From positions 62,001 to 126,000 of the forward strand of contig CAMJXD010000004.1 of NCBI GenBank assembly GCA_946409635.1: 64,000 bases of DNA, given 5' to 3'. Source of the DNA: an uncultured Prevotellaceae bacterium. GTDB lineage: Bacteria; Bacteroidota; Bacteroidia; Bacteroidales; Muribaculaceae. The notes under the pieces are model-generated. The model made no database searches. It was not told where the DNA came from and saw only the letters and a program-made list of their open reading frames with translations. Positions 1 to 64,000 of this stretch are shown one piece after another; positions within the stretch are counted from its first letter, which is position 1; every line of letters begins with the position of its first letter. The translations under genes and the position numbers were made by a program.

Positions 1-1
1 T

Positions 2-385
2 GACGTGTGGTGCGGTCCCGAGAGCTTAGTGGGGCAGGTTCAAGGCTTGCCGCTCTACTTCGAGGGTGCCAGCAGGCTGCTGGAACTGTTGCCGGAGCGT
101 GATGACATCCACAAGGGCCTGATTTGCTCTGGCGACCAGTTTATCGATAAGAAGGAAGACGTGGAGCGCATCAAGGGTAATTTTCCCGATGCGTTGGCTG
201 TGGATATGGAATCCGGCGCTATTGCCCAGGTGTGCTGTTTGTGCAACGTGCCGTTCCTGGCGCTGCGTGTCATCAGTGACTCGCCGGGTGCCAGCCACGA
301 CAACACCAAGCAGTATCTTGACTTCTGGAACGACGCGCCCCAGGAAACCTTCATGCTGCTAAAAGACATCATTAAGGGGCTTTAG
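2..385 (+). CDS. mtnN: 5'-methylthioadenosine/S-adenosylhomocysteine nucleosidase, C-terminal part (cut by window edge)
   Basis: This enzyme removes adenine from S-adenosylhomocysteine and methylthioadenosine in the cytosol. The frame is open from the first bases of the window and no start is visible, so only about 127 residues of a family that is usually ~230 aa are present. The segment AVDMESGAIAQVC matches the family's nucleoside-binding Met-Glu motif, and VISDSPG carries the conserved catalytic Asp. luxS follows 56 bp downstream on the same strand. It uses the S-ribosylhomocysteine this enzyme makes, so the two very likely form an operon. The GTG at position 5 is an internal valine codon, not a start. 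Confidence 0.93.
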   Translation, partial: DVWCGPESLVGQVQGLPLYFEGASRLLELLPERDDIHKGLICSGDQFIDKKEDVERIKGNFPDALAVDMESGAIAQVCCLCNVPFLALRVISDSPGASHDNTKQYLDFWNDAPQETFMLLKDIIKGL

Positions 386-441
386 TCATCAGCTATGAGC
401 GATGGCACATCCCGTAAAGTTAAATCCGTAGAACACAAGTT

Positions 442-921
442 ATGGAAAAGATTGCAAGTTTCAAGATTGACCACACGCGTCTGCTGCGCGGCATCTATGT
501 TTCCCGTAAGGACTACCTTGCCGGTGGTGACGTGGTGACAACATTCGACATCCGCATGAAGCTGCCCAACCGAGAGCCGGCAGTGAGCCAGAGTGCACTG
601 CACACCATTGAGCACCTGGCCGCGACCTACCTGCGCAACCACAAGGAGTGGGGCGACAAGGTGGTCTATTGGGGACCGATGGGTTGCTGCACAGGCAATT
701 ACCTGTTGCTCAAGGGTGACCTGGATAGCCGGGACATTGTTCCCTTGATGCAGGAACTCTTCCATTGGATTTCGGAGTTTGATGGCGACATTCCCGGAGC
801 CAACGCCCACGATTGCGGCAACTATTTGCTCAACAACCTGCCCATGGCCAAGTGGGAAGCCCGTAAATTCTACATCGAAGTCCTCAAGGACATCCAACCC
901 GAAAATCTCCTCTATCCATAA
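442..921 (+). CDS. luxS: S-ribosylhomocysteine lyase LuxS
   Basis: LuxS cleaves S-ribosylhomocysteine to homocysteine and DPD, the precursor of autoinducer-2. At 159 aa it has the normal family length. The metal-binding HTIEH motif lies near residues 53-57, the catalytic Cys is in GPMGCCTGNYL near residue 80, and the third metal ligand is the Cys of HDCGNYLLN. All active-site residues appear intact. It lies directly behind mtnN, so the pair recycles SAH through the two-step Pfs/LuxS route. Whether AI-2 signalling happens cannot be judged here; the role may be purely metabolic. Confidence 0.97.
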   Translation: MEKIASFKIDHTRLLRGIYVSRKDYLAGGDVVTTFDIRMKLPNREPAVSQSALHTIEHLAATYLRNHKEWGDKVVYWGPMGCCTGNYLLLKGDLDSRDIVPLMQELFHWISEFDGDIPGANAHDCGNYLLNNLPMAKWEARKFYIEVLKDIQPENLLYP

Positions 922-961
922 TCGAGAGTTAACAGTGATCTCAAGAGACAGTTGATTAAAA

Positions 962-998
962 GTGGGGGCAATGTGGCGGAAATCCACAATGCCCCCAC
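962..998. terminator. Bidirectional hairpin terminator between luxS and lon
   Basis: Two 15-base arms (962-976 and 984-998) pair with one mismatch around a 7-base loop. The stem is GC-rich (GTGGGGGCA... against ...TGCCCCCAC). On the minus strand it is followed by ACTTTTAATC, so it fits best as the lon terminator, but it lies between two convergent genes and may serve both. Confidence 0.75.
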
Positions 999-1040
999 CT
1001 CTTATCAGGTGAGCCTATCTCTTTTACCTCTTACCTCTTC

Positions 1041-3485
1041 TCACAGCTCAAGTGCATCCTTGACTTTCTCGGGCAGCAGGGCCAGGTCGAGGACGTCCTT
1101 GATGGTGTTGACGTAGTGGAACGTGAGCCCCTTGACGTATAGCTCGTTGATTTCCTCGATGTCCTTGCGGTTGTCCTTGCACAGGATGATGTCACGGATG
1201 CCGGCTCGCTTGGCGGCGAGGATTTTCTCCTTGATGCCGCCCACGGGCAAGACCTTGCCGCGCAAGGTGATTTCGCCTGTCATGGCCAGGTGGTCCTTGA
1301 CCTTGCGCTGGGTGAACGACGAGGCGAGCGAGGTCACCATCGTTACTCCGGCCGACGGTCCGTCCTTGGGAATGGCGCCCTCGGGCACATGGATGTGGAC
1401 GTTGTACTTGTCGAACAGGTCGGGGTCGATGTTGAGCAGCGAGCAGTGGGAGCGCAGGTATTGCATGGCGATGACTGCCGACTCCTTCATCACGTCGCCC
1501 AGGTTGCCCGTGAGGGTGAGTTTCTCGCCCTTGCCATGGGTCAGTGACGACTCCACAAACAGGATTTCGCCACCCACGGCAGTCCATGCCAGGCCAGTCA
1601 CCACACCGGCAAACTCGTTGCCCTCATACTTGTCGCGGCTATAGTCGGGCGAACCGAGGTACTCCTTCAGGTCGGCAGGCTTGATGCTGGTGGGATAATC
1701 GTCGCCGGTGGCCTTGTGTCGTGCCACGCGGCGCAACACGGTAGCGATTTTCTTCTCGAGCTGGCGCACGCCCGACTCGCGGGTGTAGTCCTCGATGATC
1801 TTGAGTATCGTGGGCTTGCCAAACTTGATCTCATTCTTCTTGAAGCCGTTCTCGTTCAGTTCTTTAGGAATCAGGTGGCGCTTGGCAATCTCGAGCTTCT
1901 CCTCGGGGACGTAGCCGGTAATCTCGATGACTTCCATGCGGTCGAGCAGCGGCCTGCTGACGGTGGCCAGGCTGTTGGCCGTGGCAATGAACAGGATCTT
2001 GGACAGGTCGTAGTCGATGTCAAGGTAGTTGTCGTGGAAGTGGCTGTTCTGTTCCGGATCCAGCACCTCGAGCAAGGCCGACGACGGGTCTCCCTTGAAG
2101 TCTTGTCCCACCTTGTCGATCTCGTCGAGCACGATGACGGGATTGCCCGTGCCACACTTGGCCAGGGCAGCGATGATGCGGCCCGGCATGGCTCCGATGT
2201 AGGTGCGGCGGTGTCCGCGAATCTCGGCTTCGTCGTGCAGACCACCCAGCGAGATGCGTGCATACTCGCGGTGCAGGGCATCGGCGACCGACTTGCCCAG
2301 TGAGGTCTTGCCCACGCCCGGTGGCCCGTAGAGGCACAGGATGGGCGCCTTGAGGTCGCCACGCAGCTTGAGCACCGACAGGTGTTCGAGGATGCGGTCC
2401 TTGACCTTCTCTAGCCCATAATGGTCGGCATTGAGCTTGTCTTCCACCTTCTTGAGGTCGAAGTTGTCGTCGCTGTAGGTGTCCCAGGGCAGGTTGAGCA
2501 TGTTGTCCAGATAGGCATACTGGACCGAGTAGTCTGGCGTCTGGGGATTCAGGCGTTCCAGCTTGCGCAATTCCTTGTCAAACTGTTTTTTGACACTTCC
2601 GTTCCACCTCATGAGGTCGGCGCGCTGCTGCAGCTCTTCAATGTCGTCGATGTCGGTACCGAGTTCTTCCTGGATGGTGCGAATCTGCTGCTGCAGGAAG
2701 TGGTCGCGCTGCTGTTGTGACAGTTCCTCGCGGGTGCGCGACTGTATGTTGGCCTTGATCTCGACAAGCTGTTCCTCGCGCGTGAGCAGGGCATAGAGCA
2801 GGTAGGCACGTTTCTTGATGTCGCGTTCCTCGAGCATGTGCTGCTTCTGGTCGGGGTCAAATGCAATGTTGGTGGCCAGGAAGTTCATCAGGTACATGGG
2901 ATTGTCGATGTTCTTCATGGCAAAGGCCAGGTCGCGGCCGTTGTTGCCCATGTTGCGCAGCATGCGCAGGGTGACCTCGGCGATGGATTGCATCAACATC
3001 TCGAATTCCTTGTCGCCGGCAACCGGCAACTTCTCGTCGACCAGCATTACCGAGCCGCGCATGTAGGGCGAAACTTCGTTGACGCGCTTGAGCTGGCAAG
3101 CCGAACGGCCCTGCAGGATGACGTTGGTCGAGCCATCAGGCAGTTCCAGCACCTTGACGATGGCGGCGATGGTGCCAAAGCGGTACAGGTCTTGCTCCAC
3201 AGGGTCCTCGATGTGGCTGTCATACTGGCAGAAGACGGCGATTGAGCCATGAGACGACTCGGCCTCCTTGATGAGCCTCATCGACTTCTCGCGACCTACC
3301 GAAACCGGCATCGTCATTGCGGGGAAGAGTACCATGTTGCGCAAGGGCAGGATGGGTATGTCATCGGCCTTGTTGCCCTGAATGTCGGTGCCGTCGTCCA
3401 CGTTGTGAATCTCGGTGATGATGGGAACCACACGGGCACCGCCTTCATTCATGTCAACATCCAAATTATCAAATAAATCGATCAT
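1041..3485 (-). CDS. lon: ATP-dependent endopeptidase Lon
   Basis: Lon is the cytosolic AAA+ serine protease that degrades misfolded and some regulatory proteins. At 814 aa it has the usual length. The N-terminal substrate-binding domain ([20 protein letters not shown] near residues 44-63) is followed by Walker [10 protein letters not shown] near 385-393, Walker [12 protein letters not shown] near 450, and the proteolytic domain with Ser in DGPSAGVT near 710 and Lys in [14 protein letters not shown] near 752. All catalytic residues are present. The gene stands alone, with a TAATTTTG -7 element 56-63 bp upstream of its start and a hairpin terminator shared with luxS. Confidence 0.98.
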
Positions 3486-3540
3486 AGTAGTCAGCTGTCA
3501 AAAGTTATCCTTAAGCCATATTATTGATGCAAAGCGGCTG

Positions 3541-3548
3541 CAAAATTA
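3541..3548 (-). promoter_or_regulatory. Predicted -7 element of the lon promoter
   Basis: On the minus strand this reads TAATTTTG, matching the Bacteroidetes -7 consensus TAnnTTTG. It lies about 56 bp upstream of the lon start. No clear -33 TTTG was found at the expected spacing. The motif is short, so the call rests on its position. Confidence 0.5.
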
Positions 3549-3603
3549 CAAAAATCCGCCGAATTGCTGCCCATCAACGCCCTCATTTAATTAAAAATAA
3601 CTA

Positions 3604-3783
3604 ATGGGGACTTCTATAAATTACCGAAATGTATATAATTTATATTGACTGTATTTTGTTTCTTTTTGGCATATTTTGACTTATCTTCTTGGACCATAGC
3701 CAGCTATGCTCCTGCAAAGCTAAGCCAAAATCTTTACAAAAATAAATCAAAATCCACATCAAGCTAATTTATAGAAGTCCCAT
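3604..3783. repeat. Imperfect ~180-bp foldback (MITE-like palindromic element)
   Basis: The ends are inverted copies: ATGGGGACTTCTATAAATTA at 3604-3623 and its reverse complement (one base shorter) at 3765-3783. The interior also folds. The T-rich stretch at about 3652-3690 matches the complement of 3717-3757 with several differences. The centre has CATAGC-CA-GCTATG at about 3695-3708. The left arm is longer by roughly 16 bp. There is no open reading frame inside. Such a structure is typical of non-autonomous miniature transposons or large intergenic palindromes. No second copy was seen in the window, and no target duplication is obvious. Confidence 0.65.
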
Positions 3784-3818
3784 AAAACAGGCGGCCCGTG
3801 GTGAATCGGGGCCGCCTG
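3784..3818 (-). terminator. Intrinsic terminator of the amidase gene
   Basis: Perfect 10-base arms CAGGCGGCCC (3788-3797) and GGGCCGCCTG (3809-3818) enclose an 11-base loop. On the minus strand the stem is followed by TTTTATGGG. It sits 50 bp after the stop of the large secreted amidase gene. Confidence 0.8.
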
Positions 3819-3867
3819 CAGTGTTGCGATAGAGCATGCTCAACGATGCTCTGAATCGTCAGGACGG

Positions 3868-6800
3868 TTACTTGATGACCTTGATGCTCTGGGTAGAGCC
3901 GTCGCTGTAGGTGCGCACGATAATGTTCACACCCTCAACGGGGCGGCTGTACTCAATACCGCGAATGTCGTAGTAGCGTTCGCTCACGATGGTCTTGGTC
4001 ACCTGGGTCTCGGTAACGGCGGTGGGAACGCGTATCACGGCAAACTCGCCACAGGCGGGCGTCGTGTGCACGTTCTGGTCGGTCGGCAACGAGTAGATGC
4101 CGATGTTGGCACCGGCGCACACGAGGTTGCCTGCATAGTCAAATGCCATCTGGAAGATGGAGCCTGCGCTGTTGCGGGCGTCGGCCTTGTAGGCATACTT
4201 GGGCGCGATAGCGGGCGTGGTGCCGTCCCATGTCAGGTCGTAGAACTGCAGCGTGCCGCTACCGTCATTGACGACAAGCATGTCGGCTGCCTCGTTGACG
4301 GCGAAGCCTGCACGCTCGCTGCCGTTGAGCATCTCGTTGTAGGGAGCGCGGCCCGAGTTGAAGGTCACGTTGCCGTCATTGTCGACAAACATGAGCGACG
4401 GAACGCCAGCGGCGTTGTTGCCCGCGCTGCGGTACTGTGCTACCCACACACCGCGTCCGCCGGCATCGGCCACGACGTTGCCGTTGGTGTTCAGCTGCCA
4501 AGCGCCAATGTCGTAGTACTGGCTGGGAGCCGTAGCCCAGGTGTCGACGATGCTGCCATCAGGCTGGCCGATGTTGTAGACACCCACACCGTTGCCGTTG
4601 CCCGAGGGACCGAGAACGTCCTCGAGGTAGACATACAGCTTGGTGTCGGCACCCTTGCCGCCGATGCCCACGCCAGGCGACGACGAGCCTACGCTCTCAC
4701 CATTGTTGGTGATCAGACCGCTGCTGGCACGCGTGCCTACAAAGAATTCGGTCCAAGTGCCCTGCATGTCATCAGGACTGGCGATGTAAACGCCCGAGTA
4801 GCCGTCGCTCCAGTCGGGAACGTAGAGCTTGCCCTGGGCATCAATGCCCATGCGGTAGAGACTGCCCCAAGCATGGCCGCCACGATACAGGTCGTCGGTC
4901 ACGCGCTGGCCCATCACGTCACACACATAGACGCCATTGTTGGCGCTGTTGGCAGCCACGCGGTTGCCCACGTAGATGGTACCCATGGCGGGACTGCACG
5001 GCGACTTGTCGACAGCGACAAACAGCTGGCCGGAGTAGTTCTGGCCCGTCGGGTTGATGCGCTGGATGGTGGTGATGTTCTCGCCCTCGAGGGTTACAGC
5101 CCACGTGAGTTGCTCGCCCGGCTGTGCAGGCAGGTCGCTGTGGGTGACCACGATGCTGTTCTCACCCATTACTACATCGGGCACCTCGATAGTTCCGAGC
5201 TCGTTGCCCTCGGTGTCACAGAAGGTGATGTAGCCACTCTGTGCATCATCGTTGGCATTGAACGTGAAGAGGAAACCGTCCTCGACCTCCTGGACGGTAA
5301 GTCCGTAGGCGAAGATGCCGGGCACAGCGGGCTGGGCTGCTGCCATGGCCTGCCACTTGGTGATCTTGTTGTCCTGCATGAGGTAGAGGTTGATGTCCTG
5401 GCCCTTGACGGCAGCGCCGGTCGACATGAACTGGCATGCCAGCGGATCGAGGTCGGTGTTGGTCGTTGCCACGAGAGCGGCCTGGTCCATGCCGGCGGTG
5501 ATGTCATACAACTTGATTCCGGCAACCGAAGTCTCGGCCATGTAGGGCGTTACCATGTACTGGTGCTGGGCATACTTGAAGAAGGAGACACCCACGGCAA
5601 GCGTGTCGGCATCGTTGCTCTGGAAGCGGCCCACAACTTGGCTGTCAACGCCATTGGTGGTCGCGGTCGCAATCTCAAACGGCAAGGTCTTTGCTCCATC
5701 AAGAACCACCTGGTCGTCGTTGCGCGGCGACAGGGTAAGAACGGGTTCACCCACCTTGGGCAAGGTGAAGTTGCTGTTGGCCGCGATGGTCTTCTCGGTG
5801 TAGATGGTGCTGGAAATCTGGCTGTTGCTGATAGCGAGCTTGAGGAACCTCATGCCACCCACAGCGCTGCTGCCGTTGGTGCCGATAACGGTTACCGTGC
5901 ACTCATCGGCCGGTCCGTCGATGGCCAGAGCCTGTGGACGATAGCGGTAGAAGTTGGCTGAGCTCTGGGTGTTTACCCACTCCACGGGATCGCTGTCCAG
6001 ATCGCTCCACTTGAACAGGCGCAGTGTGCCACGAGTGAATCCGGCGTCTACCTGAGCATCGCCATACTGCGTCTGCACACTGTTCATGCCCACGAGCTGG
6101 TCGTCGGCAGTGAAGCAGATGTCGGTCAGGCGGCTGTAGAAGCCGGCATTGTTGGGCTCAGCGGGCGCGATGCCGTTGATGCTGAGCTCCTTGACAATCA
6201 CCTTGTCAATATTGTTGATAAGGTAGATGTGGGGCGTGCCGTCGGCTGCATTGGTGAGCACGACGGTGCTGTCGCCACGCACGAGCATGCGCTTGATGGT
6301 GCCTTCCAGCTGATACTCGGTGCCGTTGTCACGCGTCAGCTCCAGTTTCTCGGGAGCGGTGATGTAGCCGGGCAGCACGGGCTCGGGATAGTTCTGGAAC
6401 AGGTCGTCGGGAGTGACATAGTCGGTAGCCTCGATCAGGGGCACGGCATAGGTCGTCTTGTTGGCCTCGACGACAAGGTTGCCGGCAGCCTTGCTGATAT
6501 ACTCTTTCCACTGGTTGTCGACCGAGACCTCAGTGTACTCGCCCAGAGGCTTGTAGCCCTCGGCCTCGACGCCCAGGGTGTAGGTGCCGGGTTCCAGGTC
6601 CTCAAACACAAACACGCCGTTGTAGTTCTCGTCGGTGGTGTAGCGGCCTACTTCCTGGCCGTTCTTGTAGAGGATGACCGTTGCGCCATTGATGGGAGCC
6701 CACTGGTCGATGGAGCCTGCATTGTACTTGTACAGGTTGTGAGCCAGGTGCTCATGCACATCTTTCACGCTACCCATGATATAGCCCTTGTTCTCAGGTG

Positions 6801-7623
6801 AGAGACCGAAGTACTGACCGATACCACGGGCGATGCGGATACCTTCCTGATGGCAGTAGTCGATGTTCAGTGCACGATGGCGCGCCGGCTGATAGGTGTG
6901 GAAATAACCTTCAATCAGGAAGCCGGGAACGCCGTGCTTGAGCACGCCCAGATAGCCGGTATAGGCAATGCCGGTATTGGGATCGACACGGGTCGATGAG
7001 CTGCCATAGAAGTCGATGTCGCCACGCAGGTTGGGACTGGTGGGGCTATAGTAGTTCATGACGTCAACCTCGTTGGTGTAGAACAGCGGCCAGCAGGTCG
7101 CAGCCATGTCGCGGCTGCCCGGGGCGAGGTCGCCGCCGGCGCCGTCATTGCCGCGATAGAGTATGAGCGGATAGTTGGTGGCTGTGCCGTCGGTGGCGGC
7201 ATTAGAGTGATGAGACAGGAACATGTCGTAGTTGCCCACTTCCACTTCCTCGCAGATTTCGGACAACGGACGGTTGTAGATCTCGGCGTCGGGCGCTCCC
7301 TGAACATAGGGGTACGGACCGTTTTTCCACCTCGACATGGTGATGTTCTCGGGCTTGACACCCATCTTGATGAGGGTGGCACGGGTCTGGATGGACTTCC
7401 ACAGGTTGGTGTTCGACTCATAGAAGCCGTTGGTGTCGGGACGTCCGGTCTCGGGCAGGTTGGGGTAGGGGATTGTGGCCATAGGGCGGTCGTTGGGTCC
7501 CCAGCTGCCGTGACCAGGATTCAGGTAGATGCGTACTTCGTCGGCTGTCTTGGCCTGCATCGTGCCGGCTGCCATGATGGCGGCTACGGCGAATAAAATA
7601 AACTTCTTCATAGCGGTCATCAT
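3868..7623 (-). CDS. Large secreted N-acetylmuramoyl-L-alanine amidase with C-terminal propeller-like region and sorting tail
   Basis: A 1251-aa secreted protein. A signal peptide (MKKFILFAVAAIMAAG...MQAK) precedes an Amidase_3-type domain. Zinc and catalytic residues are visible: His in LNPGHGSWG (~38), Glu in FYESNTNLW (~68), His in FLSHHSNAA (~137), and a second Glu in GFLIEGYFHTY (~237). A carboxypeptidase-regulatory-like beta domain lies near 310-356, ending GTYTLGVEAEGYK. The remaining ~850 residues are beta-rich, possibly a propeller. The end (YYDIRG... to ...TYSDGSTQSIKVIK) resembles a type IX secretion sorting tail. It starts ATGATG, overlapping the upstream stop by ATGA; the better start may be 7611 (MKKF). 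The amidase role in peptidoglycan cleavage is well supported, the rest is not. Confidence 0.8.
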   Translation of the reverse strand: MMTAMKKFILFAVAAIMAAGTMQAKTADEVRIYLNPGHGSWGPNDRPMATIPYPNLPETGRPDTNGFYESNTNLWKSIQTRATLIKMGVKPENITMSRWKNGPYPYVQGAPDAEIYNRPLSEICEEVEVGNYDMFLSHHSNAATDGTATNYPLILYRGNDGAGGDLAPGSRDMAATCWPLFYTNEVDVMNYYSPTSPNLRGDIDFYGSSSTRVDPNTGIAYTGYLGVLKHGVPGFLIEGYFHTYQPARHRALNIDYCHQEGIRIARGIGQYFGLSPENKGYIMGSVKDVHEHLAHNLYKYNAGSIDQWAPINGATVILYKNGQEVGRYTTDENYNGVFVFEDLEPGTYTLGVEAEGYKPLGEYTEVSVDNQWKEYISKAAGNLVVEANKTTYAVPLIEATDYVTPDDLFQNYPEPVLPGYITAPEKLELTRDNGTEYQLEGTIKRMLVRGDSTVVLTNAADGTPHIYLINNIDKVIVKELSINGIAPAEPNNAGFYSRLTDICFTADDQLVGMNSVQTQYGDAQVDAGFTRGTLRLFKWSDLDSDPVEWVNTQSSANFYRYRPQALAIDGPADECTVTVIGTNGSSAVGGMRFLKLAISNSQISSTIYTEKTIAANSNFTLPKVGEPVLTLSPRNDDQVVLDGAKTLPFEIATATTNGVDSQVVGRFQSNDADTLAVGVSFFKYAQHQYMVTPYMAETSVAGIKLYDITAGMDQAALVATTNTDLDPLACQFMSTGAAVKGQDINLYLMQDNKITKWQAMAAAQPAVPGIFAYGLTVQEVEDGFLFTFNANDDAQSGYITFCDTEGNELGTIEVPDVVMGENSIVVTHSDLPAQPGEQLTWAVTLEGENITTIQRINPTGQNYSGQLFVAVDKSPCSPAMGTIYVGNRVAANSANNGVYVCDVMGQRVTDDLYRGGHAWGSLYRMGIDAQGKLYVPDWSDGYSGVYIASPDDMQGTWTEFFVGTRASSGLITNNGESVGSSSPGVGIGGKGADTKLYVYLEDVLGPSGNGNGVGVYNIGQPDGSIVDTWATAPSQYYDIGAWQLNTNGNVVADAGGRGVWVAQYRSAGNNAAGVPSLMFVDNDGNVTFNSGRAPYNEMLNGSERAGFAVNEAADMLVVNDGSGTLQFYDLTWDGTTPAIAPKYAYKADARNSAGSIFQMAFDYAGNLVCAGANIGIYSLPTDQNVHTTPACGEFAVIRVPTAVTETQVTKTIVSERYYDIRGIEYSRPVEGVNIIVRTYSDGSTQSIKVIK

Positions 7624-8516
7624 TTAGTAACGTTAATCATATAAGCCTCGCCGGCAGGAGTGCTGAAGACAATCTTGCCCTCGATGGCATGGGGATACAT
7701 GGCGATGGTGGCATCGTCGGTGAGCGTCTGTGTCTTGCCGTCAAGTGTCGCGGCAACGATGGTCGAGGCATAGACGAACTCGCCGTCGTCGATGTCCATC
7801 ATGCCCACGATGGTGTTGTTGTCATACCATACCGGAGCACGCATCTTGCCCACCTTGACAGCGTTGCTGCCGTCAAGATTGCACACGTAGGTGCCATGGG
7901 CTGCCTGGTAGTAGAGTACCTTGGTGCCGTCAGGCGAGAGGCTGGCCCACATGTAGCTGTACTGGTTGCCGCCGGGCGAGATGTTGCGGGTCTTGCCGCC
8001 CGTGGTAATCATCAGCTGACCCTTGTTGATCGACAACACGGGCAGGTTCTGAGCCTTGGCAGCGCCGATGGCTTTCTTGCTGAATTTGCCCTTGTTGACA
8101 GCTCCGACACTCGTGGCATCGACAGCATAGCCTTGCAGGTCGCGCGTGGGCTTTACAATCACCTGATTGTCGCCAGTGGCGAGGTTCAAGCTCCTGAGTG
8201 ATGACAGGCGCAGGTGCTTGTCGTTGAACGACGACTCGCGATAGATGACGGTCTGTCCGTCGGGCGAGATCTTCACGTTGTGGCCGGCGCTGGGCGCGGT
8301 GCTCAGCGTCTGGGTCTGTCCATTGGTCAGGTCAAACTTGACGAGTCCCTGGTTGGTGGCACTGGTCAGCAGCAAGTAATCGCCCTGAGGGCTGATTGCG
8401 GCTACAGCTGCCTTGTCGGGCAGATTGACCTTGTTGATCGAGGTCACTTGCAGTACCTGGCCCATTGCACTCATCGAGAAGCCTAACGCCAATGCGAAAA
8501 GAAGTTTTCTCATCAT
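7620..8516 (-). CDS. Secreted TolB/WD40-like beta-propeller protein
   Basis: About 299 aa starting from MMRKLLFALALGFSMSAMGQ, a clear signal peptide. The body has repeated propeller strands with the TolB-like pattern, such as AAISPQGDYLLLTSA, VKISPDGQTVIYRES and ASLSPDGTKVLYYQA (SPxGxxhhh). Such domains usually act as protein-binding scaffolds in the periplasm or at the cell surface. The stop codon overlaps the start of the amidase gene (ATGA), so the two are probably translationally coupled and may act together. An upstream start at 8543 is possible, but it would put nine residues before the signal peptide. Confidence 0.75.
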   Translation of the reverse strand: MMRKLLFALALGFSMSAMGQVLQVTSINKVNLPDKAAVAAISPQGDYLLLTSATNQGLVKFDLTNGQTQTLSTAPSAGHNVKISPDGQTVIYRESSFNDKHLRLSSLRSLNLATGDNQVIVKPTRDLQGYAVDATSVGAVNKGKFSKKAIGAAKAQNLPVLSINKGQLMITTGGKTRNISPGGNQYSYMWASLSPDGTKVLYYQAAHGTYVCNLDGSNAVKVGKMRAPVWYDNNTIVGMMDIDDGEFVYASTIVAATLDGKTQTLTDDATIAMYPHAIEGKIVFSTPAGEAYMINVTK

Positions 8517-8567
8517 GATGGTTAAATGGTTAAAGTTAAACAATGCTGATAATAAATTTTTGATGAA

Positions 8568-8723
8568 TCATTTAGTTGGGTAATATGCAGCAAAATTAAG
8601 TATTCCAATTGTAAAAAACAAGCAAAATGTGATTAAAAAACGATAATCGGCTGAATATTCCTTGTCGATAATAAAGGTAAGAATGTTCTGCACGCTCTGG
8701 CCAATGAATTTCAGCTTTTCCAT
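8568..8723 (-). CDS. Possible small membrane protein (51 aa), doubtful
   Basis: A short frame starting MEKLKFIGQSVQNI and ending NFAAYYPTK, with one hydrophobic stretch (FLITFCLFFTIGILNFAA) that could span the membrane. It lies 51 bp upstream of the propeller gene, and its start codon falls within one of two 28-bp direct repeats. No family was recognised. The frame also runs further upstream into the hairpin cluster, where the sequence does not look like protein. It could be chance or part of the repeat element. Confidence 0.28.
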   Translation of the reverse strand: MEKLKFIGQSVQNILTFIIDKEYSADYRFLITFCLFFTIGILNFAAYYPTK

Positions 8724-8744
8724 TTTTTCCACGCGTGTGCGTGT
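8717..8744. repeat. 28-bp direct repeat, copy 1
   Basis: TTTCCATTTTTT followed by a CACGCGTGTGCGTGT block. It is repeated in the same orientation at 9071-9098 with one substitution. The two copies bracket the hairpin cluster at 8759-9008. Confidence 0.8.
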
Positions 8745-8758
8745 GTGGATGTATAAAT

Positions 8759-9008
8759 CACCCGTAGGGTGTCCTCCTGAATAACCGGCGGTAATGCTAG
8801 CGACTGAGCGAAGCGAGGGAGTCAGCATCACCGCCGGTATGGCCACTCGATGCCCGTCGCTGAAGGCGATCCCAGTTCGGCATTCGTCACATGGAGTCGC
8901 CTTCAGCGACGGCTGACTGATGACACCTTCCGTGGGTGATGGCGTCTCCTTCGCCTGAGCTCAGTCGCCGTCATTACCCACGGTTACTCAGCATTCACCC
9001 TCCGGGTG
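8759..9008. repeat. Cluster of five hairpins in a gene-free stretch
   Basis: The cluster starts and ends with small matching hairpins (CACCC-GTA-GGGTG at 8759-8771 and CACCC-TCC-GGGTG at 8996-9008). Between them are a stem with ACCGGCGGT/ACCGCCGGT ends (8784-8792 and 8830-8838), a perfect 16-bp stem CCGTCGCTGAAGGCGA (8854-8869 with 8897-8912), and an imperfect stem (8930-8944 with 8966-8983) ending in CCGTGGGT/ACCCACGG. No coding frame explains it. It resembles intergenic palindromic repeat cassettes seen in Bacteroidales, but the family was not identified. Confidence 0.7.
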
Positions 9009-9070
9009 AGGTTGGCCGGGCGGGTGTCCAGGAGCATGTCAGCAAGCCTCCGATACTTCTTTTTTGAAAA

Positions 9071-9098
9071 TTTCCATTTTTTTCACGCGTGTGCGTGT
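9071..9098. repeat. 28-bp direct repeat, copy 2
   Basis: Same-orientation copy of 8717-8744 with a single C-to-T difference. It lies 63 bp after the hairpin cluster. Confidence 0.8.
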
Positions 9099-9145
9099 AA
9101 TTCACAAAAATTCCACCTCCCGAAGTGGAAAGTTCTCAAATGCCA

Positions 9146-9211
9146 TTTTCCACTTTTCCACTCTTTTCACTTCTATATATATTAGAGTGAAAAAGGTGAA
9201 AAAGTGGAAAA
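9146..9211. repeat. AT-rich hairpin with 25-base arms
   Basis: Arms 9146-9170 (TTTTCCACTTTTCCACTC...) and 9187-9211 (...AAAAAGTGGAAAA) are inverted copies matching at 22 of 25 positions around a 16-base TATATA-containing loop. It lies between the second direct repeat and the end of prs. It could terminate prs on the minus strand but has no clean U-tract, so it may instead belong to the neighbouring repeat cluster. Nothing else was recognised between 8724 and 9285. Confidence 0.6.
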
Positions 9212-9285
9212 GGGCTGAATGAGGTGCGTGAAAATCGGTCCTATCCGCTGGGCGGGACTACTCCCAAGTCCCACGGTGAGTCGAT

Positions 9286-10221
9286 TTACTTGAACAGGAA
9301 GAGGTCGTTGATTGATTTCTTGATGTTGACGTGCTTGATGGCATGGGCAAACATCTTGTCGACGCTCAGGACCCTCACTTTGGGGCAACGGTCGGTGTCA
9401 TAAGGGATGCTGTCGCTGACAATCAGTTCATCGAGGCCGCTGGCCATGACCCGCTCGCTGGCAGGGTCGCTCATCACAGCGTGTGATATATAGGCGCGCA
9501 CGCTACGGGCGCCGTTTTCCTTCATCAACGATGCTGCCTTGCAGATGGTGCCGGCGGTGTCTACCATGTCATCGATGAGGACGACATCCTTGTCCTGAAC
9601 GTCGCCGATAATGGTCATGCTTTCCACGACATTGGCCTGCTGGCGATGCTTGTGGCACAGTACCAGCGGGGCATTGAAGTACTTGGCGTAGGAGTTGGCA
9701 CGCTTGGCACCGCCCACGTCGGGCGAGGCGATGACCATGTTCTCGAGCTTGAGTGATGCAATGTCGGGGACAAACATAGTTGAGGCATAGAGGTGGTCGA
9801 CCGGGATGTCAAAGAAGCCCTGGATCTGGTCGGCATGCAGGTCCATCGTTATCAGACGGTCGATGCCGGCGGCAATGAGCAGGTTGGCGACCAGCTTGGC
9901 GGCAATCGACACGCGGGGCTTGTCCTTGCGGTCTTGACGTGCCCAACCGAAGTAAGGGATTACAGCGATTACCGAGTGGGCCGAGGCGCGCTTGGCAGCA
10001 TCAATCATGAGCAAGAGCTCCATCAGGTTTTCGCTGGCCTTGAACGTGGACTGCACGAGATAGACTTCGGCTCCGCGTACAGGCTCCTCATACGACACTT
10101 CAAACTCACCGTCGGCAAAGTGCGTGATGTTGATTTTGCCAAGTTCTACACCCAGTTGTTTAGCAATCTTCAAGGCAACATAACGTGAGTTGGTGCCTGA
10201 GAAAATTTTCATTTCAGCCAT
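9286..10221 (-). CDS. prs: Ribose-phosphate pyrophosphokinase
   Basis: Makes PRPP from ribose 5-phosphate and ATP, feeding purine, pyrimidine, histidine and NAD synthesis. From MAEMKIFSG the product is 311 aa, the normal length. Family motifs include FADGEFEV, the flexible loop region YFGWARQDRK, the metal-binding MDLHADQIQGFF, and the PRPP-binding DKDVVLIDDMVDTAGT. A start at 10284 is possible in frame but was rejected: the TAACTTTG promoter element at 10252-10259 lies inside that extension, and the family begins near the chosen Met. Confidence 0.97.
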   Translation of the reverse strand: MAEMKIFSGTNSRYVALKIAKQLGVELGKINITHFADGEFEVSYEEPVRGAEVYLVQSTFKASENLMELLLMIDAAKRASAHSVIAVIPYFGWARQDRKDKPRVSIAAKLVANLLIAAGIDRLITMDLHADQIQGFFDIPVDHLYASTMFVPDIASLKLENMVIASPDVGGAKRANSYAKYFNAPLVLCHKHRQQANVVESMTIIGDVQDKDVVLIDDMVDTAGTICKAASLMKENGARSVRAYISHAVMSDPASERVMASGLDELIVSDSIPYDTDRCPKVRVLSVDKMFAHAIKHVNIKKSINDLFLFK

Positions 10222-10251
10222 AATAGAATGATAAGGTTTAGAATTATTGGG

Positions 10252-10259
10252 CAAAGTTA
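10252..10259 (-). promoter_or_regulatory. Predicted -7 element of the prs promoter
   Basis: Reads TAACTTTG on the minus strand (consensus TAnnTTTG), 31 bp upstream of the chosen prs start. It helps decide that start. Confidence 0.55.
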
Positions 10260-10328
10260 CACAATTATTGCCATTCGTGCTCACTTTTTAACGGGATTTT
10301 TCCCTAAAAAAACGGCCGCTTATTGCTG

Positions 10329-12017
10329 TCAGGTCAATAAGGCGCTGATTTTACACAAAATGGCGCTGTGAGGGGCTATTTTAACGGGTATGTGGGTGTC
10401 GTCGGACGACAGGGTCACGCTGGTGACCTCGCCCGTGAGTAGGTCCTGAAGGCGGTAAGTGCCGTGCTGCATGTGTGCACAGTCCAGGGCATGCTGTGGA
10501 ATGTTGATGGCGGTGTCCACATCGTTGTCACCGAAGTTGGCGACCACAAGAGTCATCATTCCGTCGCAGTGCCGCAGGTAGGCATACTGGCGGCGGGTGT
10601 CGAGCGTGTGCTGGTTGACATACATCAGGTCGAAGAACTGGCCGCAGGCAAGCGTCTTCTCGCTGTTGCACAACCGCAATAGCTTGCGATACATGGCCCG
10701 CAGGCGGCGCTCACTGGGCAGGGGCTTGCCCTGATGCCACCGGCGCAGGGCGGGGACGCTCCAGTAGTCAAAGATGGTGGTGCGGCCGTCATGGCCGCTG
10801 TAGCCCTCGGCATCGTCGGCTCGCTCGCCCAGTTCCTGCCCGGCATAGAGCATAAACGGGCATCGGGAAATCGTGGCGCTCACCACCAGGGCGGGCATGG
10901 CCAGCCACGGGTCGCCCAGAAACTGCCGTGAGGCAACGCGCTGCTCGTCGTGGTTCTCGAGGAAGTTGAGCATGTTGTCGCCGATGCCCTCTACCGTCTG
11001 CCAGCAGCGCGAGAGGTCGCTGGCCGGCCAGCCGTCGCACATGATGCCGCGCAGCGTGTCATACAAGGTCACCTTATCATATAGGTAATCAAACCCTCCC
11101 TCGTGAATGTAGCTCCAGTAGAGACCAACGTCATAAATCTCGGCAATGAAGATGATATCGGGCCTGGCTGCCTTGACCCGGGCGATGGCCCAATGCCAGA
11201 ATGCGACGGGTACCATGTGGGCCATGTCGCAGCGGAACCCGTCCACGCCTTTGCCAGCCCAGAACAACAGGATCTCAAGCATGCGTGTCCATGTGGGCGG
11301 CACCGGGTCGAAGTGGGTGCTCCCGTTCCAGGGGTCGACGCCATAGTTGAGCTTGACGGTCTCATACCAGTCGTCGCGACCAGGCGAGGCGGTATAGCAG
11401 TCGTTGCCGGTGGCACGGGCGGGAAACTCATGATAGGCGTCGGCACCACGGCCCAGGTCGACGCCAGCGGGCGCAAATTCCTGCCCGGTGATATAGTAGA
11501 AATTGTTTTTCGGGTCAAAGAACATCATGGGATTGTCGTTCTCGCCGAGGTCGGGTGTGCCGGCTGGCTTGGCGTCGCTCTCATATTCTCGTGCCACATG
11601 ATTGGGCACAAAGTCGATGATGGCCTTCAGCCCGGCCTGATGGGTGCGGGCAATCAAGGCTTCAAACTCGGCCATGCGGTTTTTTACTTTCACCGCCAGG
11701 TCGGGACACACGTCATAGTAGTCGCGGATGGCATACGGCGACCCGGCCTTGCCCTTGACCACATGGGGGTTACAGGGGATAATGCCCTGGCGGGAATAGT
11801 CGGTGGCGGTAGCGTGCTCGATGACTCCGGTGTACCACATGTGGGTGGCTCCCAGCGACTTGATGGACCGCAGCACCTTGCCGTCGATGTCGTTGAACTT
11901 GCCTGAGCCGTTCTGGCGCAGAGTACCGTCCTTCACACAGTGGTCATTACAGTTGGTAAACCAGCGGGGCATCAACTGATAGATAATGGCCTTTTTATTT
12001 TCTTTTTTCTCGTTCAT
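10329..12017 (-). CDS. Cytoplasmic alpha-amylase family glycoside hydrolase (GH13)
   Basis: A 562-aa GH13 enzyme with all four conserved regions: DFVPNH (~136), GFRCDMAH with the nucleophile Asp (~262), FIAEIYD with the acid/base Glu (~292), and FLENHDEQR with the third Asp (~355). There is no signal peptide (MNEKKENKKAIIYQLMPRWF), so it should act on intracellular alpha-glucans or imported maltodextrins. A C-terminal beta domain follows the barrel. Substrate specificity cannot be told from sequence. The gene is divergent from the threonine aldolase gene. A TAATTTTG motif sits only 5 bp upstream of the start, so the message may be nearly leaderless or the motif may be chance. Confidence 0.9.
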   Translation of the reverse strand: MNEKKENKKAIIYQLMPRWFTNCNDHCVKDGTLRQNGSGKFNDIDGKVLRSIKSLGATHMWYTGVIEHATATDYSRQGIIPCNPHVVKGKAGSPYAIRDYYDVCPDLAVKVKNRMAEFEALIARTHQAGLKAIIDFVPNHVAREYESDAKPAGTPDLGENDNPMMFFDPKNNFYYITGQEFAPAGVDLGRGADAYHEFPARATGNDCYTASPGRDDWYETVKLNYGVDPWNGSTHFDPVPPTWTRMLEILLFWAGKGVDGFRCDMAHMVPVAFWHWAIARVKAARPDIIFIAEIYDVGLYWSYIHEGGFDYLYDKVTLYDTLRGIMCDGWPASDLSRCWQTVEGIGDNMLNFLENHDEQRVASRQFLGDPWLAMPALVVSATISRCPFMLYAGQELGERADDAEGYSGHDGRTTIFDYWSVPALRRWHQGKPLPSERRLRAMYRKLLRLCNSEKTLACGQFFDLMYVNQHTLDTRRQYAYLRHCDGMMTLVVANFGDNDVDTAINIPQHALDCAHMQHGTYRLQDLLTGEVTSVTLSSDDTHIPVKIAPHSAILCKISALLT

Positions 12018-12041
12018 GGCACAAAATTAGTGCTTTTTCAA

Positions 12042-12049
12042 TACCTTTG
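12042..12049 (+). promoter_or_regulatory. Predicted -7 element for the threonine aldolase gene
   Basis: TACCTTTG, followed by GC AAAATAAAA, 43 bp upstream of the aldolase start and within the divergent intergenic region shared with the amylase gene. No good -33 element was seen. Confidence 0.5.
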
Positions 12050-12091
12050 CAAAATAAAATCCAATTCATGACCAGTAATTTAATATAGTGT

Positions 12092-13120
12092 ATGATTTCG
12101 TTTGAGAGCGATTACAACAACGGCTGCCATGAGGCCATCCTCAAGCGGCTGATAGAGACCAACAACGAGCGGGCCACGGGCTATGGCCTTGACGACTATT
12201 GTGCTGCGGCCCGCGACAAGATACGGGCAGCGTGTGGCAAGCCCGAGGCCGATGTCTTCTTCCTCGTGGGAGGGACCCAGACCAATGCTACCGTTATCGA
12301 CTCCATGCTGCAGTCCTACCAGGGTGTGCTGTCGGTCGAGACGGGCCACATCAATGTCCACGAGTCGGGCGCCATCGAGTTTGGTGGTCACAAGGTGCTC
12401 ACGCTGCCCAGTCACGATGGACGAATGGATGCCGCCGAACTGTCGCAGTGGCTTCACGACTTCTATGCCGATCCCACCTACGACCACATGGTCTTCCCGG
12501 GCATCGTCTACATCACCTTTGCCACCGAGATGGGTACCATCTACACGCTGGCTCAGCTACAGGCCATCAGCGACGTGTGCCGCCAGTACGGGCTGCCGCT
12601 GTTCATCGACGGTGCGCGCCTGGGCTACGGCTTGATGGCCGAGGGCTGTGACGTGTCGCTGCAACAGCTGGCCGACCTGTGTGACGTTTTCTATATCGGA
12701 GGCACCAAGTGCGGCGCCTACTGTGGCGAGGCTGTCGTGTTTCCCAATCCCGGCGCACCGGCCCCCGAACACTTCTTTACGATTGTCAAGCAGCATGGAG
12801 CCTTGCTGGCCAAGGGACGACTGCTGGGCATCCAGTTTGACACGCTGATGCAGGATGACCTCTACTTCAAGATTTCGCGCCATGCCGTTGAGCAGGCCAT
12901 GCGCATCCGCGACGCCTTTGTCGCCGGGGGGTACAAGATGTATAGCGACTCGCCCACCAACCAGCAGTTTGTCTTGCTGGACAAGGACACGGTTGCCCGG
13001 CTCGAGAAGGATTTTGTGTTCGAGCAATGGTTCCCCGTCGGTGACCTGATGAATTGCCGATTTGTCACCAGTTGGGCCACTGAGCCCGATGACGTCACCG
13101 CCCTGATTGCTGCATTATAG
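12092..13120 (+). CDS. ltaE: Low-specificity L-threonine aldolase-type PLP enzyme
   Basis: Cleaves L-threonine or allo-threonine to glycine and acetaldehyde. The 342-aa sequence has the beta-eliminating-lyase fold. The N-terminal segment SFESDYNNGCHEAIL and the cofactor-contact region VGGTQTNATVID are visible. The PLP-binding Lys is in FYIGGTKCGAYCGE near residue 204, and an Asp/Arg pair in LFIDGARLGYGL lies before it. It has its own predicted promoter, and there are 72 bp before tsaB. Another amino acid aldolase in this fold is possible. Confidence 0.9.
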   Translation: MISFESDYNNGCHEAILKRLIETNNERATGYGLDDYCAAARDKIRAACGKPEADVFFLVGGTQTNATVIDSMLQSYQGVLSVETGHINVHESGAIEFGGHKVLTLPSHDGRMDAAELSQWLHDFYADPTYDHMVFPGIVYITFATEMGTIYTLAQLQAISDVCRQYGLPLFIDGARLGYGLMAEGCDVSLQQLADLCDVFYIGGTKCGAYCGEAVVFPNPGAPAPEHFFTIVKQHGALLAKGRLLGIQFDTLMQDDLYFKISRHAVEQAMRIRDAFVAGGYKMYSDSPTNQQFVLLDKDTVARLEKDFVFEQWFPVGDLMNCRFVTSWATEPDDVTALIAAL

Positions 13121-13162
13121 CGGTTTTTCACGGCTTTTAACGGTCATGTCGATACTTTTTTG

Positions 13163-13170
13163 TAACTTTG
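13163..13170 (+). promoter_or_regulatory. Predicted -7 element for the tsaB-proS run
   Basis: TAACTTTG followed by CACG, 22 bp upstream of the tsaB start. It would drive the closely spaced genes tsaB, DUF4290, rimM, OmpA-like and proS. Confidence 0.55.
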
Positions 13171-13192
13171 CACGTTTTTTAAGGTAAAGAAG

Positions 13193-13909
13193 ATGGCTAA
13201 TATCTTGAATATAGAGACCTCGACCGATGTGTGTTCAGTGGCCCTGACCAGCGATGGGCAGGTGCTGGATCATCGTGAGAACTACGAGGGACAGACCCAT
13301 GCCACACTCTTGAGCCAATATGTCAAGGAAATGCTGGACTATGCCCGCTCGCGCGAGTTGGCCCTTGACGCCATCGCCGTTAGCATCGGCCCGGGCTCTT
13401 ACACGGGCTTGCGCATAGGCTTGAGCGAAGCCAAGGGGCTGGCCTTCGGGCTGAACGTGCCCCTCATCGGGGTGAACACGTTGCAATTGCTGACGGTGAG
13501 CGCAATGTTCAACCACTTCGTTGATGAGGAAAAAGTGCTCTATATTCCCATGATTGATGCCCGGCGCATGGAGGTCTATACGGCCGCCTACACGCCCGCA
13601 CTGGATGCTGTGCTGGAGCCGCAGGCCCTGATTCTCGACGAGCACTCGTTTGAGCATCTGCTCGAGCAAGGCTACGCACTGGTGCTCATGGGTAACGGCA
13701 GCGACAAGGCCCGACAGGTGCTGAGCCGTGGGGGAGTGACCTTTATTGAGGGCGTCAAGCCCGTTGCCGTCGACATGATGGCCCTTGCCGAAAAAGCTTG
13801 GCGAGAGCAAGCCTTTATCGATGTGGCCTACAGCACGCCGCTCTACCTCAAGGAGTTCCAGGCCACCAAGCCCAAGAACCCCTTGAAATCACTGACAGCT
13901 GACAGCTAA
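13193..13909 (+). CDS. tsaB: tRNA threonylcarbamoyladenosine biosynthesis protein TsaB
   Basis: TsaB is the ASKHA-fold partner of TsaD that helps make t6A37 in ANN-decoding tRNAs. At 238 aa it has the normal length. Family hallmarks are the N-terminal ILNIETSTDVCSVAL, the central VSIGPGSYTGLRIGLS and GLAFGLNVPLIG. The last codons of the gene (LTADS) are formed by an ACTGACAGCTGACAGC repeat that continues past the stop. The C-terminus therefore appears built from an intergenic repeat. Confidence 0.95.
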   Translation: MANILNIETSTDVCSVALTSDGQVLDHRENYEGQTHATLLSQYVKEMLDYARSRELALDAIAVSIGPGSYTGLRIGLSEAKGLAFGLNVPLIGVNTLQLLTVSAMFNHFVDEEKVLYIPMIDARRMEVYTAAYTPALDAVLEPQALILDEHSFEHLLEQGYALVLMGNGSDKARQVLSRGGVTFIEGVKPVAVDMMALAEKAWREQAFIDVAYSTPLYLKEFQATKPKNPLKSLTADS

Positions 13910-13940
13910 AAACTGAAAACTGAAAACTGACAACTGAAAT
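13891..13940 (+). repeat. ACTGACAACTGAAA-type repeat just before a start codon (site A)
   Basis: Tandem variants of AACTGAAAACTGACAACTGAAA run from the last codons of tsaB to the ATG of the DUF4290 gene. The same motif in the same orientation relative to the gene stands before mmdB (37836-37917) and mmdA (41011-41106). Confidence 0.7.
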
Positions 13941-14537
13941 ATGCTGACTTATAATTCACAACTCAAGAAACTGGTCATGCCTGAATATGGCCGAAATGTA
14001 CAGCAGATGGTGGACCACTGCCTCTCCATCGAGGACCGAGGCGAGCGCACGCGCTGTGCCTACACCATCGTCCAGAACATGGCCAACATGTTCCCCCAGT
14101 TGCGGGCCGAGACCGATTACCTGCACAAGCTCTGGGACCACTTGATGATCATGAGTGACTTCAAGCTTGACATCGATTTCCCCTTTGACGACATCATCAA
14201 GGAGGAGAATCTGGAGACCCGTCCCATTCCCATCAATTATGAGCTGGAACCTATCGTCTACCGCCACTATGGCAAGAATATCGAGCGCATGATTGAGCGG
14301 GCTGCCCAGTACCCCGAGGGAGAAGAACGCGATGCCCTGGTCATGCTCCTGGCCAATCACATGAAGAAGCTCATCTACCAGATCAACAACGAGGATGTGG
14401 AAGATGCCAAGATCTTTAAGGACCTGGAACGTTACAGCCATGGTGCCATACGCCTCGATCCGGCAACCCATCACCTGCATGAGTACCAGATTGTGCAACC
14501 CGTCCAGCCTGCGGGCAAGAAGAAAAAAAAGAAATAA
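13941..14537 (+). CDS. DUF4290 family protein
   Basis: A 198-aa cytosolic protein of a family typical of Bacteroidetes, recognised from MLTYNSQLKKLVMPEYGRN and the helical body with conserved HLMIMSDF. No signal peptide or membrane segment is present. It ends in a lysine tract (GKKKKKK). Function is unknown. It lies between tsaB and rimM, which suggests co-expression with translation-related genes but does not prove a role. Confidence 0.85.
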   Translation: MLTYNSQLKKLVMPEYGRNVQQMVDHCLSIEDRGERTRCAYTIVQNMANMFPQLRAETDYLHKLWDHLMIMSDFKLDIDFPFDDIIKEENLETRPIPINYELEPIVYRHYGKNIERMIERAAQYPEGEERDALVMLLANHMKKLIYQINNEDVEDAKIFKDLERYSHGAIRLDPATHHLHEYQIVQPVQPAGKKKKKK

Positions 14538-14582
14538 TAGAAAAAATAGAAAAACGATCGTCGACCACACATCATTACAGCG

Positions 14583-15119
14583 ATGATAACACGCGAGGAA
14601 CTCATAGCTATCGGGCATTACAACAAGCCGCACGGCGTCGCCGGAGAAATTTCGGCTACCGTCGATGTGGACCTTGATGTGTTGCAGCAGTTGTCGTGCC
14701 TGGTGAGTGACATGGACGGTATCTACGTGCCTTTCTTTATCAATTCATGTCGCCCCAAGGGGGCTGAGACAGTGCTGCTCACTGTCGACGGTTTTGACAG
14801 CCAGCAAGAAGTTGCCCGCCTGGTCAACCATGATATCTATGCCCTCAAGCGAGATTACCGCCAGGAGAGTGATGATGCCGATGCCGACGGTTATCCCCTG
14901 GACTACTTCATCGGCTTTGAGCTGCAGGATAGCGACGGCACCGTCGTCGGACAGATTACCGATGTCGATGAGCAGACCGAAAATGCCATCTTTATTATCG
15001 ATCGTGACGGCAGCCAACTCATGGTGCCGGCAACCGATGAGCTGATTGTGGAGTTTGACCTGGACAAGAGATTGATGGTCATGGACCTGCCTCAAGGACT
15101 CCTGGAATTAAACGAGTAA
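14583..15119 (+). CDS. rimM: 16S rRNA processing protein RimM
   Basis: RimM binds ribosomal protein S19 and helps 30S head assembly. The 178-aa protein has the N-terminal RimM domain (AIGHYNKPHGVAGEIS) and a C-terminal PRC-barrel region (YPLDYFIGFELQDSDG ... LMVPATDELIVEFD). Length fits the family. Its stop is directly followed by the next gene's first possible ATG, so the two are tightly linked. Confidence 0.93.
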   Translation: MITREELIAIGHYNKPHGVAGEISATVDVDLDVLQQLSCLVSDMDGIYVPFFINSCRPKGAETVLLTVDGFDSQQEVARLVNHDIYALKRDYRQESDDADADGYPLDYFIGFELQDSDGTVVGQITDVDEQTENAIFIIDRDGSQLMVPATDELIVEFDLDKRLMVMDLPQGLLELNE

Positions 15120-15791
15120 ATGATTACGATGTATAACATGTTAAGACGACCCACCATACACAAGCTCATGCTGGCGATAGCGACCTTGGCGGTAGCCCTG
15201 GGCCCGTTGTCGATGATGGCCCACGAAGAGGACATCTATGACATGTCGCTCGACGAGAACCTGCTGTCGCCCGAAATCAAGAATGACCGCCAAGCCGACA
15301 AGATACAGGACTTCCAGTATGATATGGCGGTGGCTTTCAAGCAGTCGAACTATGAAGTAGAAGTCATGCGTGACGGCGAGGTAATCGTCATCACCATCCC
15401 TGCAAGCCTCCTGTTCGAGCCCAACGACACGGTCATCACCCCCCTGGGAGAAACGCAGCTCAAGCCGTTTGTCAGGATGGTGAAGAACCCCGGGTTCTAT
15501 AAGATGTTGCTCGTCATGCACAGCGACAACACCGGCAGCGAGACCTATACGCTCAACCTCACCCGGCAACGGGTCAATGCCGTCTTTGACTGGTTTGACG
15601 AGAACGGCAGTGTCGACTATGTTGTCCCCTATGCCTTGGGAGAGACCGACCCGATAGTGGATAACAACTCGCTTGAAAACCGCAAGCGCAACCGACGGCT
15701 GGAGATTTATCTCGTTCCCGAGAAGACGATGATCCAGCAGGCCAAGAAGGGCCGCATCAATATGAACCATATCGCAAAAGAGAAAAACTAA
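15120..15791 (+). CDS. OmpA-family C-terminal domain protein, exported
   Basis: A 223-aa exported protein. A signal peptide (IHKLMLAIATLAVALGPLSMMA) precedes an OmpA-like peptidoglycan-binding domain: LLFEPNDTVITPLGETQL, then LLVMHSDNTGSE, LTRQRVNAVFDWF, and the closing ENRKRNRRLEIYLVP with the Asn/Arg cluster typical of the family. It probably anchors to peptidoglycan in the periplasm. The start may be 15120 (directly at the rimM stop), 15129 or 15138. Confidence 0.85.
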   Translation: MITMYNMLRRPTIHKLMLAIATLAVALGPLSMMAHEEDIYDMSLDENLLSPEIKNDRQADKIQDFQYDMAVAFKQSNYEVEVMRDGEVIVITIPASLLFEPNDTVITPLGETQLKPFVRMVKNPGFYKMLLVMHSDNTGSETYTLNLTRQRVNAVFDWFDENGSVDYVVPYALGETDPIVDNNSLENRKRNRRLEIYLVPEKTMIQQAKKGRINMNHIAKEKN

Positions 15792-15815
15792 AAAAAACTA
15801 ACAAGTATAGAATAA

Positions 15816-17297
15816 ATGGCAAAAGAATTAAAGGATTTGACCAAGAGAGCCGATAACTACTCTCAATGGTATAATGAACTGGTAGTGAAGGCCGACCTCG
15901 CCGAGCAGTCGGCAGTGCGCGGATGCATGGTTATCAAGCCCTATGGCTACGCCATCTGGGAAAAAATGCAGCACGAGCTGGACAAGATGTTTAAACAGAC
16001 CGGCGTGCAGAATGCCTACTTCCCCCTGCTGATTCCCAAGTCGTTCCTCAGCCGTGAGGCCGACCATGTGGAGGGCTTTGCCAAGGAGTGTGCCGTGGTG
16101 ACCCATTATCGCCTGATGAATGACCCTGGCGGCAAGGGTGTCGTTGTAGACCCCTCGGCTCGCCTCGAGGAGGAGCTGATCATTCGCCCCACCAGTGAGA
16201 CGATCATCTGGAACACCTATCGTAACTGGATCAACAGCTATCGAGATCTGCCCCTGCTCATCAATCAGTGGGCCAACGTGTTCCGTTGGGAAATGCGCAC
16301 CCGCATGTTCCTGCGCACCGCCGAGTTCCTGTGGCAGGAAGGTCATACCGCCCATGCCACTAAGGAGGAGGCCGAGGCCAAGGCCATCGAGATGCTCAAC
16401 GTGTATGCCGACTTTGCTGAGAAATATATGGCCGTTCCGGTCATCAAGGGCATCAAGACGCCCAACGAGCGATTTGCCGGCGCCCTCGAGACTTACACCA
16501 TCGAGGCCATGATGCAGGACGGCAAGGCATTGCAGTCAGGCACCAGCCATTTCTTGGGCCAGAATTTCGCCAAGGCATTTGACGTGAAATTTATCGACAA
16601 GGAGAATAAGTTGCAGGACGTGTGGGCTACCTCATGGGGCGTATCGACGCGCCTGATGGGTGCCCTGATCATGACCCACAGCGACGACAATGGCTTGGTA
16701 CTGCCGCCTCACCTGGCTCCCATCCAGGTGGTCATCGTCCCCGTTTACAAGACCGACGACCAGCTGCAGCTGATTAACCAGGTTGTAGAGCCCATCGTCA
16801 ACAACCTGCGGGGCATGGGCATCACCGTGAAGTATGACAACGCCGACAACAAGCGACCCGGATTCAAGTTTGCTGACTATGAGCTCAAGGGTGTGCCCGT
16901 GCGTCTCGTACTGGGTGCCCGTGACATTGAAGCCGGTACCATCGAGGTCATGCGCCGCGACACGCTTGAGAAGAGCAGCGAGCAGCTGTCGGGTATCGAG
17001 AACCGCGTCAAGGATCTGCTGGAGGAAATTCAGCAGAATATCTTCAATAAGGCCCTTGCTCAGCGTGAACGCATGACCTACAAGGTCGACACCTGGGACG
17101 AATTCAAGGAGCAGATCGAGAAGGGCGGATTCATCCTTGCTCACTGGGACGGCACCAGCGAGACCGAGGATAAGATCAAGGAAGAGACCAAGGCCACCAT
17201 TCGCTGCATCCCCCTGGATGCCGTCGAGGAAGAGGGCAAGTGTGTCTACAGCGGCAAGCCCAGCAAGCGCCGTGTGATCTTTGCACGCAACTATTAA
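15816..17297 (+). CDS. proS: Prolyl-tRNA synthetase (archaeal/eukaryotic-like type)
   Basis: Charges tRNA-Pro with proline. The 493-aa length and the C-terminal extension ending in Tyr ([10 protein letters not shown]) fit the type without the editing insertion between motifs 2 and 3. Class II features include [11 protein letters not shown], the motif 2 region [19 protein letters not shown] with GHTAHA, and a motif 3 region near [14 protein letters not shown]-terminal anticodon-binding domain follows ([11 protein letters not shown]). It is the last gene of the tsaB run. A hairpin-rich, possibly RNA-coding stretch follows its stop. Confidence 0.96.
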
Positions 17298-17309
17298 TCG
17301 TTAAGTCAA

Positions 17310-17478
17310 CAGTGAGGCCTCAGTTGGCCTCGTTGCCCAATAAGTCGGGGTGCCAGGGATTTCCATCAAAGCTCTGGTGTCCCGGCTTAATGATTAATGA
17401 GATGTTGGTTATGCGACGGCCATGGTCTTCCTGGGGCAAAAAAAAGCACTTCGTTTCACAACGAAGGTGCCCTAGGAA
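17310..17478 (+). ncRNA. Candidate structured RNA downstream of proS
   Basis: Three successive helices form on the plus strand. Helix 1 has 10 bp (17310-17319 with 17326-17335, two G-U pairs). Helix 2 has 18 uninterrupted bp (17341-17358 with 17372-17389, five G-U pairs, 13-base loop). Helix 3 has 11 bp (17428-17438 with 17468-17478, one G-U) enclosing a 7-bp hairpin. The G-U pairs would be A-C mismatches on the other strand, which argues for a folded plus-strand RNA. It could be a separate small RNA or the 3' end of the proS message. No known RNA family was recognised. Confidence 0.45.
17438..17470 (-). terminator. Terminator-like hairpin with U-tract on the minus strand
   Basis: Read on the minus strand, GCACCTTCGTT and AACGAAGTGC pair (one bulge, GTGA loop) and are followed by eight T residues. 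That is a textbook intrinsic terminator, yet no minus-strand gene was found upstream of it (17471-18139). It may end an antisense or small RNA, or it may be a by-product of the plus-strand structure it lies in. Confidence 0.45.
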
Positions 17479-17746
17479 AAAATAGTATGAATAAAAGTTT
17501 GATTTAAGGTGTTGCAAAATTAAGCCATAATTTTGACTTGTACAACTCTTTTTATCAATTTATGCCGTTTTTCCTCGCAATTTCACTTTTTATGCACAAT
17601 AATTCTTGCGCAGCCATGCTGGCTGAAATCATTATGTAATGCCGTGTTGCAGCCTTACGCATGCAATGAGAAGTCAAATGGTTGTCGCAGGCAAAAGTAA
17701 TATGAGTTTTTTTATAAATTTAACATCGCAAATCGGGATTAATTGT

Positions 17747-17754
17747 TAATTTTG
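17747..17754 (+). promoter_or_regulatory. Predicted -7 element for the 17828-20809 genes
   Basis: TAATTTTG, 73 bp upstream of the small membrane protein start. The stretch 17521-17746 is AT-rich; only a short CAGCCA-TGC-TGGCTG stem near 17610 was noticed there. Confidence 0.45.
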
Positions 17755-17827
17755 TCGTTTGATTGTTATAAACGATTTTGTCTTATGGCAGTCTAAGTGC
17801 AGAAGTGAAATTTATATCATTATCATA

Positions 17828-18130
17828 ATGAGCAATAAACCGATAAATATAGTGCGGGCATTGAAGATGTTCTTTGGCATCTTCATGGTGTTCTTTTATC
17901 TGGGAGTGGCTGTACTGATGGCTATCAACTATTTTGGCTTCCCCAGGTATTTGAGCTGGTTCTTTGCAGTGGCATTTGCCGCCTATGGCATCTATCGCGG
18001 CTATCGGGAAGTCAATGGCGAGCACACCTATGGCATGCGACGCATCGACGATGACACCGATGCGAACCAGTACACGACCTATAGTGAACACCCAATTACC
18101 AACAAGGACGATAATGAAAAGAAGGATTGA
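17828..18130 (+). CDS. Small two-helix membrane protein, unknown function
   Basis: A 100-aa protein starting MSNKPINIVRALK. Two hydrophobic segments (MFFGIFMVFFYLGVAVLMAI and YLSWFFAVAFAAYGIY) are separated by a short loop. A polar, acidic tail follows (RRIDDDTDANQYTTYSE...). The last 17 bases overlap the start of the PstS-like lipoprotein gene, so translation is probably coupled. An upstream start in frame at 17759 was rejected because it overlaps the predicted promoter region. No family was recognised. Confidence 0.65.
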   Translation: MSNKPINIVRALKMFFGIFMVFFYLGVAVLMAINYFGFPRYLSWFFAVAFAAYGIYRGYREVNGEHTYGMRRIDDDTDANQYTTYSEHPITNKDDNEKKD

Positions 18131-19100
18131 CATATTCATGCTGCTGGCAGCCGTCGTGATGTCGATGGCTGTGGCCTCTTGTGGCGATCAGCGGCCCAAG
18201 AGCACGAGCACGCGGGGCATTGCCCGCATCATGTGTGACGAGTCGTTCCAGAGTGTGCTGGAACAGGAGATTGCCGTGTTTGAATTTCAGTATCCCGAGG
18301 CGAGCATCATGCCTGATTACATCAACGAGCATGACGCCCTGGACTCGCTGTTCCAGAACAAGGTGGACCTGATCATCATCTCCCACGACTTGACCAAGGA
18401 TCAGAAGACAAGTCTCAAGAAGCTGGGTCGCGGCTATCGGTCCAAGATGATTGCCGTCGATGCCATCGCAGTCATTGTCAACAAGCAGAATGACATCAGC
18501 GACCTGTCGATGGATGACCTGCGCGACATCTTCACCGGCAAGGTGAAGCGCTGGGGCGAGGTGTTCCCGACCAATCTCAAGAACGACACGATCAAGGTGA
18601 TGTTTGACGGCTCAGGTACCGGTGTGGTCAATTACATGAAAGAGAAGTTTCTCAACGGCGGCAAGTTTGGTCCTAACGTGTATGCTCGAGGGTCGAGCAG
18701 CGACGTGTTTGACGCAGTCGAGCAGTATAAAAATGTGATTGGCTTTATCGGCGTGAGCTGGATTACCAGTGACCTCAAGTCGCTGGAGAAACCTATCGCC
18801 GAGAAATATGAGGAGCTCAAGAACAACAACGAGGTGAGCGTCATCGACTTCACCGACCGCATCAAGGTGATGCCACTGCGCGGCGACGACCAGGTGAAGC
18901 CGGTCAAGCCCTATCAGGCATATATCTATAGCGGTGAGTACCCGCTCGTGAGGTCAATATGGGCCATTGATGCCAGCTATAACGGAACCCTCGATCACGG
19001 CTTCTACTCGTTTATCACGGGTGTGATAGGCCAGAAGATTATCCTCCAGACGGGCATCCTGCCCGCTGCTGAGCCAGTCCGGTATGTTGAGGTTGAGTGA
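18114..19100 (+). CDS. PstS-like phosphate-binding lipoprotein
   Basis: A 328-aa lipoprotein starting MKRRIDIFMLLAAVV, with a lipobox at VASC near residue 23. The body is a periplasmic-binding-protein fold of the phosphate type. IAVIVNKQNDISDLSMDDL, DIFTGKVKRWGEV and MFDGSGTGVVNYMKEKF match PstS-like proteins, the last carrying the ligand-binding Ser/Gly loop. No PstA, PstB or PstC gene is nearby; a TPR protein follows instead. In other Bacteroidetes a PstS-like gene and a TPR gene commonly follow TonB/ExbBD genes, which hints at a role there rather than in phosphate uptake. Confidence 0.82.
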   Translation: MKRRIDIFMLLAAVVMSMAVASCGDQRPKSTSTRGIARIMCDESFQSVLEQEIAVFEFQYPEASIMPDYINEHDALDSLFQNKVDLIIISHDLTKDQKTSLKKLGRGYRSKMIAVDAIAVIVNKQNDISDLSMDDLRDIFTGKVKRWGEVFPTNLKNDTIKVMFDGSGTGVVNYMKEKFLNGGKFGPNVYARGSSSDVFDAVEQYKNVIGFIGVSWITSDLKSLEKPIAEKYEELKNNNEVSVIDFTDRIKVMPLRGDDQVKPVKPYQAYIYSGEYPLVRSIWAIDASYNGTLDHGFYSFITGVIGQKIILQTGILPAAEPVRYVEVE

Positions 19101-19183
19101 TTCAGCGGGTTGGCATGGAAATTGCAATCAGGAATATAAAAACAGAACTAACTAATAAATATCAACATTAAATTGTTACTACT

Positions 19184-20809
19184 ATGAAACGGAAATTCTT
19201 ATTTGCATCACTCATTCTCATGGGTGCATCGCTGGTAGCCAATGCACAGGGCTACAAAGACGGTATCGAGTACTACAAGGTAGACAAGCTCGACAATGCT
19301 AAGGAGTTGCTGGAGCGCAACCTGAATGCTCCCAACACCGACAAGGCTGAAGCCTTCTACTATCTGGGTCAGATTGCTCTGCACCAGGGTAAGGCTGGCG
19401 AGGCTGCCTCCTTCTTTGAGAAAGGTATCGCTGCCAATGCCATGAATCCTTACAACTATGTGGGTCAGGCAGCTCTCGCGCTCAAGAACGGTGGCGACGC
19501 CAAGGCTCTCATGGAGAAGGCACGCAAGCTGTCCAAGAAGGACTCCAAGCTTGAGATGGAGATTGCACGTGCATTCTATGATGCAAATCCCACCACCTAT
19601 GCCAAGGACATTGAGAAGTGCATCAAGAACGCCCGTAAGTGGAACCCCGACCACCCTGACAGCTACATCTTTGAGGCCGACACTAAGGCCGACAAGAAGG
19701 ACTGGGGCAATGCAGCCGGTATCTATGAGTTGGCCTTCGGCAAGGATCCCAACAACATTGAGGCCTATGTGAAGTATGCCAACACTTATTTCAACGTCGT
19801 GCCCCAGATGGCTATCGAGCGTCTTGAGGAGCTCCAGGCCAAGGTGCCTAACTCGGCCCTGGTTCAGCGCGAGCTCGCTGAGAAGTATTATGCCGACAAC
19901 CTGGGTGCCAAGGCTGCTGAGCAGTATGGCAAGTATATTAAGAACCCCAACCACTTTGCTCAGGACGAGGTGCGCTACGTGCAGCTGCTGTTCTTCGGTG
20001 AGAAGTATCAGGAGTCGCTCGATCTGGCCACCAGTCTGGTAAAGAAACTTGACCCCGTCGACAGCAAGGTGTTCTACATGAAGCGCATGCAGCTCTATAA
20101 CCTGGTGCAGCTCCAGAAGTGGCCCGAGGCCGTTGAGGCAGGCAAGTCCTTCTTTGCCAACGTAGTTCCCCAGGGCTCAAACTACGAGGTTCGCGACTAC
20201 ACCGACTATGGTCTGGCCCTGCAGACAGCCGGTCTTCCTGAAGAGGCTATCGAGGCCTACAACAAGGCTATCGACCTCAATCCCAAGAACACCGACCTGA
20301 TTCGCAACCTGGGTGACAGCTATGCCGATGCCGAGAACTTTGTAAAGGCAGCCGAGTATTACCAGCGTCTGGTTGACGACGGTAACCACAAGTCTAACGA
20401 CCTGTTTACCCTGTCCAACTACTACCTGGGCATCGCCAGCTCCGAGGGCTTGGATGCCGCTGTCAAGGACGACGCACTGGCCAAGAGTCAGAAGTATATC
20501 GACGAGGTGGACAAGCTGGTGCCCGGTAACGTGCAGATCGTGAACCAGAAGGCCAAGATTGCCAAGTTCCGTGAGGGTGACAGCAACAATGGAGCTGCAA
20601 TGGCCGCCTATCAGGAGCTGCTCAACATTCTCGACCAGAAGGAGAACAAGGCCGACTATGCTCGCTACTACAAGTATGCCTACAACTACATGGCTACTTA
20701 CTACTTCACCAAGGGTGACAAGGCTACAGCCAAGACCTACTATCAGAAGTGGCTGGACTATGATCCTGAAAACGAGTCACTGCGTAACTATGTGAACAGC
20801 CTCAAGTAA
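19184..20809 (+). CDS. Exported tetratricopeptide-repeat protein
   Basis: A 541-aa protein with a signal peptide (MKRKFLFASLILMGASLVANAQ) and many helical repeats of the TPR type, for example AEAFYYLGQIALHQGKAGEA and DLIRNLGDSYADAENFVKAA. It should sit in the periplasm as a protein-protein scaffold. It follows the PstS-like gene by 83 bp and ends just before a strong terminator, so the three genes from 17828 look like one unit. No enzymatic motif was seen. Confidence 0.85.
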   Translation: MKRKFLFASLILMGASLVANAQGYKDGIEYYKVDKLDNAKELLERNLNAPNTDKAEAFYYLGQIALHQGKAGEAASFFEKGIAANAMNPYNYVGQAALALKNGGDAKALMEKARKLSKKDSKLEMEIARAFYDANPTTYAKDIEKCIKNARKWNPDHPDSYIFEADTKADKKDWGNAAGIYELAFGKDPNNIEAYVKYANTYFNVVPQMAIERLEELQAKVPNSALVQRELAEKYYADNLGAKAAEQYGKYIKNPNHFAQDEVRYVQLLFFGEKYQESLDLATSLVKKLDPVDSKVFYMKRMQLYNLVQLQKWPEAVEAGKSFFANVVPQGSNYEVRDYTDYGLALQTAGLPEEAIEAYNKAIDLNPKNTDLIRNLGDSYADAENFVKAAEYYQRLVDDGNHKSNDLFTLSNYYLGIASSEGLDAAVKDDALAKSQKYIDEVDKLVPGNVQIVNQKAKIAKFREGDSNNGAAMAAYQELLNILDQKENKADYARYYKYAYNYMATYYFTKGDKATAKTYYQKWLDYDPENESLRNYVNSLK

Positions 20810-20832
20810 TTACGGCTCAGCAATAATCCACG

Positions 20833-20871
20833 ACTGCGGGCGGCTAGATGACAGTTGCCCGCAGTTTTTTT
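20833..20871 (+). terminator. Intrinsic terminator after the TPR gene
   Basis: Perfect 9-base arms ACTGCGGGC (20833-20841) and GCCCGCAGT (20857-20865), a 15-base loop, then seven T residues. Confidence 0.92.
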
Positions 20872-20966
20872 ATGCCTGTTTGTCAAGATGGCCAACGGTT
20901 CTGTTTAACAACGGTGGTCATCCATCATTTTTTTTAAATAATGTGTAAGATTCATTGAAAAAATTG

Positions 20967-20974
20967 TAATTTTG
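20967..20974 (+). promoter_or_regulatory. Predicted -7 element for the subtilase genes
   Basis: TAATTTTG followed by TGGC, 45 bp upstream of the first subtilase start and downstream of the preceding terminator. Confidence 0.55.
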
Positions 20975-21018
20975 TGGCTTAGATAGCAAATTCAGGTTTG
21001 AAATAGTCAGATATTGAT

Positions 21019-23133
21019 ATGATGAATACTTTTTCCCTCACGAACATGTTAGTTCGGGCAGGACGTTATGTGCGTCAACTATGCTCGGGCAGTCGATGTG
21101 TGTCTTGGCTCTCGCATGGCATTTGGGGTATCTTGATGGCTGTGACAATAACGTTCACCGGCATCAATGCTAATGCCCAGAGTGGCGATGAGGCCTATTA
21201 TGACGCCTTTATGTCGGTCACCGATGAAGTAAACCTCACCCAGTTGCGTGAAGCTGGCCTGGTGATTACTGCAAGGTATGATGGAATCATAACCGCTCAA
21301 GTGCCACAGCAGTATAGACCCTATGAACTAAAGTCCTTTGCTGGCGTGAACCACGTGTCGGCAGCCATTCCCCTGCTCACCTATTGTGACAGTGCGCGTT
21401 ATTATTCTAGAGTCGACAAGGTGCACCGTGGCGAAGGCCTTAACTTGCCCTATAAGGGAAAGGACGTGATTGTGGGTATTATCGATTGCGGATTTGATTT
21501 TAATCACATCAATTTTGTTGATGCCGAAGGTAATCCACGTGTCAAGGCCGTCTATATGCCGTTTGACAATTCGGGCCGAACCATCATGGTCAACAGGATC
21601 ATGTTGCCGGGTTCCTGTTTTGAGACGCCTGAGAGAATCAAGAATCTTACTACCGATGACCCCAAGACCACTCATGGCACCCAGACGGCAGGTATTGCTG
21701 CCGGCAGCTATGATCACAACGGCTGGTATGGCATCGCTCCCGAGGCCGATATCGTCATCTGCGCCATGCCTGAGGAAAAACTCAATGACGTGCGCTTGGC
21801 ACATTGTATCAGCTACATCAACGACTATGCCACCCGCATGGGAAAACCCTATGTGGTCAACATCAGCATGGGCAATAACGTCGGCCCCCATGATGGAAGC
21901 TCGTTCATCTCGAACATCTTCCATCAGTTTGCCGGTCCAGGTAAGATTTTTGTCGTTGCTGCAGGCAACGACGGCGACCAGCAAGTGTGCATCCACGAGG
22001 AAATCCAGAGCAAGAACGATACCGTGACGACGCTCCTGAGTGGATACACCGGAGGCTTGAGGCGTTCAGGATTTGTAAATGCGTGGAGTGATCAGGGCAA
22101 ACTGTTCAATTCCCGACTGATTGTCTATGATATCAGTACCAGGAAAATTGTTTACAGGTCGCGTTCGCTGGGTGCTACCGCATCGGGCGTGGTGGCCGAC
22201 TTTGATACCCAGACCGATGCCGAGCTGGCACAGTACTACACCGGCAGGGTATTGTTCTCGGGAAGTGTTGAACTCAATGGCGAGGGCTTGTCGTTGATGG
22301 ATATCGACATGACGGCCAGGGACCCTAGATATGTGATGGGATTCCAGTACTATAGCCCGATGGCTACAAAATTAAACATCTGGACCTCACAGTATGCCTA
22401 TTTCAACAATTATGGCCAGTCGTGGGTGTCGACAGGAACACCTGACGGTTCCATCAGTGAGATCGCTGCTAATGATAGCGTGATTTCGGTGGGTTCATAC
22501 AATACCAAGCAGTATGTACCATTGCGCGACAGCACGTTGTATTACCGTCATTTCAGTAAGCCGTTTGAGATCTCCTATTATTCTTCTTACGGACCCGACG
22601 AGAACGGTATCAGGCGACCTGACGTGTGCGCTCCTGGCAGTGTGGTCATCTCATCGGCCAACCGCTACGACACCAATCCGCCTAACATCCAGTTCTGGCA
22701 GCCGTCGGCGTTTGTCGATGGGGTAGAGTACCCCTATTGTCCCGACCTGGGTACCTCGATGGCCGCCCCGGTTGTGGCTGGTGCCATAGCCTTGTGGCTC
22801 CAGGCCAATCCGACGTTGAGCACGGCCGACATCAGGCAAGTGCTCAATAAAACCAGTATCCGTGACTGGTATGTTGCCACAGGCAATGCTGAGCGTTGGG
22901 GCGCAGGCAAGCTAGACATCAATGCCGGATTACGTTACGTGTTACATATCGAGGAAAAGAGCGGTGACGTGAATCAAGATGGAGAAGTCAACCTGAGTGA
23001 TATCAATGTCGTGATTGACATCGTCCTGGGTGGCACGGCCGACGACGATACCCGTCGCCTGGCTGATGTGAACAATGATGGCGAGGTTAACCTGAGTGAC
23101 ATTAACGAGATCATTGCCCTCATTGTAGGTTGA
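21019..23133 (+). CDS. Secreted subtilisin-like serine protease with dockerin-like tail (copy 1)
   Basis: A 704-aa S8-family protease. A long N-terminal signal region ends around TFTGINANAQ. Catalytic residues are Asp in GIIDCGFDFNH (~155), His in THGTQTAG (~218) and Ser in GTSMAAPVVAG (~579); the oxyanion Asn is in VAAGNDGD (~316). All are present. The C-terminus has two calcium-loop repeats (DVNQDGEVNLSDIN and DVNNDGEVNLSDIN) of the dockerin type. It sits 7 bp before a second, similar protease gene. The target and the reason for the dockerin repeats are unknown. No typical type IX sorting tail is visible. Confidence 0.92.
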   Translation: MMNTFSLTNMLVRAGRYVRQLCSGSRCVSWLSHGIWGILMAVTITFTGINANAQSGDEAYYDAFMSVTDEVNLTQLREAGLVITARYDGIITAQVPQQYRPYELKSFAGVNHVSAAIPLLTYCDSARYYSRVDKVHRGEGLNLPYKGKDVIVGIIDCGFDFNHINFVDAEGNPRVKAVYMPFDNSGRTIMVNRIMLPGSCFETPERIKNLTTDDPKTTHGTQTAGIAAGSYDHNGWYGIAPEADIVICAMPEEKLNDVRLAHCISYINDYATRMGKPYVVNISMGNNVGPHDGSSFISNIFHQFAGPGKIFVVAAGNDGDQQVCIHEEIQSKNDTVTTLLSGYTGGLRRSGFVNAWSDQGKLFNSRLIVYDISTRKIVYRSRSLGATASGVVADFDTQTDAELAQYYTGRVLFSGSVELNGEGLSLMDIDMTARDPRYVMGFQYYSPMATKLNIWTSQYAYFNNYGQSWVSTGTPDGSISEIAANDSVISVGSYNTKQYVPLRDSTLYYRHFSKPFEISYYSSYGPDENGIRRPDVCAPGSVVISSANRYDTNPPNIQFWQPSAFVDGVEYPYCPDLGTSMAAPVVAGAIALWLQANPTLSTADIRQVLNKTSIRDWYVATGNAERWGAGKLDINAGLRYVLHIEEKSGDVNQDGEVNLSDINVVIDIVLGGTADDDTRRLADVNNDGEVNLSDINEIIALIVG

Positions 23134-23140
23134 TACTGTT

Positions 23141-25252
23141 GTGAGAAAACCTGTATTCATATTTTTATTGCTGATTGCCACGACGGTGGCGGCTTGGGCT
23201 TTCTCAACAGTGGATGCCCGTTCCCGGTTGCTGCTCAATCAGTCTGTTGATCATGTTCGGCGCAGCAATGCCACTGCTGGCACTTATCAGGCCTTTATTA
23301 CCCTCGATGACAGCGCATCAATCAAGACGTTGCAGCAATTGGGCGTCAGGGTAAGTGCGCGCTTTGGCAATCAGGTGACGGCAAGCATGACAAGAGATGA
23401 AATAGCGGCAGTCGCGTCATGTGCAGGAGTGCGTCGTCTAGCACTGGCCAAACCATTGAACTTGTGTAACGACACCGCCCGCATGCTCTCGGCAGTTGAT
23501 CCGGTGCATGCTGGACATGGGCTCTCTTCTCCGTTGAGGGGCAAGGGGGTAATAGTTGGTATCGTGGACACGGGCATTGATTTTAACCACATGAACTTGT
23601 GTGATGAAACAGGGCGGACACGAGTGCGTGCTGTGTATATGCCCTGTGACAGCACTGGCCTGTCGCCTGTCATCGATGGTGATACGCTGCCGGGCAGTTG
23701 CTATGAGGATCCGGCCCAAATTGCAGTGCTCACCACCGATTACAGGAGGTCATCTCATGGTACCCATACCGCTGGCACTGCTGCCGGGGCTTATCGTGAC
23801 AACGGCTGGTACGGTATGGCACCCGAAGCCGATATCGTGGCATGTGGTATTCCTGCCAACCAACTGACCGACATCAACGTGGCGCTCTCGGTCCGCTATA
23901 TCTTTGATTATGCCGAGCGTGTGGGATTGCCATGCGTCATCAATATGAGTTTGGGAACCAACGAGGGGCCGAATGACGGCTCATCGGAATTGTGCCGCGT
24001 GTTCGACTCATTGACTGGGCCGGGAAGGCTCTGTGTCGTTTCGGCTGGCAACGACGGCAATGCTCCCATCTGTCTTCATGACCGAATCGGTGGCGCGAAT
24101 GACACGGTGACCACTTTCATCCGCAATCGCTCTGGGGGCATGAAGCGTGAAGGCTATGTGAGTATGTGGAGCGATGCCGATCAGGTGCATCGCACGCGTC
24201 TGGTTGTCATCAACCGTTCGACTGGCGTTGTCGAGTATGCTTCTGACATGTTCAGCCATCAGCCCGAGGACAGCGTTTTTACTATTTCCAGCGATGAGGA
24301 TGACGCATTTGCCGAGTACTATGAGGGAGAGGTGTCATTTGCCAGTGCACTTGAGCCACGTTTTGACCAGTCGGGTGTATTGATTGACAGTTGCCGCTAC
24401 CATAGCTACTGGATGTTTGAAGTCACGTCTCAGGCTGCAGGCCATCTGTTAGGGTTCCAGTATGTAGCCGATGAGCCCCTCGGCTTGTCGGGCTGGTGTA
24501 CCAACGAGGCTTATTTTTACTCATTCGGTCAAGATTATGCCACGGGGGGAACGGCTTCGGGATCAATCAGCGATTTGGCGACAACCAACAGCGTCATATC
24601 GGTGGGAGCCTACTGCTCACGCGCCTCCTATATTGATCAATGGGGTGAAGCCGTCACCTACACTGACTGCAATCCGGGTGACATGGCAGCATTCTCATCT
24701 TATGGACCTGATGAGCGAGGCATTGATCGTCCCGACGTGTGTGCACCAGGACAGGCAGTGCTGTCGTCGGCCAATCGATATGACGCATCGTCGATAAGGC
24801 TGCGCTGGCCTGCTGCCGCAGTAGTCGATAGTGTGGAATATCCCTATTATGCCAATCAGGGAACATCGATGTCGGCCCCGGTGGTTACCGGGACTATAGC
24901 GCTGATGCTGCAGCTTAACCCTAAGTTGACACCCGGCGATGTACGGTCAGTGTTCAGTCGTTCTTCCACCCGAGACAACTTTGTTGTCAATGGCGACCCG
25001 TTGAGATGGGGATTTGGTAAGCTGAATGCCCTTTCAGCCATAGAAGACGTGCTGAACAACACCATGCTGCCGGGAGATGTGAACAACGACCGCGAGGTCA
25101 ATGTGGCCGATGTCATGGCTCTCATGGACATCATCCTTGATCCTGCAGCCAGCCAGGACGCAGCCACTATGCTGCGTGCCGACGTGAATCGAGACCAGGA
25201 AATCCTTGTGTCGGATATTAATTGTGTGATTGACTTGATTTTAAAGCAATAA
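23141..25252 (+). CDS. Secreted subtilisin-like serine protease with dockerin-like tail (copy 2)
   Basis: A 703-aa paralogue of the preceding gene, starting with GTG and a signal peptide (MRKPVFIFLLLIATTVAAWA). The triad is intact: Asp in GIVDTGIDFNH (~143), His in SSHGTHTAG (~205), Ser in GTSMSAPVVTG (~576). The dockerin-like repeats at the end are less regular (DVNNDREVNVADVM and DVNRDQEILVSDIN). The same order of domains and near-equal length point to a tandem duplication that has since diverged. The 7-bp gap to the first gene suggests one transcript. ruvA starts 9 bp after its stop. Confidence 0.92.
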   Translation: MRKPVFIFLLLIATTVAAWAFSTVDARSRLLLNQSVDHVRRSNATAGTYQAFITLDDSASIKTLQQLGVRVSARFGNQVTASMTRDEIAAVASCAGVRRLALAKPLNLCNDTARMLSAVDPVHAGHGLSSPLRGKGVIVGIVDTGIDFNHMNLCDETGRTRVRAVYMPCDSTGLSPVIDGDTLPGSCYEDPAQIAVLTTDYRRSSHGTHTAGTAAGAYRDNGWYGMAPEADIVACGIPANQLTDINVALSVRYIFDYAERVGLPCVINMSLGTNEGPNDGSSELCRVFDSLTGPGRLCVVSAGNDGNAPICLHDRIGGANDTVTTFIRNRSGGMKREGYVSMWSDADQVHRTRLVVINRSTGVVEYASDMFSHQPEDSVFTISSDEDDAFAEYYEGEVSFASALEPRFDQSGVLIDSCRYHSYWMFEVTSQAAGHLLGFQYVADEPLGLSGWCTNEAYFYSFGQDYATGGTASGSISDLATTNSVISVGAYCSRASYIDQWGEAVTYTDCNPGDMAAFSSYGPDERGIDRPDVCAPGQAVLSSANRYDASSIRLRWPAAAVVDSVEYPYYANQGTSMSAPVVTGTIALMLQLNPKLTPGDVRSVFSRSSTRDNFVVNGDPLRWGFGKLNALSAIEDVLNNTMLPGDVNNDREVNVADVMALMDIILDPAASQDAATMLRADVNRDQEILVSDINCVIDLILKQ

Positions 25253-25261
25253 TAGAGACTT

Positions 25262-25852
25262 ATGATAGATTATATTAAGGGCCAAGTGGTTGAGCTCAAT
25301 CCTGCATATGCCGTGATTGACAATCACGGTATCGGTTACATGATGAATATCTCGCTATCGACCTATGATGCACTGAGCAGGGTGGGGCAGGACGATGCTC
25401 TGCTCTATGTGCATGAGGCGATACGCGAGGATGCTCACCTGTTGTACGGATTTGCCACTAAACGTGAGCGAGAGGCTTTTCTGTTGCTCATTTCGGTGTC
25501 GGGCGTGGGGCCCAATATAGCACGGATGGTGCTATCGTCGATGAGTGTCGATGAGTTCTCGCAGGCCATCGCCGGGAACAATGTGGCGATGTTCAAGTCG
25601 GTCAAGGGTGTGGGAGCAAAAACGGCCCAACGAATAATAGTTGACCTCAAGGATAAAATAAAACCCACTGGTGATACGTTATTAGAACAGACGGGTACCG
25701 CCACGGGTGAGGTCTTTGACGAGGCACTAGCAGCGCTTGTGATGCTGGGTTTTACTCAGCAAGCCTCACAAAAAGCCCTTAAGTCCCTGTTTTCCAGCCA
25801 TCCATCGTTGACGGTGGAACAGGCTATCAAGCAGGCTTTGAAGATGATGTAG
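25262..25852 (+). CDS. ruvA: Holliday junction branch migration protein RuvA
   Basis: RuvA binds four-way junctions and loads the RuvB motor. The 196-aa protein shows the N-terminal OB domain (MIDYIKGQVVELNPAYAVID), the tandem helix-hairpin-helix region (LLISVSGVGPNIARMVLSS and FKSVKGVGAKTAQRIIVDLK) and the C-terminal RuvB-contact domain (EALAALVMLGF). Length and motifs are normal. It stands directly upstream of sprA, an arrangement also found in other Bacteroidetes. Confidence 0.97.
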   Translation: MIDYIKGQVVELNPAYAVIDNHGIGYMMNISLSTYDALSRVGQDDALLYVHEAIREDAHLLYGFATKREREAFLLLISVSGVGPNIARMVLSSMSVDEFSQAIAGNNVAMFKSVKGVGAKTAQRIIVDLKDKIKPTGDTLLEQTGTATGEVFDEALAALVMLGFTQQASQKALKSLFSSHPSLTVEQAIKQALKMM

Positions 25853-25912
25853 TGCTTGCGCTAATCAGTTGAGAGGCTCGGTTGACGTGCTCAATAACAT
25901 GATATTGCAAAG

Positions 25913-28900
25913 TTGAAAAGAAAAAAAGCTTTCATATTGGCAATCATTGGCGTCCTCATCGGATTGTGGGCGGGCCATGATTCTGTGCTGGCACAGTATG
26001 TCACCAGCACGTTGCCTCCGCCTCCTCCGCCCCCCGACACACGCCCCAAGGTTCAGCAACAGTTGACACCGTCGCTCGACATGCTGTTTGACGTCCGGCC
26101 CACAACTCCCCGCAATTACGAGGATGTGCAGGGCATGGGCGAATATGCCGCCGACCTGAAAGATCCGTCCAATATCACGTCGGTTGTGGAATTTGACCCC
26201 GAGACGGGATGTTACGTCATCCACACAAGACTCGGCGACTATGACATCGTCACCCCTTATATCATGTCGGCCGACGAGTACAGCAATTCCGATTTCAGGC
26301 GCTCAATGATGGAGTATTATCGCCAAAAGAATGCCGAGAGCGCCCAGAATACCGAGCGTGACCCGTTTAATTTCCTTGACATGCAATTTGGCATGGGACC
26401 ACTGGAGAGCGTGTTTGGCCCTGGTGGTCTGCAACTCAAGACGACCGGTTCGGTCGTTATCAACATGGGTGTCAAGAGCAACTCAACCGATAATCCATCG
26501 CTCTCTGTCTCACAGCGCAAGAAGACCTATTTCGACTTTGAACAGAAGATTCAGGCCAACATCACGGCAAGCGTGGGTGACAAGATGCGCTTCAACATGT
26601 CTTATAATACCGGTGCGACATTTGACTTCGACAGCAAGAACCTAAAACTGGCTTATGAAGGAAAAGAGGATGAGATCATCAAGAATATTGAGGCCGGTAA
26701 TGTGAGCATGACGACGGGTTCGTCGCTCATTCGAGGCAGTGCAGCCCTGTTCGGTATCAAGACCAAGTTGCAGTTTGGCAAACTCACTGCAACGGCTCTC
26801 GTGTCGCAGCAGAACAGTGAAACACAGAACGTGAGCACCCGAGGCGGTTCACAGACCAACGAATTCAGCATTTCGGCCGATAAGTATGACCAGAACCGTA
26901 ACTTCTTCTTGTCTCACTACTTCCGTGACAATTATGACAAGTGGTGCGAGACGTTGCCGACTCCGCAATCAGGAATCCAGATCACTCGCATCGAGGTGTG
27001 GATCACCAACAAGCGCAGTAACCCCAATGAGGCGCGTAATATCATGGGCTTCATGGACCTGGGCGAGAGCGAAGCAAGGCACATCTATAACCCTCACTGG
27101 AAAGGAAAAACTGGTTCATTGCCTGACAATGATGCCAATAACCTGATGGAGGAGATTAAGACCTTGTATCCCGAAGCTCGTTACATGAGCAGCGCATCGG
27201 CAGCACTGGATGACTTTGACGGTGGTACGGAGTATGTGAAAATCGAGAGTGCCCGACTGCTCAGCTCGGCTGAATATACGCTGAATCCCAGTCTGGGCTA
27301 CATCATGCTCAAGACGGCCTTGACCAGTGACGAGATGTTGGGTGTCGCCTATGAGTATACCTGTGACGGCACCATTTATCAGGTGGGCGAATTCTCTAAT
27401 AACGTCTCCTCTACCGACCAGTCGCTTTACGTCAAGTTGCTCAAGGGAACCACGTCGTCGCCTGAAACGCCTTTGTGGGACCTGGCTATGAAAAATGTGT
27501 ATAACCTGGGCGCATATTCGATTCAGAAGAACAATTTCAAGCTCAATATCAAGTATCTGAGTGACACTACCGGTAATGAGTTGGTGTACATCCCGGCCGG
27601 TGCCATCAACGGCAAGCCGCTGTTGCAGGTAATGAACCTCGACCGCCTGGATGCCAACCAGGAACCCAACATCGATGGTCGCTTTGACTTCATTGAGCGC
27701 TACACGATACAATCATCGACCGGTAAGGTGATCTTTCCTGTTGTCGAGCCCTTCGGTGAGCATCTAAGACGACAATTCGGCGATGACGAGATTGCCAAGA
27801 ATTATATTTACACCGAGTTGTATGACTCTACTCTTACGGTAGCCCAACAGTTCAGTGACAAGAACAAGTTTGTCCTCACTGGTGAATATCAGTCGAGTTC
27901 GGGTAGTGTCATCAGGCTCAATGCCACCAATGTTGCCCGTGGATCGGTAGTGGTGACCGCCGGTGGCGTGACCTTGACCGAGAACAGTGACTATACCGTG
28001 GACTACACCATGGGAACCGTGACGATTACCAACCAGAACTACATCGATGCCCAGACTCCCATTAACGTATCTCTTGAGAATCAGTCAGTGTTCAACATGC
28101 AGCGCAAGACACTGCTGGGTCTGGATCTGGATTATGCCTTCAATAAGAACTTCCATGTGGGTGCTACAGTCATGCACTATGGAGAGAAGGCCATCGGCGA
28201 GAAACTCAGTATCGGCAGCGAGTTGGTCAACAACACCATCTGGGGTGCCAATGTGTCATATAATACCCAATTCATGTGGCTCACTAACCTGCTCAACAAG
28301 ATTCCTACCGTTAACGCGGTAGCGCCCTCTTCATTGACCTTCCAGGGTGAGTTCGCGCAATTGATACCCCATCAGGCCAAAACCGGTTCTATCACCGGTA
28401 GTTCCTACATTGATGACTTTGAATCGGCACAGCGCGGTTCCGATCTACGTGCGCCTTACTCATGGTCGCTGGCTTCTAAGCCGGCTAGCGTGCCTTTGTC
28501 TCCCCTCTTTCCTGAGCCAGAGAAAATTGACGACGTGAACTATGGCAAGACGCGTGCTTTGCTGTCGTGGTACTATATCGACAGGTTGTTTACTCAGCGC
28601 AATTCATCTTACGCTCCGGGCTACATCAAGAGTGACCTGGAAGCTTTATCCTACCCCTATGCGCGTGAGGTTGCCTTCAGTGAAGTGTTCCCTGGTCGTG
28701 AGCTCAACTACGGCCAGTCGTCGGTTGTCCAAACCCTTAATCTTTCGTTCTATCCTAGTGAGCGAGGCCCCTATAACGTGGATGCAACGTATGTCGATGA
28801 AGACGGTAAACTGCTCTACCCCGAGAACCGATGGGGAGGCATCATGCGCAAGATTGACGATACCAACTTTGAGCAGTCCAACATCGAGTACATCCAGTTC

Positions 28901-31900
28901 TGGATGCTTGACCCGTTCATGGATAAAGCAAACCTCGGTAACGCTGACGGCGGCTATCTTTATTTCGACCTGGGTGAAGTCAGTGAAGACGTCCTCAGGG
29001 ATGGTAAGAAGAGCTACGAGAACGGTCTGCCCATCAATGGTGACACGACCTTTGTTTCCAACACGGTCTGGGGCAAGGTGTCGACACAGACGTCGTTGAC
29101 CTATGCATTTGACAACACTAATGGTGCACGCATCCTGCAGGATGTGGGCCTGGATGGTCTATCGACCGATGAAGAGAAGACGCACTCGACCTATTCCAAG
29201 TTTGTGAGCGAACTGCGCAATAGCGATAAGCTGTCCGACGCCACCAAGTTGGCCTGGGACCAGGATCCGTTCTCCCCCTTCAATGACCCGGCAAGCGACA
29301 ATTATGCGTTCTATCGTCATAACTACTATGATGCTCAGCGTAGCTCTATTCTCGACCGCTATAAGCACTATAATGGAACTGAAGGCAACTCGTTATCACA
29401 GACCGATGCCGCCGACGGCCAGTACCAGACGTCGCGCTCGACACCCGATGTTGAGGACATCAACCAGGACAACACCCTCAATGAGCATGAACGCTACTTT
29501 GAGTATCGCGTACCGATTCATCCCGACTCGCTCAAGGTGGGTATGTACTTCGTTACCGATAAGCAAATCGCCAATGTTCACACGCGTGATGGTAAGACCC
29601 AGGAGGCGACCTGGTATCAGATCACTATTCCACTGGCCAATTATCAGAAGAAGGTGGGAAGCATCCAGGATTTCTCGTCGATACGCTTCATGCGTATGTA
29701 CATGACCGGTTTCCGTGGGACAACCCACTTGAGATTTGCTTCGCTGGACCTCGTCAAGGGAGAGTGGCGCAACTACAAGTTTAACCTCAACATGCGAGGC
29801 GATCATCCCGCCAACGGAGCAATTAGCATCAACACGGTCAACATTGAAGAGAATGCCTCACGTGAGCCCGTCAACTACGTGCTGCCCCCGGGCCTCTCGC
29901 GTGTCATCAACAGCGGTCAGTCACAGATTATTCAGCGCAACGAGCAGTCTATGCAGCTCAGCGTCGAGAGTCTGGATGCCGGCGACGCGCGCGGTGTCTA
30001 CCGCAATACCGAACTCGACCTGCGCACCTATAAGCGTCTCCAGATGTTTGTTCACAATGAGGCTACTGTCGATAACGAGACCAACCTGCGCAACGGCGAC
30101 GTGTCGTTGTTCGTCCGTCTGGGCTCTGACGTGAAGAATAACTATTATGAGTATGAAATCCCGTTGACCGTGACCCCGGCAGGACGTTATAGTACCAACA
30201 GCTCGACCGACCGTCTCAAGGTGTGGCCCGAGGAGAACATGCTCGATGTCAACCTTGATGTTCTGGTCAATGCCAAGAAGCATCGCAATGCCGACAAGAT
30301 GGCCGGCATTGAAGGAGTGGGCTACTCCAACAGGTATCAGGATGTTGACGACGAACATCCTAACAACAAGGTCTATGTTGTGGGCAATCCTTCGCTCAGC
30401 AAGGTGCGCGTCATGCTCATTGGTGTCCGCAATAATGCCGCTACGACCAAGAGCTGTGTCGTCTGGGTTGATGAGTTGCGCGTCACCGACTTTGATCAAG
30501 AGGGCGGATGGGCAGCCAAGGCTACCATGACCCTCAACATGAGTGACATCGCCACCCTGAACATGGGCTTCCACAAGGAGACGCAGGGCTTTGGCTCGGT
30601 TGACCAAAGCCTGTCTAATCGCCGCCTGGACAACTATAACCAGTATAACATCGCAGTCCAGGCCGATTTGGGACGCTTTATCCCTGAAAAAGTCAAGCTT
30701 CATGCCCCCATCTACTACTCTTATAATAATGAGAAGACAACGCCCCGCTTCAACCCATTGGACCAGGACGTTGAGTTGGATGATGCCATAGCCATCTGTG
30801 AAACTAAGGAGCAGAAGGACAGCGTCATGGAATATGCCGTCACACAGCGCACGACACAGAACTTCTCTATCTCGGGACTGAAGTTTGACGTGAAGACGAT
30901 GAAGAATCCCATGCCCTGGGATCCTGCCAACTTCTCGTTCAGCTACTCGTTCAGTAAGCAGCATCTCAATGACCCCGAGAATGTCTATGAGAACACCAAC
31001 GATTACCGCGGTTCGATGCAGTACAGCTGGACGCCCTATTTCAAACCCTTCAAGCCGTTCTCTCACTTCATCAATGAGAAGAACAAGAACATGAAGTTCT
31101 TCCGTGATTGGGAACTTTCCTGGTTGCCCACCAATGTGGCATTCAGCACCAATATCTCTCGTTACTACTACGAGCAGCAGACGCGCAACGAGACGGGCAT
31201 TGAAGTCGAGTTACCCGTGTCGGTGAGCAAGAACTTCTTGTGGGACCGCCAATTCTCTCTCAGCTGGAATTTCACCAAGTCGTTGTCCGCTACGTTCAAC
31301 AGCAACACTACGGCTCATATCATGGAGCCAGTAGGACAGGTCAACCGCAGGCTCTTCCCTGATGCCTACCGTGACTGGCGTGATTCGGTCATGACCTCGA
31401 TCAAGAATCTGGGAACGCCCTGGTCTTATAATCAGACGTTCACTGCTACCTATAAAGCCCCGTTCAACCAGATTCCCATCTTGAGCTGGATTACGGCTAA
31501 TGCTTCCTACAACTCTACCTATCGGTGGAACCGTGGTGTCACTGTGGCTAATGTTTCGCCTGGTAACGATATCGCTAACCAGACTTCGCGATCGCTCGAT
31601 GGCCGATTCAGCTTTGAACAGTTCTATAGCAAGATACCGTACCTGAAGAAGGTGGACGAGCGCTTCTCAAGCAAGAACACCAAGCGCAACCGTCAGCCGG
31701 CCAAGAAGCCCAAGCCCAAGAAGTATGAGCGCACCCTCAAGCTGAGTCCTGATTCGGCTATCATCATCAATCACAGGATAGGCAACAAGAATGTCAAGGT
31801 GACGGCCAAGACGATCGACGACGCCCCGTTCAAGATTGAGTACAAGGTGAAGGACAAGGACAATGTCGAGATCAAGACCCTGGGTGAAGAAAACCTCAAG

Positions 31901-33373
31901 TTCACCATTACCGAGGTCATTAAGGAAGAAACCCATAACTTCTTCACCGAGGCAGCTCAATATGCCAGCCGTCTCATGATGAGCCTGCGCAACGTGAGTG
32001 TGCGCTACAAGCACACTACCTCGTTGAATATTCCGCAGTTCGTTCCCGAGATTGGTGACATCTTCGGTCAGTCAACTCACTACGATGTGATGGCACCTGG
32101 TCTGGACTTTGCCTTTGGATTTGCCGATGATTCCTATATCACTAGGGCTATGCAACGAGGTTGGCTCAACAAAAACAAGTCGATGATGACCCCGGCCATC
32201 TATTCCAACACCAAGGAATTCAATGCCGAGGTCCAGCTGGAGCCGATTTCTGGCCTGAAGATTACGCTCACGGGTAACCGTACCGACAACCGTACAAACC
32301 AGATTCAGTTCATGTTTGACGACCCGACGGTGCTCTATGGCGGTAGCTATACCAAGACGCATATGGCCCTGCGCACAGCATTCAAGACCTTTAGTGCCGC
32401 TGACAATTATCGCAGTGAGCCATTTGACCAGTTCATGAGCAATATCCCGATTGTGGCCGAGCGCATCCAGCAGCAGTATATGGGAACGACATATCCCAGT
32501 CGTGGCTTCTTGATCGAGAAAGGACTGGCGGGCAACACCTACAGCATCGAGAATGGTGCAGTGAACCCCTCGAGCAGCGATGTGCTGATTCCGGCATTCC
32601 TGGCTGCTTACTCTGGCAAGGATGCATCCAAGATTGACCTGAATCCCTTCCCAGGCTTCAAGTCTATCCTGCCCAACTGGCGAGTGACCTATGATGGCCT
32701 GATGCGCATCCCGTTCTTTAAGAGGGTGTTTAAGAATTTTACCCTCAATCACTCCTATCAGTGTACCTATAGCGTGGGCAGCTACAACTCATTCACTGAT
32801 TGGGTGACGTTAGGCAACGGGCTCGGATTTACGAAGGACGCCGTCAATAATGGCGCTATCCCGTCATCGCCCTACAACATCTCGTCTGTCTCGTTGACCG
32901 AGAAGTTCGGGCCGTTGTTTGGCTTCACGGCGACCTTCCTCAACGACGTGTCGTTCAACATGCAGTATGAGCAGCAACGCACGTTGACGCTGAACTCGGC
33001 GGCCGGTCAGTTGGTTGAGGCTTCCAGCAAGTCGTTTGTTCTGGGTGGCAGCTACAAGATTGCCAATTTCAATCAGATACTGAAGATCAAGTCGATGCAG
33101 CAGAACGTGAACAACGACCTCACGCTCAACCTGAACGTAAAGATGTCGAACAACACGTCGCTGATACGCAAGTTTGAGAACAACACGGCCCAGCCCACCA
33201 ATGGAACGCGCACCTGGAACATCAACTTCACGGCCAATTATGTCGTGAGCAAGCGCATCACGATGGGCGCCTACTATGAGTACCTGTCTAACATGCCGCT
33301 TGTGTCGACCACTTCCTATCCCACCACGAGCAGCAATTATGGCCTGTCCATCAACATGTCACTTGTCAAGTAA
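25913..33373 (+). CDS. sprA: Type IX secretion outer-membrane translocon protein SprA (Sov)
   Basis: A 2486-aa protein forming the giant outer-membrane channel of the type IX secretion system. A signal peptide (AFILAIIGVLIGLWAG) is followed by a proline run (LPPPPPPPDTRP) near residues 35-45. The rest is a long beta-rich body. Recognisable segments are FLDMQFGMGPLESVFGP near 150 and SSYIDDFESAQRGSDLRAP near 835. A lysine-rich stretch lies near 1925. Length matches the family (about 2300-2500 aa). The start is TTG: the frame has a TAA stop at 25895-25897 and the next Met is after the signal peptide. A second type IX-related gene, DUF4835, lies at 52732. Confidence 0.95.
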   Translation: MKRKKAFILAIIGVLIGLWAGHDSVLAQYVTSTLPPPPPPPDTRPKVQQQLTPSLDMLFDVRPTTPRNYEDVQGMGEYAADLKDPSNITSVVEFDPETGCYVIHTRLGDYDIVTPYIMSADEYSNSDFRRSMMEYYRQKNAESAQNTERDPFNFLDMQFGMGPLESVFGPGGLQLKTTGSVVINMGVKSNSTDNPSLSVSQRKKTYFDFEQKIQANITASVGDKMRFNMSYNTGATFDFDSKNLKLAYEGKEDEIIKNIEAGNVSMTTGSSLIRGSAALFGIKTKLQFGKLTATALVSQQNSETQNVSTRGGSQTNEFSISADKYDQNRNFFLSHYFRDNYDKWCETLPTPQSGIQITRIEVWITNKRSNPNEARNIMGFMDLGESEARHIYNPHWKGKTGSLPDNDANNLMEEIKTLYPEARYMSSASAALDDFDGGTEYVKIESARLLSSAEYTLNPSLGYIMLKTALTSDEMLGVAYEYTCDGTIYQVGEFSNNVSSTDQSLYVKLLKGTTSSPETPLWDLAMKNVYNLGAYSIQKNNFKLNIKYLSDTTGNELVYIPAGAINGKPLLQVMNLDRLDANQEPNIDGRFDFIERYTIQSSTGKVIFPVVEPFGEHLRRQFGDDEIAKNYIYTELYDSTLTVAQQFSDKNKFVLTGEYQSSSGSVIRLNATNVARGSVVVTAGGVTLTENSDYTVDYTMGTVTITNQNYIDAQTPINVSLENQSVFNMQRKTLLGLDLDYAFNKNFHVGATVMHYGEKAIGEKLSIGSELVNNTIWGANVSYNTQFMWLTNLLNKIPTVNAVAPSSLTFQGEFAQLIPHQAKTGSITGSSYIDDFESAQRGSDLRAPYSWSLASKPASVPLSPLFPEPEKIDDVNYGKTRALLSWYYIDRLFTQRNSSYAPGYIKSDLEALSYPYAREVAFSEVFPGRELNYGQSSVVQTLNLSFYPSERGPYNVDATYVDEDGKLLYPENRWGGIMRKIDDTNFEQSNIEYIQFWMLDPFMDKANLGNADGGYLYFDLGEVSEDVLRDGKKSYENGLPINGDTTFVSNTVWGKVSTQTSLTYAFDNTNGARILQDVGLDGLSTDEEKTHSTYSKFVSELRNSDKLSDATKLAWDQDPFSPFNDPASDNYAFYRHNYYDAQRSSILDRYKHYNGTEGNSLSQTDAADGQYQTSRSTPDVEDINQDNTLNEHERYFEYRVPIHPDSLKVGMYFVTDKQIANVHTRDGKTQEATWYQITIPLANYQKKVGSIQDFSSIRFMRMYMTGFRGTTHLRFASLDLVKGEWRNYKFNLNMRGDHPANGAISINTVNIEENASREPVNYVLPPGLSRVINSGQSQIIQRNEQSMQLSVESLDAGDARGVYRNTELDLRTYKRLQMFVHNEATVDNETNLRNGDVSLFVRLGSDVKNNYYEYEIPLTVTPAGRYSTNSSTDRLKVWPEENMLDVNLDVLVNAKKHRNADKMAGIEGVGYSNRYQDVDDEHPNNKVYVVGNPSLSKVRVMLIGVRNNAATTKSCVVWVDELRVTDFDQEGGWAAKATMTLNMSDIATLNMGFHKETQGFGSVDQSLSNRRLDNYNQYNIAVQADLGRFIPEKVKLHAPIYYSYNNEKTTPRFNPLDQDVELDDAIAICETKEQKDSVMEYAVTQRTTQNFSISGLKFDVKTMKNPMPWDPANFSFSYSFSKQHLNDPENVYENTNDYRGSMQYSWTPYFKPFKPFSHFINEKNKNMKFFRDWELSWLPTNVAFSTNISRYYYEQQTRNETGIEVELPVSVSKNFLWDRQFSLSWNFTKSLSATFNSNTTAHIMEPVGQVNRRLFPDAYRDWRDSVMTSIKNLGTPWSYNQTFTATYKAPFNQIPILSWITANASYNSTYRWNRGVTVANVSPGNDIANQTSRSLDGRFSFEQFYSKIPYLKKVDERFSSKNTKRNRQPAKKPKPKKYERTLKLSPDSAIIINHRIGNKNVKVTAKTIDDAPFKIEYKVKDKDNVEIKTLGEENLKFTITEVIKEETHNFFTEAAQYASRLMMSLRNVSVRYKHTTSLNIPQFVPEIGDIFGQSTHYDVMAPGLDFAFGFADDSYITRAMQRGWLNKNKSMMTPAIYSNTKEFNAEVQLEPISGLKITLTGNRTDNRTNQIQFMFDDPTVLYGGSYTKTHMALRTAFKTFSAADNYRSEPFDQFMSNIPIVAERIQQQYMGTTYPSRGFLIEKGLAGNTYSIENGAVNPSSSDVLIPAFLAAYSGKDASKIDLNPFPGFKSILPNWRVTYDGLMRIPFFKRVFKNFTLNHSYQCTYSVGSYNSFTDWVTLGNGLGFTKDAVNNGAIPSSPYNISSVSLTEKFGPLFGFTATFLNDVSFNMQYEQQRTLTLNSAAGQLVEASSKSFVLGGSYKIANFNQILKIKSMQQNVNNDLTLNLNVKMSNNTSLIRKFENNTAQPTNGTRTWNINFTANYVVSKRITMGAYYEYLSNMPLVSTTSYPTTSSNYGLSINMSLVK

Positions 33374-33412
33374 AAGAGTCTATTGAACATCCAGTCTTAA
33401 TTATTAGCTGTC

Positions 33413-34570
33413 ATGATACTCAGTCTTGCTGTATACACCGGAACCGCCGCTGCAATGGCAGCACTGGGCTGGCATGTGAGCAAGCGTGAGCAGCGCGTGA
33501 TGGCACAGGGTGGTGCGGAACTGCCGTTCTGGTCATGGGAGATTGTGATGGCGATACTGATCTATGTTGCTGTCTCGTCGGTCAGGTGGCTCACGTCATG
33601 GGACTATAACATGTACTATGGTTACTACGTGAGCATGCAGTCGCTGGGCGAGTATTCGCGTGAAAATTTCGAACCCGGATTTACCTTCATCACCACCATG
33701 ATGGCCAGGGCAGGTTTTCATTTTGCCCTGTATTTCGCCTTGTGGGCGATAGTCCAGATCACGTTGTTGTATTATGCGCTCAGGCATCGCAAGGTGTTGC
33801 TGCCATGGCTGGCGTTGTGCATCTTCTTGGGGCCGTATTACATCTTCTGGATGGGATTTGTGCGTCAGTCGGTGGTTGAATGCCTCTTTGTGTTGATGGT
33901 AGAGCTCATCGTGAGGCGCAAGTTCTGGATCTATCTGCTGCTGTCGTGTGTGGCCATCAGCATTCACAAGATGTGTGTGCTGTTGCTGCCGCTCTACTTG
34001 GTGCCGCTGATCAAGGTTCCCAATGCCAAGCGTTGGATGGCCTTTGGCCTGATTGGCGTTTGCTTCGTGCTTGGCTCATTTCCACAGTGGATTCAATGGA
34101 TCTTTGACCGCTTGGGCTCACTTGCCGATGTCCTGGGCTATGGACACTACTATCGCCTGTTCATGAGTCACAACCTGGAATATGCCTTCAGGAATGTGAT
34201 GGGCCCGGCACGGTTGTGCCCATTGTTGACTTGCCTTCTCATCGTGTGGTATTATCCCGCCATCAGGCAGATGTTCCCCGCCGACCGTTGCCTGCCTGCA
34301 CTGTTCCGTTTCACGGTGGTGTACATGGCCTATATCAATCTGTTTGCCAACACGACCCAGTACCTGACACGCCCCGGTGAACTGATGCGTAGTTGCTTCC
34401 TGGTGATGGTGTGTTTCTTGTTGCACTTCCTGTGGCAGCAGCGCAAGTGGCTTCCACTGGCGGCGGCCGCATTCTTTAACTTCTACTACGTCTACTACGA
34501 GATCGCCAAGGCATGGATCAGTCCTGCGAGCATCTATACTCCGGAGCTGTATCACACATTCCTGTTCTGA
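33413..34570 (+). CDS. EpsG-like polytopic membrane protein
   Basis: A 385-aa inner-membrane protein with about nine to eleven hydrophobic segments, beginning MILSLAVYTGTAAAMAALGW. The pattern SSVRWLTSWDYNMYYGYY followed by EPGFTFITTMMA and YYIFWMGFVRQSVVECLF fits EpsG family proteins, which take part in polysaccharide polymerisation. No other polysaccharide gene is nearby, so the substrate is unknown. It follows sprA by 39 bp and precedes a strong terminator. Confidence 0.75.
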   Translation: MILSLAVYTGTAAAMAALGWHVSKREQRVMAQGGAELPFWSWEIVMAILIYVAVSSVRWLTSWDYNMYYGYYVSMQSLGEYSRENFEPGFTFITTMMARAGFHFALYFALWAIVQITLLYYALRHRKVLLPWLALCIFLGPYYIFWMGFVRQSVVECLFVLMVELIVRRKFWIYLLLSCVAISIHKMCVLLLPLYLVPLIKVPNAKRWMAFGLIGVCFVLGSFPQWIQWIFDRLGSLADVLGYGHYYRLFMSHNLEYAFRNVMGPARLCPLLTCLLIVWYYPAIRQMFPADRCLPALFRFTVVYMAYINLFANTTQYLTRPGELMRSCFLVMVCFLLHFLWQQRKWLPLAAAAFFNFYYVYYEIAKAWISPASIYTPELYHTFLF

Positions 34571-34589
34571 TGTGATTTCACTGCATACG

Positions 34590-34624
34590 ACAGAACCCGC
34601 CATTATTGTAATGGCGGGTTCTGT
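34590..34624. terminator. Bidirectional terminator, perfect 16-bp stem
   Basis: ACAGAACCCGCCATTA (34590-34605) and its exact reverse complement (34609-34624) enclose TTG. It lies between the convergent EpsG-like and nitroreductase genes. There is no long T-run on either side, but the stem is strong. Confidence 0.8.
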
Positions 34625-34651
34625 GATTAGCGTTGAAGCCGCAGTCGATGA

Positions 34652-35287
34652 TTACTGCTTCTTGCCCCCAAATGTGTTGTAGCTGATGTTTTCCTGCTTG
34701 AACTTATCCTTGGGAGCGGGAGCCTCGTCGGGATATCCAACGCGGACAACAGCCAGCGGGATGATGTTGGTCGGGCAATTGAGCACGTTGGCCACTTCGG
34801 CTGCGCGTTCCATAGCGGGATAACAACCGGTCCACACGGCGCCCAGGCCCTGGGCATGGGCTGCAAGCAGCAGATTCTCGGTCGCAGCCGACACGTCCTG
34901 GATCCAGAATTCGGGCAACTTGCCCTTGCCGTCGGGCATGGTCGTCTTGTCGGTATCGCCACACACGGCAATGAGCAGGGGCGTATTGGTGGGCTGTTGA
35001 CCAGACAGCAGATCGATGGTCTTCTTGTCGTCAATGACAATGAAGTGCCAGGGCTGCAGGTTCACGGCGGTGGGCGCAGCCATGGCCGCCTTGAGCATGA
35101 TGTCGATCTTCTCTTGTTCGACAGGCTGACTCTTGAACTGTCGGATGCTCGTGCGCGTCATGATGTTCTCGATAGCGGCATTGCTACTGGACGCGGTGTC
35201 GGTGGTTTCGGGCTTTGTGTTGCCCTGCTGGTTGCAGGCGCTGAGTGTGAGCAGAGCGACGGCGATGGCTAGAATTGACTTTTTCAT
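34652..35287 (-). CDS. Nitroreductase-family lipoprotein
   Basis: A 211-aa FMN-dependent nitroreductase-like protein. It begins MKKSILAIAVALLTLSACNQQ with a lipobox (LSAC), so it should be a periplasmic lipoprotein, unusual for this mostly cytosolic family. Family features are the N-terminal MTRTSIRQFKSQPVE, AAPTAVNLQPWHFIVI (FMN site) and ENLLLAAHAQGLGAVWTG. The longer frame starting at 35389 was rejected because the TATCTTTG promoter element (35337-35344) lies inside it. Substrate unknown. Confidence 0.88.
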   Translation of the reverse strand: MKKSILAIAVALLTLSACNQQGNTKPETTDTASSSNAAIENIMTRTSIRQFKSQPVEQEKIDIMLKAAMAAPTAVNLQPWHFIVIDDKKTIDLLSGQQPTNTPLLIAVCGDTDKTTMPDGKGKLPEFWIQDVSAATENLLLAAHAQGLGAVWTGCYPAMERAAEVANVLNCPTNIIPLAVVRVGYPDEAPAPKDKFKQENISYNTFGGKKQ

Positions 35288-35336
35288 TAGAATAATACTA
35301 ATGTTGATTGGGTGAATAATTTTGAAAATCTGGTCG

Positions 35337-35344
35337 CAAAGATA
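35337..35344 (-). promoter_or_regulatory. Predicted -7 element for the nitroreductase gene
   Basis: Reads TATCTTTG on the minus strand, 50 bp upstream of the chosen start. Confidence 0.5.
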
Positions 35345-35415
35345 TGGATTTTCTTGTGTAAAATCAATGTTTAGGCATAGTTTTTGCAAGGCAGAATTTA
35401 ATTAGTCAAATTGAG

Positions 35416-35445
35416 TTTGTATTTGTAAATATTTTACTATCTTTG
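35416..35445 (+). promoter_or_regulatory. Predicted promoter (TTTG, 18 bp, TATCTTTG) for the Yip1-like gene
   Basis: The best match to both Bacteroidetes promoter elements in the window: TTTG at 35416-35419 and TATCTTTG at 35438-35445. It is 87 bp upstream of the chosen start, and smpB probably depends on it as well. Confidence 0.65.
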
Positions 35446-35532
35446 CACCCGCAAATTTTGTGCAGTGCAACTGAGGTGTTGATAATCCAGTGGCATCTCG
35501 GGGGATGGTGGCAAAAGTCAAGTTATTTTATT

Positions 35533-36081
35533 ATGAGCATTTGGCATAACATATTCTGTGTGATTACTTCTCCGCGCTATGGCTGGGAGGTCATTAACGA
35601 GTCCAATATATCGACTACCAAGGTGTGGTATGGAACTTATGTGCCCTTGTTGGTCGTGCTGGCGCTCTCGTGCTTTGTGCCCATGATCTATGACCGCACA
35701 ATCAGCTTCAGCTCGTCGTTGCTGACAGCCATCGTGATGACGTCGTCATACTACATCGGCTATTATGCCATATTGTACCTGCTCAGCAGCTTTTATCCTG
35801 AGTTGGTCAAGACCGAGGGCGCTCGTGCACGATTGAACGATTTCATCCTCTATAACTTGATTTTTCTGGTGCTGCTGATGATCTTGCGCAATCTCTTGCC
35901 CGACGATTTCACGCCGGTGCTGTTCCTGATGCTCTACCTGCCCTGGATGGTGTATCGCGGCACCGACCACCTGTTTGTCAAGAAGGAAAAGATGGCCCGT
36001 TTTGTTGCTGTATCATCGGTGTTGTTGCTCGTTTTGCCCATCACGCTCCAGATTTTCCTGGATTTATGCACTATCAAGTGA
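35533..36081 (+). CDS. Yip1-like integral membrane protein
   Basis: A 182-aa membrane protein beginning MSIWHNIFCVITSPRYGWEVI, an opening typical of Bacteroidetes Yip1-domain proteins. It has about five hydrophobic segments, for example YVPLLVVLALSCFVPMIY and FILYNLIFLVLLMILR. The frame could open at 35443, but that position is inside the predicted promoter, so 35533 is preferred. Function unknown. smpB follows 20 bp downstream. Confidence 0.78.
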   Translation: MSIWHNIFCVITSPRYGWEVINESNISTTKVWYGTYVPLLVVLALSCFVPMIYDRTISFSSSLLTAIVMTSSYYIGYYAILYLLSSFYPELVKTEGARARLNDFILYNLIFLVLLMILRNLLPDDFTPVLFLMLYLPWMVYRGTDHLFVKKEKMARFVAVSSVLLLVLPITLQIFLDLCTIK

Positions 36082-36101
36082 CTTAAAACTATCTATCGGC
36101 T

Positions 36102-36569
36102 ATGGCTTCAAATAACAATCACAATAATACAATCAATATCAAGAACCGCAAGGCCACGTTTGATTACGAGATCATCGAGACCTTCACGGCCGGCATTGTG
36201 CTCACTGGCACCGAGATTAAGTCGATTCGCCAGGGCAAGTGTGGCTTGACCGATACCTATTGTATGGTCATCAACGGGGAGATATGGGTCAAGAATATGT
36301 ATATAGCCGAGTACAGCTACGGCTCTTATAACAACCACACTACTCACCGCGACCGCAAACTGCTGCTCAACCGCAAGGAGATACGCCGCATTGCCCGCGA
36401 TACCCAACAGCCCGGAATCGCCATTGTGCCCTTGCGCCTGTTTATCAATGAGCGTGGCTTGGCCAAGCTGGTCATTGCTCTGGGCCGCGGTAAACGTCAG
36501 TTTGACAAGCGACAGTCCATTAAGGAGCGCGAGGACAAGCGCGCGATTGACCGCATGTTCAAGAAGTAA
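36102..36569 (+). CDS. smpB: SsrA-binding protein SmpB
   Basis: SmpB carries tmRNA to stalled ribosomes for trans-translation. The 155-aa protein shows [20 protein letters not shown] and [19 protein letters not shown]. The later part has [12 protein letters not shown] and the C-terminal basic tail [15 protein letters not shown], which reaches the decoding centre. Length is normal. The tmRNA gene itself was not seen in this window. Confidence 0.97.
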
Positions 36570-36610
36570 CAACTAACACAACACATCGAATTATCAATAA
36601 TGCAGAATAA

Positions 36611-36641
36611 CAAAAGGCGGCCTGTAATTGGTCGCCTTTTG
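36611..36641. terminator. Bidirectional terminator between smpB and the decarboxylase operon
   Basis: Arms CAAAAGGCGGCC (36611-36622) and GGTCGCCTTTTG (36630-36641) form a 12-bp stem with one G-U pair. A and T runs flank the stem on both strands. Confidence 0.85.
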
Positions 36642-36673
36642 TTATTATTAAGTAAAGTAGTAATTGTGCTGCC

Positions 36674-37828
36674 TTATCCCAGGAAGCCCAGAAGGACACC
36701 AGCGGCAACTGCCGAACCAATCACGCCGGCCACGTTGGGACCCATGGCGTGCATGAGCAGGTAGTTGCTGGGATCGGCCTTGAGACCCTGGTCGTTGCTG
36801 ATGCGTGCGGCCATAGGAACAGCCGACACACCGGCATTGCCAATCAGCGGGTTGAGCTTCTTGCTCTTCGGCAGGATCAAGTTGAAGATCTTGACGAACA
36901 GTACACCCGAGCAGGTAGCGATGACAAAGGCGCAGAAGCCCAGGAAGAAGATGAAGATGGTCTCCTTGGTCAGGAATTGCGAAGCCTGGGTCGAAGCACC
37001 CACGGTCATACCGAGCAGGATGGTCACGATGTCGGTCATGGCGTTGCTGGCGGTATTGGCCAGTCGCTTGGTCACACCGCTCTCACGCAGCAGGTTGCCA
37101 AAGAAGAGCATACCCAGCAGGGGGATAGCCGAGGGGACAACAAAGCAGGTGAGGATGAGGCCAAAGATGGGGAAGAGAATCTTCTCGTTCTGGCTGACCT
37201 TACGGGCGGGTTTCATGCGCATCTTGCGCTCCTTGTCGGTCGTCAACAGGCGCATGATGGGCGGCTGAATCACCGGCACGAGGGCCATATAACTGTAGGC
37301 ACTCACGGCGATGGCACCCATCAGGTTAGGAGCCAGCTTGGACGACAGGAAGATAGCGGTGGGGCCGTCGGCACCGCCAATGATGGCGATAGCACCGGCC
37401 TGGTCGGGCATGAAGCCCAGGGCAAGGGCGATCATGTAGGCACCAAAGATACCGAACTGTGCTGCAGCACCCACAAGCATCAACTTGGGGTTGGCAATCA
37501 AGGCACCAAAGTCGGTCATGGCTCCGATTCCCAGGAAGATCAAGGGAGGATACCAGCCGTTGCGCACACCTTGATACAAGATGTTGAGCACGGAGCCCTC
37601 CTCATAGATGCCGATCTCGTTACCCGGCTGGAACGGAATGTTACCAATCAGGATACCGAAGCCGATGGGCACGAGCAGCATGGGCTCGAAATCATGCTTG
37701 ATGGCCAAGTAGATGAAGAACAGGCCCACCAAGATCATGATCAGGTTAGTGTAGTCAAAGTTGTAGAATCCTGTAAAATGCCAGAAGTCCAGCAACTTGG
37801 TGAACAGGAAATTGTCAAGCAGTACCAT
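36674..37828 (-). CDS. mmdB: Methylmalonyl-CoA decarboxylase beta subunit (sodium pump membrane subunit)
   Basis: A 384-aa integral membrane protein of the OadB/MmdB/GcdB family, which couples decarboxylation of carboxybiotin to sodium export. Hallmarks are GAIAIIGGADGPTAIFLSSK and GNAGVSAVPMAARISNDQG, both lining the ion path, and about nine hydrophobic segments. It is the last gene of the operon that starts with the epimerase. The substrate is taken to be methylmalonyl-CoA from the operon context; oxaloacetate is the alternative. An ACTGACAAC repeat stands just before its ATG. Confidence 0.92.
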   Translation of the reverse strand: MVLLDNFLFTKLLDFWHFTGFYNFDYTNLIMILVGLFFIYLAIKHDFEPMLLVPIGFGILIGNIPFQPGNEIGIYEEGSVLNILYQGVRNGWYPPLIFLGIGAMTDFGALIANPKLMLVGAAAQFGIFGAYMIALALGFMPDQAGAIAIIGGADGPTAIFLSSKLAPNLMGAIAVSAYSYMALVPVIQPPIMRLLTTDKERKMRMKPARKVSQNEKILFPIFGLILTCFVVPSAIPLLGMLFFGNLLRESGVTKRLANTASNAMTDIVTILLGMTVGASTQASQFLTKETIFIFFLGFCAFVIATCSGVLFVKIFNLILPKSKKLNPLIGNAGVSAVPMAARISNDQGLKADPSNYLLMHAMGPNVAGVIGSAVAAGVLLGFLG

Positions 37829-37835
37829 AGCTTTT

Positions 37836-37917
37836 TAGTTTTCGGTTGTCAGTTTTCGGTTGTCAGTTTTCAACGTCATGCGGATGCTGCTGAAAACATT
37901 AAACTAAAAACTGATGA
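37836..37917 (-). repeat. TGACAACnGAAA-type repeat just before mmdB (site B)
   Basis: In the sense of mmdB it reads GTTTTCAGC...GCTGAAAAC-like fold, then AACTGACAACCGAAAAC repeated twice, ending 8 bp before the ATG. It is the same family as sites A and C. Confidence 0.7.
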
Positions 37918-37923
37918 CTTTAA

Positions 37924-38355
37924 TTATCCAATTACCATGATAGTGTTACCCTCGAGTACCGAATCCTCCTTCGACACCTCGATGCTCTTGACAGTACCGT
38001 CAATGCCGGCGTGAATCTCGTTACCCATCTTCATGGCTTCGAGGATGCAAACGACGTCGTCGGCCTTAACCTGTTGGCCAACCTTGACAAAGATGTCCTT
38101 GATGACGCCGGGCAGCGGCGATTCAATGACGTGACCACCGGCGGCGGGCGCGGCCTTGCGTGCTGCGGGCTTGGGAGCTGCGGCGGGTGCCTCGCTCACG
38201 GCAACGCGCTTGACAGCGGGCGCGGCTTTGGGCTGCTCGGGCAGCTCAACGTCATAGGCCACACCGTTCAACTGGATGTGGGCGATGTTGCCCTCAATGT
38301 TATCGATGGCAACATTATACTCGTTACCATTGATCTTATATTTATATTCCTTCAT
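37924..38355 (-). CDS. Biotin carboxyl carrier subunit of the decarboxylase
   Basis: A 143-aa protein. A short beta-rich N-terminus is linked by an Ala/Pro-rich hinge (APAAAPKPAARKAAPAAGG) to a C-terminal biotinyl domain. The biotin-attachment Lys lies in LEAMKMGNE near residue 109, and the domain has the standard ESPLPGVIKDIFVKVGQ start. It shuttles the carboxyl group from the alpha subunit to MmdB. It is 25 bp from the OadG-like gene and 95 bp before mmdB. Confidence 0.95.
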   Translation of the reverse strand: MKEYKYKINGNEYNVAIDNIEGNIAHIQLNGVAYDVELPEQPKAAPAVKRVAVSEAPAAAPKPAARKAAPAAGGHVIESPLPGVIKDIFVKVGQQVKADDVVCILEAMKMGNEIHAGIDGTVKSIEVSKEDSVLEGNTIMVIG

Positions 38356-38380
38356 GAGTGAATGATTTTTTTAATGGTGA

Positions 38381-39376
38381 TTATTTCTTGATAACGGGTA
38401 ATTCTCGCATCAGACCGGCCTTGCCGCTCCATGCCGAACCGTCGCGGGGAGTGAGCGTCAAGACGCCGCTCTCCTGGTCGTGGGCATTGAGGTGCTGATA
38501 TAGGGCGAAGCAGATAGCTGCCATCTTCTCGCCGTCGAGGTCGCCACTAGCCACAGGTGCTGCGGCAGCCTGGGCCACAGGTGCGCTGGCTGTGCTCTCT
38601 TCTTTATTCTTGCTCACTACGCCGAAGAGCTTGAAGCAGATGTAAAGGATGGCAAGTGCTCCGAACACTACCGACATGGCCAGCAGGGCAATCCAGTAGC
38701 CATGGGGATCCTTGTCGTGGAAGGCCTCGATGTTCTCGTTCACCTCGCGGATGTTGTAGTTACCCTTGGTGACCGCGGTTTCCTGAGTTTTTCCGTCCTT
38801 TACGATCCATTCGGTCTGTCCGTCGTCCAGTACGCTGGGAAGGCGTCCCTCGGACTTGATAGCATAGGTCTCACCGGGCTTGAGTGACGCGGGAATCGTC
38901 ACATCGTCCACCAGGTCACCATTCACGTCATAGAGGGCGATATAATTGTCCTTGCCGGCGGTGAAGACAAACGGCATGTGGAACGTGCCGGCCTTGGGGT
39001 CACCATCGGCTTCCATGACAAAGTGGGTGCGGGGTGCAATCTTGGTGTTGCGCTCGTCGCCACGTGGAATCTCGTAGATGTCCATGGGACGCTCCTTGCA
39101 CAGCTCAAGCAGCACCTTGTTGGGCTTCATGTTGGAAGTGTCGGTCACAGCCTTGATGTAGCCAGCGATGAAATCACGGGGCAGGGTTGTGATGAACATC
39201 TTCTCGACGGCATTGGTACCATAGGACGAGTTGTAGAACTCGACCCAACCATTGCCGCCCGTAGTGTCCTGCTGCACCATCACCTCGTTGATGCGCACGT
39301 TCTTGCGGCCCTGGGCCAACGTGGGCAGTGCGAGGATGGCGCACAGCAGCATCAGTGTCAATGCTCTTTTACTCAT
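38381..39376 (-). CDS. OadG-like decarboxylase subunit with extra exported domain
   Basis: A 331-aa protein. From MSKRALTLMLLCAILALPTLAQ (signal peptide) it has an exported ~190-residue region starting VRINEVMVQQDTTGG, similar in feel to a lamin-tail fold. One membrane helix (WIALLAMSVVFGALAILYIC) follows near 235. The cytosolic OadG-like tail contains GEKMAAICFALYQHLNAHD. Classic OadG subunits have only ~80-100 residues, so the exported half is an addition. It is a known arrangement in Bacteroides relatives. The subunit probably stabilises the sodium pump complex. The first in-frame Met at 39388 gives MHLIMSK and is less likely. Confidence 0.8.
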   Translation of the reverse strand: MSKRALTLMLLCAILALPTLAQGRKNVRINEVMVQQDTTGGNGWVEFYNSSYGTNAVEKMFITTLPRDFIAGYIKAVTDTSNMKPNKVLLELCKERPMDIYEIPRGDERNTKIAPRTHFVMEADGDPKAGTFHMPFVFTAGKDNYIALYDVNGDLVDDVTIPASLKPGETYAIKSEGRLPSVLDDGQTEWIVKDGKTQETAVTKGNYNIREVNENIEAFHDKDPHGYWIALLAMSVVFGALAILYICFKLFGVVSKNKEESTASAPVAQAAAAPVASGDLDGEKMAAICFALYQHLNAHDQESGVLTLTPRDGSAWSGKAGLMRELPVIKK

Positions 39377-39391
39377 AATTAAATGCATTGA

Positions 39392-41005
39392 TTACAAGGG
39401 AATATTGCCGTGCTTCTTGGCAGGATTGGTCAACTTCTTGGTGCGCAGCACTTCCAGGGCGCGGATTATGCGGAAGCGGGTATTCCTGGGCTCAATCACG
39501 TCGTCGATGTAGCCATAGCGGGCTGCATTGTAAGGCGTGCAGAAGAGGTTGTTGTACTCTTCCTCCTTGTCAAGGATGAACTTCTTGCCCTGCTCGAGCA
39601 GCTCCTTGGCCTTCTTTTCGTCGCCAGCGGCCTTGGCCTCCTCGGCCTGGGTCTTGAAGTTCTTGCTGTCCTTGGCATAGAGGATCTCGGCAGCACCTGC
39701 GGCGCCCATGACGGCGATCTCGGCGCTGGGCCATGCGTAGTTCAAGTCACCGCGCAGCTGCTTGCAGCTCATCACGATGTGCGAGCCGCCATAGCTCTTG
39801 CGCAGGGTAACGGTTACCTTGGGCACAGTAGCCTCGCCGTAGGCGTAGAGCAACTTGGCACCGTTCATGATGACGGCGTTGTACTCTTGGCCGGTACCGG
39901 GCAGGAAGCCGGGCACGTCAACGAGGGTTACCAGAGGAATGTTGAAGGCGTCGCAGAAGCGGACGAAGCGGCCGCCCTTCTTCGAAGCGTTCACGTCGAG
40001 CACACCTGCCATGCAGTTGGGCTGGTTGGCAACAACGCCGACAGCCTGGCCGTTGAAGCGGGCGAAACCGACGATGATGTTCTTAGCAAAGTCCTTGTGA
40101 ACCTCGAGGAACTCGCCGTTATCGACGATAGCGCTGATGACCTGATACATGTCGTAGGGGTCGTTGGCGCTCTCGGGGATGATGTTGTTCAGGGCATCCT
40201 CCACGCGGTCGATGGGATCGGTGCACTCCACGCGGGGCGTCTCTTCCATGTTGTTGCTGGGCATGTAGCTCAACAGCTGGCGGATGATGGCGATGGCCTC
40301 TTCCTCGGTCTCGGCTGCAAAGTGAGCTACACCGCTCTTGCTGGCATGCACGCTGGCACCGCCCAGTTGCTCCTGGGTCACGTTCTCACCGGTGACGGTC
40401 TTAACCACCTTGGGACCGGTAAGGAACATGAAGGAGATACCCTTGGCCATGATGATAAAGTCGGTGAGGGCGGGGGAGTAAACTGCACCACCGGCACAGG
40501 GGCCCAGGATGGCGCTGATCTGGGGAATTACGCCAGATGCGTTGATGTTGCGCTGGAAAATCTCGGCATAGCCAGCCAGAGCGTTAACGCTCTCCTGGAT
40601 GCGGGCACCGCCCGAATCGTTCAGGCCGATGACAGGAGCACCCTGCTTCATGGCCAGGTCCATCACCTTACACATCTTGAGTGCCATGGTCTCGCCGAGA
40701 GAGCCGCCGATGACGGTAGCATCCTGAGCAAAGACGTAAACCAGACGACCGCCGACGGTACCGAAACCGGTAACAACACCGTCGCCGTCATAGGTCTTCT
40801 TCTCCATGCCGAAGTTGGTGCAGCGGTGCTGAACAAACATGTCCAGTTCCTCAAAGCTGCCCTCGTCAAGGAGCATATTGATGCGCTCACGGGCAGTGAA
40901 TTTGCCCTTCTCGTGCTGCTTGGCAATAGCCTTCTCGCCACCGCCCAGGCGTGCTTTCTCGCGACGCTCAATCAGCTCTTGGATTTTATCGAGTTGTTTT
41001 CCCAT
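39392..41005 (-). CDS. mmdA: Methylmalonyl-CoA decarboxylase alpha (carboxyltransferase) subunit
   Basis: A 537-aa acyl-CoA carboxyltransferase. It moves the carboxyl group of (S)-methylmalonyl-CoA to biotin, giving propionyl-CoA. It has the two crotonase-like halves: KFTARERINMLLDEGSFEE, GLNDSGGARIQESV with the acyl-CoA oxyanion region, then QPNCMAGVLDVNASKK, LVDVPGFLPGTGQE and KSYGGSHIVMSCKQL. Length is normal. With the epimerase upstream it completes the succinate-to-propionate branch. A propionyl-CoA carboxylase beta subunit would look similar, but the OadG and MmdB subunits in the same operon favour the decarboxylase. Confidence 0.94.
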   Translation of the reverse strand: MGKQLDKIQELIERREKARLGGGEKAIAKQHEKGKFTARERINMLLDEGSFEELDMFVQHRCTNFGMEKKTYDGDGVVTGFGTVGGRLVYVFAQDATVIGGSLGETMALKMCKVMDLAMKQGAPVIGLNDSGGARIQESVNALAGYAEIFQRNINASGVIPQISAILGPCAGGAVYSPALTDFIIMAKGISFMFLTGPKVVKTVTGENVTQEQLGGASVHASKSGVAHFAAETEEEAIAIIRQLLSYMPSNNMEETPRVECTDPIDRVEDALNNIIPESANDPYDMYQVISAIVDNGEFLEVHKDFAKNIIVGFARFNGQAVGVVANQPNCMAGVLDVNASKKGGRFVRFCDAFNIPLVTLVDVPGFLPGTGQEYNAVIMNGAKLLYAYGEATVPKVTVTLRKSYGGSHIVMSCKQLRGDLNYAWPSAEIAVMGAAGAAEILYAKDSKNFKTQAEEAKAAGDEKKAKELLEQGKKFILDKEEEYNNLFCTPYNAARYGYIDDVIEPRNTRFRIIRALEVLRTKKLTNPAKKHGNIPL

Positions 41006-41010
41006 TTTTT

Positions 41011-41106
41011 TCTGTTGTCAGTTTTATGGTTTTCTGTTGTCAGCTTTCTGTTGTCAGTTTTCAGAATGCCGATGCCGCTGAAAACTGAAGACTGAAAACT
41101 GAGAAC
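41011..41106 (-). repeat. TGACAACnGAAA-type repeat just before mmdA (site C)
   Basis: In the sense of mmdA it reads several GTTTTCAG(T/C) units, a GGCATCGGCAT centre, then three copies of CTGACAACAGAAA or close variants, ending directly before the ATG. The block GTTTTCAG...GCATC...CTGAAAAC is shared with site B. Confidence 0.72.
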
Positions 41107-41110
41107 TTTT

Positions 41111-41530
41111 TTACTTGTTGGGATTCTCGCAAAGCTCTAACAGGGCACCACAGGTGGTCTTGGGGTGCAGGAAGGCGATGTTGAGACCTTCGGCTCCCTT
41201 GCGGGGCTGAGCGTCGATGACGCGGCCGCCTTTCTCCTGTACTTCGTTCAGGGCGTTCTGTACACCGTCCTCAACAGCAAATGCTACGTGCTGGATGCCA
41301 CCGCGTCCACCGTTCTTCTCGATGAACTTGGCAATGGCGCTCTCGGGGGCAGTAGCCTCGAGGAGCTCAATCTTGGTCTGGCCTACCTGGAAAAAGGCGG
41401 TCCTTACCTTCTGGTCAGCAACTTCTTCAATAGCAAAGCACTTGAAGCCCAGCATGTTCTCGTAGAAAGGAATAGCCTCCTCGAGCGAGGTAACGGCGAT
41501 TCCCACGTGTTCGATGTGCGAAATGTTCAT
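41111..41530 (-). CDS. mce: Methylmalonyl-CoA epimerase
   Basis: Interconverts (R)- and (S)-methylmalonyl-CoA. The 139-aa vicinal-oxygen-chelate protein starts MNISHIEHVGIAVTSLEEA. The metal-binding His in HIEHVGIAV, His in GGIQHVAFAVED and Glu in GALLELCEN are visible, together with TKIELLEATAPESAIAKF. First gene of the five-gene operon, 105 bp before mmdA. An in-frame upstream start at 41551 adds seven residues and is less likely. Confidence 0.95.
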   Translation of the reverse strand: MNISHIEHVGIAVTSLEEAIPFYENMLGFKCFAIEEVADQKVRTAFFQVGQTKIELLEATAPESAIAKFIEKNGGRGGIQHVAFAVEDGVQNALNEVQEKGGRVIDAQPRKGAEGLNIAFLHPKTTCGALLELCENPNK

Positions 41531-41589
41531 AACTTTCTGTTTTTTAAACAATTATTTAATTGAAATAGGTTGATTTTCAAAATAACGCA

Positions 41590-41597
41590 CAAAAGTA
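41590..41597 (-). promoter_or_regulatory. Predicted -7 element of the mce-mmd operon
   Basis: Reads TACTTTTG on the minus strand, 60 bp upstream of the epimerase start. Confidence 0.5.
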
Positions 41598-41772
41598 CAA
41601 AAAATATAATTATGTCATCTCGATAAAAGCCGAAAACATTGTCGGGCCGTTACCAAAATAACATTTTTTTAACTTAGCTGACCGCTCAATAGCTATTCCG
41701 ATACGCCCAAGCTAAGCTGTTGATGCGCAAAAAAAAAGTCTTGTCTTGTTTGGTGGAATGGAGGTGGACGTG

Positions 41773-42909
41773 CTAGTCATCGATGTTGAGTACCTTGGCA
41801 AACCTGACCTGGCTCTTGTAGACGGGAAAGTTCAGTGTCAGTATCACGCCATTATCGATGGTTGCTTGTACATCGCGGTCGATGGGCTCCATGGTGGCAT
41901 CGATCCAGGTCGCGTCGTAGTTGCCTGAGAAAATGGTCTTGGTGATGTGCCCCTTGAGCATGCCTGGTTGCCACATTGACTTCTTGACTTGAGCACCGCT
42001 GACGTAAATCAGGTCGTAGCCCTTGTCGGCACGCACGACAGCCAGGGTGTAACGGCCGCCCAGCCGCAGCCACTCGTCTTGCATATCGCGGTCTAGGTAG
42101 GCCCAGTAGCCCTCGACGGGGTCGCTGCTGGTTGCAAAATACTGGTCCAGGGCTTCGCGGGTCCATAGGGTAGTGATGGAAGTCTGATTCTCGTTCTCGA
42201 TGGTGAGTACTGCCCGCTCAAGCGCAGTGCGCGAACCGGGACCGACAAGGTAGCCGACCTGTACGGGGCCGACGGGTCGCTTCACGCTGGCTTCAAACAC
42301 CTGTTGCAACTCGTCTTTGCCGACCGATACAAGGACGCGCTCCTGGCTGACATCGACGCAGATGGTGTTTAAGCCGTCCTCTAGTGAGATTCCCTTGTCG
42401 AGCGTTGCTTGTGCAAGGGAGTGGCGTCCGTCTCTATCCTCGCTTATCAGCGAGACTTGCATGGTGCGTATGTCTGATATGTCGTCAAACGGGGCGCTGT
42501 TGTCACAACTCAGGACAACAGCACAATAGTTGCCGTATTGATCCATGTTGAACACAAGGCCCCATTCGGGACTTGAAATCGTGGTTTTGCCTCCGGTCAT
42601 GGGGTTCTTGATTGACATGGTCTTGCCCTGCTTGTTATTGAGGTTGGCCATGCGTATCTGATAGCGGTAGGCTGTACTATGGACTTCGGCTGTGTCGGTG
42701 GTGATGGCAGTCGCCATTGTGGCATTCTCTTCAATGAGTCGTTCACCGTCGATTGCCTTGTACCGGCCTGCCATGCGCATGCCGGGGTTTGGGAACAGCC
42801 CGCCGAACTGATTGCTGGCCGAGTTGTAGTGTGACCTGCCTTGGGCGTCAAGGGCGGTCAATGTTATCAAGCACGCTACAAGGGTTATCAGTAGATGTCT
42901 CATTGTCAT
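41773..42909 (-). CDS. Exported protein of unknown function
   Basis: About 378 aa with a signal peptide (MRHLLITLVACLITLTALDAQ). The mature part looks like a beta-sandwich repeated twice. Segments such as WGLVFNMDQYGNYCAVVLSCD and GLNTICVDVSQERVLVSVGKD resemble LamG/concanavalin-like domains, and LGGRYTLAVVRADKGYDLIYVSG lies in the second half. No catalytic motif was recognised. The start is 42903 or 42909. Neighbours on either side are unrelated housekeeping genes. A surface or periplasmic binding role is possible but unproven. Confidence 0.75.
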   Translation of the reverse strand: MTMRHLLITLVACLITLTALDAQGRSHYNSASNQFGGLFPNPGMRMAGRYKAIDGERLIEENATMATAITTDTAEVHSTAYRYQIRMANLNNKQGKTMSIKNPMTGGKTTISSPEWGLVFNMDQYGNYCAVVLSCDNSAPFDDISDIRTMQVSLISEDRDGRHSLAQATLDKGISLEDGLNTICVDVSQERVLVSVGKDELQQVFEASVKRPVGPVQVGYLVGPGSRTALERAVLTIENENQTSITTLWTREALDQYFATSSDPVEGYWAYLDRDMQDEWLRLGGRYTLAVVRADKGYDLIYVSGAQVKKSMWQPGMLKGHITKTIFSGNYDATWIDATMEPIDRDVQATIDNGVILTLNFPVYKSQVRFAKVLNIDD

Positions 42910-42947
42910 AGGGTTATAGTGAAAACACAATAGTCAGAGTCAGTGGG

Positions 42948-43421
42948 TCATTCATGGTGGTAGGGCTCGTTGCGCAGGATTGTGAACGCGCGATAGAGCT
43001 GTTCGACAAAAATCAGGCGTACCAGCTCATGCGGGAAGGTCATCTTGCTGAGCGAAATCTTCTCATTGGCCCGCTGGTAGACGTCATCCGAGAAACCATA
43101 AGGTCCACCAACGACAAACACAAGTCGCTTGCAGCCACTCGCCAGTCGTCGTTGCAGCCACTGGCTATATTCTACCGAGGTGCGCTCGGAGCCGTGCTCA
43201 TCGAGCAGGACGACGTGGTCACTAGTGTCGAGCGCGGCGAGCAGCGCTCGGCCCTCGGCAACCTTCTGCTGGGCCTCGCTCATGTTACGGGTCCCCTTCA
43301 CGTCGCTGATATACTGTATGTTGAACTGCACATAGTGCTGCAGCCGCTTGACATATTCGTCGATGCCTTGTTTGACAAAGCCGACCTCGGTCTTGCCGAT
43401 TACGGCGAGGGTTATCTTCAT
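42948..43421 (-). CDS. rlmH: 23S rRNA pseudouridine1915 N3-methyltransferase RlmH
   Basis: A 157-aa SPOUT methyltransferase that modifies pseudouridine 1915 in helix 69. MKITLAVIGKTEVGFVKQGIDEY, LLDEHGSERTSVEYSQWLQ, VFVVGGPYGFSDDVYQRA (the AdoMet-binding knot) and the closing RAFTILRNEPYHHE are family signatures. Complete and of normal length. It shares a divergent promoter region with nadC. Confidence 0.97.
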   Translation of the reverse strand: MKITLAVIGKTEVGFVKQGIDEYVKRLQHYVQFNIQYISDVKGTRNMSEAQQKVAEGRALLAALDTSDHVVLLDEHGSERTSVEYSQWLQRRLASGCKRLVFVVGGPYGFSDDVYQRANEKISLSKMTFPHELVRLIFVEQLYRAFTILRNEPYHHE

Positions 43422-43450
43422 AATTAGCCAGATTAGAGCAAATTCAACGA

Positions 43451-43458
43451 CAAAATTA
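43451..43458 (-). promoter_or_regulatory. Predicted -7 element for rlmH
   Basis: TAATTTTG on the minus strand, 30 bp upstream of rlmH, facing away from the nadC element 22 bp further on. Confidence 0.5.
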
Positions 43459-43479
43459 GCAAATCCGCTGAAATTTCCC

Positions 43480-43487
43480 TAATTTTG
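43480..43487 (+). promoter_or_regulatory. Predicted -7 element for nadC
   Basis: TAATTTTG followed by TGG, 36 bp upstream of nadC. It forms a back-to-back pair with the rlmH element. Confidence 0.5.
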
Positions 43488-43522
43488 TGGTCTTAATTGT
43501 CAAAAAATAAAGTATTGAAGAT

Positions 43523-44371
43523 ATGAAAACTCGAGAAGAACTGATTGATGAGCTGATTGACTTGGCGTTTGCTGAGGACATAGGAGATGGTGATGCTACA
43601 ACGCTGTGTTGCATTCCTGAAGACGAGATGGGGCGCCAGCGCCTGATCGTGAAGGAAGAGGGCATCCTGGCTGGTGTCGAAATCGCGCGGCGCGTGTTTG
43701 AGAAATTTGATCCAGAGCTGCAGATGCAGGTCATGATAGGTGACGGGGCTGCGGTGAAGCCAGGCGACATCGCCTTTGTCGTGACGGGCAAAGTGCGCTC
43801 CCTGCTGCAGACCGAACGACTGATGCTCAACATCATGCAACGCATGAGCGGCGTTGCCACGACCACCGCTCGCTACGCCAAGTGCCTTGAAGGGCTCAAG
43901 ACCCGCGTACTGGATACCCGCAAGACGACGCCAGGCATGCGCATGCTCGAGAAGGAGGCTGTCAAGATAGGTGGCGGTTGCAATCACCGCATAGGCCTGT
44001 TTGACATGATTCTGCTCAAGGATAATCACGTTGACTTTGCAGGCGGTATCGTTCCGGCCATCGAGAAGGCCCAGCAGTGGTGTCGCGACAATGGCAAGGA
44101 CCTGAAGATTGAGATCGAGGTGCGCAACTTTGACGAGTTGCAGCAGGTGCTGGACCATGGCGGAGTAGACCGGGTAATGCTAGACAACTTCAGCGTGGAG
44201 AACACCCGCAAGGCAGTCGAGATCATCGACGGCAGGGTAGAGACCGAGTCAAGTGGCGGCATCACGATTGACACGTTGCGGCAGTATGGCGAGTGTGGCG
44301 TTGACTATATCTCGGTGGGAGCACTCACACACTCCATCAAGTCTCTCGACATGAGTTTCAAGGCTTGCTGA
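43523..44371 (+). CDS. nadC: Nicotinate-nucleotide pyrophosphorylase (carboxylating)
   Basis: Converts quinolinate and PRPP to nicotinate mononucleotide in de novo NAD synthesis. The 282-aa sequence has LMLNIMQRMSGVATTTARY, the RKTTPGMRMLEKEAVKIGGG binding region and the catalytic NHRIGLFDMILLKDNHV. The phosphate-binding SSGGITIDTLRQY is near the end. All match the family. Its TGA overlaps the next ATG by one base. nadA and nadB are not in this window. Confidence 0.97.
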   Translation: MKTREELIDELIDLAFAEDIGDGDATTLCCIPEDEMGRQRLIVKEEGILAGVEIARRVFEKFDPELQMQVMIGDGAAVKPGDIAFVVTGKVRSLLQTERLMLNIMQRMSGVATTTARYAKCLEGLKTRVLDTRKTTPGMRMLEKEAVKIGGGCNHRIGLFDMILLKDNHVDFAGGIVPAIEKAQQWCRDNGKDLKIEIEVRNFDELQQVLDHGGVDRVMLDNFSVENTRKAVEIIDGRVETESSGGITIDTLRQYGECGVDYISVGALTHSIKSLDMSFKAC

Positions 44372-45453
44372 TGTACAACAGCGACATGTTACAAGATATC
44401 AGGCCGCTCGATCTGCCGGGTTCCGGCGATGGGGCACCCATCATCATAGCTGGTCCATGCAGTGCCGAAACCGAAGCTCAGACTCTGGAAACGGCACAGG
44501 CTTTGTCGGCCCAGGGCGTGAAAATGTTCAGGGCCGGCATATGGAAACCTCGCACTGTGCCCGGCGGCTTTGAGGGTGTGGGAGATGTCGGCCTGGCTTG
44601 GTTGAAGCTAGTAAAGCGTGAGACCGGCATGCTCACCGCCACCGAGGTGGCGACAGTCGACCACGTCAATGCAGCCCTTGAGGCCGGTGTCGACATCCTG
44701 TGGGTGGGAGCCCGCACAAGTGCCAACCCGTTTGCCATGCAGGACATTGCCGATCGGCTCAAGGGACATGGTGAGGTGACGGTGCTTGTGAAAAATCCCG
44801 TCAACCCAGATCTGGACCTCTGGGTGGGTGCCTTGCAACGGTTGTTGAGGGCCGGCATCACCCGACTGGGTGCGGTACACCGGGGATTTAGCACGGCCGG
44901 AACCCATATCTACCGCAATGATCCGCAATGGCACATCCCCTTTGAATTGCGTCGCATGGCCCAGTCGATGACCATCTTGTGCGATCCGTCGCACATAGGA
45001 GGCCGGCGGGAATATGTGGAGCCATTGTCACAGCAAGCCCTGGACATGGGCTTTGACGGACTGATGGTTGAGTGCCACTGCAATCCAGGTGAGGCTTTGA
45101 GTGATAGTGCTCAGCAGATTACACCTGAAACGCTTGGTGCCATCAAGCGCCGACTTGTCGTCAGGTCGAGTACTCCTGTCGAGGACGAACTGGCACTGCT
45201 GCGACAACAGATTGATGATTGTGACCATGAATTGCTTGCGGTGCTGACCCGTCGCATGAAAGTGTCTCGCCAGATAGGACGTTATAAAAAGGCCAACAAC
45301 CTGCGGGTCGTGCAACCGTCGCGCTATCAAGATGTGATGAGGGCTAGACAAGAAGAAGGCGAGCGCCTGGGACTGGCGGCAGATTTCACCCAGCGAGTCA
45401 TGCAGGCCATTCACGAGGAGAGCGTGCGTCAACAGCTCGATTTGTTTGATTGA
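44371..45453 (+). CDS. Bifunctional DAHP synthase / chorismate mutase
   Basis: A 360-aa two-domain enzyme at the head and branch of aromatic amino acid synthesis. Residues ~20-265 are a type I-beta (KDO8P-synthase-like) DAHP synthase with IIAGPCSAETEAQT, AGIWKPRTVPGGFEG, GAVHRGFSTAGTH and ILCDPSHIGG. Residues ~275-355 are an AroQ-type chorismate mutase (LALLRQQIDDCDHELLAVLT, RRMKVSRQIGRYKK). The fusion is common in Bacteroidetes and allows feedback control through the mutase domain. The start is the ATG that overlaps the nadC stop; a TTG two codons upstream is unlikely. Confidence 0.95.
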   Translation: MYNSDMLQDIRPLDLPGSGDGAPIIIAGPCSAETEAQTLETAQALSAQGVKMFRAGIWKPRTVPGGFEGVGDVGLAWLKLVKRETGMLTATEVATVDHVNAALEAGVDILWVGARTSANPFAMQDIADRLKGHGEVTVLVKNPVNPDLDLWVGALQRLLRAGITRLGAVHRGFSTAGTHIYRNDPQWHIPFELRRMAQSMTILCDPSHIGGRREYVEPLSQQALDMGFDGLMVECHCNPGEALSDSAQQITPETLGAIKRRLVVRSSTPVEDELALLRQQIDDCDHELLAVLTRRMKVSRQIGRYKKANNLRVVQPSRYQDVMRARQEEGERLGLAADFTQRVMQAIHEESVRQQLDLFD

Positions 45454-45461
45454 ACTCACGG

Positions 45462-46187
45462 ATGATGAAAAATGTTGTGATTATCGGGGCCTCGTCAGGT
45501 ATGGGGCTGGAAGTGGCCAAGCTCTATCTTGAGCGCGGCTACCGGTTGGGTGTGGGCGCTCGTCGTGAGGATCGCTTGCAAGCGCTGCAGCAGTTGGCAC
45601 CCGACAGGGTTGTCACTCAGGCCATTGATGTCACCGACGCCGATGCCGGAGAGCGCCTGCGTGAACTCATCGACAAGATGGGTGGCATGGACCTGTTCTT
45701 TTATAGCTCAGGCATCGGCAAGCAAAATCGTCTGCTGGCTGCAGATATTGAGCTGAATACCATGAACACTAATGCGTTGGGGTTTGCCCGCATGATAGGG
45801 GAGGCCTACCGTTACTTTGCCGAACGAGGTGAGGGGCATATTGCTGCCATCACTTCGATTGCAGGAACAAAGGGGCTGGGACCCGCACCATCCTATTCGG
45901 CAACAAAGGCTTTGCAGAATAACTATCTTCAGGCTCTGGAGCAACAGGCACATGCGCGTGGATTGAACATCCGATTCACTGATATCCGGCCAGGCTTTGT
46001 TGATACCGACTTGCTGAACGGTGATTTCCGCTATCCCATGATGTTGAAGCCCGGTAAAGTTGCCCGGCAGATTGTCGGCGCCATAGACCGTAAGCGCCAT
46101 GTAGCAGTACTTGATTGGAAATATGCCTTGTTGACAGCCTTGTGGCGTCGCGTGCCGCGGTGTGTGTGGCGCTGTGTCAAGCTTTAA
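45462..46187 (+). CDS. Short-chain dehydrogenase/reductase
   Basis: A 241-aa SDR oxidoreductase. The cofactor motif is GASSGMG near residue 11, and the NAG-like segment is replaced by SSGIG. The catalytic Ser lies in ITSIAGTKG and the Tyr/Lys pair in YSATKALQNNY. The C-terminus is basic (WRRVPRCVWRCVKL). Substrate unknown. The start is ATGATG at 45462 or 45465. Its stop codon overlaps the stop of the convergent NlpC/P60 gene. Confidence 0.9.
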   Translation: MMKNVVIIGASSGMGLEVAKLYLERGYRLGVGARREDRLQALQQLAPDRVVTQAIDVTDADAGERLRELIDKMGGMDLFFYSSGIGKQNRLLAADIELNTMNTNALGFARMIGEAYRYFAERGEGHIAAITSIAGTKGLGPAPSYSATKALQNNYLQALEQQAHARGLNIRFTDIRPGFVDTDLLNGDFRYPMMLKPGKVARQIVGAIDRKRHVAVLDWKYALLTALWRRVPRCVWRCVKL

Positions 46188-46828
46188 TGGCGTGAGTTGA
46201 CACGTGCAGCAGCATGAAAATGGGTGGCATAGTAGTTCTGGCGCAGGTCATCGACAGCTACGCCGCGTGACGATGAAGCGTGAACAAACTTATTGTCTTT
46301 CAGGTAGATGCCAACATGAGAGACGCGCCCGTCGCCATTGGTGCAAAAGAATACCAGGTCGCCCTCCTGCAAGTCTTCCAGATCAATGATGCTGCAGTTC
46401 TCTTCCAGCATCTTGGCCGAATTGCGATGGACCTTGATGCCGTAGACTTCCAGATAGACTTCCATGACCATTCCCGAGCAGTCGGTGCCTTCACCACAGG
46501 TGTGGGCGGCATAGACATAGGGCGTACCGAGCCATTTCTTTAATTCCTTGTATAATTTCTTATTGTCATGGCGGCCCAGCTTGATGTCAAGCTTGGCCCA
46601 TTCGTCACTCACCAGACCGTGGCCTGATTGTGGAATGGGTTTTCGGGTCTCGGTCGTGGCGGCATTGCCTGCTCCGGTATCATCGTTAGATGAGCCGCCG
46701 CGGTTGCGTCGCTCATGATAGGGGCGATAAGTGTGTGTGTTGCTCTTGGTACTGTGGCACGATACTATAGGCAGCGACAAGAGAATCGCCGCTGCCAGGT
46801 ATAGTATCTTGTTGCCTAACTTGGTCAT
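46184..46828 (-). CDS. NlpC/P60 family cysteine peptidase, probable lipoprotein
   Basis: A 214-aa peptidoglycan hydrolase, probably cutting peptide stems. A signal sequence with lipobox (LSLPIVSC) and a low-complexity linker lead to an NlpC/P60 domain. Its catalytic Cys is in GTDCSGMVMEVY near 114 and its His in RVSHVGIYL near 170, with the third residue in KFVHASSSRGV. It likely sits in the outer membrane facing the periplasm. It is the last gene of the nusB run. The stop overlaps the SDR stop with no terminator between. Confidence 0.9.
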   Translation of the reverse strand: MTKLGNKILYLAAAILLSLPIVSCHSTKSNTHTYRPYHERRNRGGSSNDDTGAGNAATTETRKPIPQSGHGLVSDEWAKLDIKLGRHDNKKLYKELKKWLGTPYVYAAHTCGEGTDCSGMVMEVYLEVYGIKVHRNSAKMLEENCSIIDLEDLQEGDLVFFCTNGDGRVSHVGIYLKDNKFVHASSSRGVAVDDLRQNYYATHFHAAARVNSRH

Positions 46829-46837
46829 AGGTTGACT

Positions 46838-47278
46838 TTAGTCTTTCTTCTCTTCGGGAGCATCTTCTTCGGCGGGAGCATCCTCTTCTTTGGGCGTGAA
46901 CTCAGTGATGCCGGCACCAACCAGGATGTTATACCAGGAGATGATTTTCTTGATGTCGCTGTTGTGTACACGCTCGGCGTCCCAGTTTTCAAGAACACCG
47001 TTCATGAACTCGTGCAACTGGTCGGGGGTAGCGATTGCCTTGGCGTCAATAGCCTTGTTGTCATATTTCTTGCCAATGTTCTCAAAAACCGTTGACAGGG
47101 GCGTGTCTTCAGTAGTGGTGAAGATGGAGATATCTCCCAGCGACATCACGCGTTCACGGGAGTGAACGGGGAAGCGCCTGTTGTCGGCAAGGCCTTCGAC
47201 GAGCAGCATGTTCTTGCCGTAAGATACCAGTTTGTAGAGTCCGGGACGTCCCGAGATTGATAAAATTTTCTTCAGCAT
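46838..47278 (-). CDS. DUF5606 family protein
   Basis: A 146-aa cytosolic protein. MLKKILSISGRPGLYKLVSYGKN and the following SRERVMSLGDISIFT identify the DUF5606 family of Bacteroidetes. The C-terminal part (YNILVGAGITEF) is followed by an acidic, Glu/Ala/Pro-rich tail. Function unknown. It is 50 bp from coaE and 9 bp before the NlpC gene. Confidence 0.82.
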   Translation of the reverse strand: MLKKILSISGRPGLYKLVSYGKNMLLVEGLADNRRFPVHSRERVMSLGDISIFTTTEDTPLSTVFENIGKKYDNKAIDAKAIATPDQLHEFMNGVLENWDAERVHNSDIKKIISWYNILVGAGITEFTPKEEDAPAEEDAPEEKKD

Positions 47279-47328
47279 AATGTTGATTTAATAATGTTGA
47301 TTTTAAAGTAGTTGTTTAGTAATTCTTA

Positions 47329-47904
47329 TCAGTTGAGCAGTTGCAGCACTTGAGGCATCAGGGCATGGTCATTGTCGTTGATGATGACATGCTCACCGCT
47401 GGCGACGGCTTCTTCGCCTTGCTGGGCTGCGATGCGTTCTTGTACTTGCTGAGCCGTGAGCCCGCTGCGTTTCATCACGCGGTCGATGCGCACGTCGGTG
47501 GGAGCCGTCACGTGCCACACCTGATCAACGACTCGGTCCAGCGCCGCAGTGCGCAGCAGCGCTGTCTCGACAAAGGCCAGTCTTGCGTGGTCATGGTCCT
47601 GCCGAATAGCCCATTGCTGGAGGTCGAGTGCTGTTGCGGGATGGACGATGCCATTGAGTGTGGCCAGTGCTGAGTCGTCGGTAAAAGCTCGCGCTGCGAG
47701 CCGTTGCCTGTCCAGGGTGCCGTCGGCCAGATAGATATCATCACCAAAAGCGTGCTTGAGCTGCTGGACGACGTGGGAATCGGTGGCCATGAGTTGCTTG
47801 GCACGACTGTCACAGTCATAGACCTTATATCCCATGACTTGAAGCAGGCGCGAGACAACACTCTTGCCGCTACCTATACCGCCCGTGATGGCAATGAGTT
47901 TCAT
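47329..47904 (-). CDS. coaE: Dephospho-CoA kinase
   Basis: Carries out the last step of coenzyme A synthesis. The 191-aa P-loop kinase has AITGGIGSGKSVVSRLL (Walker A), VYDCDSRAKQLM and the lid region MKRSGLTAQQVQERIAAQQ. Length is normal. Its start overlaps the end of the YbbR gene by 4 bp. Together with coaBC at 53652 it gives two CoA-pathway genes in the window. Confidence 0.95.
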   Translation of the reverse strand: MKLIAITGGIGSGKSVVSRLLQVMGYKVYDCDSRAKQLMATDSHVVQQLKHAFGDDIYLADGTLDRQRLAARAFTDDSALATLNGIVHPATALDLQQWAIRQDHDHARLAFVETALLRTAALDRVVDQVWHVTAPTDVRIDRVMKRSGLTAQQVQERIAAQQGEEAVASGEHVIINDNDHALMPQVLQLLN

Positions 47905-48866
47905 CTGGTCGTCTCAATGATGTATTCCACACTGTCCTGTGACAACTTGACATCTTGATAGGCCGCTGGCATCTCTCCGATCATCACCTTCACCTTGTTG
48001 CCTGATGCATTGAAGTCTACCGACTGGTAGTCAACGACGATGGTTATGCCCGATTCGTCCTTGATGCGGCTCACCGGAGTACGGTAAGTCACCTTGACAT
48101 CGCTGGGGAAAAGCAGCATTTTCACTCCCGGAGGTGCATTGCGCACGTCAATCTTAATGTTGCGAGACTGGGATTTCATCTTCTCGATGGGAACCATGAT
48201 GTCGATGGCTTGTGGCTCAAAGACTGCATCCTTGATTTTGGCAATCCAGACCCTGCGGCGCAGCGTGTCGGTAAGATCTGTTTCCTTGACGTGGTGGGTA
48301 TACACTTCGTTGATCTGACTCAACGTCTGGGCATCGCTAAAGACCATCACGGAGTCTTGGCTCTGGATGAGTGCTCCATACTGGGTGTAGTCCTCACGAG
48401 GCTCGACAATGATGTCGGCCCTGACGGGTACCAGCTTGCCCGGCAGATCGGTGAACTTGATGTTGATGCTGCTGGGCAGCACGTTGATAATTTCAGCGTT
48501 CTTATTCAGGATATGTCCCAGTGCTTCCTTGAGGTGGCTCTCATCTACCTTAAAGGTATAGGAGCCGTCGCTATAGTCCCTGAAGTTGAGACTGAGCGAA
48601 GGCGCCTTGCGGAAGAAGTAATTGAAGAACCTGTAGCCACGATCCTTGACAGTGATGCTCAAGGTATCAGGCACGTTGGTGAGCAGATGCACGCTGTCGG
48701 GCACGTTGATCTCGACTGGGACTTTCATCTCGAGCTGAATGTCGCTATTAAAAGTGAGGAAACTCCAGAATATGGCTGATATTACCACAAACATAATATA
48801 AAGCAGCGCCGACCTCATGCGAGGCGACTGTTGCAGTTTATTACGGATCCTATCCCAGAATTTCAT
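47901..48866 (-). CDS. YbbR-like domain protein
   Basis: A 321-aa membrane-anchored protein. One N-terminal helix (ALLYIMFVVISAIFWSFLTF) is followed by YbbR-type repeats, seen in VPVEINVPDSVHLLTNVPDTLSI cut across the first repeat and in the later PGVKMLLFPSDVKVTY. In Firmicutes a YbbR protein (CdaR) regulates the diadenylate cyclase CdaA, but no cyclase gene is nearby here, so the role is uncertain. It overlaps coaE by 4 bp. Confidence 0.85.
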   Translation of the reverse strand: MKFWDRIRNKLQQSPRMRSALLYIMFVVISAIFWSFLTFNSDIQLEMKVPVEINVPDSVHLLTNVPDTLSITVKDRGYRFFNYFFRKAPSLSLNFRDYSDGSYTFKVDESHLKEALGHILNKNAEIINVLPSSINIKFTDLPGKLVPVRADIIVEPREDYTQYGALIQSQDSVMVFSDAQTLSQINEVYTHHVKETDLTDTLRRRVWIAKIKDAVFEPQAIDIMVPIEKMKSQSRNIKIDVRNAPPGVKMLLFPSDVKVTYRTPVSRIKDESGITIVVDYQSVDFNASGNKVKVMIGEMPAAYQDVKLSQDSVEYIIETTR

Positions 48867-48904
48867 CGTGGTGCGGCATTATGTTCCCAGCAGGAGAACG
48901 GGTG

Positions 48905-49249
48905 TTACTTCTTGACGTCGGCTCCGGTCTCGGCTACATCCTGCATCGACTGATAGATGGAATTCTTGTCGATCTTGATGCGCACACCGTCAGCAATCTC
49001 GAGGATGACGGCGTTGTCCTTGATGTCACGAATGCGGCCATAGATGCCACCGGCGGTCATCACCTTGTCGCCATTCTTGAGGCTGTCGCGGAAGGCGTTG
49101 ATCTTCTTCTGCTTCTTCTGCTGTGGAGCGATCATGAAAAAGTAGAAAATGGCGATGAGCGCAATGATCATGATCATGCTGCTCCATCCGCTGCCAGCTG
49201 CGCTAGCATCTGCGCCAGCTGCTGCATCCAGTAAAATCGTGTTAAGCAT
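48905..49249 (-). CDS. yajC: Preprotein translocase subunit YajC
   Basis: A 114-aa accessory subunit of SecDF-YajC. One membrane helix (MIMIIALIAIFYFFMI) is followed by the family signature APQQKKQKKINAFRDSLKNG and GDKVMTAGGIYGRIRDI. It lies between nusB and the YbbR gene, a usual order in Bacteroidales. Confidence 0.95.
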   Translation of the reverse strand: MLNTILLDAAAGADASAAGSGWSSMIMIIALIAIFYFFMIAPQQKKQKKINAFRDSLKNGDKVMTAGGIYGRIRDIKDNAVILEIADGVRIKIDKNSIYQSMQDVAETGADVKK

Positions 49250-49293
49250 AATTTCTCGTTATTAAAAGTTGATAGATAATTGATTTTGATTGA

Positions 49294-50226
49294 TTATGGC
49301 TTCATGAGCCGACCCTGCTTGCGCAATTGCTTGACGGCATTGTTGAGGATGCCGTTGACAAACTTGCCGCTGGCAGCGGTGCTGAAGTTCTTGGCCAGCT
49401 CGATATACTCGTTGAGCGTCACGGCCGTGGGAATCTTGTCGAATGTGAGCAGCTCGGCTATAGCTGTGCACATGATGATGCGGTCCATGAGCACGATGCG
49501 GTCCTTGTCCCATCGGCTGTCCTGCAAGAGCTCGTCGATGAGGTTGTTGCTGTTGGGCATCTGGGTCACCGTGGCACTGAACAATTCCTTGCCGAAATCC
49601 CTGTCCTCATCGTCCTTGAACATGGGCATGACGGCCTTGTCGTCACCCTCGGCCATGCGGCGGAATGACTTGCAGACAAACTGGCTCATCATGTCAAGGT
49701 CGTCCTCGCTCCAGAACAGTGAACGCTGCTCAATGGCATCGATCATGTTGTCATCGGGGAGGATGACTTGCTTGATGAGTTGCTGCCAGAGCAGGCTGTC
49801 GGCGGTCATCGAATCCTCGTCATCAGCCATATAGTCCTTGTAGAGGTCGCTCTTGATGATCTTGTCCAGCATGAGCCGCTCAAAGATGGGGTCATCGTTC
49901 CATGTGACGGAGTTCTCCTGGGCAAACTGCTGGAGCTGTTCGTCATTGGCCAAAGCAGCCACCAGCCTGTTGTTGACAAACTTCATGTTGGGATTGAGCT
50001 CCTCCTCGGTTGGCAGGTACTTGTTGCGGGCCTCGTCCAGGCGCATTTCCTGGATGTGGGTCAATTCCACGGGCAGACGCATCAGGTAGTGATACAGCTC
50101 GTAGGTCTTGTCAAGTGAGGCGTTCAGGTCTTTTAAAGCCTGGTCGAGAGTCCGCTCAGGTCGAGTGAGCATATAGGAGTACAGGTTCTGTACGACTTTG
50201 GTCCGGATTAATACGCGATTTATCAT
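49294..50226 (-). CDS. nusB: Transcription antitermination factor NusB
   Basis: NusB joins NusE at rRNA boxA elements. This 310-aa version is about twice the usual ~140 residues: the canonical domain is the C-terminal part (DRIVLMDRIIMCTAIAELL, PTAVTLNEYIELAKNFS), and the long N-terminal half (MINRVLIRTKVVQNLYSYM...) is the Bacteroidetes form. It heads a minus-strand run to the NlpC gene and has its own TAACTTTG element. Confidence 0.93.
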   Translation of the reverse strand: MINRVLIRTKVVQNLYSYMLTRPERTLDQALKDLNASLDKTYELYHYLMRLPVELTHIQEMRLDEARNKYLPTEEELNPNMKFVNNRLVAALANDEQLQQFAQENSVTWNDDPIFERLMLDKIIKSDLYKDYMADDEDSMTADSLLWQQLIKQVILPDDNMIDAIEQRSLFWSEDDLDMMSQFVCKSFRRMAEGDDKAVMPMFKDDEDRDFGKELFSATVTQMPNSNNLIDELLQDSRWDKDRIVLMDRIIMCTAIAELLTFDKIPTAVTLNEYIELAKNFSTAASGKFVNGILNNAVKQLRKQGRLMKP

Positions 50227-50248
50227 ATTCTTTTTAAGTTTGAACTTG

Positions 50249-50256
50249 CAAAGTTA
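50249..50256 (-). promoter_or_regulatory. Predicted -7 element for the nusB run
   Basis: TAACTTTG on the minus strand, 23 bp upstream of nusB and in the 66-bp gap after rlmB. Confidence 0.55.
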
Positions 50257-50292
50257 GTGATTTTTGGCGGCTCGGGCAACTTTAGGGCCGTT

Positions 50293-51051
50293 TTAATTGA
50301 CTTGCTGATTGTCGTTGAGTCGCTGCCTGACCACTTCATAGATCATGATGCCGCCGGCTACCGACACGTTGAGCGAGTTAATGTGTCCGAATTCAGGGAT
50401 GAAGACGCGGGTGTCGCACAACTTCATGATTTCGGGCGAGATGCCCTTGTCCTCGGCGCCAAGTACGATGGCAACCGGCCCCGTGTAGTCGGCCGCGGTG
50501 TAAGACGTGGCGTTCTTGTCGCTGGTGCCCACAATCTTGAATCCGCTGTCGCGCAAGAACTTCACGGCATTGACCAGATTGTGCTCGCGGCACACGGGCA
50601 GATAGTTGAGTGCTCCCGCCGAAGTCTTGACAGCGTCGGCATTGACGCTGACGCTCTCGCGGTCGGGGATGACGATGGCACTGACACCTGCGCACTCACA
50701 GGTGCGAGCCACGGCACCGAAGTTGCGGACATCGGTCACACCGTCCAGAACGACGATGAACGGGTTCTCGCCGTCGTCGAACAGTTGCGGCACCAGCTGC
50801 TCGACGCGGTAGTAGGTTACAGCCGCCATCATGGCGAGCACGCCCTGATGATTGCGACGGGTGATGCGGTCGATCTTCTGGACAGGCACGCGTTGCACGG
50901 GCACCTGCAAGGCGCGAGCGCGGTCGATGATTTCCTGTGCGGTGTCGTTGTTCAACGTCTTGCTCAAGAATATCTTGTCGATGTCCTTACCGGCATCAAT
51001 GGCTTCAAGAACGGCATGTATGCCGTAGATGTACTGGGTCTTGTCAATCAT
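50293..51051 (-). CDS. rlmB: 23S rRNA (guanosine 2'-O)-methyltransferase RlmB
   Basis: A 252-aa SpoU-family (SPOUT) methyltransferase. The N-terminal substrate-binding domain (YIYGIHAVLEAIDAGKDIDKI) precedes the knot domain with DGVTDVRNFGAVARTCECAG (motif 1), VAIVLGAEDKGISPEIMK and INSLNVSVAGGIMIYE. All three motifs are present. The start overlaps recN by 8 bp. Confidence 0.94.
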   Translation of the reverse strand: MIDKTQYIYGIHAVLEAIDAGKDIDKIFLSKTLNNDTAQEIIDRARALQVPVQRVPVQKIDRITRRNHQGVLAMMAAVTYYRVEQLVPQLFDDGENPFIVVLDGVTDVRNFGAVARTCECAGVSAIVIPDRESVSVNADAVKTSAGALNYLPVCREHNLVNAVKFLRDSGFKIVGTSDKNATSYTAADYTGPVAIVLGAEDKGISPEIMKLCDTRVFIPEFGHINSLNVSVAGGIMIYEVVRQRLNDNQQVN

Positions 51052-52714
51052 GTTTCTGTTGGTGTTTAATCAGCGATTTTGCGTTTTCGATGGCTGCCTG
51101 GTCCAAGTCTTTGCCGCTGAGCATGCGAGCGACTTCCATGACATGCTCCTCCTGGTTGAGTGTCTCGACGCGGGTGAGTGTCTCGTGCTCGGTATCGGTT
51201 TTGTAAACGCGCAGGTGGTGCATGCCGTTGGCGGCGACTTGTGGCAGGTGAGTGATGGCAATGACCTGGATGGTCTGGGCAATGCCAGCCATCATCTCGC
51301 CAATCATGTTGGCCACATCACCGCTGACGCCCGTGTCCACCTCGTCAAAGATGATACTGGGCAGCTGCATGTGTCGGGCGATAATGGTCTTGATGCACAA
51401 CATCACTCGGGATATCTCACCGCCCGAAGCTGTGTCTTTTACAGGCATGGGGCGCTGATTCTTGTTGAACGACATCATGAACTCAATGCTGTCGGTTCCC
51501 GACGGGGTCAGGTCAGTTGACGTGAATTCCACTTCAAAGGCCAGGTTCTTCATGCCCAGCGGGCTGGCCAATGCGAGCAATTCACTCTTGAAACGCTCGG
51601 CGGCCGCATGTCTGCTGTCTGTGAGTTGTTGAGCTAGTCGGGTCGCAGCCGTCTTGCATGCAGCAACTTTGGCCTGAAGCTCTTCGATAATGTCGTCGTT
51701 ATGGTCTATTTCTCCCAGCTGGCTTTCGTAGTCATGCTGGATGTCAAGCAGTTGATTGACATCTTGGGCATTGTGCTTGCGCAACTGGGTATAGATGCTG
51801 CTGAGGCGGTCATCCACACGCGCCAGTTCGGCCGGATCGTCGTTCAGGGTGTCGATAATTCCGTTCAGGCTCTGAGCTATATCCTTGAGGTCGATGAGAG
51901 CCGTGTGCACTCTGGCGGCCATGCCCTCCACATCGGTGAGATGTCGCTCACTGTCCTCTAGTCGTTGCACTACCATGGACAGACGCTCAAGGATGTTGCT
52001 CTCGTTACCGTCAAGCTCATTCTCGACGTTCCACAAGTCCTCCTTGAGTTGGGTGATGTTGCTCAGCTTGCTTTGTAGCGCTTCAAGTTGCTTGTCTTCA
52101 TCGGGCTGGAGATTTAGCTCGTGCAACTGGTCGAGCTGGAAACGGATGTAATCCTCGTTCTGCCGCAACTGTTCCATAGCACGGCGCGTATCCTCGAGCT
52201 GCCGCAAGGCGTCGCGATACTCTTGATAAGTCGTGCGGTAATTGTCCAGAGTCGCCTGGTTGCCAGCGATGCTGTCCAGTATAGACAACTGGAAGGACTC
52301 ACGAGAGAGCAGCATGTTGCTGTGCTGGGAATGGATGTCGAGCAAGCGTGTGCCCAACTCGCGCAGCGTAGCCAGTGGCACAGGCGTGTCGTTGATGAAG
52401 GCGCGTGAGCGACCCGAAGGTGACAATTCACGTCTCATCAGGCACTCGTGCTCGTCCCAGTCGATGTCGTTCTCGTCAAAGAACCGTTCCAGGCCATAGC
52501 CGGCGATGTCGAACGTTGCCTCGACAATGGTCTTGGCCGACGAGTCGCGGATGGCCCTGGTGTCGGCTCGCTCTCCCAGAATGAGCGACAAGGCCCCCAG
52601 GATGATAGATTTGCCGGCACCAGTCTCGCCGGTGATAATCGTGAGTCCGTCGTCAAACAGGATGTCGAGCCTGTCGATGAGCGCATAGTTAGCGATGTGC
52701 AGTCGTTTAATCAT
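51044..52714 (-). CDS. recN: DNA repair protein RecN
   Basis: A 556-aa SMC-like ATPase for double-strand-break repair. Walker A TIITGETGAGKSIIL lies near residues 27-41, a long coiled-coil core spans the middle, and the C-terminal half has the signature ASGGEISRVML and Walker B IIFDEVDTGVSG. Length is normal. It sits between the DUF4835 gene and rlmB in a tightly packed run. Confidence 0.97.
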   Translation of the reverse strand: MIKRLHIANYALIDRLDILFDDGLTIITGETGAGKSIILGALSLILGERADTRAIRDSSAKTIVEATFDIAGYGLERFFDENDIDWDEHECLMRRELSPSGRSRAFINDTPVPLATLRELGTRLLDIHSQHSNMLLSRESFQLSILDSIAGNQATLDNYRTTYQEYRDALRQLEDTRRAMEQLRQNEDYIRFQLDQLHELNLQPDEDKQLEALQSKLSNITQLKEDLWNVENELDGNESNILERLSMVVQRLEDSERHLTDVEGMAARVHTALIDLKDIAQSLNGIIDTLNDDPAELARVDDRLSSIYTQLRKHNAQDVNQLLDIQHDYESQLGEIDHNDDIIEELQAKVAACKTAATRLAQQLTDSRHAAAERFKSELLALASPLGMKNLAFEVEFTSTDLTPSGTDSIEFMMSFNKNQRPMPVKDTASGGEISRVMLCIKTIIARHMQLPSIIFDEVDTGVSGDVANMIGEMMAGIAQTIQVIAITHLPQVAANGMHHLRVYKTDTEHETLTRVETLNQEEHVMEVARMLSGKDLDQAAIENAKSLIKHQQKHD

Positions 52715-52731
52715 TTACACATCAAGTGGTT

Positions 52732-53655
52732 TTAGTTGCTGGATTGTTGTTTAATCTGTTCCAATCGCTTGTTCTCACTGGGGTAAACCTGGTACAGCAT
52801 TTCGTAGACCGATTCCTTCTCGGTCGTGTTGGCTTTGCTGTAGATGTTGACGAGCTCGTCGAGCTTGGCGTCCTTGAACATGGTCAAGCACACCGACAGC
52901 GGCGCCACGTCATAGATTTTGGCCAGGTTCTCAAGTGTGTGTGTAATTGTTGAGCGTCCCTTGTCGACGGTGACCACCATCTGATCCAGCCCCATGCGAT
53001 GATAGTCGTAGAGCATCTGCCTGATGGGCGCCGTCTTGGTGTCGGTAAAAGCGCTGAGTACGGCACTGCGGTTAGTGTTGTCCTCAAAGGCCTTCCATCC
53101 GGTTTCGCTAGTGCTTTGAGCCAAGCGGACGACGTTGGCCGCACGTTCATAGTATGGATCTCCACCCTTGAGCTCAAAGGTGTCAAAGTCCATAGCTATG
53201 ATCATGTAGGCCCAGAAGTTGAGGATGGCCGTGAGATTATCTTCCATCTCCATCTCAGAGAACGTGAGAGGCCGTCCGCTCTCATAGGTGAAGTTGAGCT
53301 TTGTGTCCCTGAAGTTGATGATGGCCGTGGTGTAGGAACTGTTGAAGACAGGCCGTTGAGACTGTATCTGCAGGTCGCCCTGCATGACTCCGGTAGCGTC
53401 GTCCCAAGAGCTGAGGGTGAGCAAGAGTTTGCAGTAAATCTTCTCGTTGGTGCCAAAAGTGGCGTTGGTCCACTTGGTCGTGTTCATATAATCGGTGATG
53501 GCCTGTTTGAGGTCATTGAACACATCCCTGCTGCCGTTGGAAATCTTGTCACTGTTGACCTCGACCTCACAATTGAGCTCGGTTGCCTCGTCGTCGGCAA
53601 CGGCCCACAGGCAGCAAGTCATTGCCATCACAATCATCAATAGTACTTTCTTCAT
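52732..53655 (-). CDS. DUF4835 family protein (type IX secretion-associated, PorD-like)
   Basis: A 307-aa periplasmic protein with signal peptide MKKVLLMIVMAMTCCLWAVA. ELNCEVEVNSDKISNG, the central FRDTKLNFTYESGRPLTFSE and NFWAYMIIAMDFDTFELKGGDPYY identify the DUF4835 family, which I recall is linked to type IX secretion under the name PorD. Here it overlaps coaBC by 4 bp and precedes recN, the usual Bacteroidetes order. Together with sprA it suggests the secretion system is present; its own biochemical role is unknown. Confidence 0.83.
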   Translation of the reverse strand: MKKVLLMIVMAMTCCLWAVADDEATELNCEVEVNSDKISNGSRDVFNDLKQAITDYMNTTKWTNATFGTNEKIYCKLLLTLSSWDDATGVMQGDLQIQSQRPVFNSSYTTAIINFRDTKLNFTYESGRPLTFSEMEMEDNLTAILNFWAYMIIAMDFDTFELKGGDPYYERAANVVRLAQSTSETGWKAFEDNTNRSAVLSAFTDTKTAPIRQMLYDYHRMGLDQMVVTVDKGRSTITHTLENLAKIYDVAPLSVCLTMFKDAKLDELVNIYSKANTTEKESVYEMLYQVYPSENKRLEQIKQQSSN

Positions 53656-54860
53656 CGCTTTGACAGATACTTGTGTAGAACATCAACAATGTCATGGGCC
53701 ACATCGCGTTTTGACTTGCAGGAGCCCTCGATAGTCTCGCCGCCATCGGTGAAAATGGTTACCTTGTTGGTGTCGACCTGGAAACCGGCATTTTTGTCGC
53801 GCAATGAGTTCATAACGATGAAATTCAGATTTTTGCGTTGCAGTTTGCTTTGCGCGTTCACATGTTCGTTGTCGGTTTCCAGGGCAAATCCCACGCTCAC
53901 CTGATCAGGCCTCTTGGCTTGTCCCACCGCACGGGCAATGTCGGGATTGGGAGTGAGGTGCAGCACCGGAGCTGCATCTTTTTCCCGCTTGATTTTCTTG
54001 TCGGCGACATTGTCGACGCGGTAGTCGGCGACTGCGGCACACAGGATGATGGCATCGCTGCCTGGCAGAGCCTGCATGACGGCGTCATGCATTTCTACAG
54101 CCGTGGTCACATCGATGCGCTTGATGCCCGGATGGTCGGCCTTGATGGTGACGGGCCCTGAAACAAGTGTCACCTGTGCGCCACGGCTGGCGCACTCCTC
54201 GGCCAGGGCATATCCCATCTTGCCCGACGAGAAGTTGCTGATGTAGCGCACGGGGTCAATCTTCTCGACCGTGGGTCCGGCTGTGATGATGACATGTCGG
54301 CCTTGCAAGTCCTGCTGAGCAGTAAAGAAGTCGTCAAGCACCTTGACGATGTTCTCGGGCTCTTCCATGCGTCCCTTGCCAATGAGGTGGCTCGCCAGTT
54401 CCCCGGCAGCCGGCTCAATGATGTGGTTGCCATAGCTGCGCAGCAGTTCCAGGTTGCGCAGCGTGCTCGGGTGACGCATCATGTCCAGGTCCATAGCCGG
54501 GGCGACAAACACGGGTGCCTTGGCCGAGAGATATGTCGTCACGAGCATATTGTCGGCCACACCATTGGCCATCTTGCCGATAGTGGAGGCTGTAGCAGGG
54601 GCGACAACCATAGCGTCGGCCCATAGGCCCAGGTCAACATGGCTGTTCCACTGCCCAGTGTTGGCGGTGAAGAACTCGCTGATGACAGGCTTTCCGCTCA
54701 ACGTCGAGAGAGTGAGCGGCTGTATAAACTGCTTGGCATTGGGAGTCATGATAACCTGCACCTCGGCTCCGGCCTTGATGAGCAGACGCGTGAGCGATGC
54801 ACACTTGTAGGCTGCTATGCCTCCAGTGATGCCCAGGATGATGTGCTTGCCTTTCAACAT
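53652..54860 (-). CDS. coaBC: Phosphopantothenoylcysteine decarboxylase / phosphopantothenate-cysteine ligase
   Basis: A 402-aa bifunctional CoA-pathway enzyme. The N-terminal flavin-dependent CoaC domain shows LGITGGIAAYKCASLTRLL, the PAMDLDMM active region and the flavin contacts. The C-terminal CoaB domain shows ITAGPTVEKIDPVRYISN and SSGKMGYALAEECASRGA. Both halves are complete. It overlaps the DUF4835 gene by 4 bp. Confidence 0.96.
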   Translation of the reverse strand: MLKGKHIILGITGGIAAYKCASLTRLLIKAGAEVQVIMTPNAKQFIQPLTLSTLSGKPVISEFFTANTGQWNSHVDLGLWADAMVVAPATASTIGKMANGVADNMLVTTYLSAKAPVFVAPAMDLDMMRHPSTLRNLELLRSYGNHIIEPAAGELASHLIGKGRMEEPENIVKVLDDFFTAQQDLQGRHVIITAGPTVEKIDPVRYISNFSSGKMGYALAEECASRGAQVTLVSGPVTIKADHPGIKRIDVTTAVEMHDAVMQALPGSDAIILCAAVADYRVDNVADKKIKREKDAAPVLHLTPNPDIARAVGQAKRPDQVSVGFALETDNEHVNAQSKLQRKNLNFIVMNSLRDKNAGFQVDTNKVTIFTDGGETIEGSCKSKRDVAHDIVDVLHKYLSKR

Positions 54861-54889
54861 GATGCAATCAGGAATGGTAATAAAAAGCG

Positions 54890-55672
54890 TTATTTCTTCT
54901 TGTACTGGATGTAGAGGCGGGTGATGACCTGCTTGGTGTTTTCGGCAAAGTCACTTTTCATCATCCAGTCATAGTAGCCCAGGTCGAGCTTGGTGAAGAC
55001 TTCCTCGACCGTTTTGCCGCGATGCTTGCCAAAGTTGAAGACGGGCCTTTTCTGCTCATCATAGATGATGCGGCCGGCCAAGTCTACATTGCGGTTGTGG
55101 GAAGAATACTGTGACAGGTAGTCTACGTCATTGAGCAATGGTTCGGCATCGTTGGCGTAGTGGTCGAGCTGAGCCTTGAGCACCTCGAGCGTCGTGCGTG
55201 CATCGTCATTGGCCGAGTGGTGATGCTGCATGGGGTGCCCGCAGTAGAAGATGCAGGCGGCCTCCAGGTCTCGCTTTTCACGCTTGTGGTAGATGGTCTG
55301 GACGTCGATAAACTTGTGGCTCGACGGGTCGAACTGTATTCCGGCCCGGCTCATCTCTTGTGCCAGCAGGGGGATGTCGAAGTGGTTGCTGTTGAATCCG
55401 GCGATGTCACTGCCTTCAAACACACGGGCCACATCGTGGGCTCGCTGCTTGAATGTGGGCTTGTCCTTCACGTCCTCGTCGGTGATCCCATGCACGTCGA
55501 TGGCCTGCTGAGGTATCTTTTTCTCAGGATTGAAACGAAGTGTGTCGCTTTCCTCGCGGCCACCGGGGAAAACCTTGACGTAAGACAACTCGATGATGCG
55601 GTCCTCAGTGATGTTGAGTCCGGTCGATTCCAAGTCAAAGACTACCAGTGGTCTTTTAAGATTCAATTCCAT
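54890..55672 (-). CDS. DnaQ-like 3'-5' exonuclease
   Basis: A 260-aa DEDDh-type exonuclease. The first acidic pair is in VVFDLESTGLN near residue 12, the second block is FNSNHFDIPLLAQE near 95, and the third is HHHSANDDARTTLEVL near 150. A C-terminal part (FNFGKHRGKTVEEVF) is also found in many Bacteroidetes relatives. It may proofread for polymerase III, since dnaN lies 38 bp upstream on the same strand, or act in repair. Sequence alone does not decide this. Confidence 0.9.
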   Translation of the reverse strand: MELNLKRPLVVFDLESTGLNITEDRIIELSYVKVFPGGREESDTLRFNPEKKIPQQAIDVHGITDEDVKDKPTFKQRAHDVARVFEGSDIAGFNSNHFDIPLLAQEMSRAGIQFDPSSHKFIDVQTIYHKREKRDLEAACIFYCGHPMQHHHSANDDARTTLEVLKAQLDHYANDAEPLLNDVDYLSQYSSHNRNVDLAGRIIYDEQKRPVFNFGKHRGKTVEEVFTKLDLGYYDWMMKSDFAENTKQVITRLYIQYKKK

Positions 55673-55709
55673 GCTGTGGTTGTGTGATTGATCTTGATGC
55701 TGGTGTGCA

Positions 55710-56828
55710 TTAAATCATCATGGGCATCTGGAGGACGATGAGATCCTCGCCGGCCTTCTGCTCACTGGGTACAAACACGCCTGCACGTGCGGGATCGAGC
55801 AGCTTGAGGAACACGCCGTCACAGTCGATGTTGTTCACCACATCGATGACGTCGGCGCTCTTGAAACCGATGTTCATGGGTTCGCCATTGTAGTCACACT
55901 TGATGGTCTCCTCGGCTGCAGTCGAGTGGTCGACGTCCTGGGCTGTGAGAACAACCTCGGTAGGCTTGAGGTCAAGGCGTACCAGACCGCCCACATTGGC
56001 AAAGACAGCGACACGACGAACTGCGTTAAGCAACGTCTGGCGGTCGACTGCCATGGTGTAAGGATTGTCCTCGGGGATTACCGAGTTGTAGTTAGGATAG
56101 CGGCCATTGATGAAACGGCACGACAGCTGATAGTCGGCGTTCTCAAATGTTGCGCTGCTCTCGTCAACGGTGATATTGACCATCTCCTCGCTGTTGCGGT
56201 CGATGATGCTGGCGAGGATGGCTGCGGGCTTGGCTGGCAGGATGAATGAGCGTTCAAAGTTGGGTGTCACGTTGGTCTGGCGGTAACGTACCAGCTTGTG
56301 GGAATCGCTGGCGACATAGACAATCATGTCGGGCTTGATGTCCCAGAAGATGCCCATGAACTGCGGGTGCATATCGTCGTTGCCCACTGCAAACAGGGTG
56401 TGTCCGATGCCCGAAGCAATGCTCTTAGAGGGCAGGCTGAACTGCTTGACGTCGTTGGCGTTGGCGGCCTTCTCGGGGAACTCGTCGCCATTCAGTGCCA
56501 TAGCGTCATAGTAGCCGTTGATGTAGGTGACCTTGACGGCGAGTGTCTCATCGTTGATTTCAAACGACAAGGCCGTGTCGGGCAGCTCCTTGAGCGAATT
56601 GATGGTGCGCTTCACGTCAAGTGCAAACTTGCCGGTGCCTTCTACATTCTGCACCTCGATGTTGGTGGTCAGTCGTGTCTCCATGTCGCTGCCGGTAACA
56701 ACGAGTCGGTCGCTCTGCAACTCAAACAGGAAGTTGTCAAGAATGGCATAGGCATTCTTGTTGCTCACCACTTTGCTCACGGCATTGAGGCGAGTGAGCA
56801 ATAATTTACTTTGAACGTTGAATTTCAT
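55710..56828 (-). CDS. dnaN: DNA polymerase III sliding clamp (beta subunit)
   Basis: A 372-aa clamp protein with three similar domains. MKFNVQSKLLLTRLNAVSKV starts the first domain. The motif LVVTGSDMETRLTTNIEV, the middle-domain NRSILPAK-like region and the closing VLQMPMMI (partner-binding pocket edge) are family features. Length is normal. Here it heads a run with exonuclease and coaBC rather than standing beside dnaA, so this is not evidence for a replication origin. Confidence 0.95.
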   Translation of the reverse strand: MKFNVQSKLLLTRLNAVSKVVSNKNAYAILDNFLFELQSDRLVVTGSDMETRLTTNIEVQNVEGTGKFALDVKRTINSLKELPDTALSFEINDETLAVKVTYINGYYDAMALNGDEFPEKAANANDVKQFSLPSKSIASGIGHTLFAVGNDDMHPQFMGIFWDIKPDMIVYVASDSHKLVRYRQTNVTPNFERSFILPAKPAAILASIIDRNSEEMVNITVDESSATFENADYQLSCRFINGRYPNYNSVIPEDNPYTMAVDRQTLLNAVRRVAVFANVGGLVRLDLKPTEVVLTAQDVDHSTAAEETIKCDYNGEPMNIGFKSADVIDVVNNIDCDGVFLKLLDPARAGVFVPSEQKAGEDLIVLQMPMMI

Positions 56829-56881
56829 ACAGTTATGTCTCTAAATATCGTTATTAATTGTTTGTTCCATATTTTAACCTA

Positions 56882-56889
56882 CAAATTTA
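56882..56889 (-). promoter_or_regulatory. Predicted -7 element of the dnaN run
   Basis: TAAATTTG on the minus strand, 54 bp upstream of dnaN and after the preceding terminator. Confidence 0.5.
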
Positions 56890-56935
56890 GTGATTTTTTC
56901 TTTAATTAATGTAGTCTTGTTAATAAAAAAACGAA

Positions 56936-56970
56936 AAAAAGCGCTATCGATTGCCTCGATAACGCTTTTT
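56936..56970 (-). terminator. Intrinsic terminator after the DUF1015 gene
   Basis: AGCG-TTATCGA and TCGATA-GCGCT pair with one mismatch around a 5-base loop. On the minus strand it is flanked by AAAAA before and TTTTTTT after. Confidence 0.85.
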
Positions 56971-57016
56971 AAGTTTTGTCTGGTCAGGGTTTCACACCTG
57001 GCGGTAATGACGTGAA

Positions 57017-58261
57017 TCAGTCGAGCTTGTGAATGATGAGGCCCGAACGGAGCTTGGGCTCAAACCAAGTGGCCTTGGGAGGCATGATCTTGCCGCTGTC
57101 GGCAATGTCGATAATCTGCTTCATGGTCACGGGATAGAGAGCCAGGGCCATCTTCATCTCACCACTGTCGACGCGCTGCTTGAGCTCGCCTAGGCCGCGG
57201 ATGCCGCCAACGAAGTCGATGCGCTTGTCGGAGCGCAGATCGGTGATGCCCAGAATGTCGCGCAGGATGTAGTCGCTGCTGATGGTCACGTCGAGCACGC
57301 CGATGGGATCGTTGTCATCGTAGGTGCCTTCCTTAGCCGTCAATGAGTACCACTTGCCGGCCAGGTAGAGTGCAAAGTTGTGCAGCTTGGCAGGCTTGTA
57401 GATCTCGGTGCCCTTGTCCTCGACGATAAACTTGTCGGCCAGCTTCTGGAGGAACTCTTCCTCGGTGTTGCCGTTGAGGTCAACAACCACGCGGTTATAG
57501 TCCATCACCTTGAGGTGAGACTGGGGGAAGCATACTGCCAGCAGGTAGTTATACTCCTCGGTACCGTTGTGGTTGGGGTCGGCCTTGGCCTTATCCTCAC
57601 CCACGTGGGCGGCAGCAGCAGTGCGGTGGTGACCGTCGGCGATGTAGAGGTAAGGAATCTCGCCGAACTCGCGGGTGATGGTGTCGATGGTGTCCTTGTC
57701 CTTGATGACCCACAGGGTGTGGCCGATGCCGTCCTCGCTGACGAAGTCGTATTCGGGCGTGGTCTGAGCGGTGCGGTCGATGATGTCCTCGAGAGCGCTG
57801 TTATCGGGGAAAGCCAGGAAAACCGGCTCGATGTTGGCATTGTTAATCTCGATGTGGTGCATGCGGTCGGCTTCTTTCTCGCGGCGAGTGAGCTCGTGCT
57901 TCTTGATGCGGCCGGTGAGATAATCCTCAACGCTGGCGCCTACGACGAAGCCATACTGGGTGCGACCATCCATGGTCTGTGCATAGATGTAGTAGTATTC
58001 CTCGGGGTCTTGAACGAGCCAACCCTTGTCCTGGAACTTCTTGAAGTTCTCGACAGCCTTGTCATAGACCTTGGGCTCATGCTCACCGGTACCCGGCTCA
58101 AAATCGATTTCGGGCTTGATGATGTGATAGAGAGACATCTCGTTGTCACCGGCCTCGGCACGGGCCTCTTCGCTTGAGAGGACGTCGTAGGGCTTGGATG
58201 CTACTTTTTCTACATACTGTTTGGGCGGTCTCACGCCACGGAACGGTTTTACTTTAGCCAT
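57017..58261 (-). CDS. DUF1015 family protein
   Basis: A 414-aa cytosolic protein starting MAKVKPFRGVRPPKQYVEKV. The family signature IADGHHRTAAAAHVGEDKA lies near residue 210, with ASKPYDVLSSEEARAEA early in the chain. Members are widespread; some are linked to serine metabolism as a kinase, but that cannot be shown from this sequence. It stands alone between a terminator and the Fur-family gene. Confidence 0.85.
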   Translation of the reverse strand: MAKVKPFRGVRPPKQYVEKVASKPYDVLSSEEARAEAGDNEMSLYHIIKPEIDFEPGTGEHEPKVYDKAVENFKKFQDKGWLVQDPEEYYYIYAQTMDGRTQYGFVVGASVEDYLTGRIKKHELTRREKEADRMHHIEINNANIEPVFLAFPDNSALEDIIDRTAQTTPEYDFVSEDGIGHTLWVIKDKDTIDTITREFGEIPYLYIADGHHRTAAAAHVGEDKAKADPNHNGTEEYNYLLAVCFPQSHLKVMDYNRVVVDLNGNTEEEFLQKLADKFIVEDKGTEIYKPAKLHNFALYLAGKWYSLTAKEGTYDDNDPIGVLDVTISSDYILRDILGITDLRSDKRIDFVGGIRGLGELKQRVDSGEMKMALALYPVTMKQIIDIADSGKIMPPKATWFEPKLRSGLIIHKLD

Positions 58262-58314
58262 GATAAATTAACGGTTTTAAAAGTGTTAATAGATTGATGT
58301 TATAGTATTAAATG

Positions 58315-58818
58315 TTATTGTCGACGTTTGTTGCCTTGGGGCTCCCTAGCGCGCTTGGACTTGCGTGCACATGTGCTGCACGTGCCGTACACGTAGAGGC
58401 AATAATGGTCGGCATTGAAAGCGTTGAATCGTCGAGCGTTCATGAAAGCTGCAAAATTGGTGTCACGCACCTCCTTGACCTTGCCACAAGTGGTGCAGAT
58501 GAGATGAGTGTGAGGCAGGCTGATGCGTTCATACTGGGCCTGCATGCCCTCAAACACGTGCCGCCTGAGCATCTTGGCCTCCATGAGCAACTCAATGGTA
58601 TTGTAGATGGTGGACCGACTCACCCTGAACCCATCCTCATCCAGCATGTGCTGCAACTCCTCGATAGTGAAGTGCCCGTTGATGCTCTGGATGCGGTTGA
58701 AGATAGCATATCGCTCGGCAGTCTTGCGCATGCCGCGAGCGTCCAGATAGTCGCTGAACTTGCGCACTATCGGGCTATTGCTGGAAGCAAATTCCTCGAT
58801 GTTAGGATCGGTTCTCAT
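58315..58818 (-). CDS. Fur-family metal-dependent transcriptional regulator
   Basis: A 167-aa Fur/PerR/Zur-type repressor starting MRTDPNIEEF. The winged helix is seen in FTIEELQHMLDEDGFRVSRS and TIYNTIELLMEAKML. Structural zinc Cys pairs are in LICTTCGKV near 100 and YGTCSTCARKSK near 150, with metal-site His in LPHTHLIC. Which metal or peroxide it senses cannot be told. A longer start at 58878 was rejected because it would span the promoter motif. The C-terminus is Arg/Lys-rich. Confidence 0.92.
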   Translation of the reverse strand: MRTDPNIEEFASSNSPIVRKFSDYLDARGMRKTAERYAIFNRIQSINGHFTIEELQHMLDEDGFRVSRSTIYNTIELLMEAKMLRRHVFEGMQAQYERISLPHTHLICTTCGKVKEVRDTNFAAFMNARRFNAFNADHYCLYVYGTCSTCARKSKRAREPQGNKRRQ

Positions 58819-58826
58819 CGGTGTGA

Positions 58827-58834
58827 CAAAATTA
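58827..58834 (-). promoter_or_regulatory. Possible -7 element for the Fur-family gene
   Basis: TAATTTTG on the minus strand, only 8 bp before the chosen start, which would give an almost leaderless message. It may be chance. Confidence 0.3.
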
Positions 58835-58881
58835 CAACCATTTTTGCAATCCCACAAAGATTTATCCCAATAAAACAATTA

Positions 58882-59529
58882 TCATTGTTTTTTCATGATA
58901 TGCTCCAGTGTCAACTGGCTGATGTCGTCGACCATCAGGTCGCATAGGGGGGCAACCATGTCACGGCTCATGGTGGTGGCAATGCCGATGACACGTGCAC
59001 CAGAGTCGCGACCGGCTATCAGGCCGTTGCGGGAGTCTTCAATGACGACACAGTCGTTGATGTCTGCGCCGATTTGCTGAGCGGCAATGAGGTAGCACTG
59101 GGGATCGGGCTTTGCCTTGCTGACCATGTCGCCGGTCACGATTTGGTCAAAGAGGGTGGGGAACTCGGGGTGTTGGCTGTAGAGCGCCTGCATCTTCTTG
59201 CGATCGCTCGATGTAACGATTGCAATGGGAATGCCGGCATCGCGCAGTTGCTTGACGAGGGCAATCGCACCAGGGAAAAACTCAAAGCGCATGTTGCGCT
59301 CATAGTCCAGCAGCTTGTCCAGGACCTGTTGCCGGGTGTCATCACCCTTAAAGTAACCCAATATACGTGACAGGTGAAACCCCTTGATGTAGTTGGCAAA
59401 ATTGTCGATGCCAGTCTTGTACTCATCATCCATCTGCTGCCAGAAGATGGTGTACAGGCCCTCGCTGTCAAGCAGTACGCCGTCGAGGTCAAACAGCACG
59501 CCACGGGCTCGGTTGGTGGTTTGGCTCAT
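58882..59529 (-). CDS. HAD-superfamily phosphatase, beta-phosphoglucomutase-like
   Basis: A 215-aa HAD hydrolase starting MSQTTNRARG. The nucleophile Asp is in LFDLDGVLLDSEG near 15, the motif II Ser is in AIVTSSDRKK, the Lys in VSKAKPDPQCY and the acidic pair in CVVIEDSRNG. The helical cap after residue 22 fits the phosphoglucomutase/phosphatase subfamily. The substrate is probably a small phosphate ester and is not specified by sequence. The upstream start at 59556 was judged unlikely. Confidence 0.9.
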   Translation of the reverse strand: MSQTTNRARGVLFDLDGVLLDSEGLYTIFWQQMDDEYKTGIDNFANYIKGFHLSRILGYFKGDDTRQQVLDKLLDYERNMRFEFFPGAIALVKQLRDAGIPIAIVTSSDRKKMQALYSQHPEFPTLFDQIVTGDMVSKAKPDPQCYLIAAQQIGADINDCVVIEDSRNGLIAGRDSGARVIGIATTMSRDMVAPLCDLMVDDISQLTLEHIMKKQ

Positions 59530-59560
59530 TTTATCGTCTCTTTTTGATGAATTCAAGTCG

Positions 59561-59568
59561 CAAAAGTA
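59561..59568 (-). promoter_or_regulatory. Predicted -7 element for the HAD gene
   Basis: TACTTTTG on the minus strand, 32 bp upstream of the chosen start, divergent from the FAD oxidoreductase element. Confidence 0.45.
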
Positions 59569-59590
59569 CTGAAAATCGCCCGAAATTCAT

Positions 59591-59598
59591 TAATTTTG
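59591..59598 (+). promoter_or_regulatory. Predicted -7 element for the FAD oxidoreductase gene
   Basis: TAATTTTG followed by TGG, 24 bp upstream of the gene start. Confidence 0.5.
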
Positions 59599-59621
59599 TG
59601 GCATAAATTGTTTATGGAACT

Positions 59622-61184
59622 ATGATTCAAGAACTGCAATTACGCGTGAGCCCCCGCACGGCGGCTAGCATGGGCGACATTGCCCAGCATCTGGCAAAGC
59701 ACAACGATATCCCCGTCGGTAGTATTAAGGGCGTCAGGATATTGAAGCGGTCCATCGATGCCCGTCAACGCAATGTGGTTGTCAACCTCAAGGTGCGTGT
59801 CTATATTAATGAGCCGATGACTCAGGATTATCTTGTACCGCCCATCGAGTATAAGCCGGTGGACGGCAAGCGCCAGGCTGTGGTCGTGGGCATGGGGCCT
59901 GGTGGGCTGTTTGCTGCACTCAGGCTCATCGAATTGGGAATCAAGCCCATCGTGCTGGAGCGTGGCAAGGACGTGGTGAGCCGCCGCATTGATGCTTCCC
60001 GCATCCAGCGTGAGGGCGTCGTCGACCCTGAGAGCAACTACTGCTATGGTGAGGGTGGGGCAGGCGCCTATAGCGACGGAAAACTCTACACCCGCAGCAA
60101 GAAGCGTGGTTCGGTGGACCGTGTGCTGGGCATCTTTGTCCAGCATGGTGCCCGCGAGGACATTCTCGTTGATGCTCATCCACACATCGGCAGCGATAAG
60201 TTGCCTGGCGTCATCAAGGCGATGCGCGAGACTATCCTGCGTTGTGGTGGCGAGGTTCATTTCGAGACTCGCGTGTCACGACTCATTGTTGACGGCGATA
60301 AGGTGACTGGTGTGGAAACGGCAGTTGACCAATGCTTTGACGGTCCCGTTATTCTGGCGACAGGTCATTCGGCCCGCGACGTGTATCAGATGCTTCATGA
60401 TAGTGATATCACCCTTGAGGCCAAGGGAATAGCCGTGGGTGTCCGTTTAGAGCATCCCCAGCGCATCATCGACCAGATCCAGTACCACAGCGTGCTCGGT
60501 CGTGGCGAATACTTGCCGGCAGCCGAGTACAATTTTGTCACCCAAGTGGACCATCGCGGCGTGTACTCCTTCTGTATGTGTCCAGGGGGCTTTGTTGTGC
60601 CAGCCGTGAGCGAGCCCGACGGCCTCGTGGTCAACGGCATGTCGCCCAGCAATCGCGGGTCGCACTGGGCCAACTCGGGAATGGTCGTGGAGCTGCATCC
60701 CGAGGACTTGCCCGATGAGTATAAGAAATATGGTGTGCTGTCGATGATGCGTTTCCAGCAGGACATGGAGCGACGTGCTTTTGCCGAGGCTGGAAACACG
60801 TTGATTGCAGGAGCCCAGCGCATGAAGGACTTTGTGGACGGCAAGCCGTCACGCAACATCCCGCCTTCATCCTATCTGCCTGGTGTCCAGCCGTCAAGAC
60901 TCGACCTTTGGATGCCGCCCTTTGTTGCCAATCGCTTGCGCAAGGGCTTTAAGATCTTTGGCAAGAATGCGCGAGGTTTCCTCACCAACGATGCCATCGT
61001 CATCGGCGTCGAGACGCGCACGTCATCGCCCCTGCGCATTCCCCGCGACGCCATGCAGTTGCACCACATCGACCTGCAGGGCCTGTATCCCTGTGGCGAG
61101 GGAGCAGGCTATGCCGGCGGTATCGTCTCGAGTGCCATCGACGGCGAACGCTGCGCCGAAGCCCTCGCCGAAGCCTTCAAATGA
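59622..61184 (+). CDS. FAD-dependent oxidoreductase
   Basis: A 520-aa flavoprotein. An N-terminal ~90-residue domain (MIQELQLRVSPRTAASMGD...) precedes a dinucleotide-binding motif VVVGMGPGGLFAALRLIE near 92 with ERGKDV after it. NYCYGEGGAGAYSDGKLYT and VILATGHSARDVYQML follow, and the C-terminal FAD contact is YPCGEGAGYAGGIVSSAIDG. These fit a family of uncharacterised FAD-dependent dehydrogenases common in Bacteroidetes. The substrate is unknown. Confidence 0.9.
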   Translation: MIQELQLRVSPRTAASMGDIAQHLAKHNDIPVGSIKGVRILKRSIDARQRNVVVNLKVRVYINEPMTQDYLVPPIEYKPVDGKRQAVVVGMGPGGLFAALRLIELGIKPIVLERGKDVVSRRIDASRIQREGVVDPESNYCYGEGGAGAYSDGKLYTRSKKRGSVDRVLGIFVQHGAREDILVDAHPHIGSDKLPGVIKAMRETILRCGGEVHFETRVSRLIVDGDKVTGVETAVDQCFDGPVILATGHSARDVYQMLHDSDITLEAKGIAVGVRLEHPQRIIDQIQYHSVLGRGEYLPAAEYNFVTQVDHRGVYSFCMCPGGFVVPAVSEPDGLVVNGMSPSNRGSHWANSGMVVELHPEDLPDEYKKYGVLSMMRFQQDMERRAFAEAGNTLIAGAQRMKDFVDGKPSRNIPPSSYLPGVQPSRLDLWMPPFVANRLRKGFKIFGKNARGFLTNDAIVIGVETRTSSPLRIPRDAMQLHHIDLQGLYPCGEGAGYAGGIVSSAIDGERCAEALAEAFK

Positions 61185-61201
61185 CCGTACAAAAAACAAC
61201 A

Positions 61202-61254
61202 GAATACTCTGAATAATCTGAAATTGTGATGTGACGTGATAATTCAGAGTATTC
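61202..61254. terminator. Hairpin between FAD oxidoreductase and the AT-rich cluster
   Basis: GAATACTCTGAAT (61202-61214) and its exact reverse complement (61242-61254) form a 13-bp stem with a 27-base loop. It lies between convergent genes at the border of the AT-rich block, so a terminator role is likely. Confidence 0.55.
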
Positions 61255-61278
61255 AGTTGTTAATCAAGACAATTGATT

Positions 61279-61605
61279 TCAGTTGAGGATTTGATAGTGG
61301 AGAGCACCTGAATTGTCAGCGATGACAGTCATTTCATGTGTTTCACCATTGGCAGACAGTATGCCGTGGTAACGGTTTCCCATCTCGTGAACCAAGCTGA
61401 TGTCAGACACCTCAACTCCATCCTTGGCCAGCATTTTGCGGATGATGTCTTGTAGCAAGTCAATTGTCACAATCGAGTTGGGACCATGCTTATGCATGAT
61501 ATACATGAGCATGAGCGACTTCCCAATATCAGACTTGTTGTAAAACTGAATGATTGCGATAATTATGAATATGACGATAACAAAACCAAGAACAATAATG
61601 ACCAT
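61279..61605 (-). CDS. Small membrane-anchored protein of unknown function
   Basis: A 108-aa protein. A strong N-terminal membrane segment (MVIIVLGFVIVIFIIIAIIQ) is followed by a short helical part (IVTIDLLQDIIRKMLAKDG) and a beta-rich end (HEMTVIADNSGALHYQI). No family was recognised. It is 7 bp downstream of the kinase-like gene on the same strand and AT-rich like it, so it belongs to the same operon. A role in export, immunity or anchoring of a peptide product is conceivable but only a guess. Confidence 0.65.
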   Translation of the reverse strand: MVIIVLGFVIVIFIIIAIIQFYNKSDIGKSLMLMYIMHKHGPNSIVTIDLLQDIIRKMLAKDGVEVSDISLVHEMGNRYHGILSANGETHEMTVIADNSGALHYQILN

Positions 61606-61612
61606 AATTGTT

Positions 61613-62440
61613 TCAGACTTTTAGTGATGATAGGTTAAATCCATATTCATCAAATATGTTATCAACTGCCGAGTAATCTATTTGTTCATTAAGACTCCAG
61701 GCTATATGATTTATGATATCATAAGTCTGTATGATCTCTCGTGTAAAGAGTTCCTTGGCATGTCTTCGATCATCGTCAGAGTCATAGGGGTATTGAGGAC
61801 TGCAAGACAATTCAAAATCTAATAGTTCTAAAGCCCATGTATAGTTCTGAGGATGAATTGCGTTATGTAATATCTGATTGTCATGAAGCGTTCTGAGGTT
61901 GTGAACGAGAATGTCAGCTGCTATAAGATATGGTTTATTGAATTTATGAGAGGTGGGCCATTTCTTGACTGTATCGAATAATAAATCTTGTGGCATATAT
62001 GCCGTATCACATATTCGGTAAGGACATTCAACTGAATACTGTAATAAGACTGGATGTAATCTGCACATGTTAGGCAGAATTATATCAGTATCCAACTCAA
62101 CAACACATTCCATCGTATTCGTTTTTATCCCTAAACCTGAGATTTCTAATCCTAGATTATAATCTCTTATGGCATCTTTTCTCAAGAGCAAACCCCATGT
62201 GTCATTACCAAATTCACCTGAATTCAGAAATCTATGTTGAGTATAGCTCAATCCATTCCCTTTGCTTACAATGTATTTGCCATTGCATATCGACATAACA
62301 TAGCTTCGACCATGATGGGGACTAATAAGATACATGAGCTTACTTCCATTAATATCTCTAAGTAGTGGATGCACTTTTTCACATGTATCATTCATGCACA
62401 ATATTTGATAATTGCATTCCGACGCACTAATTGTATTCAT
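61613..62440 (-). CDS. Kinase/SelO-like protein next to a radical SAM gene, unknown function
   Basis: A 275-aa cytosolic protein, starting MNTISASECNYQILC (an upstream Met at 62467 is less likely). No close family was recognised, but three segments recall kinase-like folds of the SelO/HipA kind. A Lys strand (YIVSKGNGLSYTQH) lies near 58, RDYNLGLEISGLGIKTN near 95, and a loop like a catalytic loop (ILHNAIHPQNYTW ... LLDFELS) near 190-210. The usual catalytic Asp would be His in HPQN, so activity is uncertain. It follows the small peptide gene, separated by a strong hairpin. Confidence 0.55.
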   Translation of the reverse strand: MNTISASECNYQILCMNDTCEKVHPLLRDINGSKLMYLISPHHGRSYVMSICNGKYIVSKGNGLSYTQHRFLNSGEFGNDTWGLLLRKDAIRDYNLGLEISGLGIKTNTMECVVELDTDIILPNMCRLHPVLLQYSVECPYRICDTAYMPQDLLFDTVKKWPTSHKFNKPYLIAADILVHNLRTLHDNQILHNAIHPQNYTWALELLDFELSCSPQYPYDSDDDRRHAKELFTREIIQTYDIINHIAWSLNEQIDYSAVDNIFDEYGFNLSSLKV

Positions 62441-62468
62441 AATTAATTTTATTTTTTGAGGAATCAAA

Positions 62469-62508
62469 AGCGGATATAGGCATCAAAACTATCATGCCTA
62501 TATCCGCT
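62469..62508 (-). terminator. Strong hairpin between the peptide gene and the kinase-like gene
   Basis: On the minus strand AGCGGATATAGGCAT and ATGCCTATATCCGCT pair perfectly (15 bp) around a 10-base loop and are followed by TTTTGATT. It lies 16 bp after the stop of the peptide gene. It probably works as a partial terminator, making the peptide message more abundant than the genes behind it. Confidence 0.82.
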
Positions 62509-62524
62509 ATGGCATCAATGTTGT

Positions 62525-62629
62525 TTAGAAGCTACGATACATAATACCGCATGAGGGCTGACTTGTCTTTGCGCAATTTGACATAGTCACTACCTTTGAT
62601 GCCTTGCTAATCTTTAAATCTACGTTCAT
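62525..62629 (-). CDS. Candidate RiPP precursor peptide (34 aa)
   Basis: A short frame between the radical SAM gene and the hairpin, on the same strand as both. It starts MNVDLKISKASK and ends with a C-terminal part CAKTSQPSCGIMYRSF, with Cys at 19 and 27. The N-terminal half is Lys/Ser/Val-rich and could serve as leader; the Cys-containing end is the likely core. No double-Gly site is present. Evidence is the size, the Cys pair, the radical SAM neighbour 63 bp upstream and the terminator-like hairpin just after it. It could also be a chance frame. Confidence 0.6.
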   Translation of the reverse strand: MNVDLKISKASKVVTMSNCAKTSQPSCGIMYRSF

Positions 62630-62692
62630 AGTATTTACAGATTTAATGTTATAGGACTATTTCTTGGGGAAGTCCGTTTACCCACCTACCAT

Positions 62693-64000
62693 TTAACTCT
62701 TATTTGTTCTTCCTTCGTTATTAAAGGAAAAAACTCTCTTGATCTGCTGCAAATCAGTTGTCGTTATATGCTGAAGCCTTTCTTTTATTTCCGTTGGATT
62801 AAGCGGTCTCTCTCCGTTCATCAATCGATGTGCTAATCGAAAGCGACACTTTGCCATATAACAGTTGTTTTCCCCAGCCTTGGTGACATCGCCGTTTTCT
62901 GAGTAATTGTTTCCAGCGCACAGGTTGCAGTAGTCACAGTAATCATGCTTGCCACAATCCTCATATTGCTTTAATGTCAACATCTGCCATTCTGAGAGTG
63001 ATTCACTTCGCAGTATTTCATCAATATGGCTGTCCTTCAAGTTGCCAAAAGATTGATGAAAAGCGCAACATGGGATTAAATCTCCATCAGGTGTGATGCA
63101 AAAAGTGTTGTAACCAGCACCGCAGGCATTAATTGTCATCAGACGTGGTTGTCCTCCGTAATTGGGTGCCTCTTTTCCCACATACATCGGGGTGTTGTCG
63201 TCTTGAAGGACAATATCCATCATTTCAGGCGTCAACCTTATGTAATGGCTGGCGCATTTGTCACCTTCAATAGAGTCTGTGATATTAAGTTCATACTGAA
63301 CAGGGAGACCATATTTCCTTCCCAGATCACCAACAGTATAATAATTCTTCACATTCTGTCTCATCACACAGCATTTAATCACTGTTGGCACTCCTAGTGA
63401 TGACAGTTGTTCAATAACAGAAATAGATTTCTGCCATGATCCATTTATACGTGTAATGGCATCGTGAGTATCTGCATCACCGCTATAAATAGATATTTCA
63501 ACTGTACGAGGGAAATAGTTCGCTAATCTTTCAACATCATTAATTAATCGTTGCCCATTGGTATAAATATCGGTAGCTATTCCTTTTTGGTATAAGTAGT
63601 CGATAATCTCCCATGAGTCGGGCTTAGAAAAAGGATCGCCACCAGAAAGACATACTTTTGTAAGACCCTGTTCAATCAACTCATCAATTATGCGCTGGTA
63701 GTCACCGAGTGATAACTCTTGAGGGCTGCTTCTATAGCTCACTTCATCATCATTCCTGGTTGCTCCAATATTATAGCAATGGATACATTTCTCTGAGCAG
63801 TTATAGGTAAGTTCCATCATTACACTGGTAATTCCGCCCGCCTTTTCTGTGTAATCCATTTCAGCATTACTTATCGCTAAAGGCAGTTTTTCTTTTGTTG
63901 TTTTGACCAAAGAATGGACATCTTTTAATCTTCTATCAGCGATAGATTTCCGATAACTCTCAATTTCATCATTTGAGGGTTTATGATTGGTTATTAATTG
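62693..64000 (-). CDS. Radical SAM/SPASM peptide-maturase-like protein (N-terminus cut by window edge)
   Basis: 435 residues are visible, and the frame is still open at the last base of the window, so the true start lies outside. The TTG at 63910 is not a required start. The radical SAM cluster motif is CSEKCIHC at 63776-63799, followed by LSGGDPFSKPDSWEII. The C-terminal SPASM domain has GAGYNTFCITPDGDLIPCC and the Cys set CGKHDYCDYCNLCAG for auxiliary iron-sulfur clusters. Such proteins crosslink Cys or other side chains in ribosomal peptides. The small two-Cys peptide gene lies immediately downstream, which supports that role. Confidence 0.88.
   Translation of the reverse strand, partial: QLITNHKPSNDEIESYRKSIADRRLKDVHSLVKTTKEKLPLAISNAEMDYTEKAGGITSVMMELTYNCSEKCIHCYNIGATRNDDEVSYRSSPQELSLGDYQRIIDELIEQGLTKVCLSGGDPFSKPDSWEIIDYLYQKGIATDIYTNGQRLINDVERLANYFPRTVEISIYSGDADTHDAITRINGSWQKSISVIEQLSSLGVPTVIKCCVMRQNVKNYYTVGDLGRKYGLPVQYELNITDSIEGDKCASHYIRLTPEMMDIVLQDDNTPMYVGKEAPNYGGQPRLMTINACGAGYNTFCITPDGDLIPCCAFHQSFGNLKDSHIDEILRSESLSEWQMLTLKQYEDCGKHDYCDYCNLCAGNNYSENGDVTKAGENNCYMAKCRFRLAHRLMNGERPLNPTEIKERLQHITTTDLQQIKRVFSFNNEGRTNKS

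Follow-up and report, generated by a model that had tools for sequence, protein, structure and literature searches.

In three-residue cyclophane and Arg-Tyr crosslinked RiPPs, the crosslink is formed at an aromatic-x-x or a Tyr-Arg motif, and the mycofactocin precursor MftA has the C-terminus CGVY. The mycofactocin enzyme was described to decarboxylate Tyr and join it to Val (PMC8326336, available excerpt). In the thioviridamide and kintamdin pathways, the kinase-fold proteins TvaE and KinH were judged to be inactive, and each handles the precursor jointly with another enzyme (PMC9415263, available excerpt). Radical SAM RiPP clusters mined from Bacteroidales with BAGEL4 contain precursors with GG motifs and mostly PCAT transporters (PMC10352776, available excerpt). 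Radical SAM RiPP loci are already known, whereas a SelO-like partner was not found in the literature searched. Our search returned no paper uniting SelO, radical SAM and RiPP, no account of a pseudokinase partner in a radical SAM precursor-peptide system and, among partly accessible sources, no Prevotella radical SAM RiPP with a kinase partner; this agrees with the first-pass annotation of the present locus, which had called its kinase-like companion unfamiliar. We know of no earlier SelO relative with a biosynthetic role.

The locus lies at the end of the window, i.e., the whole 64-kb stretch of DNA that was analysed. As annotated at first pass for 61279-64000, four ORFs were found on the minus strand, at 61279-61605, 61613-62440 (or 62467), 62525-62629 and 62693-64000. 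The lower GC content claimed for them was also observed: the island has 38.4% GC compared to 53.7% elsewhere in the window, and none of 293 windows of the same length, taken in 200-base steps, was as low as 0.384, the lowest being 0.491. The island continues beyond the window end, where the contig carries the remaining 258 bases of the enzyme gene past position 64000 (full gene L003:2694-4259), and a 193-aa Sel1-repeat gene precedes the complete radical SAM gene. The hairpin proposed as the border of the island corresponds to a 24-nt inverted repeat at 61195-61261 with 92% complementarity. Since this repeat is located between two convergent genes, it is most simply a shared 3′ terminator, and it probably marks the island border as well. 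An RNA element in the island was rejected, as Rfam returned nothing credible on L003:1100-6400 (two mir-8536 matches at E 0.5 scored 22, where the gathering score is 100).

The ORF at 61279-61605 (minus strand) is part of the operon; its 108-aa product has a hydrophobic N-terminus. Within the stretches that were read, this protein and the Sel1 protein had clear matches only in RUG497 (L022; 95% and 90% identity, respectively) and G297, which are apparently one record; for the Sel1 protein, L019 gave a further, weak one (36% over 75 residues, E 5e-5). Because of this narrow distribution, the four-gene operon was rejected as a unit, and the 108-aa protein is probably not part of the core, although a small membrane protein had been counted in the system. 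Three genes of the proposed four-gene order do recur, namely those for the 521-aa enzyme, the 34-aa peptide and the 275-aa kinase-like protein.

The 521-aa enzyme is encoded at 62693-64000 on the minus strand, where its gene is truncated by the window. Its matches to PF04055 (E 1.6e-20) and PF13186 (E 1.4e-9) both exceed the cut-offs. The layout consists of a winged-helix-like N-terminal domain of about 110 aa, a CxxxCxxC radical SAM core and a SPASM domain with the cluster cysteines; Cys 154/158/161, 379, 397, 435, 441, 444 and 447 are invariant in all 15 aligned relatives. No PqqD match was found in any of 15 enzymes or in the genome of the window. The N-terminal domain could be aligned in register, though weakly (E 0.029), with an enzyme that bears PqqD, and may be a diverged RRE. 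Among the listed matches (the best 25 of 60 in one search and 25 in a second), no NCBIfam model, sactipeptide maturases included, reached its cut-off for the enzyme, and neither did that of any family with a known non-peptide substrate; membership in such a family had been named as a finding that would refute a peptide-modifying role. AhbD and NirJ2 were the top two of these weak matches, and AhbD, NirJ2 and mycofactocin scored 89-92 bits (MftC, 89 of 265 bits), PqqE 63 bits, AlbA 69 of 850, StsB 66 of 625 and SkfB 46 of 300. Of the PADLOC anti-phage models, only those for viperin matched the enzyme (best E 9.6e-16), with the match covering its radical SAM region, and none matched the SelO-like protein; this does not place the locus among known anti-phage defences. 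In RUG497, the enzyme gene is split into two ORFs in a single frame by an in-frame stop.

Just 3′ of the radical SAM gene, positions 62525-62629 (minus strand) encode a probable 34-aa precursor peptide, MNVDLKISKASKVVTMSNCAKTSQPSCGIMYRSF. Residues 1 to about 17 presumably form the leader, followed by the core C-x7-C-G-x-x-Y-R-S. The claim that a radical SAM/SPASM enzyme stands beside a tiny peptide gene was confirmed: a peptide ORF adjoins the enzyme gene in all 17 genomes with the enzyme, where 16 of the 17 peptides were themselves in the search profile. A profile built from the genus of the window alone pointed to the expected place in 7 of the 9 genomes that belong to other genera. The pN of the peptide is 0.345 compared to a pS of 0.728 (10 sequences), and the peptide is unique genome-wide. 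The cores were expected to be variable. Instead, 14 of the 16 uninterrupted peptides share C-x7-C-G-x-x-[Y/W]-R, with Cys27 invariant in 16/16 and Cys19 present in 14/16. Two peptides, from G604 and more weakly G610, retain the leader-like N-terminal part and differ in the core; they were counted by position and leader-like start only, as the window-genus profile reached the G604 peptide with E 0.33 over the leader part only and did not match the G610 peptide. Directly after the peptide stop, a hairpin with two 15-nt arms of 100% complementarity was found at 62469-62508 (minus strand), with a z of -6.25; z was -2.0 or lower at 16 of 17 loci. Lying ahead of the SelO-like gene, this hairpin is likely an mRNA 3′ end or an attenuator that separates it from the peptide gene.

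The SelO-like protein, a pseudokinase/AMPylase-like protein, is encoded at 61613-62440 on the minus strand, with 275 aa from ATG 62440 or 284 aa from TTG 62467. The ATG is the likelier start, because the starts of relatives align there. In the structural comparison, six of the top seven matches were titled SelO or YdiU and one 'uncharacterized protein'. A nine-sequence SelO profile gave a weak in-register match of low alignment probability with a score of 25.9, which was reached by 0 of 100 column-shuffled profiles and 13 of 200 profiles shuffled in 10-column blocks. Scores for reversed profiles were 16.0 and 15.3; the enzyme profile gave 15.5 with SelO and 18.8 with the kinase-like profile. 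The single E. coli SelO sequence scored 16.1, which was not significant, compared to 14.1 and 13.7 for two unrelated E. coli controls. Pfam gave no SelO match for the 12 members at E up to 10, nor did NCBIfam for P0002, while the same models scored E. coli SelO with 513 and 1032 bits. Of the flipped-ATP site residues K113, E136, R176, R183, N253 and D262, four are identical in 12/12 members in this low-probability alignment, and the changes are E136 to Asp, which is conservative, and R176 to Tyr. The protein probably has the SelO fold in shortened form, with most of the SelO-type nucleotide site retained. The SelO resemblance noted earlier was supported by the weak profile match and the structural matches.

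The SelO-like protein was found in 12 of the 17 genomes with the enzyme, and the three neighbors were kept together in most carriers, as a genuine system had been expected to show. Among 393 genomes sampled at order level, 5 carried the SelO-like protein, each of them together with the enzyme. In a class-level draw of 395 genomes (order members included), the genome of the window was the sole enzyme match at E 1e-60. A scan of genome contigs gave one locus, RUG497, and a further weak SelO-like profile match was seen in G715 (C1:58229-58513, E 5.3e-4). Plasmids and viruses were rejected as carriers of the system: at E 1e-20, the enzyme had 0 matches in 72,556 plasmid records, and the 51 pattern matches in viral contigs yielded no confirmed case. 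Two genomes without the SelO-like protein have a linked M42 aminopeptidase gene. In ORF lists read by eye, no transporter gene recurred beside the core genes, and no redox-enzyme or peptidase gene recurred across the loci. Opposite-strand neighbors at single loci were a MatE transporter (L020), an EamA transporter (L046) and Fe-S/LUD proteins (L037).

The two genomes with a changed peptide core, G604 and G610, both lack the SelO-like protein; the G610 contig stops 316 bases past the enzyme gene, but its whole genome was searched. In G604, the C-terminal half of the enzyme, the peptide core and the partner are all unlike those of a relative of the same genus, so that in this one pair the core differs along with the SPASM half of the enzyme. 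The C-terminal half of the G604 enzyme may have diverged fast or been exchanged.

We consider it likely that these genes form a small RiPP-type peptide-modification locus in scattered Bacteroidales genomes, with a radical SAM enzyme and a SelO-like accessory protein, the chemistry being predicted. The radical SAM/peptide pair and the SelO-like partner of the first-pass annotation are thus retained, and the membrane protein and the variable cores are not. The peptide would be made in excess of its neighbors from a hairpin-ended mRNA segment, and the radical SAM center with its full SPASM domain would install an intramolecular crosslink in the C-G-x-x-[Tyr/Trp]-Arg segment. A carbon-based aromatic-Arg crosslink and a Cys27 thioether appear about equally likely. 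This peptide is probably also the target of the SelO-like protein, which would be either a nucleotidyl (AMP) transferase activating a carboxyl or hydroxyl group or a pseudokinase partner that binds the peptide. A conserved, undiversified core and the lack of a recurring transporter gene make a bacteriocin less likely as the product than an intracellular cofactor or signal. A stronger version, in which a new RiPP class has CGxx[Y/W]R crosslinked by the radical SAM enzyme and a hydroxyl or the C-terminal carboxylate adenylylated by a shortened SelO-type enzyme to give an intracellular cofactor or signal, is offered as speculation and is doubtful as a whole.

Among the alternatives, the enzyme could link Cys19 and/or Cys27 by thioethers, as in sactipeptides and ranthipeptides, with an incidental SelO-like protein. 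The first-pass annotation had favored this type, and it deserves consideration with the balance somewhat against it: the cysteine conservation and the presence of AlbA, StsB and SkfB among the weak matches of the enzyme agree with it, whereas these models stay far under their cut-offs, AhbD, NirJ2 and mycofactocin score higher, PqqE scores similarly, and the aromatic-Arg pair is the most conserved part besides Cys-Gly. It is rather doubtful that the SelO-like protein does not act on the peptide at all, and instead serves to regulate the enzyme or some other protein of the cell, or that its gene is a passenger. Its absence from 5 of 17 genomes, two of which have the M42 aminopeptidase gene instead, would fit such a role, whereas in the 393 genomes it was never found without the enzyme, and it is missing from both genomes with a changed core. 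We regard as unlikely a small molecule of the mycofactocin or PQQ kind, for which the C-terminal CGxxYR would be crosslinked and excised and the remainder discarded. The undiversified core, the missing transporter gene, the linked M42 aminopeptidase gene in two genomes and the 89 bits of the mycofactocin maturase model are in its favor; however, Cys19 and the seven-residue spacing, which would be dispensable for a short C-terminal product, are conserved, and neither redox-enzyme nor peptidase genes recur. That the 34-aa ORF is due to chance or regulatory, and the substrate non-peptide, is very improbable given its position, frame, codon-level conservation and genome-wide uniqueness, even though the two best weak models, AhbD and NirJ2, are heme-pathway enzymes.

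If the preferred reading of a peptide-modification locus is true, the SelO fold gains a job in peptide biosynthesis, and the compact three-gene system with its natural same-genus pair could show which region of such an enzyme, with its SPASM domain, recognizes the core. Compared to the SelO/YdiU AMPylases (PF02696), the locus protein is shorter (275 aa, 478 aa in E. coli SelO), is missed by the Pfam and NCBIfam models that recognize E. coli SelO, is tied to a radical SAM/peptide pair and, in the low-probability alignment, has Gln for the Asp before N253 in addition to the R176 and E136 replacements. With TvaE and KinH it would share the theme of a kinase-fold protein that works jointly with another enzyme on a RiPP precursor, whereas they are paired with an HFCD-like flavoprotein decarboxylase and the locus protein with a radical SAM enzyme; SelO is not mentioned in the available excerpt (PMC9415263). 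The BAGEL4-mined clusters are from the same order by name and also pair a radical SAM enzyme with a precursor, with no SelO-like partner mentioned in the available excerpt (PMC10352776). Like AlbA, SkfB, StsB, CteB and PapB, the enzyme combines a radical SAM core, a SPASM/twitch domain and an N-terminal domain, and stands by a small Cys-containing precursor. Two cysteines, a conserved aromatic-Arg, a SelO-like partner and the lack of a recurring transporter gene set the locus apart from sactipeptides and ranthipeptides. Mycofactocin (MftA/MftC) and PQQ (PqqA/PqqE/PqqD) resemble it in a conserved, non-diversifying precursor with a Tyr near the C-terminus and in scores of 89 and 63 bits, respectively; the locus differs in the fused N-terminal domain of its enzyme, a two-Cys core, residues beyond the Tyr and the lack of recurring cofactor-pathway genes. 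A [Y/W]-R pair, a candidate site for a crosslink of the three-residue cyclophane or Arg-Tyr kind, is carried by 14 of the 16 uninterrupted peptides.

The four open reading frames proposed on the minus strand at 61279..64000 by the first-pass annotation were all found in the window: a radical SAM/SPASM enzyme (P0001), a 34-residue peptide, a 275-residue kinase-like protein resembling the AMPylase family SelO, and a 108-residue protein. The low GC content it described was also borne out (0.384; none of 293 equal-length windows sampled across the remaining window was as low). The window is part of a 155-kb contig in a 2.57-Mb draft genome of 134 contigs, and the radical SAM gene runs beyond its end. 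Extending the contig past 64000 (stretch L003) completed this gene to 521 residues and placed a gene for a 193-residue Sel1-repeat protein upstream of it, with the low-GC island extending from about L003:1250 to 5400. In the ORF lists of the loci, inspected by eye, no transporter gene recurred beside the core genes, but other-strand transporters stood in single relatives' loci (MatE in L020, EamA in L046). Sel1-repeat proteins directly adjoined the core genes at three loci (L036:4852-6273, L020:7052-7570 and L003:4262-4843), the match at L020:7052-7570 falling under the Pfam cut-off (E 0.0015).

Between L003:1277-6129 (window 61276 to beyond 64000) and the relative RUG497, an uncultured Prevotellaceae bacterium (L022), the island block, including the next gene (234 residues), was 93-96% identical, compared with 80-85% for the flanking DNA. 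This difference suggests that the block was exchanged recently. Past the window end and upstream of the operon, the 231 nt at L003:4940-5170 folded far better than shuffles (z -5.1) and had no Rfam match; short pieces of it matched L047, L049 and L019. This stretch is possibly a small dispersed element. Defence-type genes found with PADLOC models were present near two relatives' loci, namely a Fic-like protein and AbiEii at L047:9579-12669 and an Mrr-like nuclease at L050:7452-8129.

The enzyme was present in 17 genomes from four overlapping samples: 6 of 101 relatives (leaving out G028, which has only distant paralogues of 25-27% identity), 10 of 397 family-level genomes, 7 of 393 order-level genomes and, among 395 at class level, the own genome only. 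In-frame stops interrupted the enzyme gene of RUG497, apparently the sampled genome G297 (L022:8001-9566), the peptide gene of G412 (L034:7673-7777) and part of the enzyme gene in G213 (L038:4085-4969); these interruptions may stem from faulty assembly or from decay.

P0001 combines a radical SAM domain with a SPASM domain. Across an alignment of 15 relatives, all three CxxxCxxC cysteines and six cysteines of SPASM were invariant, and 14 of the relatives kept a seventh. Against NCBIfam, P0001 scored highest (89-92 bits) with heme b synthase, NirJ2, TIGR04053 and mycofactocin maturase, models whose cut-offs are 265-500; it scored lower with the listed models of sactipeptide maturases, and none of the best 25 matches listed reached its cut-off. 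The first 110 or so residues are conserved and winged-helix-like in appearance. No PqqD was detected in 15 enzymes, nor when the own genome was searched, and alignment to the N-terminus of a PqqD-matching enzyme fell in the expected part as a weak match (E 0.029, probability 1.7%). G028, of the same genus, carries two adjacent radical SAM/SPASM genes that are distant kin of P0001, one with a PqqD domain (L021, G028:C6:5000-20000), possibly another peptide-modification locus.

A short same-strand ORF adjoined every enzyme gene in the 17 genomes, starting 11-346 bases past the enzyme stop at the 16 loci measured. When 16 of the peptides were built into a profile, each of the 17 genomes returned a single strong match (E at most 2.9e-11), always adjacent to the enzyme, and the remaining matches had E 0.0066 or worse. 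Since 16 of those 17 places were themselves in the profile, the test was repeated using a profile restricted to the window's genus, which found the same place in seven of nine outside genomes (E 5.5e-19 to 3.3e-6), matched only the leader in G604 (E 0.33) and had no match at the locus in G610. Across 120 relatives, matches to the 16-row profile were confined to the six genomes in which the enzyme had been found, and the other 114 had none. Ten equal-length peptides had a pS of 0.73 against a pN of 0.35, with variation greatest at third codon positions (0.58 vs 0.42 and 0.32). Among 16 uninterrupted peptides, C-x7-C-G-x-x-[Y/W]-R occurred in 14 (with Trp replacing Tyr in G485), Cys27 in all, and Glu or Gln at position 24 in 15.

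Directly past the peptide stop, a hairpin was found at 16 of 17 loci (z -2.0 to -8.4 against shuffles, 70 nt), the exception being G604 (z -0.2); in the window it is a 40-base palindrome at 62469-62508. Control mean z values were -0.7 for the last 70 nt of peptide genes (n=17) and -1.1 for those of enzyme genes (n=12). Stem sequences differed between loci, near relatives excepted. The hairpin is probably a 3' end or an attenuator that would keep peptide mRNA in excess.

The SelO-like protein was found in 5 of the 393 order-level genomes, all five among the seven with the enzyme (chance 2.8e-10 assuming independent genomes, which they are not). It was present in 12 of the 17 enzyme genomes and not found in G014, G034, G213, G604 and G610. 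The G213 locus is divided over contigs, and G604 and G610 are the two genomes with changed peptide cores. G014 and G034, members of the window's genus, instead have a linked M42 aminopeptidase gene after the peptide gene (PF05343, E 1.7e-82 and 7.6e-82; L019:6419-7393 and L020:9685-10668), a possible alternative partner. In G715 the SelO-like profile also matched weakly at a second site, distant from the locus (C1:58229-58513, E 5.3e-4). On a Polaromonas sp. E3S plasmid (L093), a SelO-family gene has a four-base overlap with a gene whose annotation is SagB/ThcOx-family dehydrogenase; dehydrogenases of this type are known from another RiPP class. This pair is an independent hint that SelO relatives may belong to peptide pathways.

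G750 and G604 are congeneric. In 25-residue blocks their enzymes were 80-100% identical over residues 12-311, compared with 45% over the first 11 and, after residue 311, 32-64% up to residue 511; by domain, identity was 85% for the N-terminal domain, 94% for the barrel, 46% for residues 321-378 and 52% for SPASM. The G604 peptide starts leader-like, with 7 of the first 14 residues as in G750; thereafter the two peptides match at 3 of 20 aligned positions (both by eye). The G604 peptide is missing CGxxYR, and G604 has neither the SelO-like gene nor the 3' hairpin. Such a pattern, seen in this single case, is expected if leader recognition lies in the enzyme's N-terminal half, with the SPASM half and the SelO-like partner belonging to the core. 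The difference could also be rapid divergence.

Known radical SAM products include Arg-Tyr crosslinks and three-residue cyclophanes, and the evidence favours neither thioether nor aromatic-Arg chemistry here. Alongside the gene content, conservation and linkage observed, we propose that the enzyme would bind the peptide leader and make a crosslink in the C-terminal segment, and that the SelO-like protein would act upon the peptide. According to PMC8326336, SPASM enzymes with RRE domains act on precursors to make thioethers or carbon-carbon bonds, and Tyr is involved in PQQ and mycofactocin. The kintamdin and thioviridamide RiPP pathways (PMC9415263) offer a precedent in which inactive kinase homologues aid a second enzyme.

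The radical SAM clusters in the accessible part of a Bacteroidales RiPP survey have GG-motif precursors and transporters (PMC10352776), unlike this locus. No combination of SelO or a pseudokinase with radical SAM and RiPP was described in the literature searched, which was mostly without subscription papers, and the locus is possibly listed in the radical SAM RiPP atlas cited in PMC10885120. Hence, we regard it as a probable radical SAM RiPP locus, of a known kind, whose SelO-like partnered form would be a new variation thereof.
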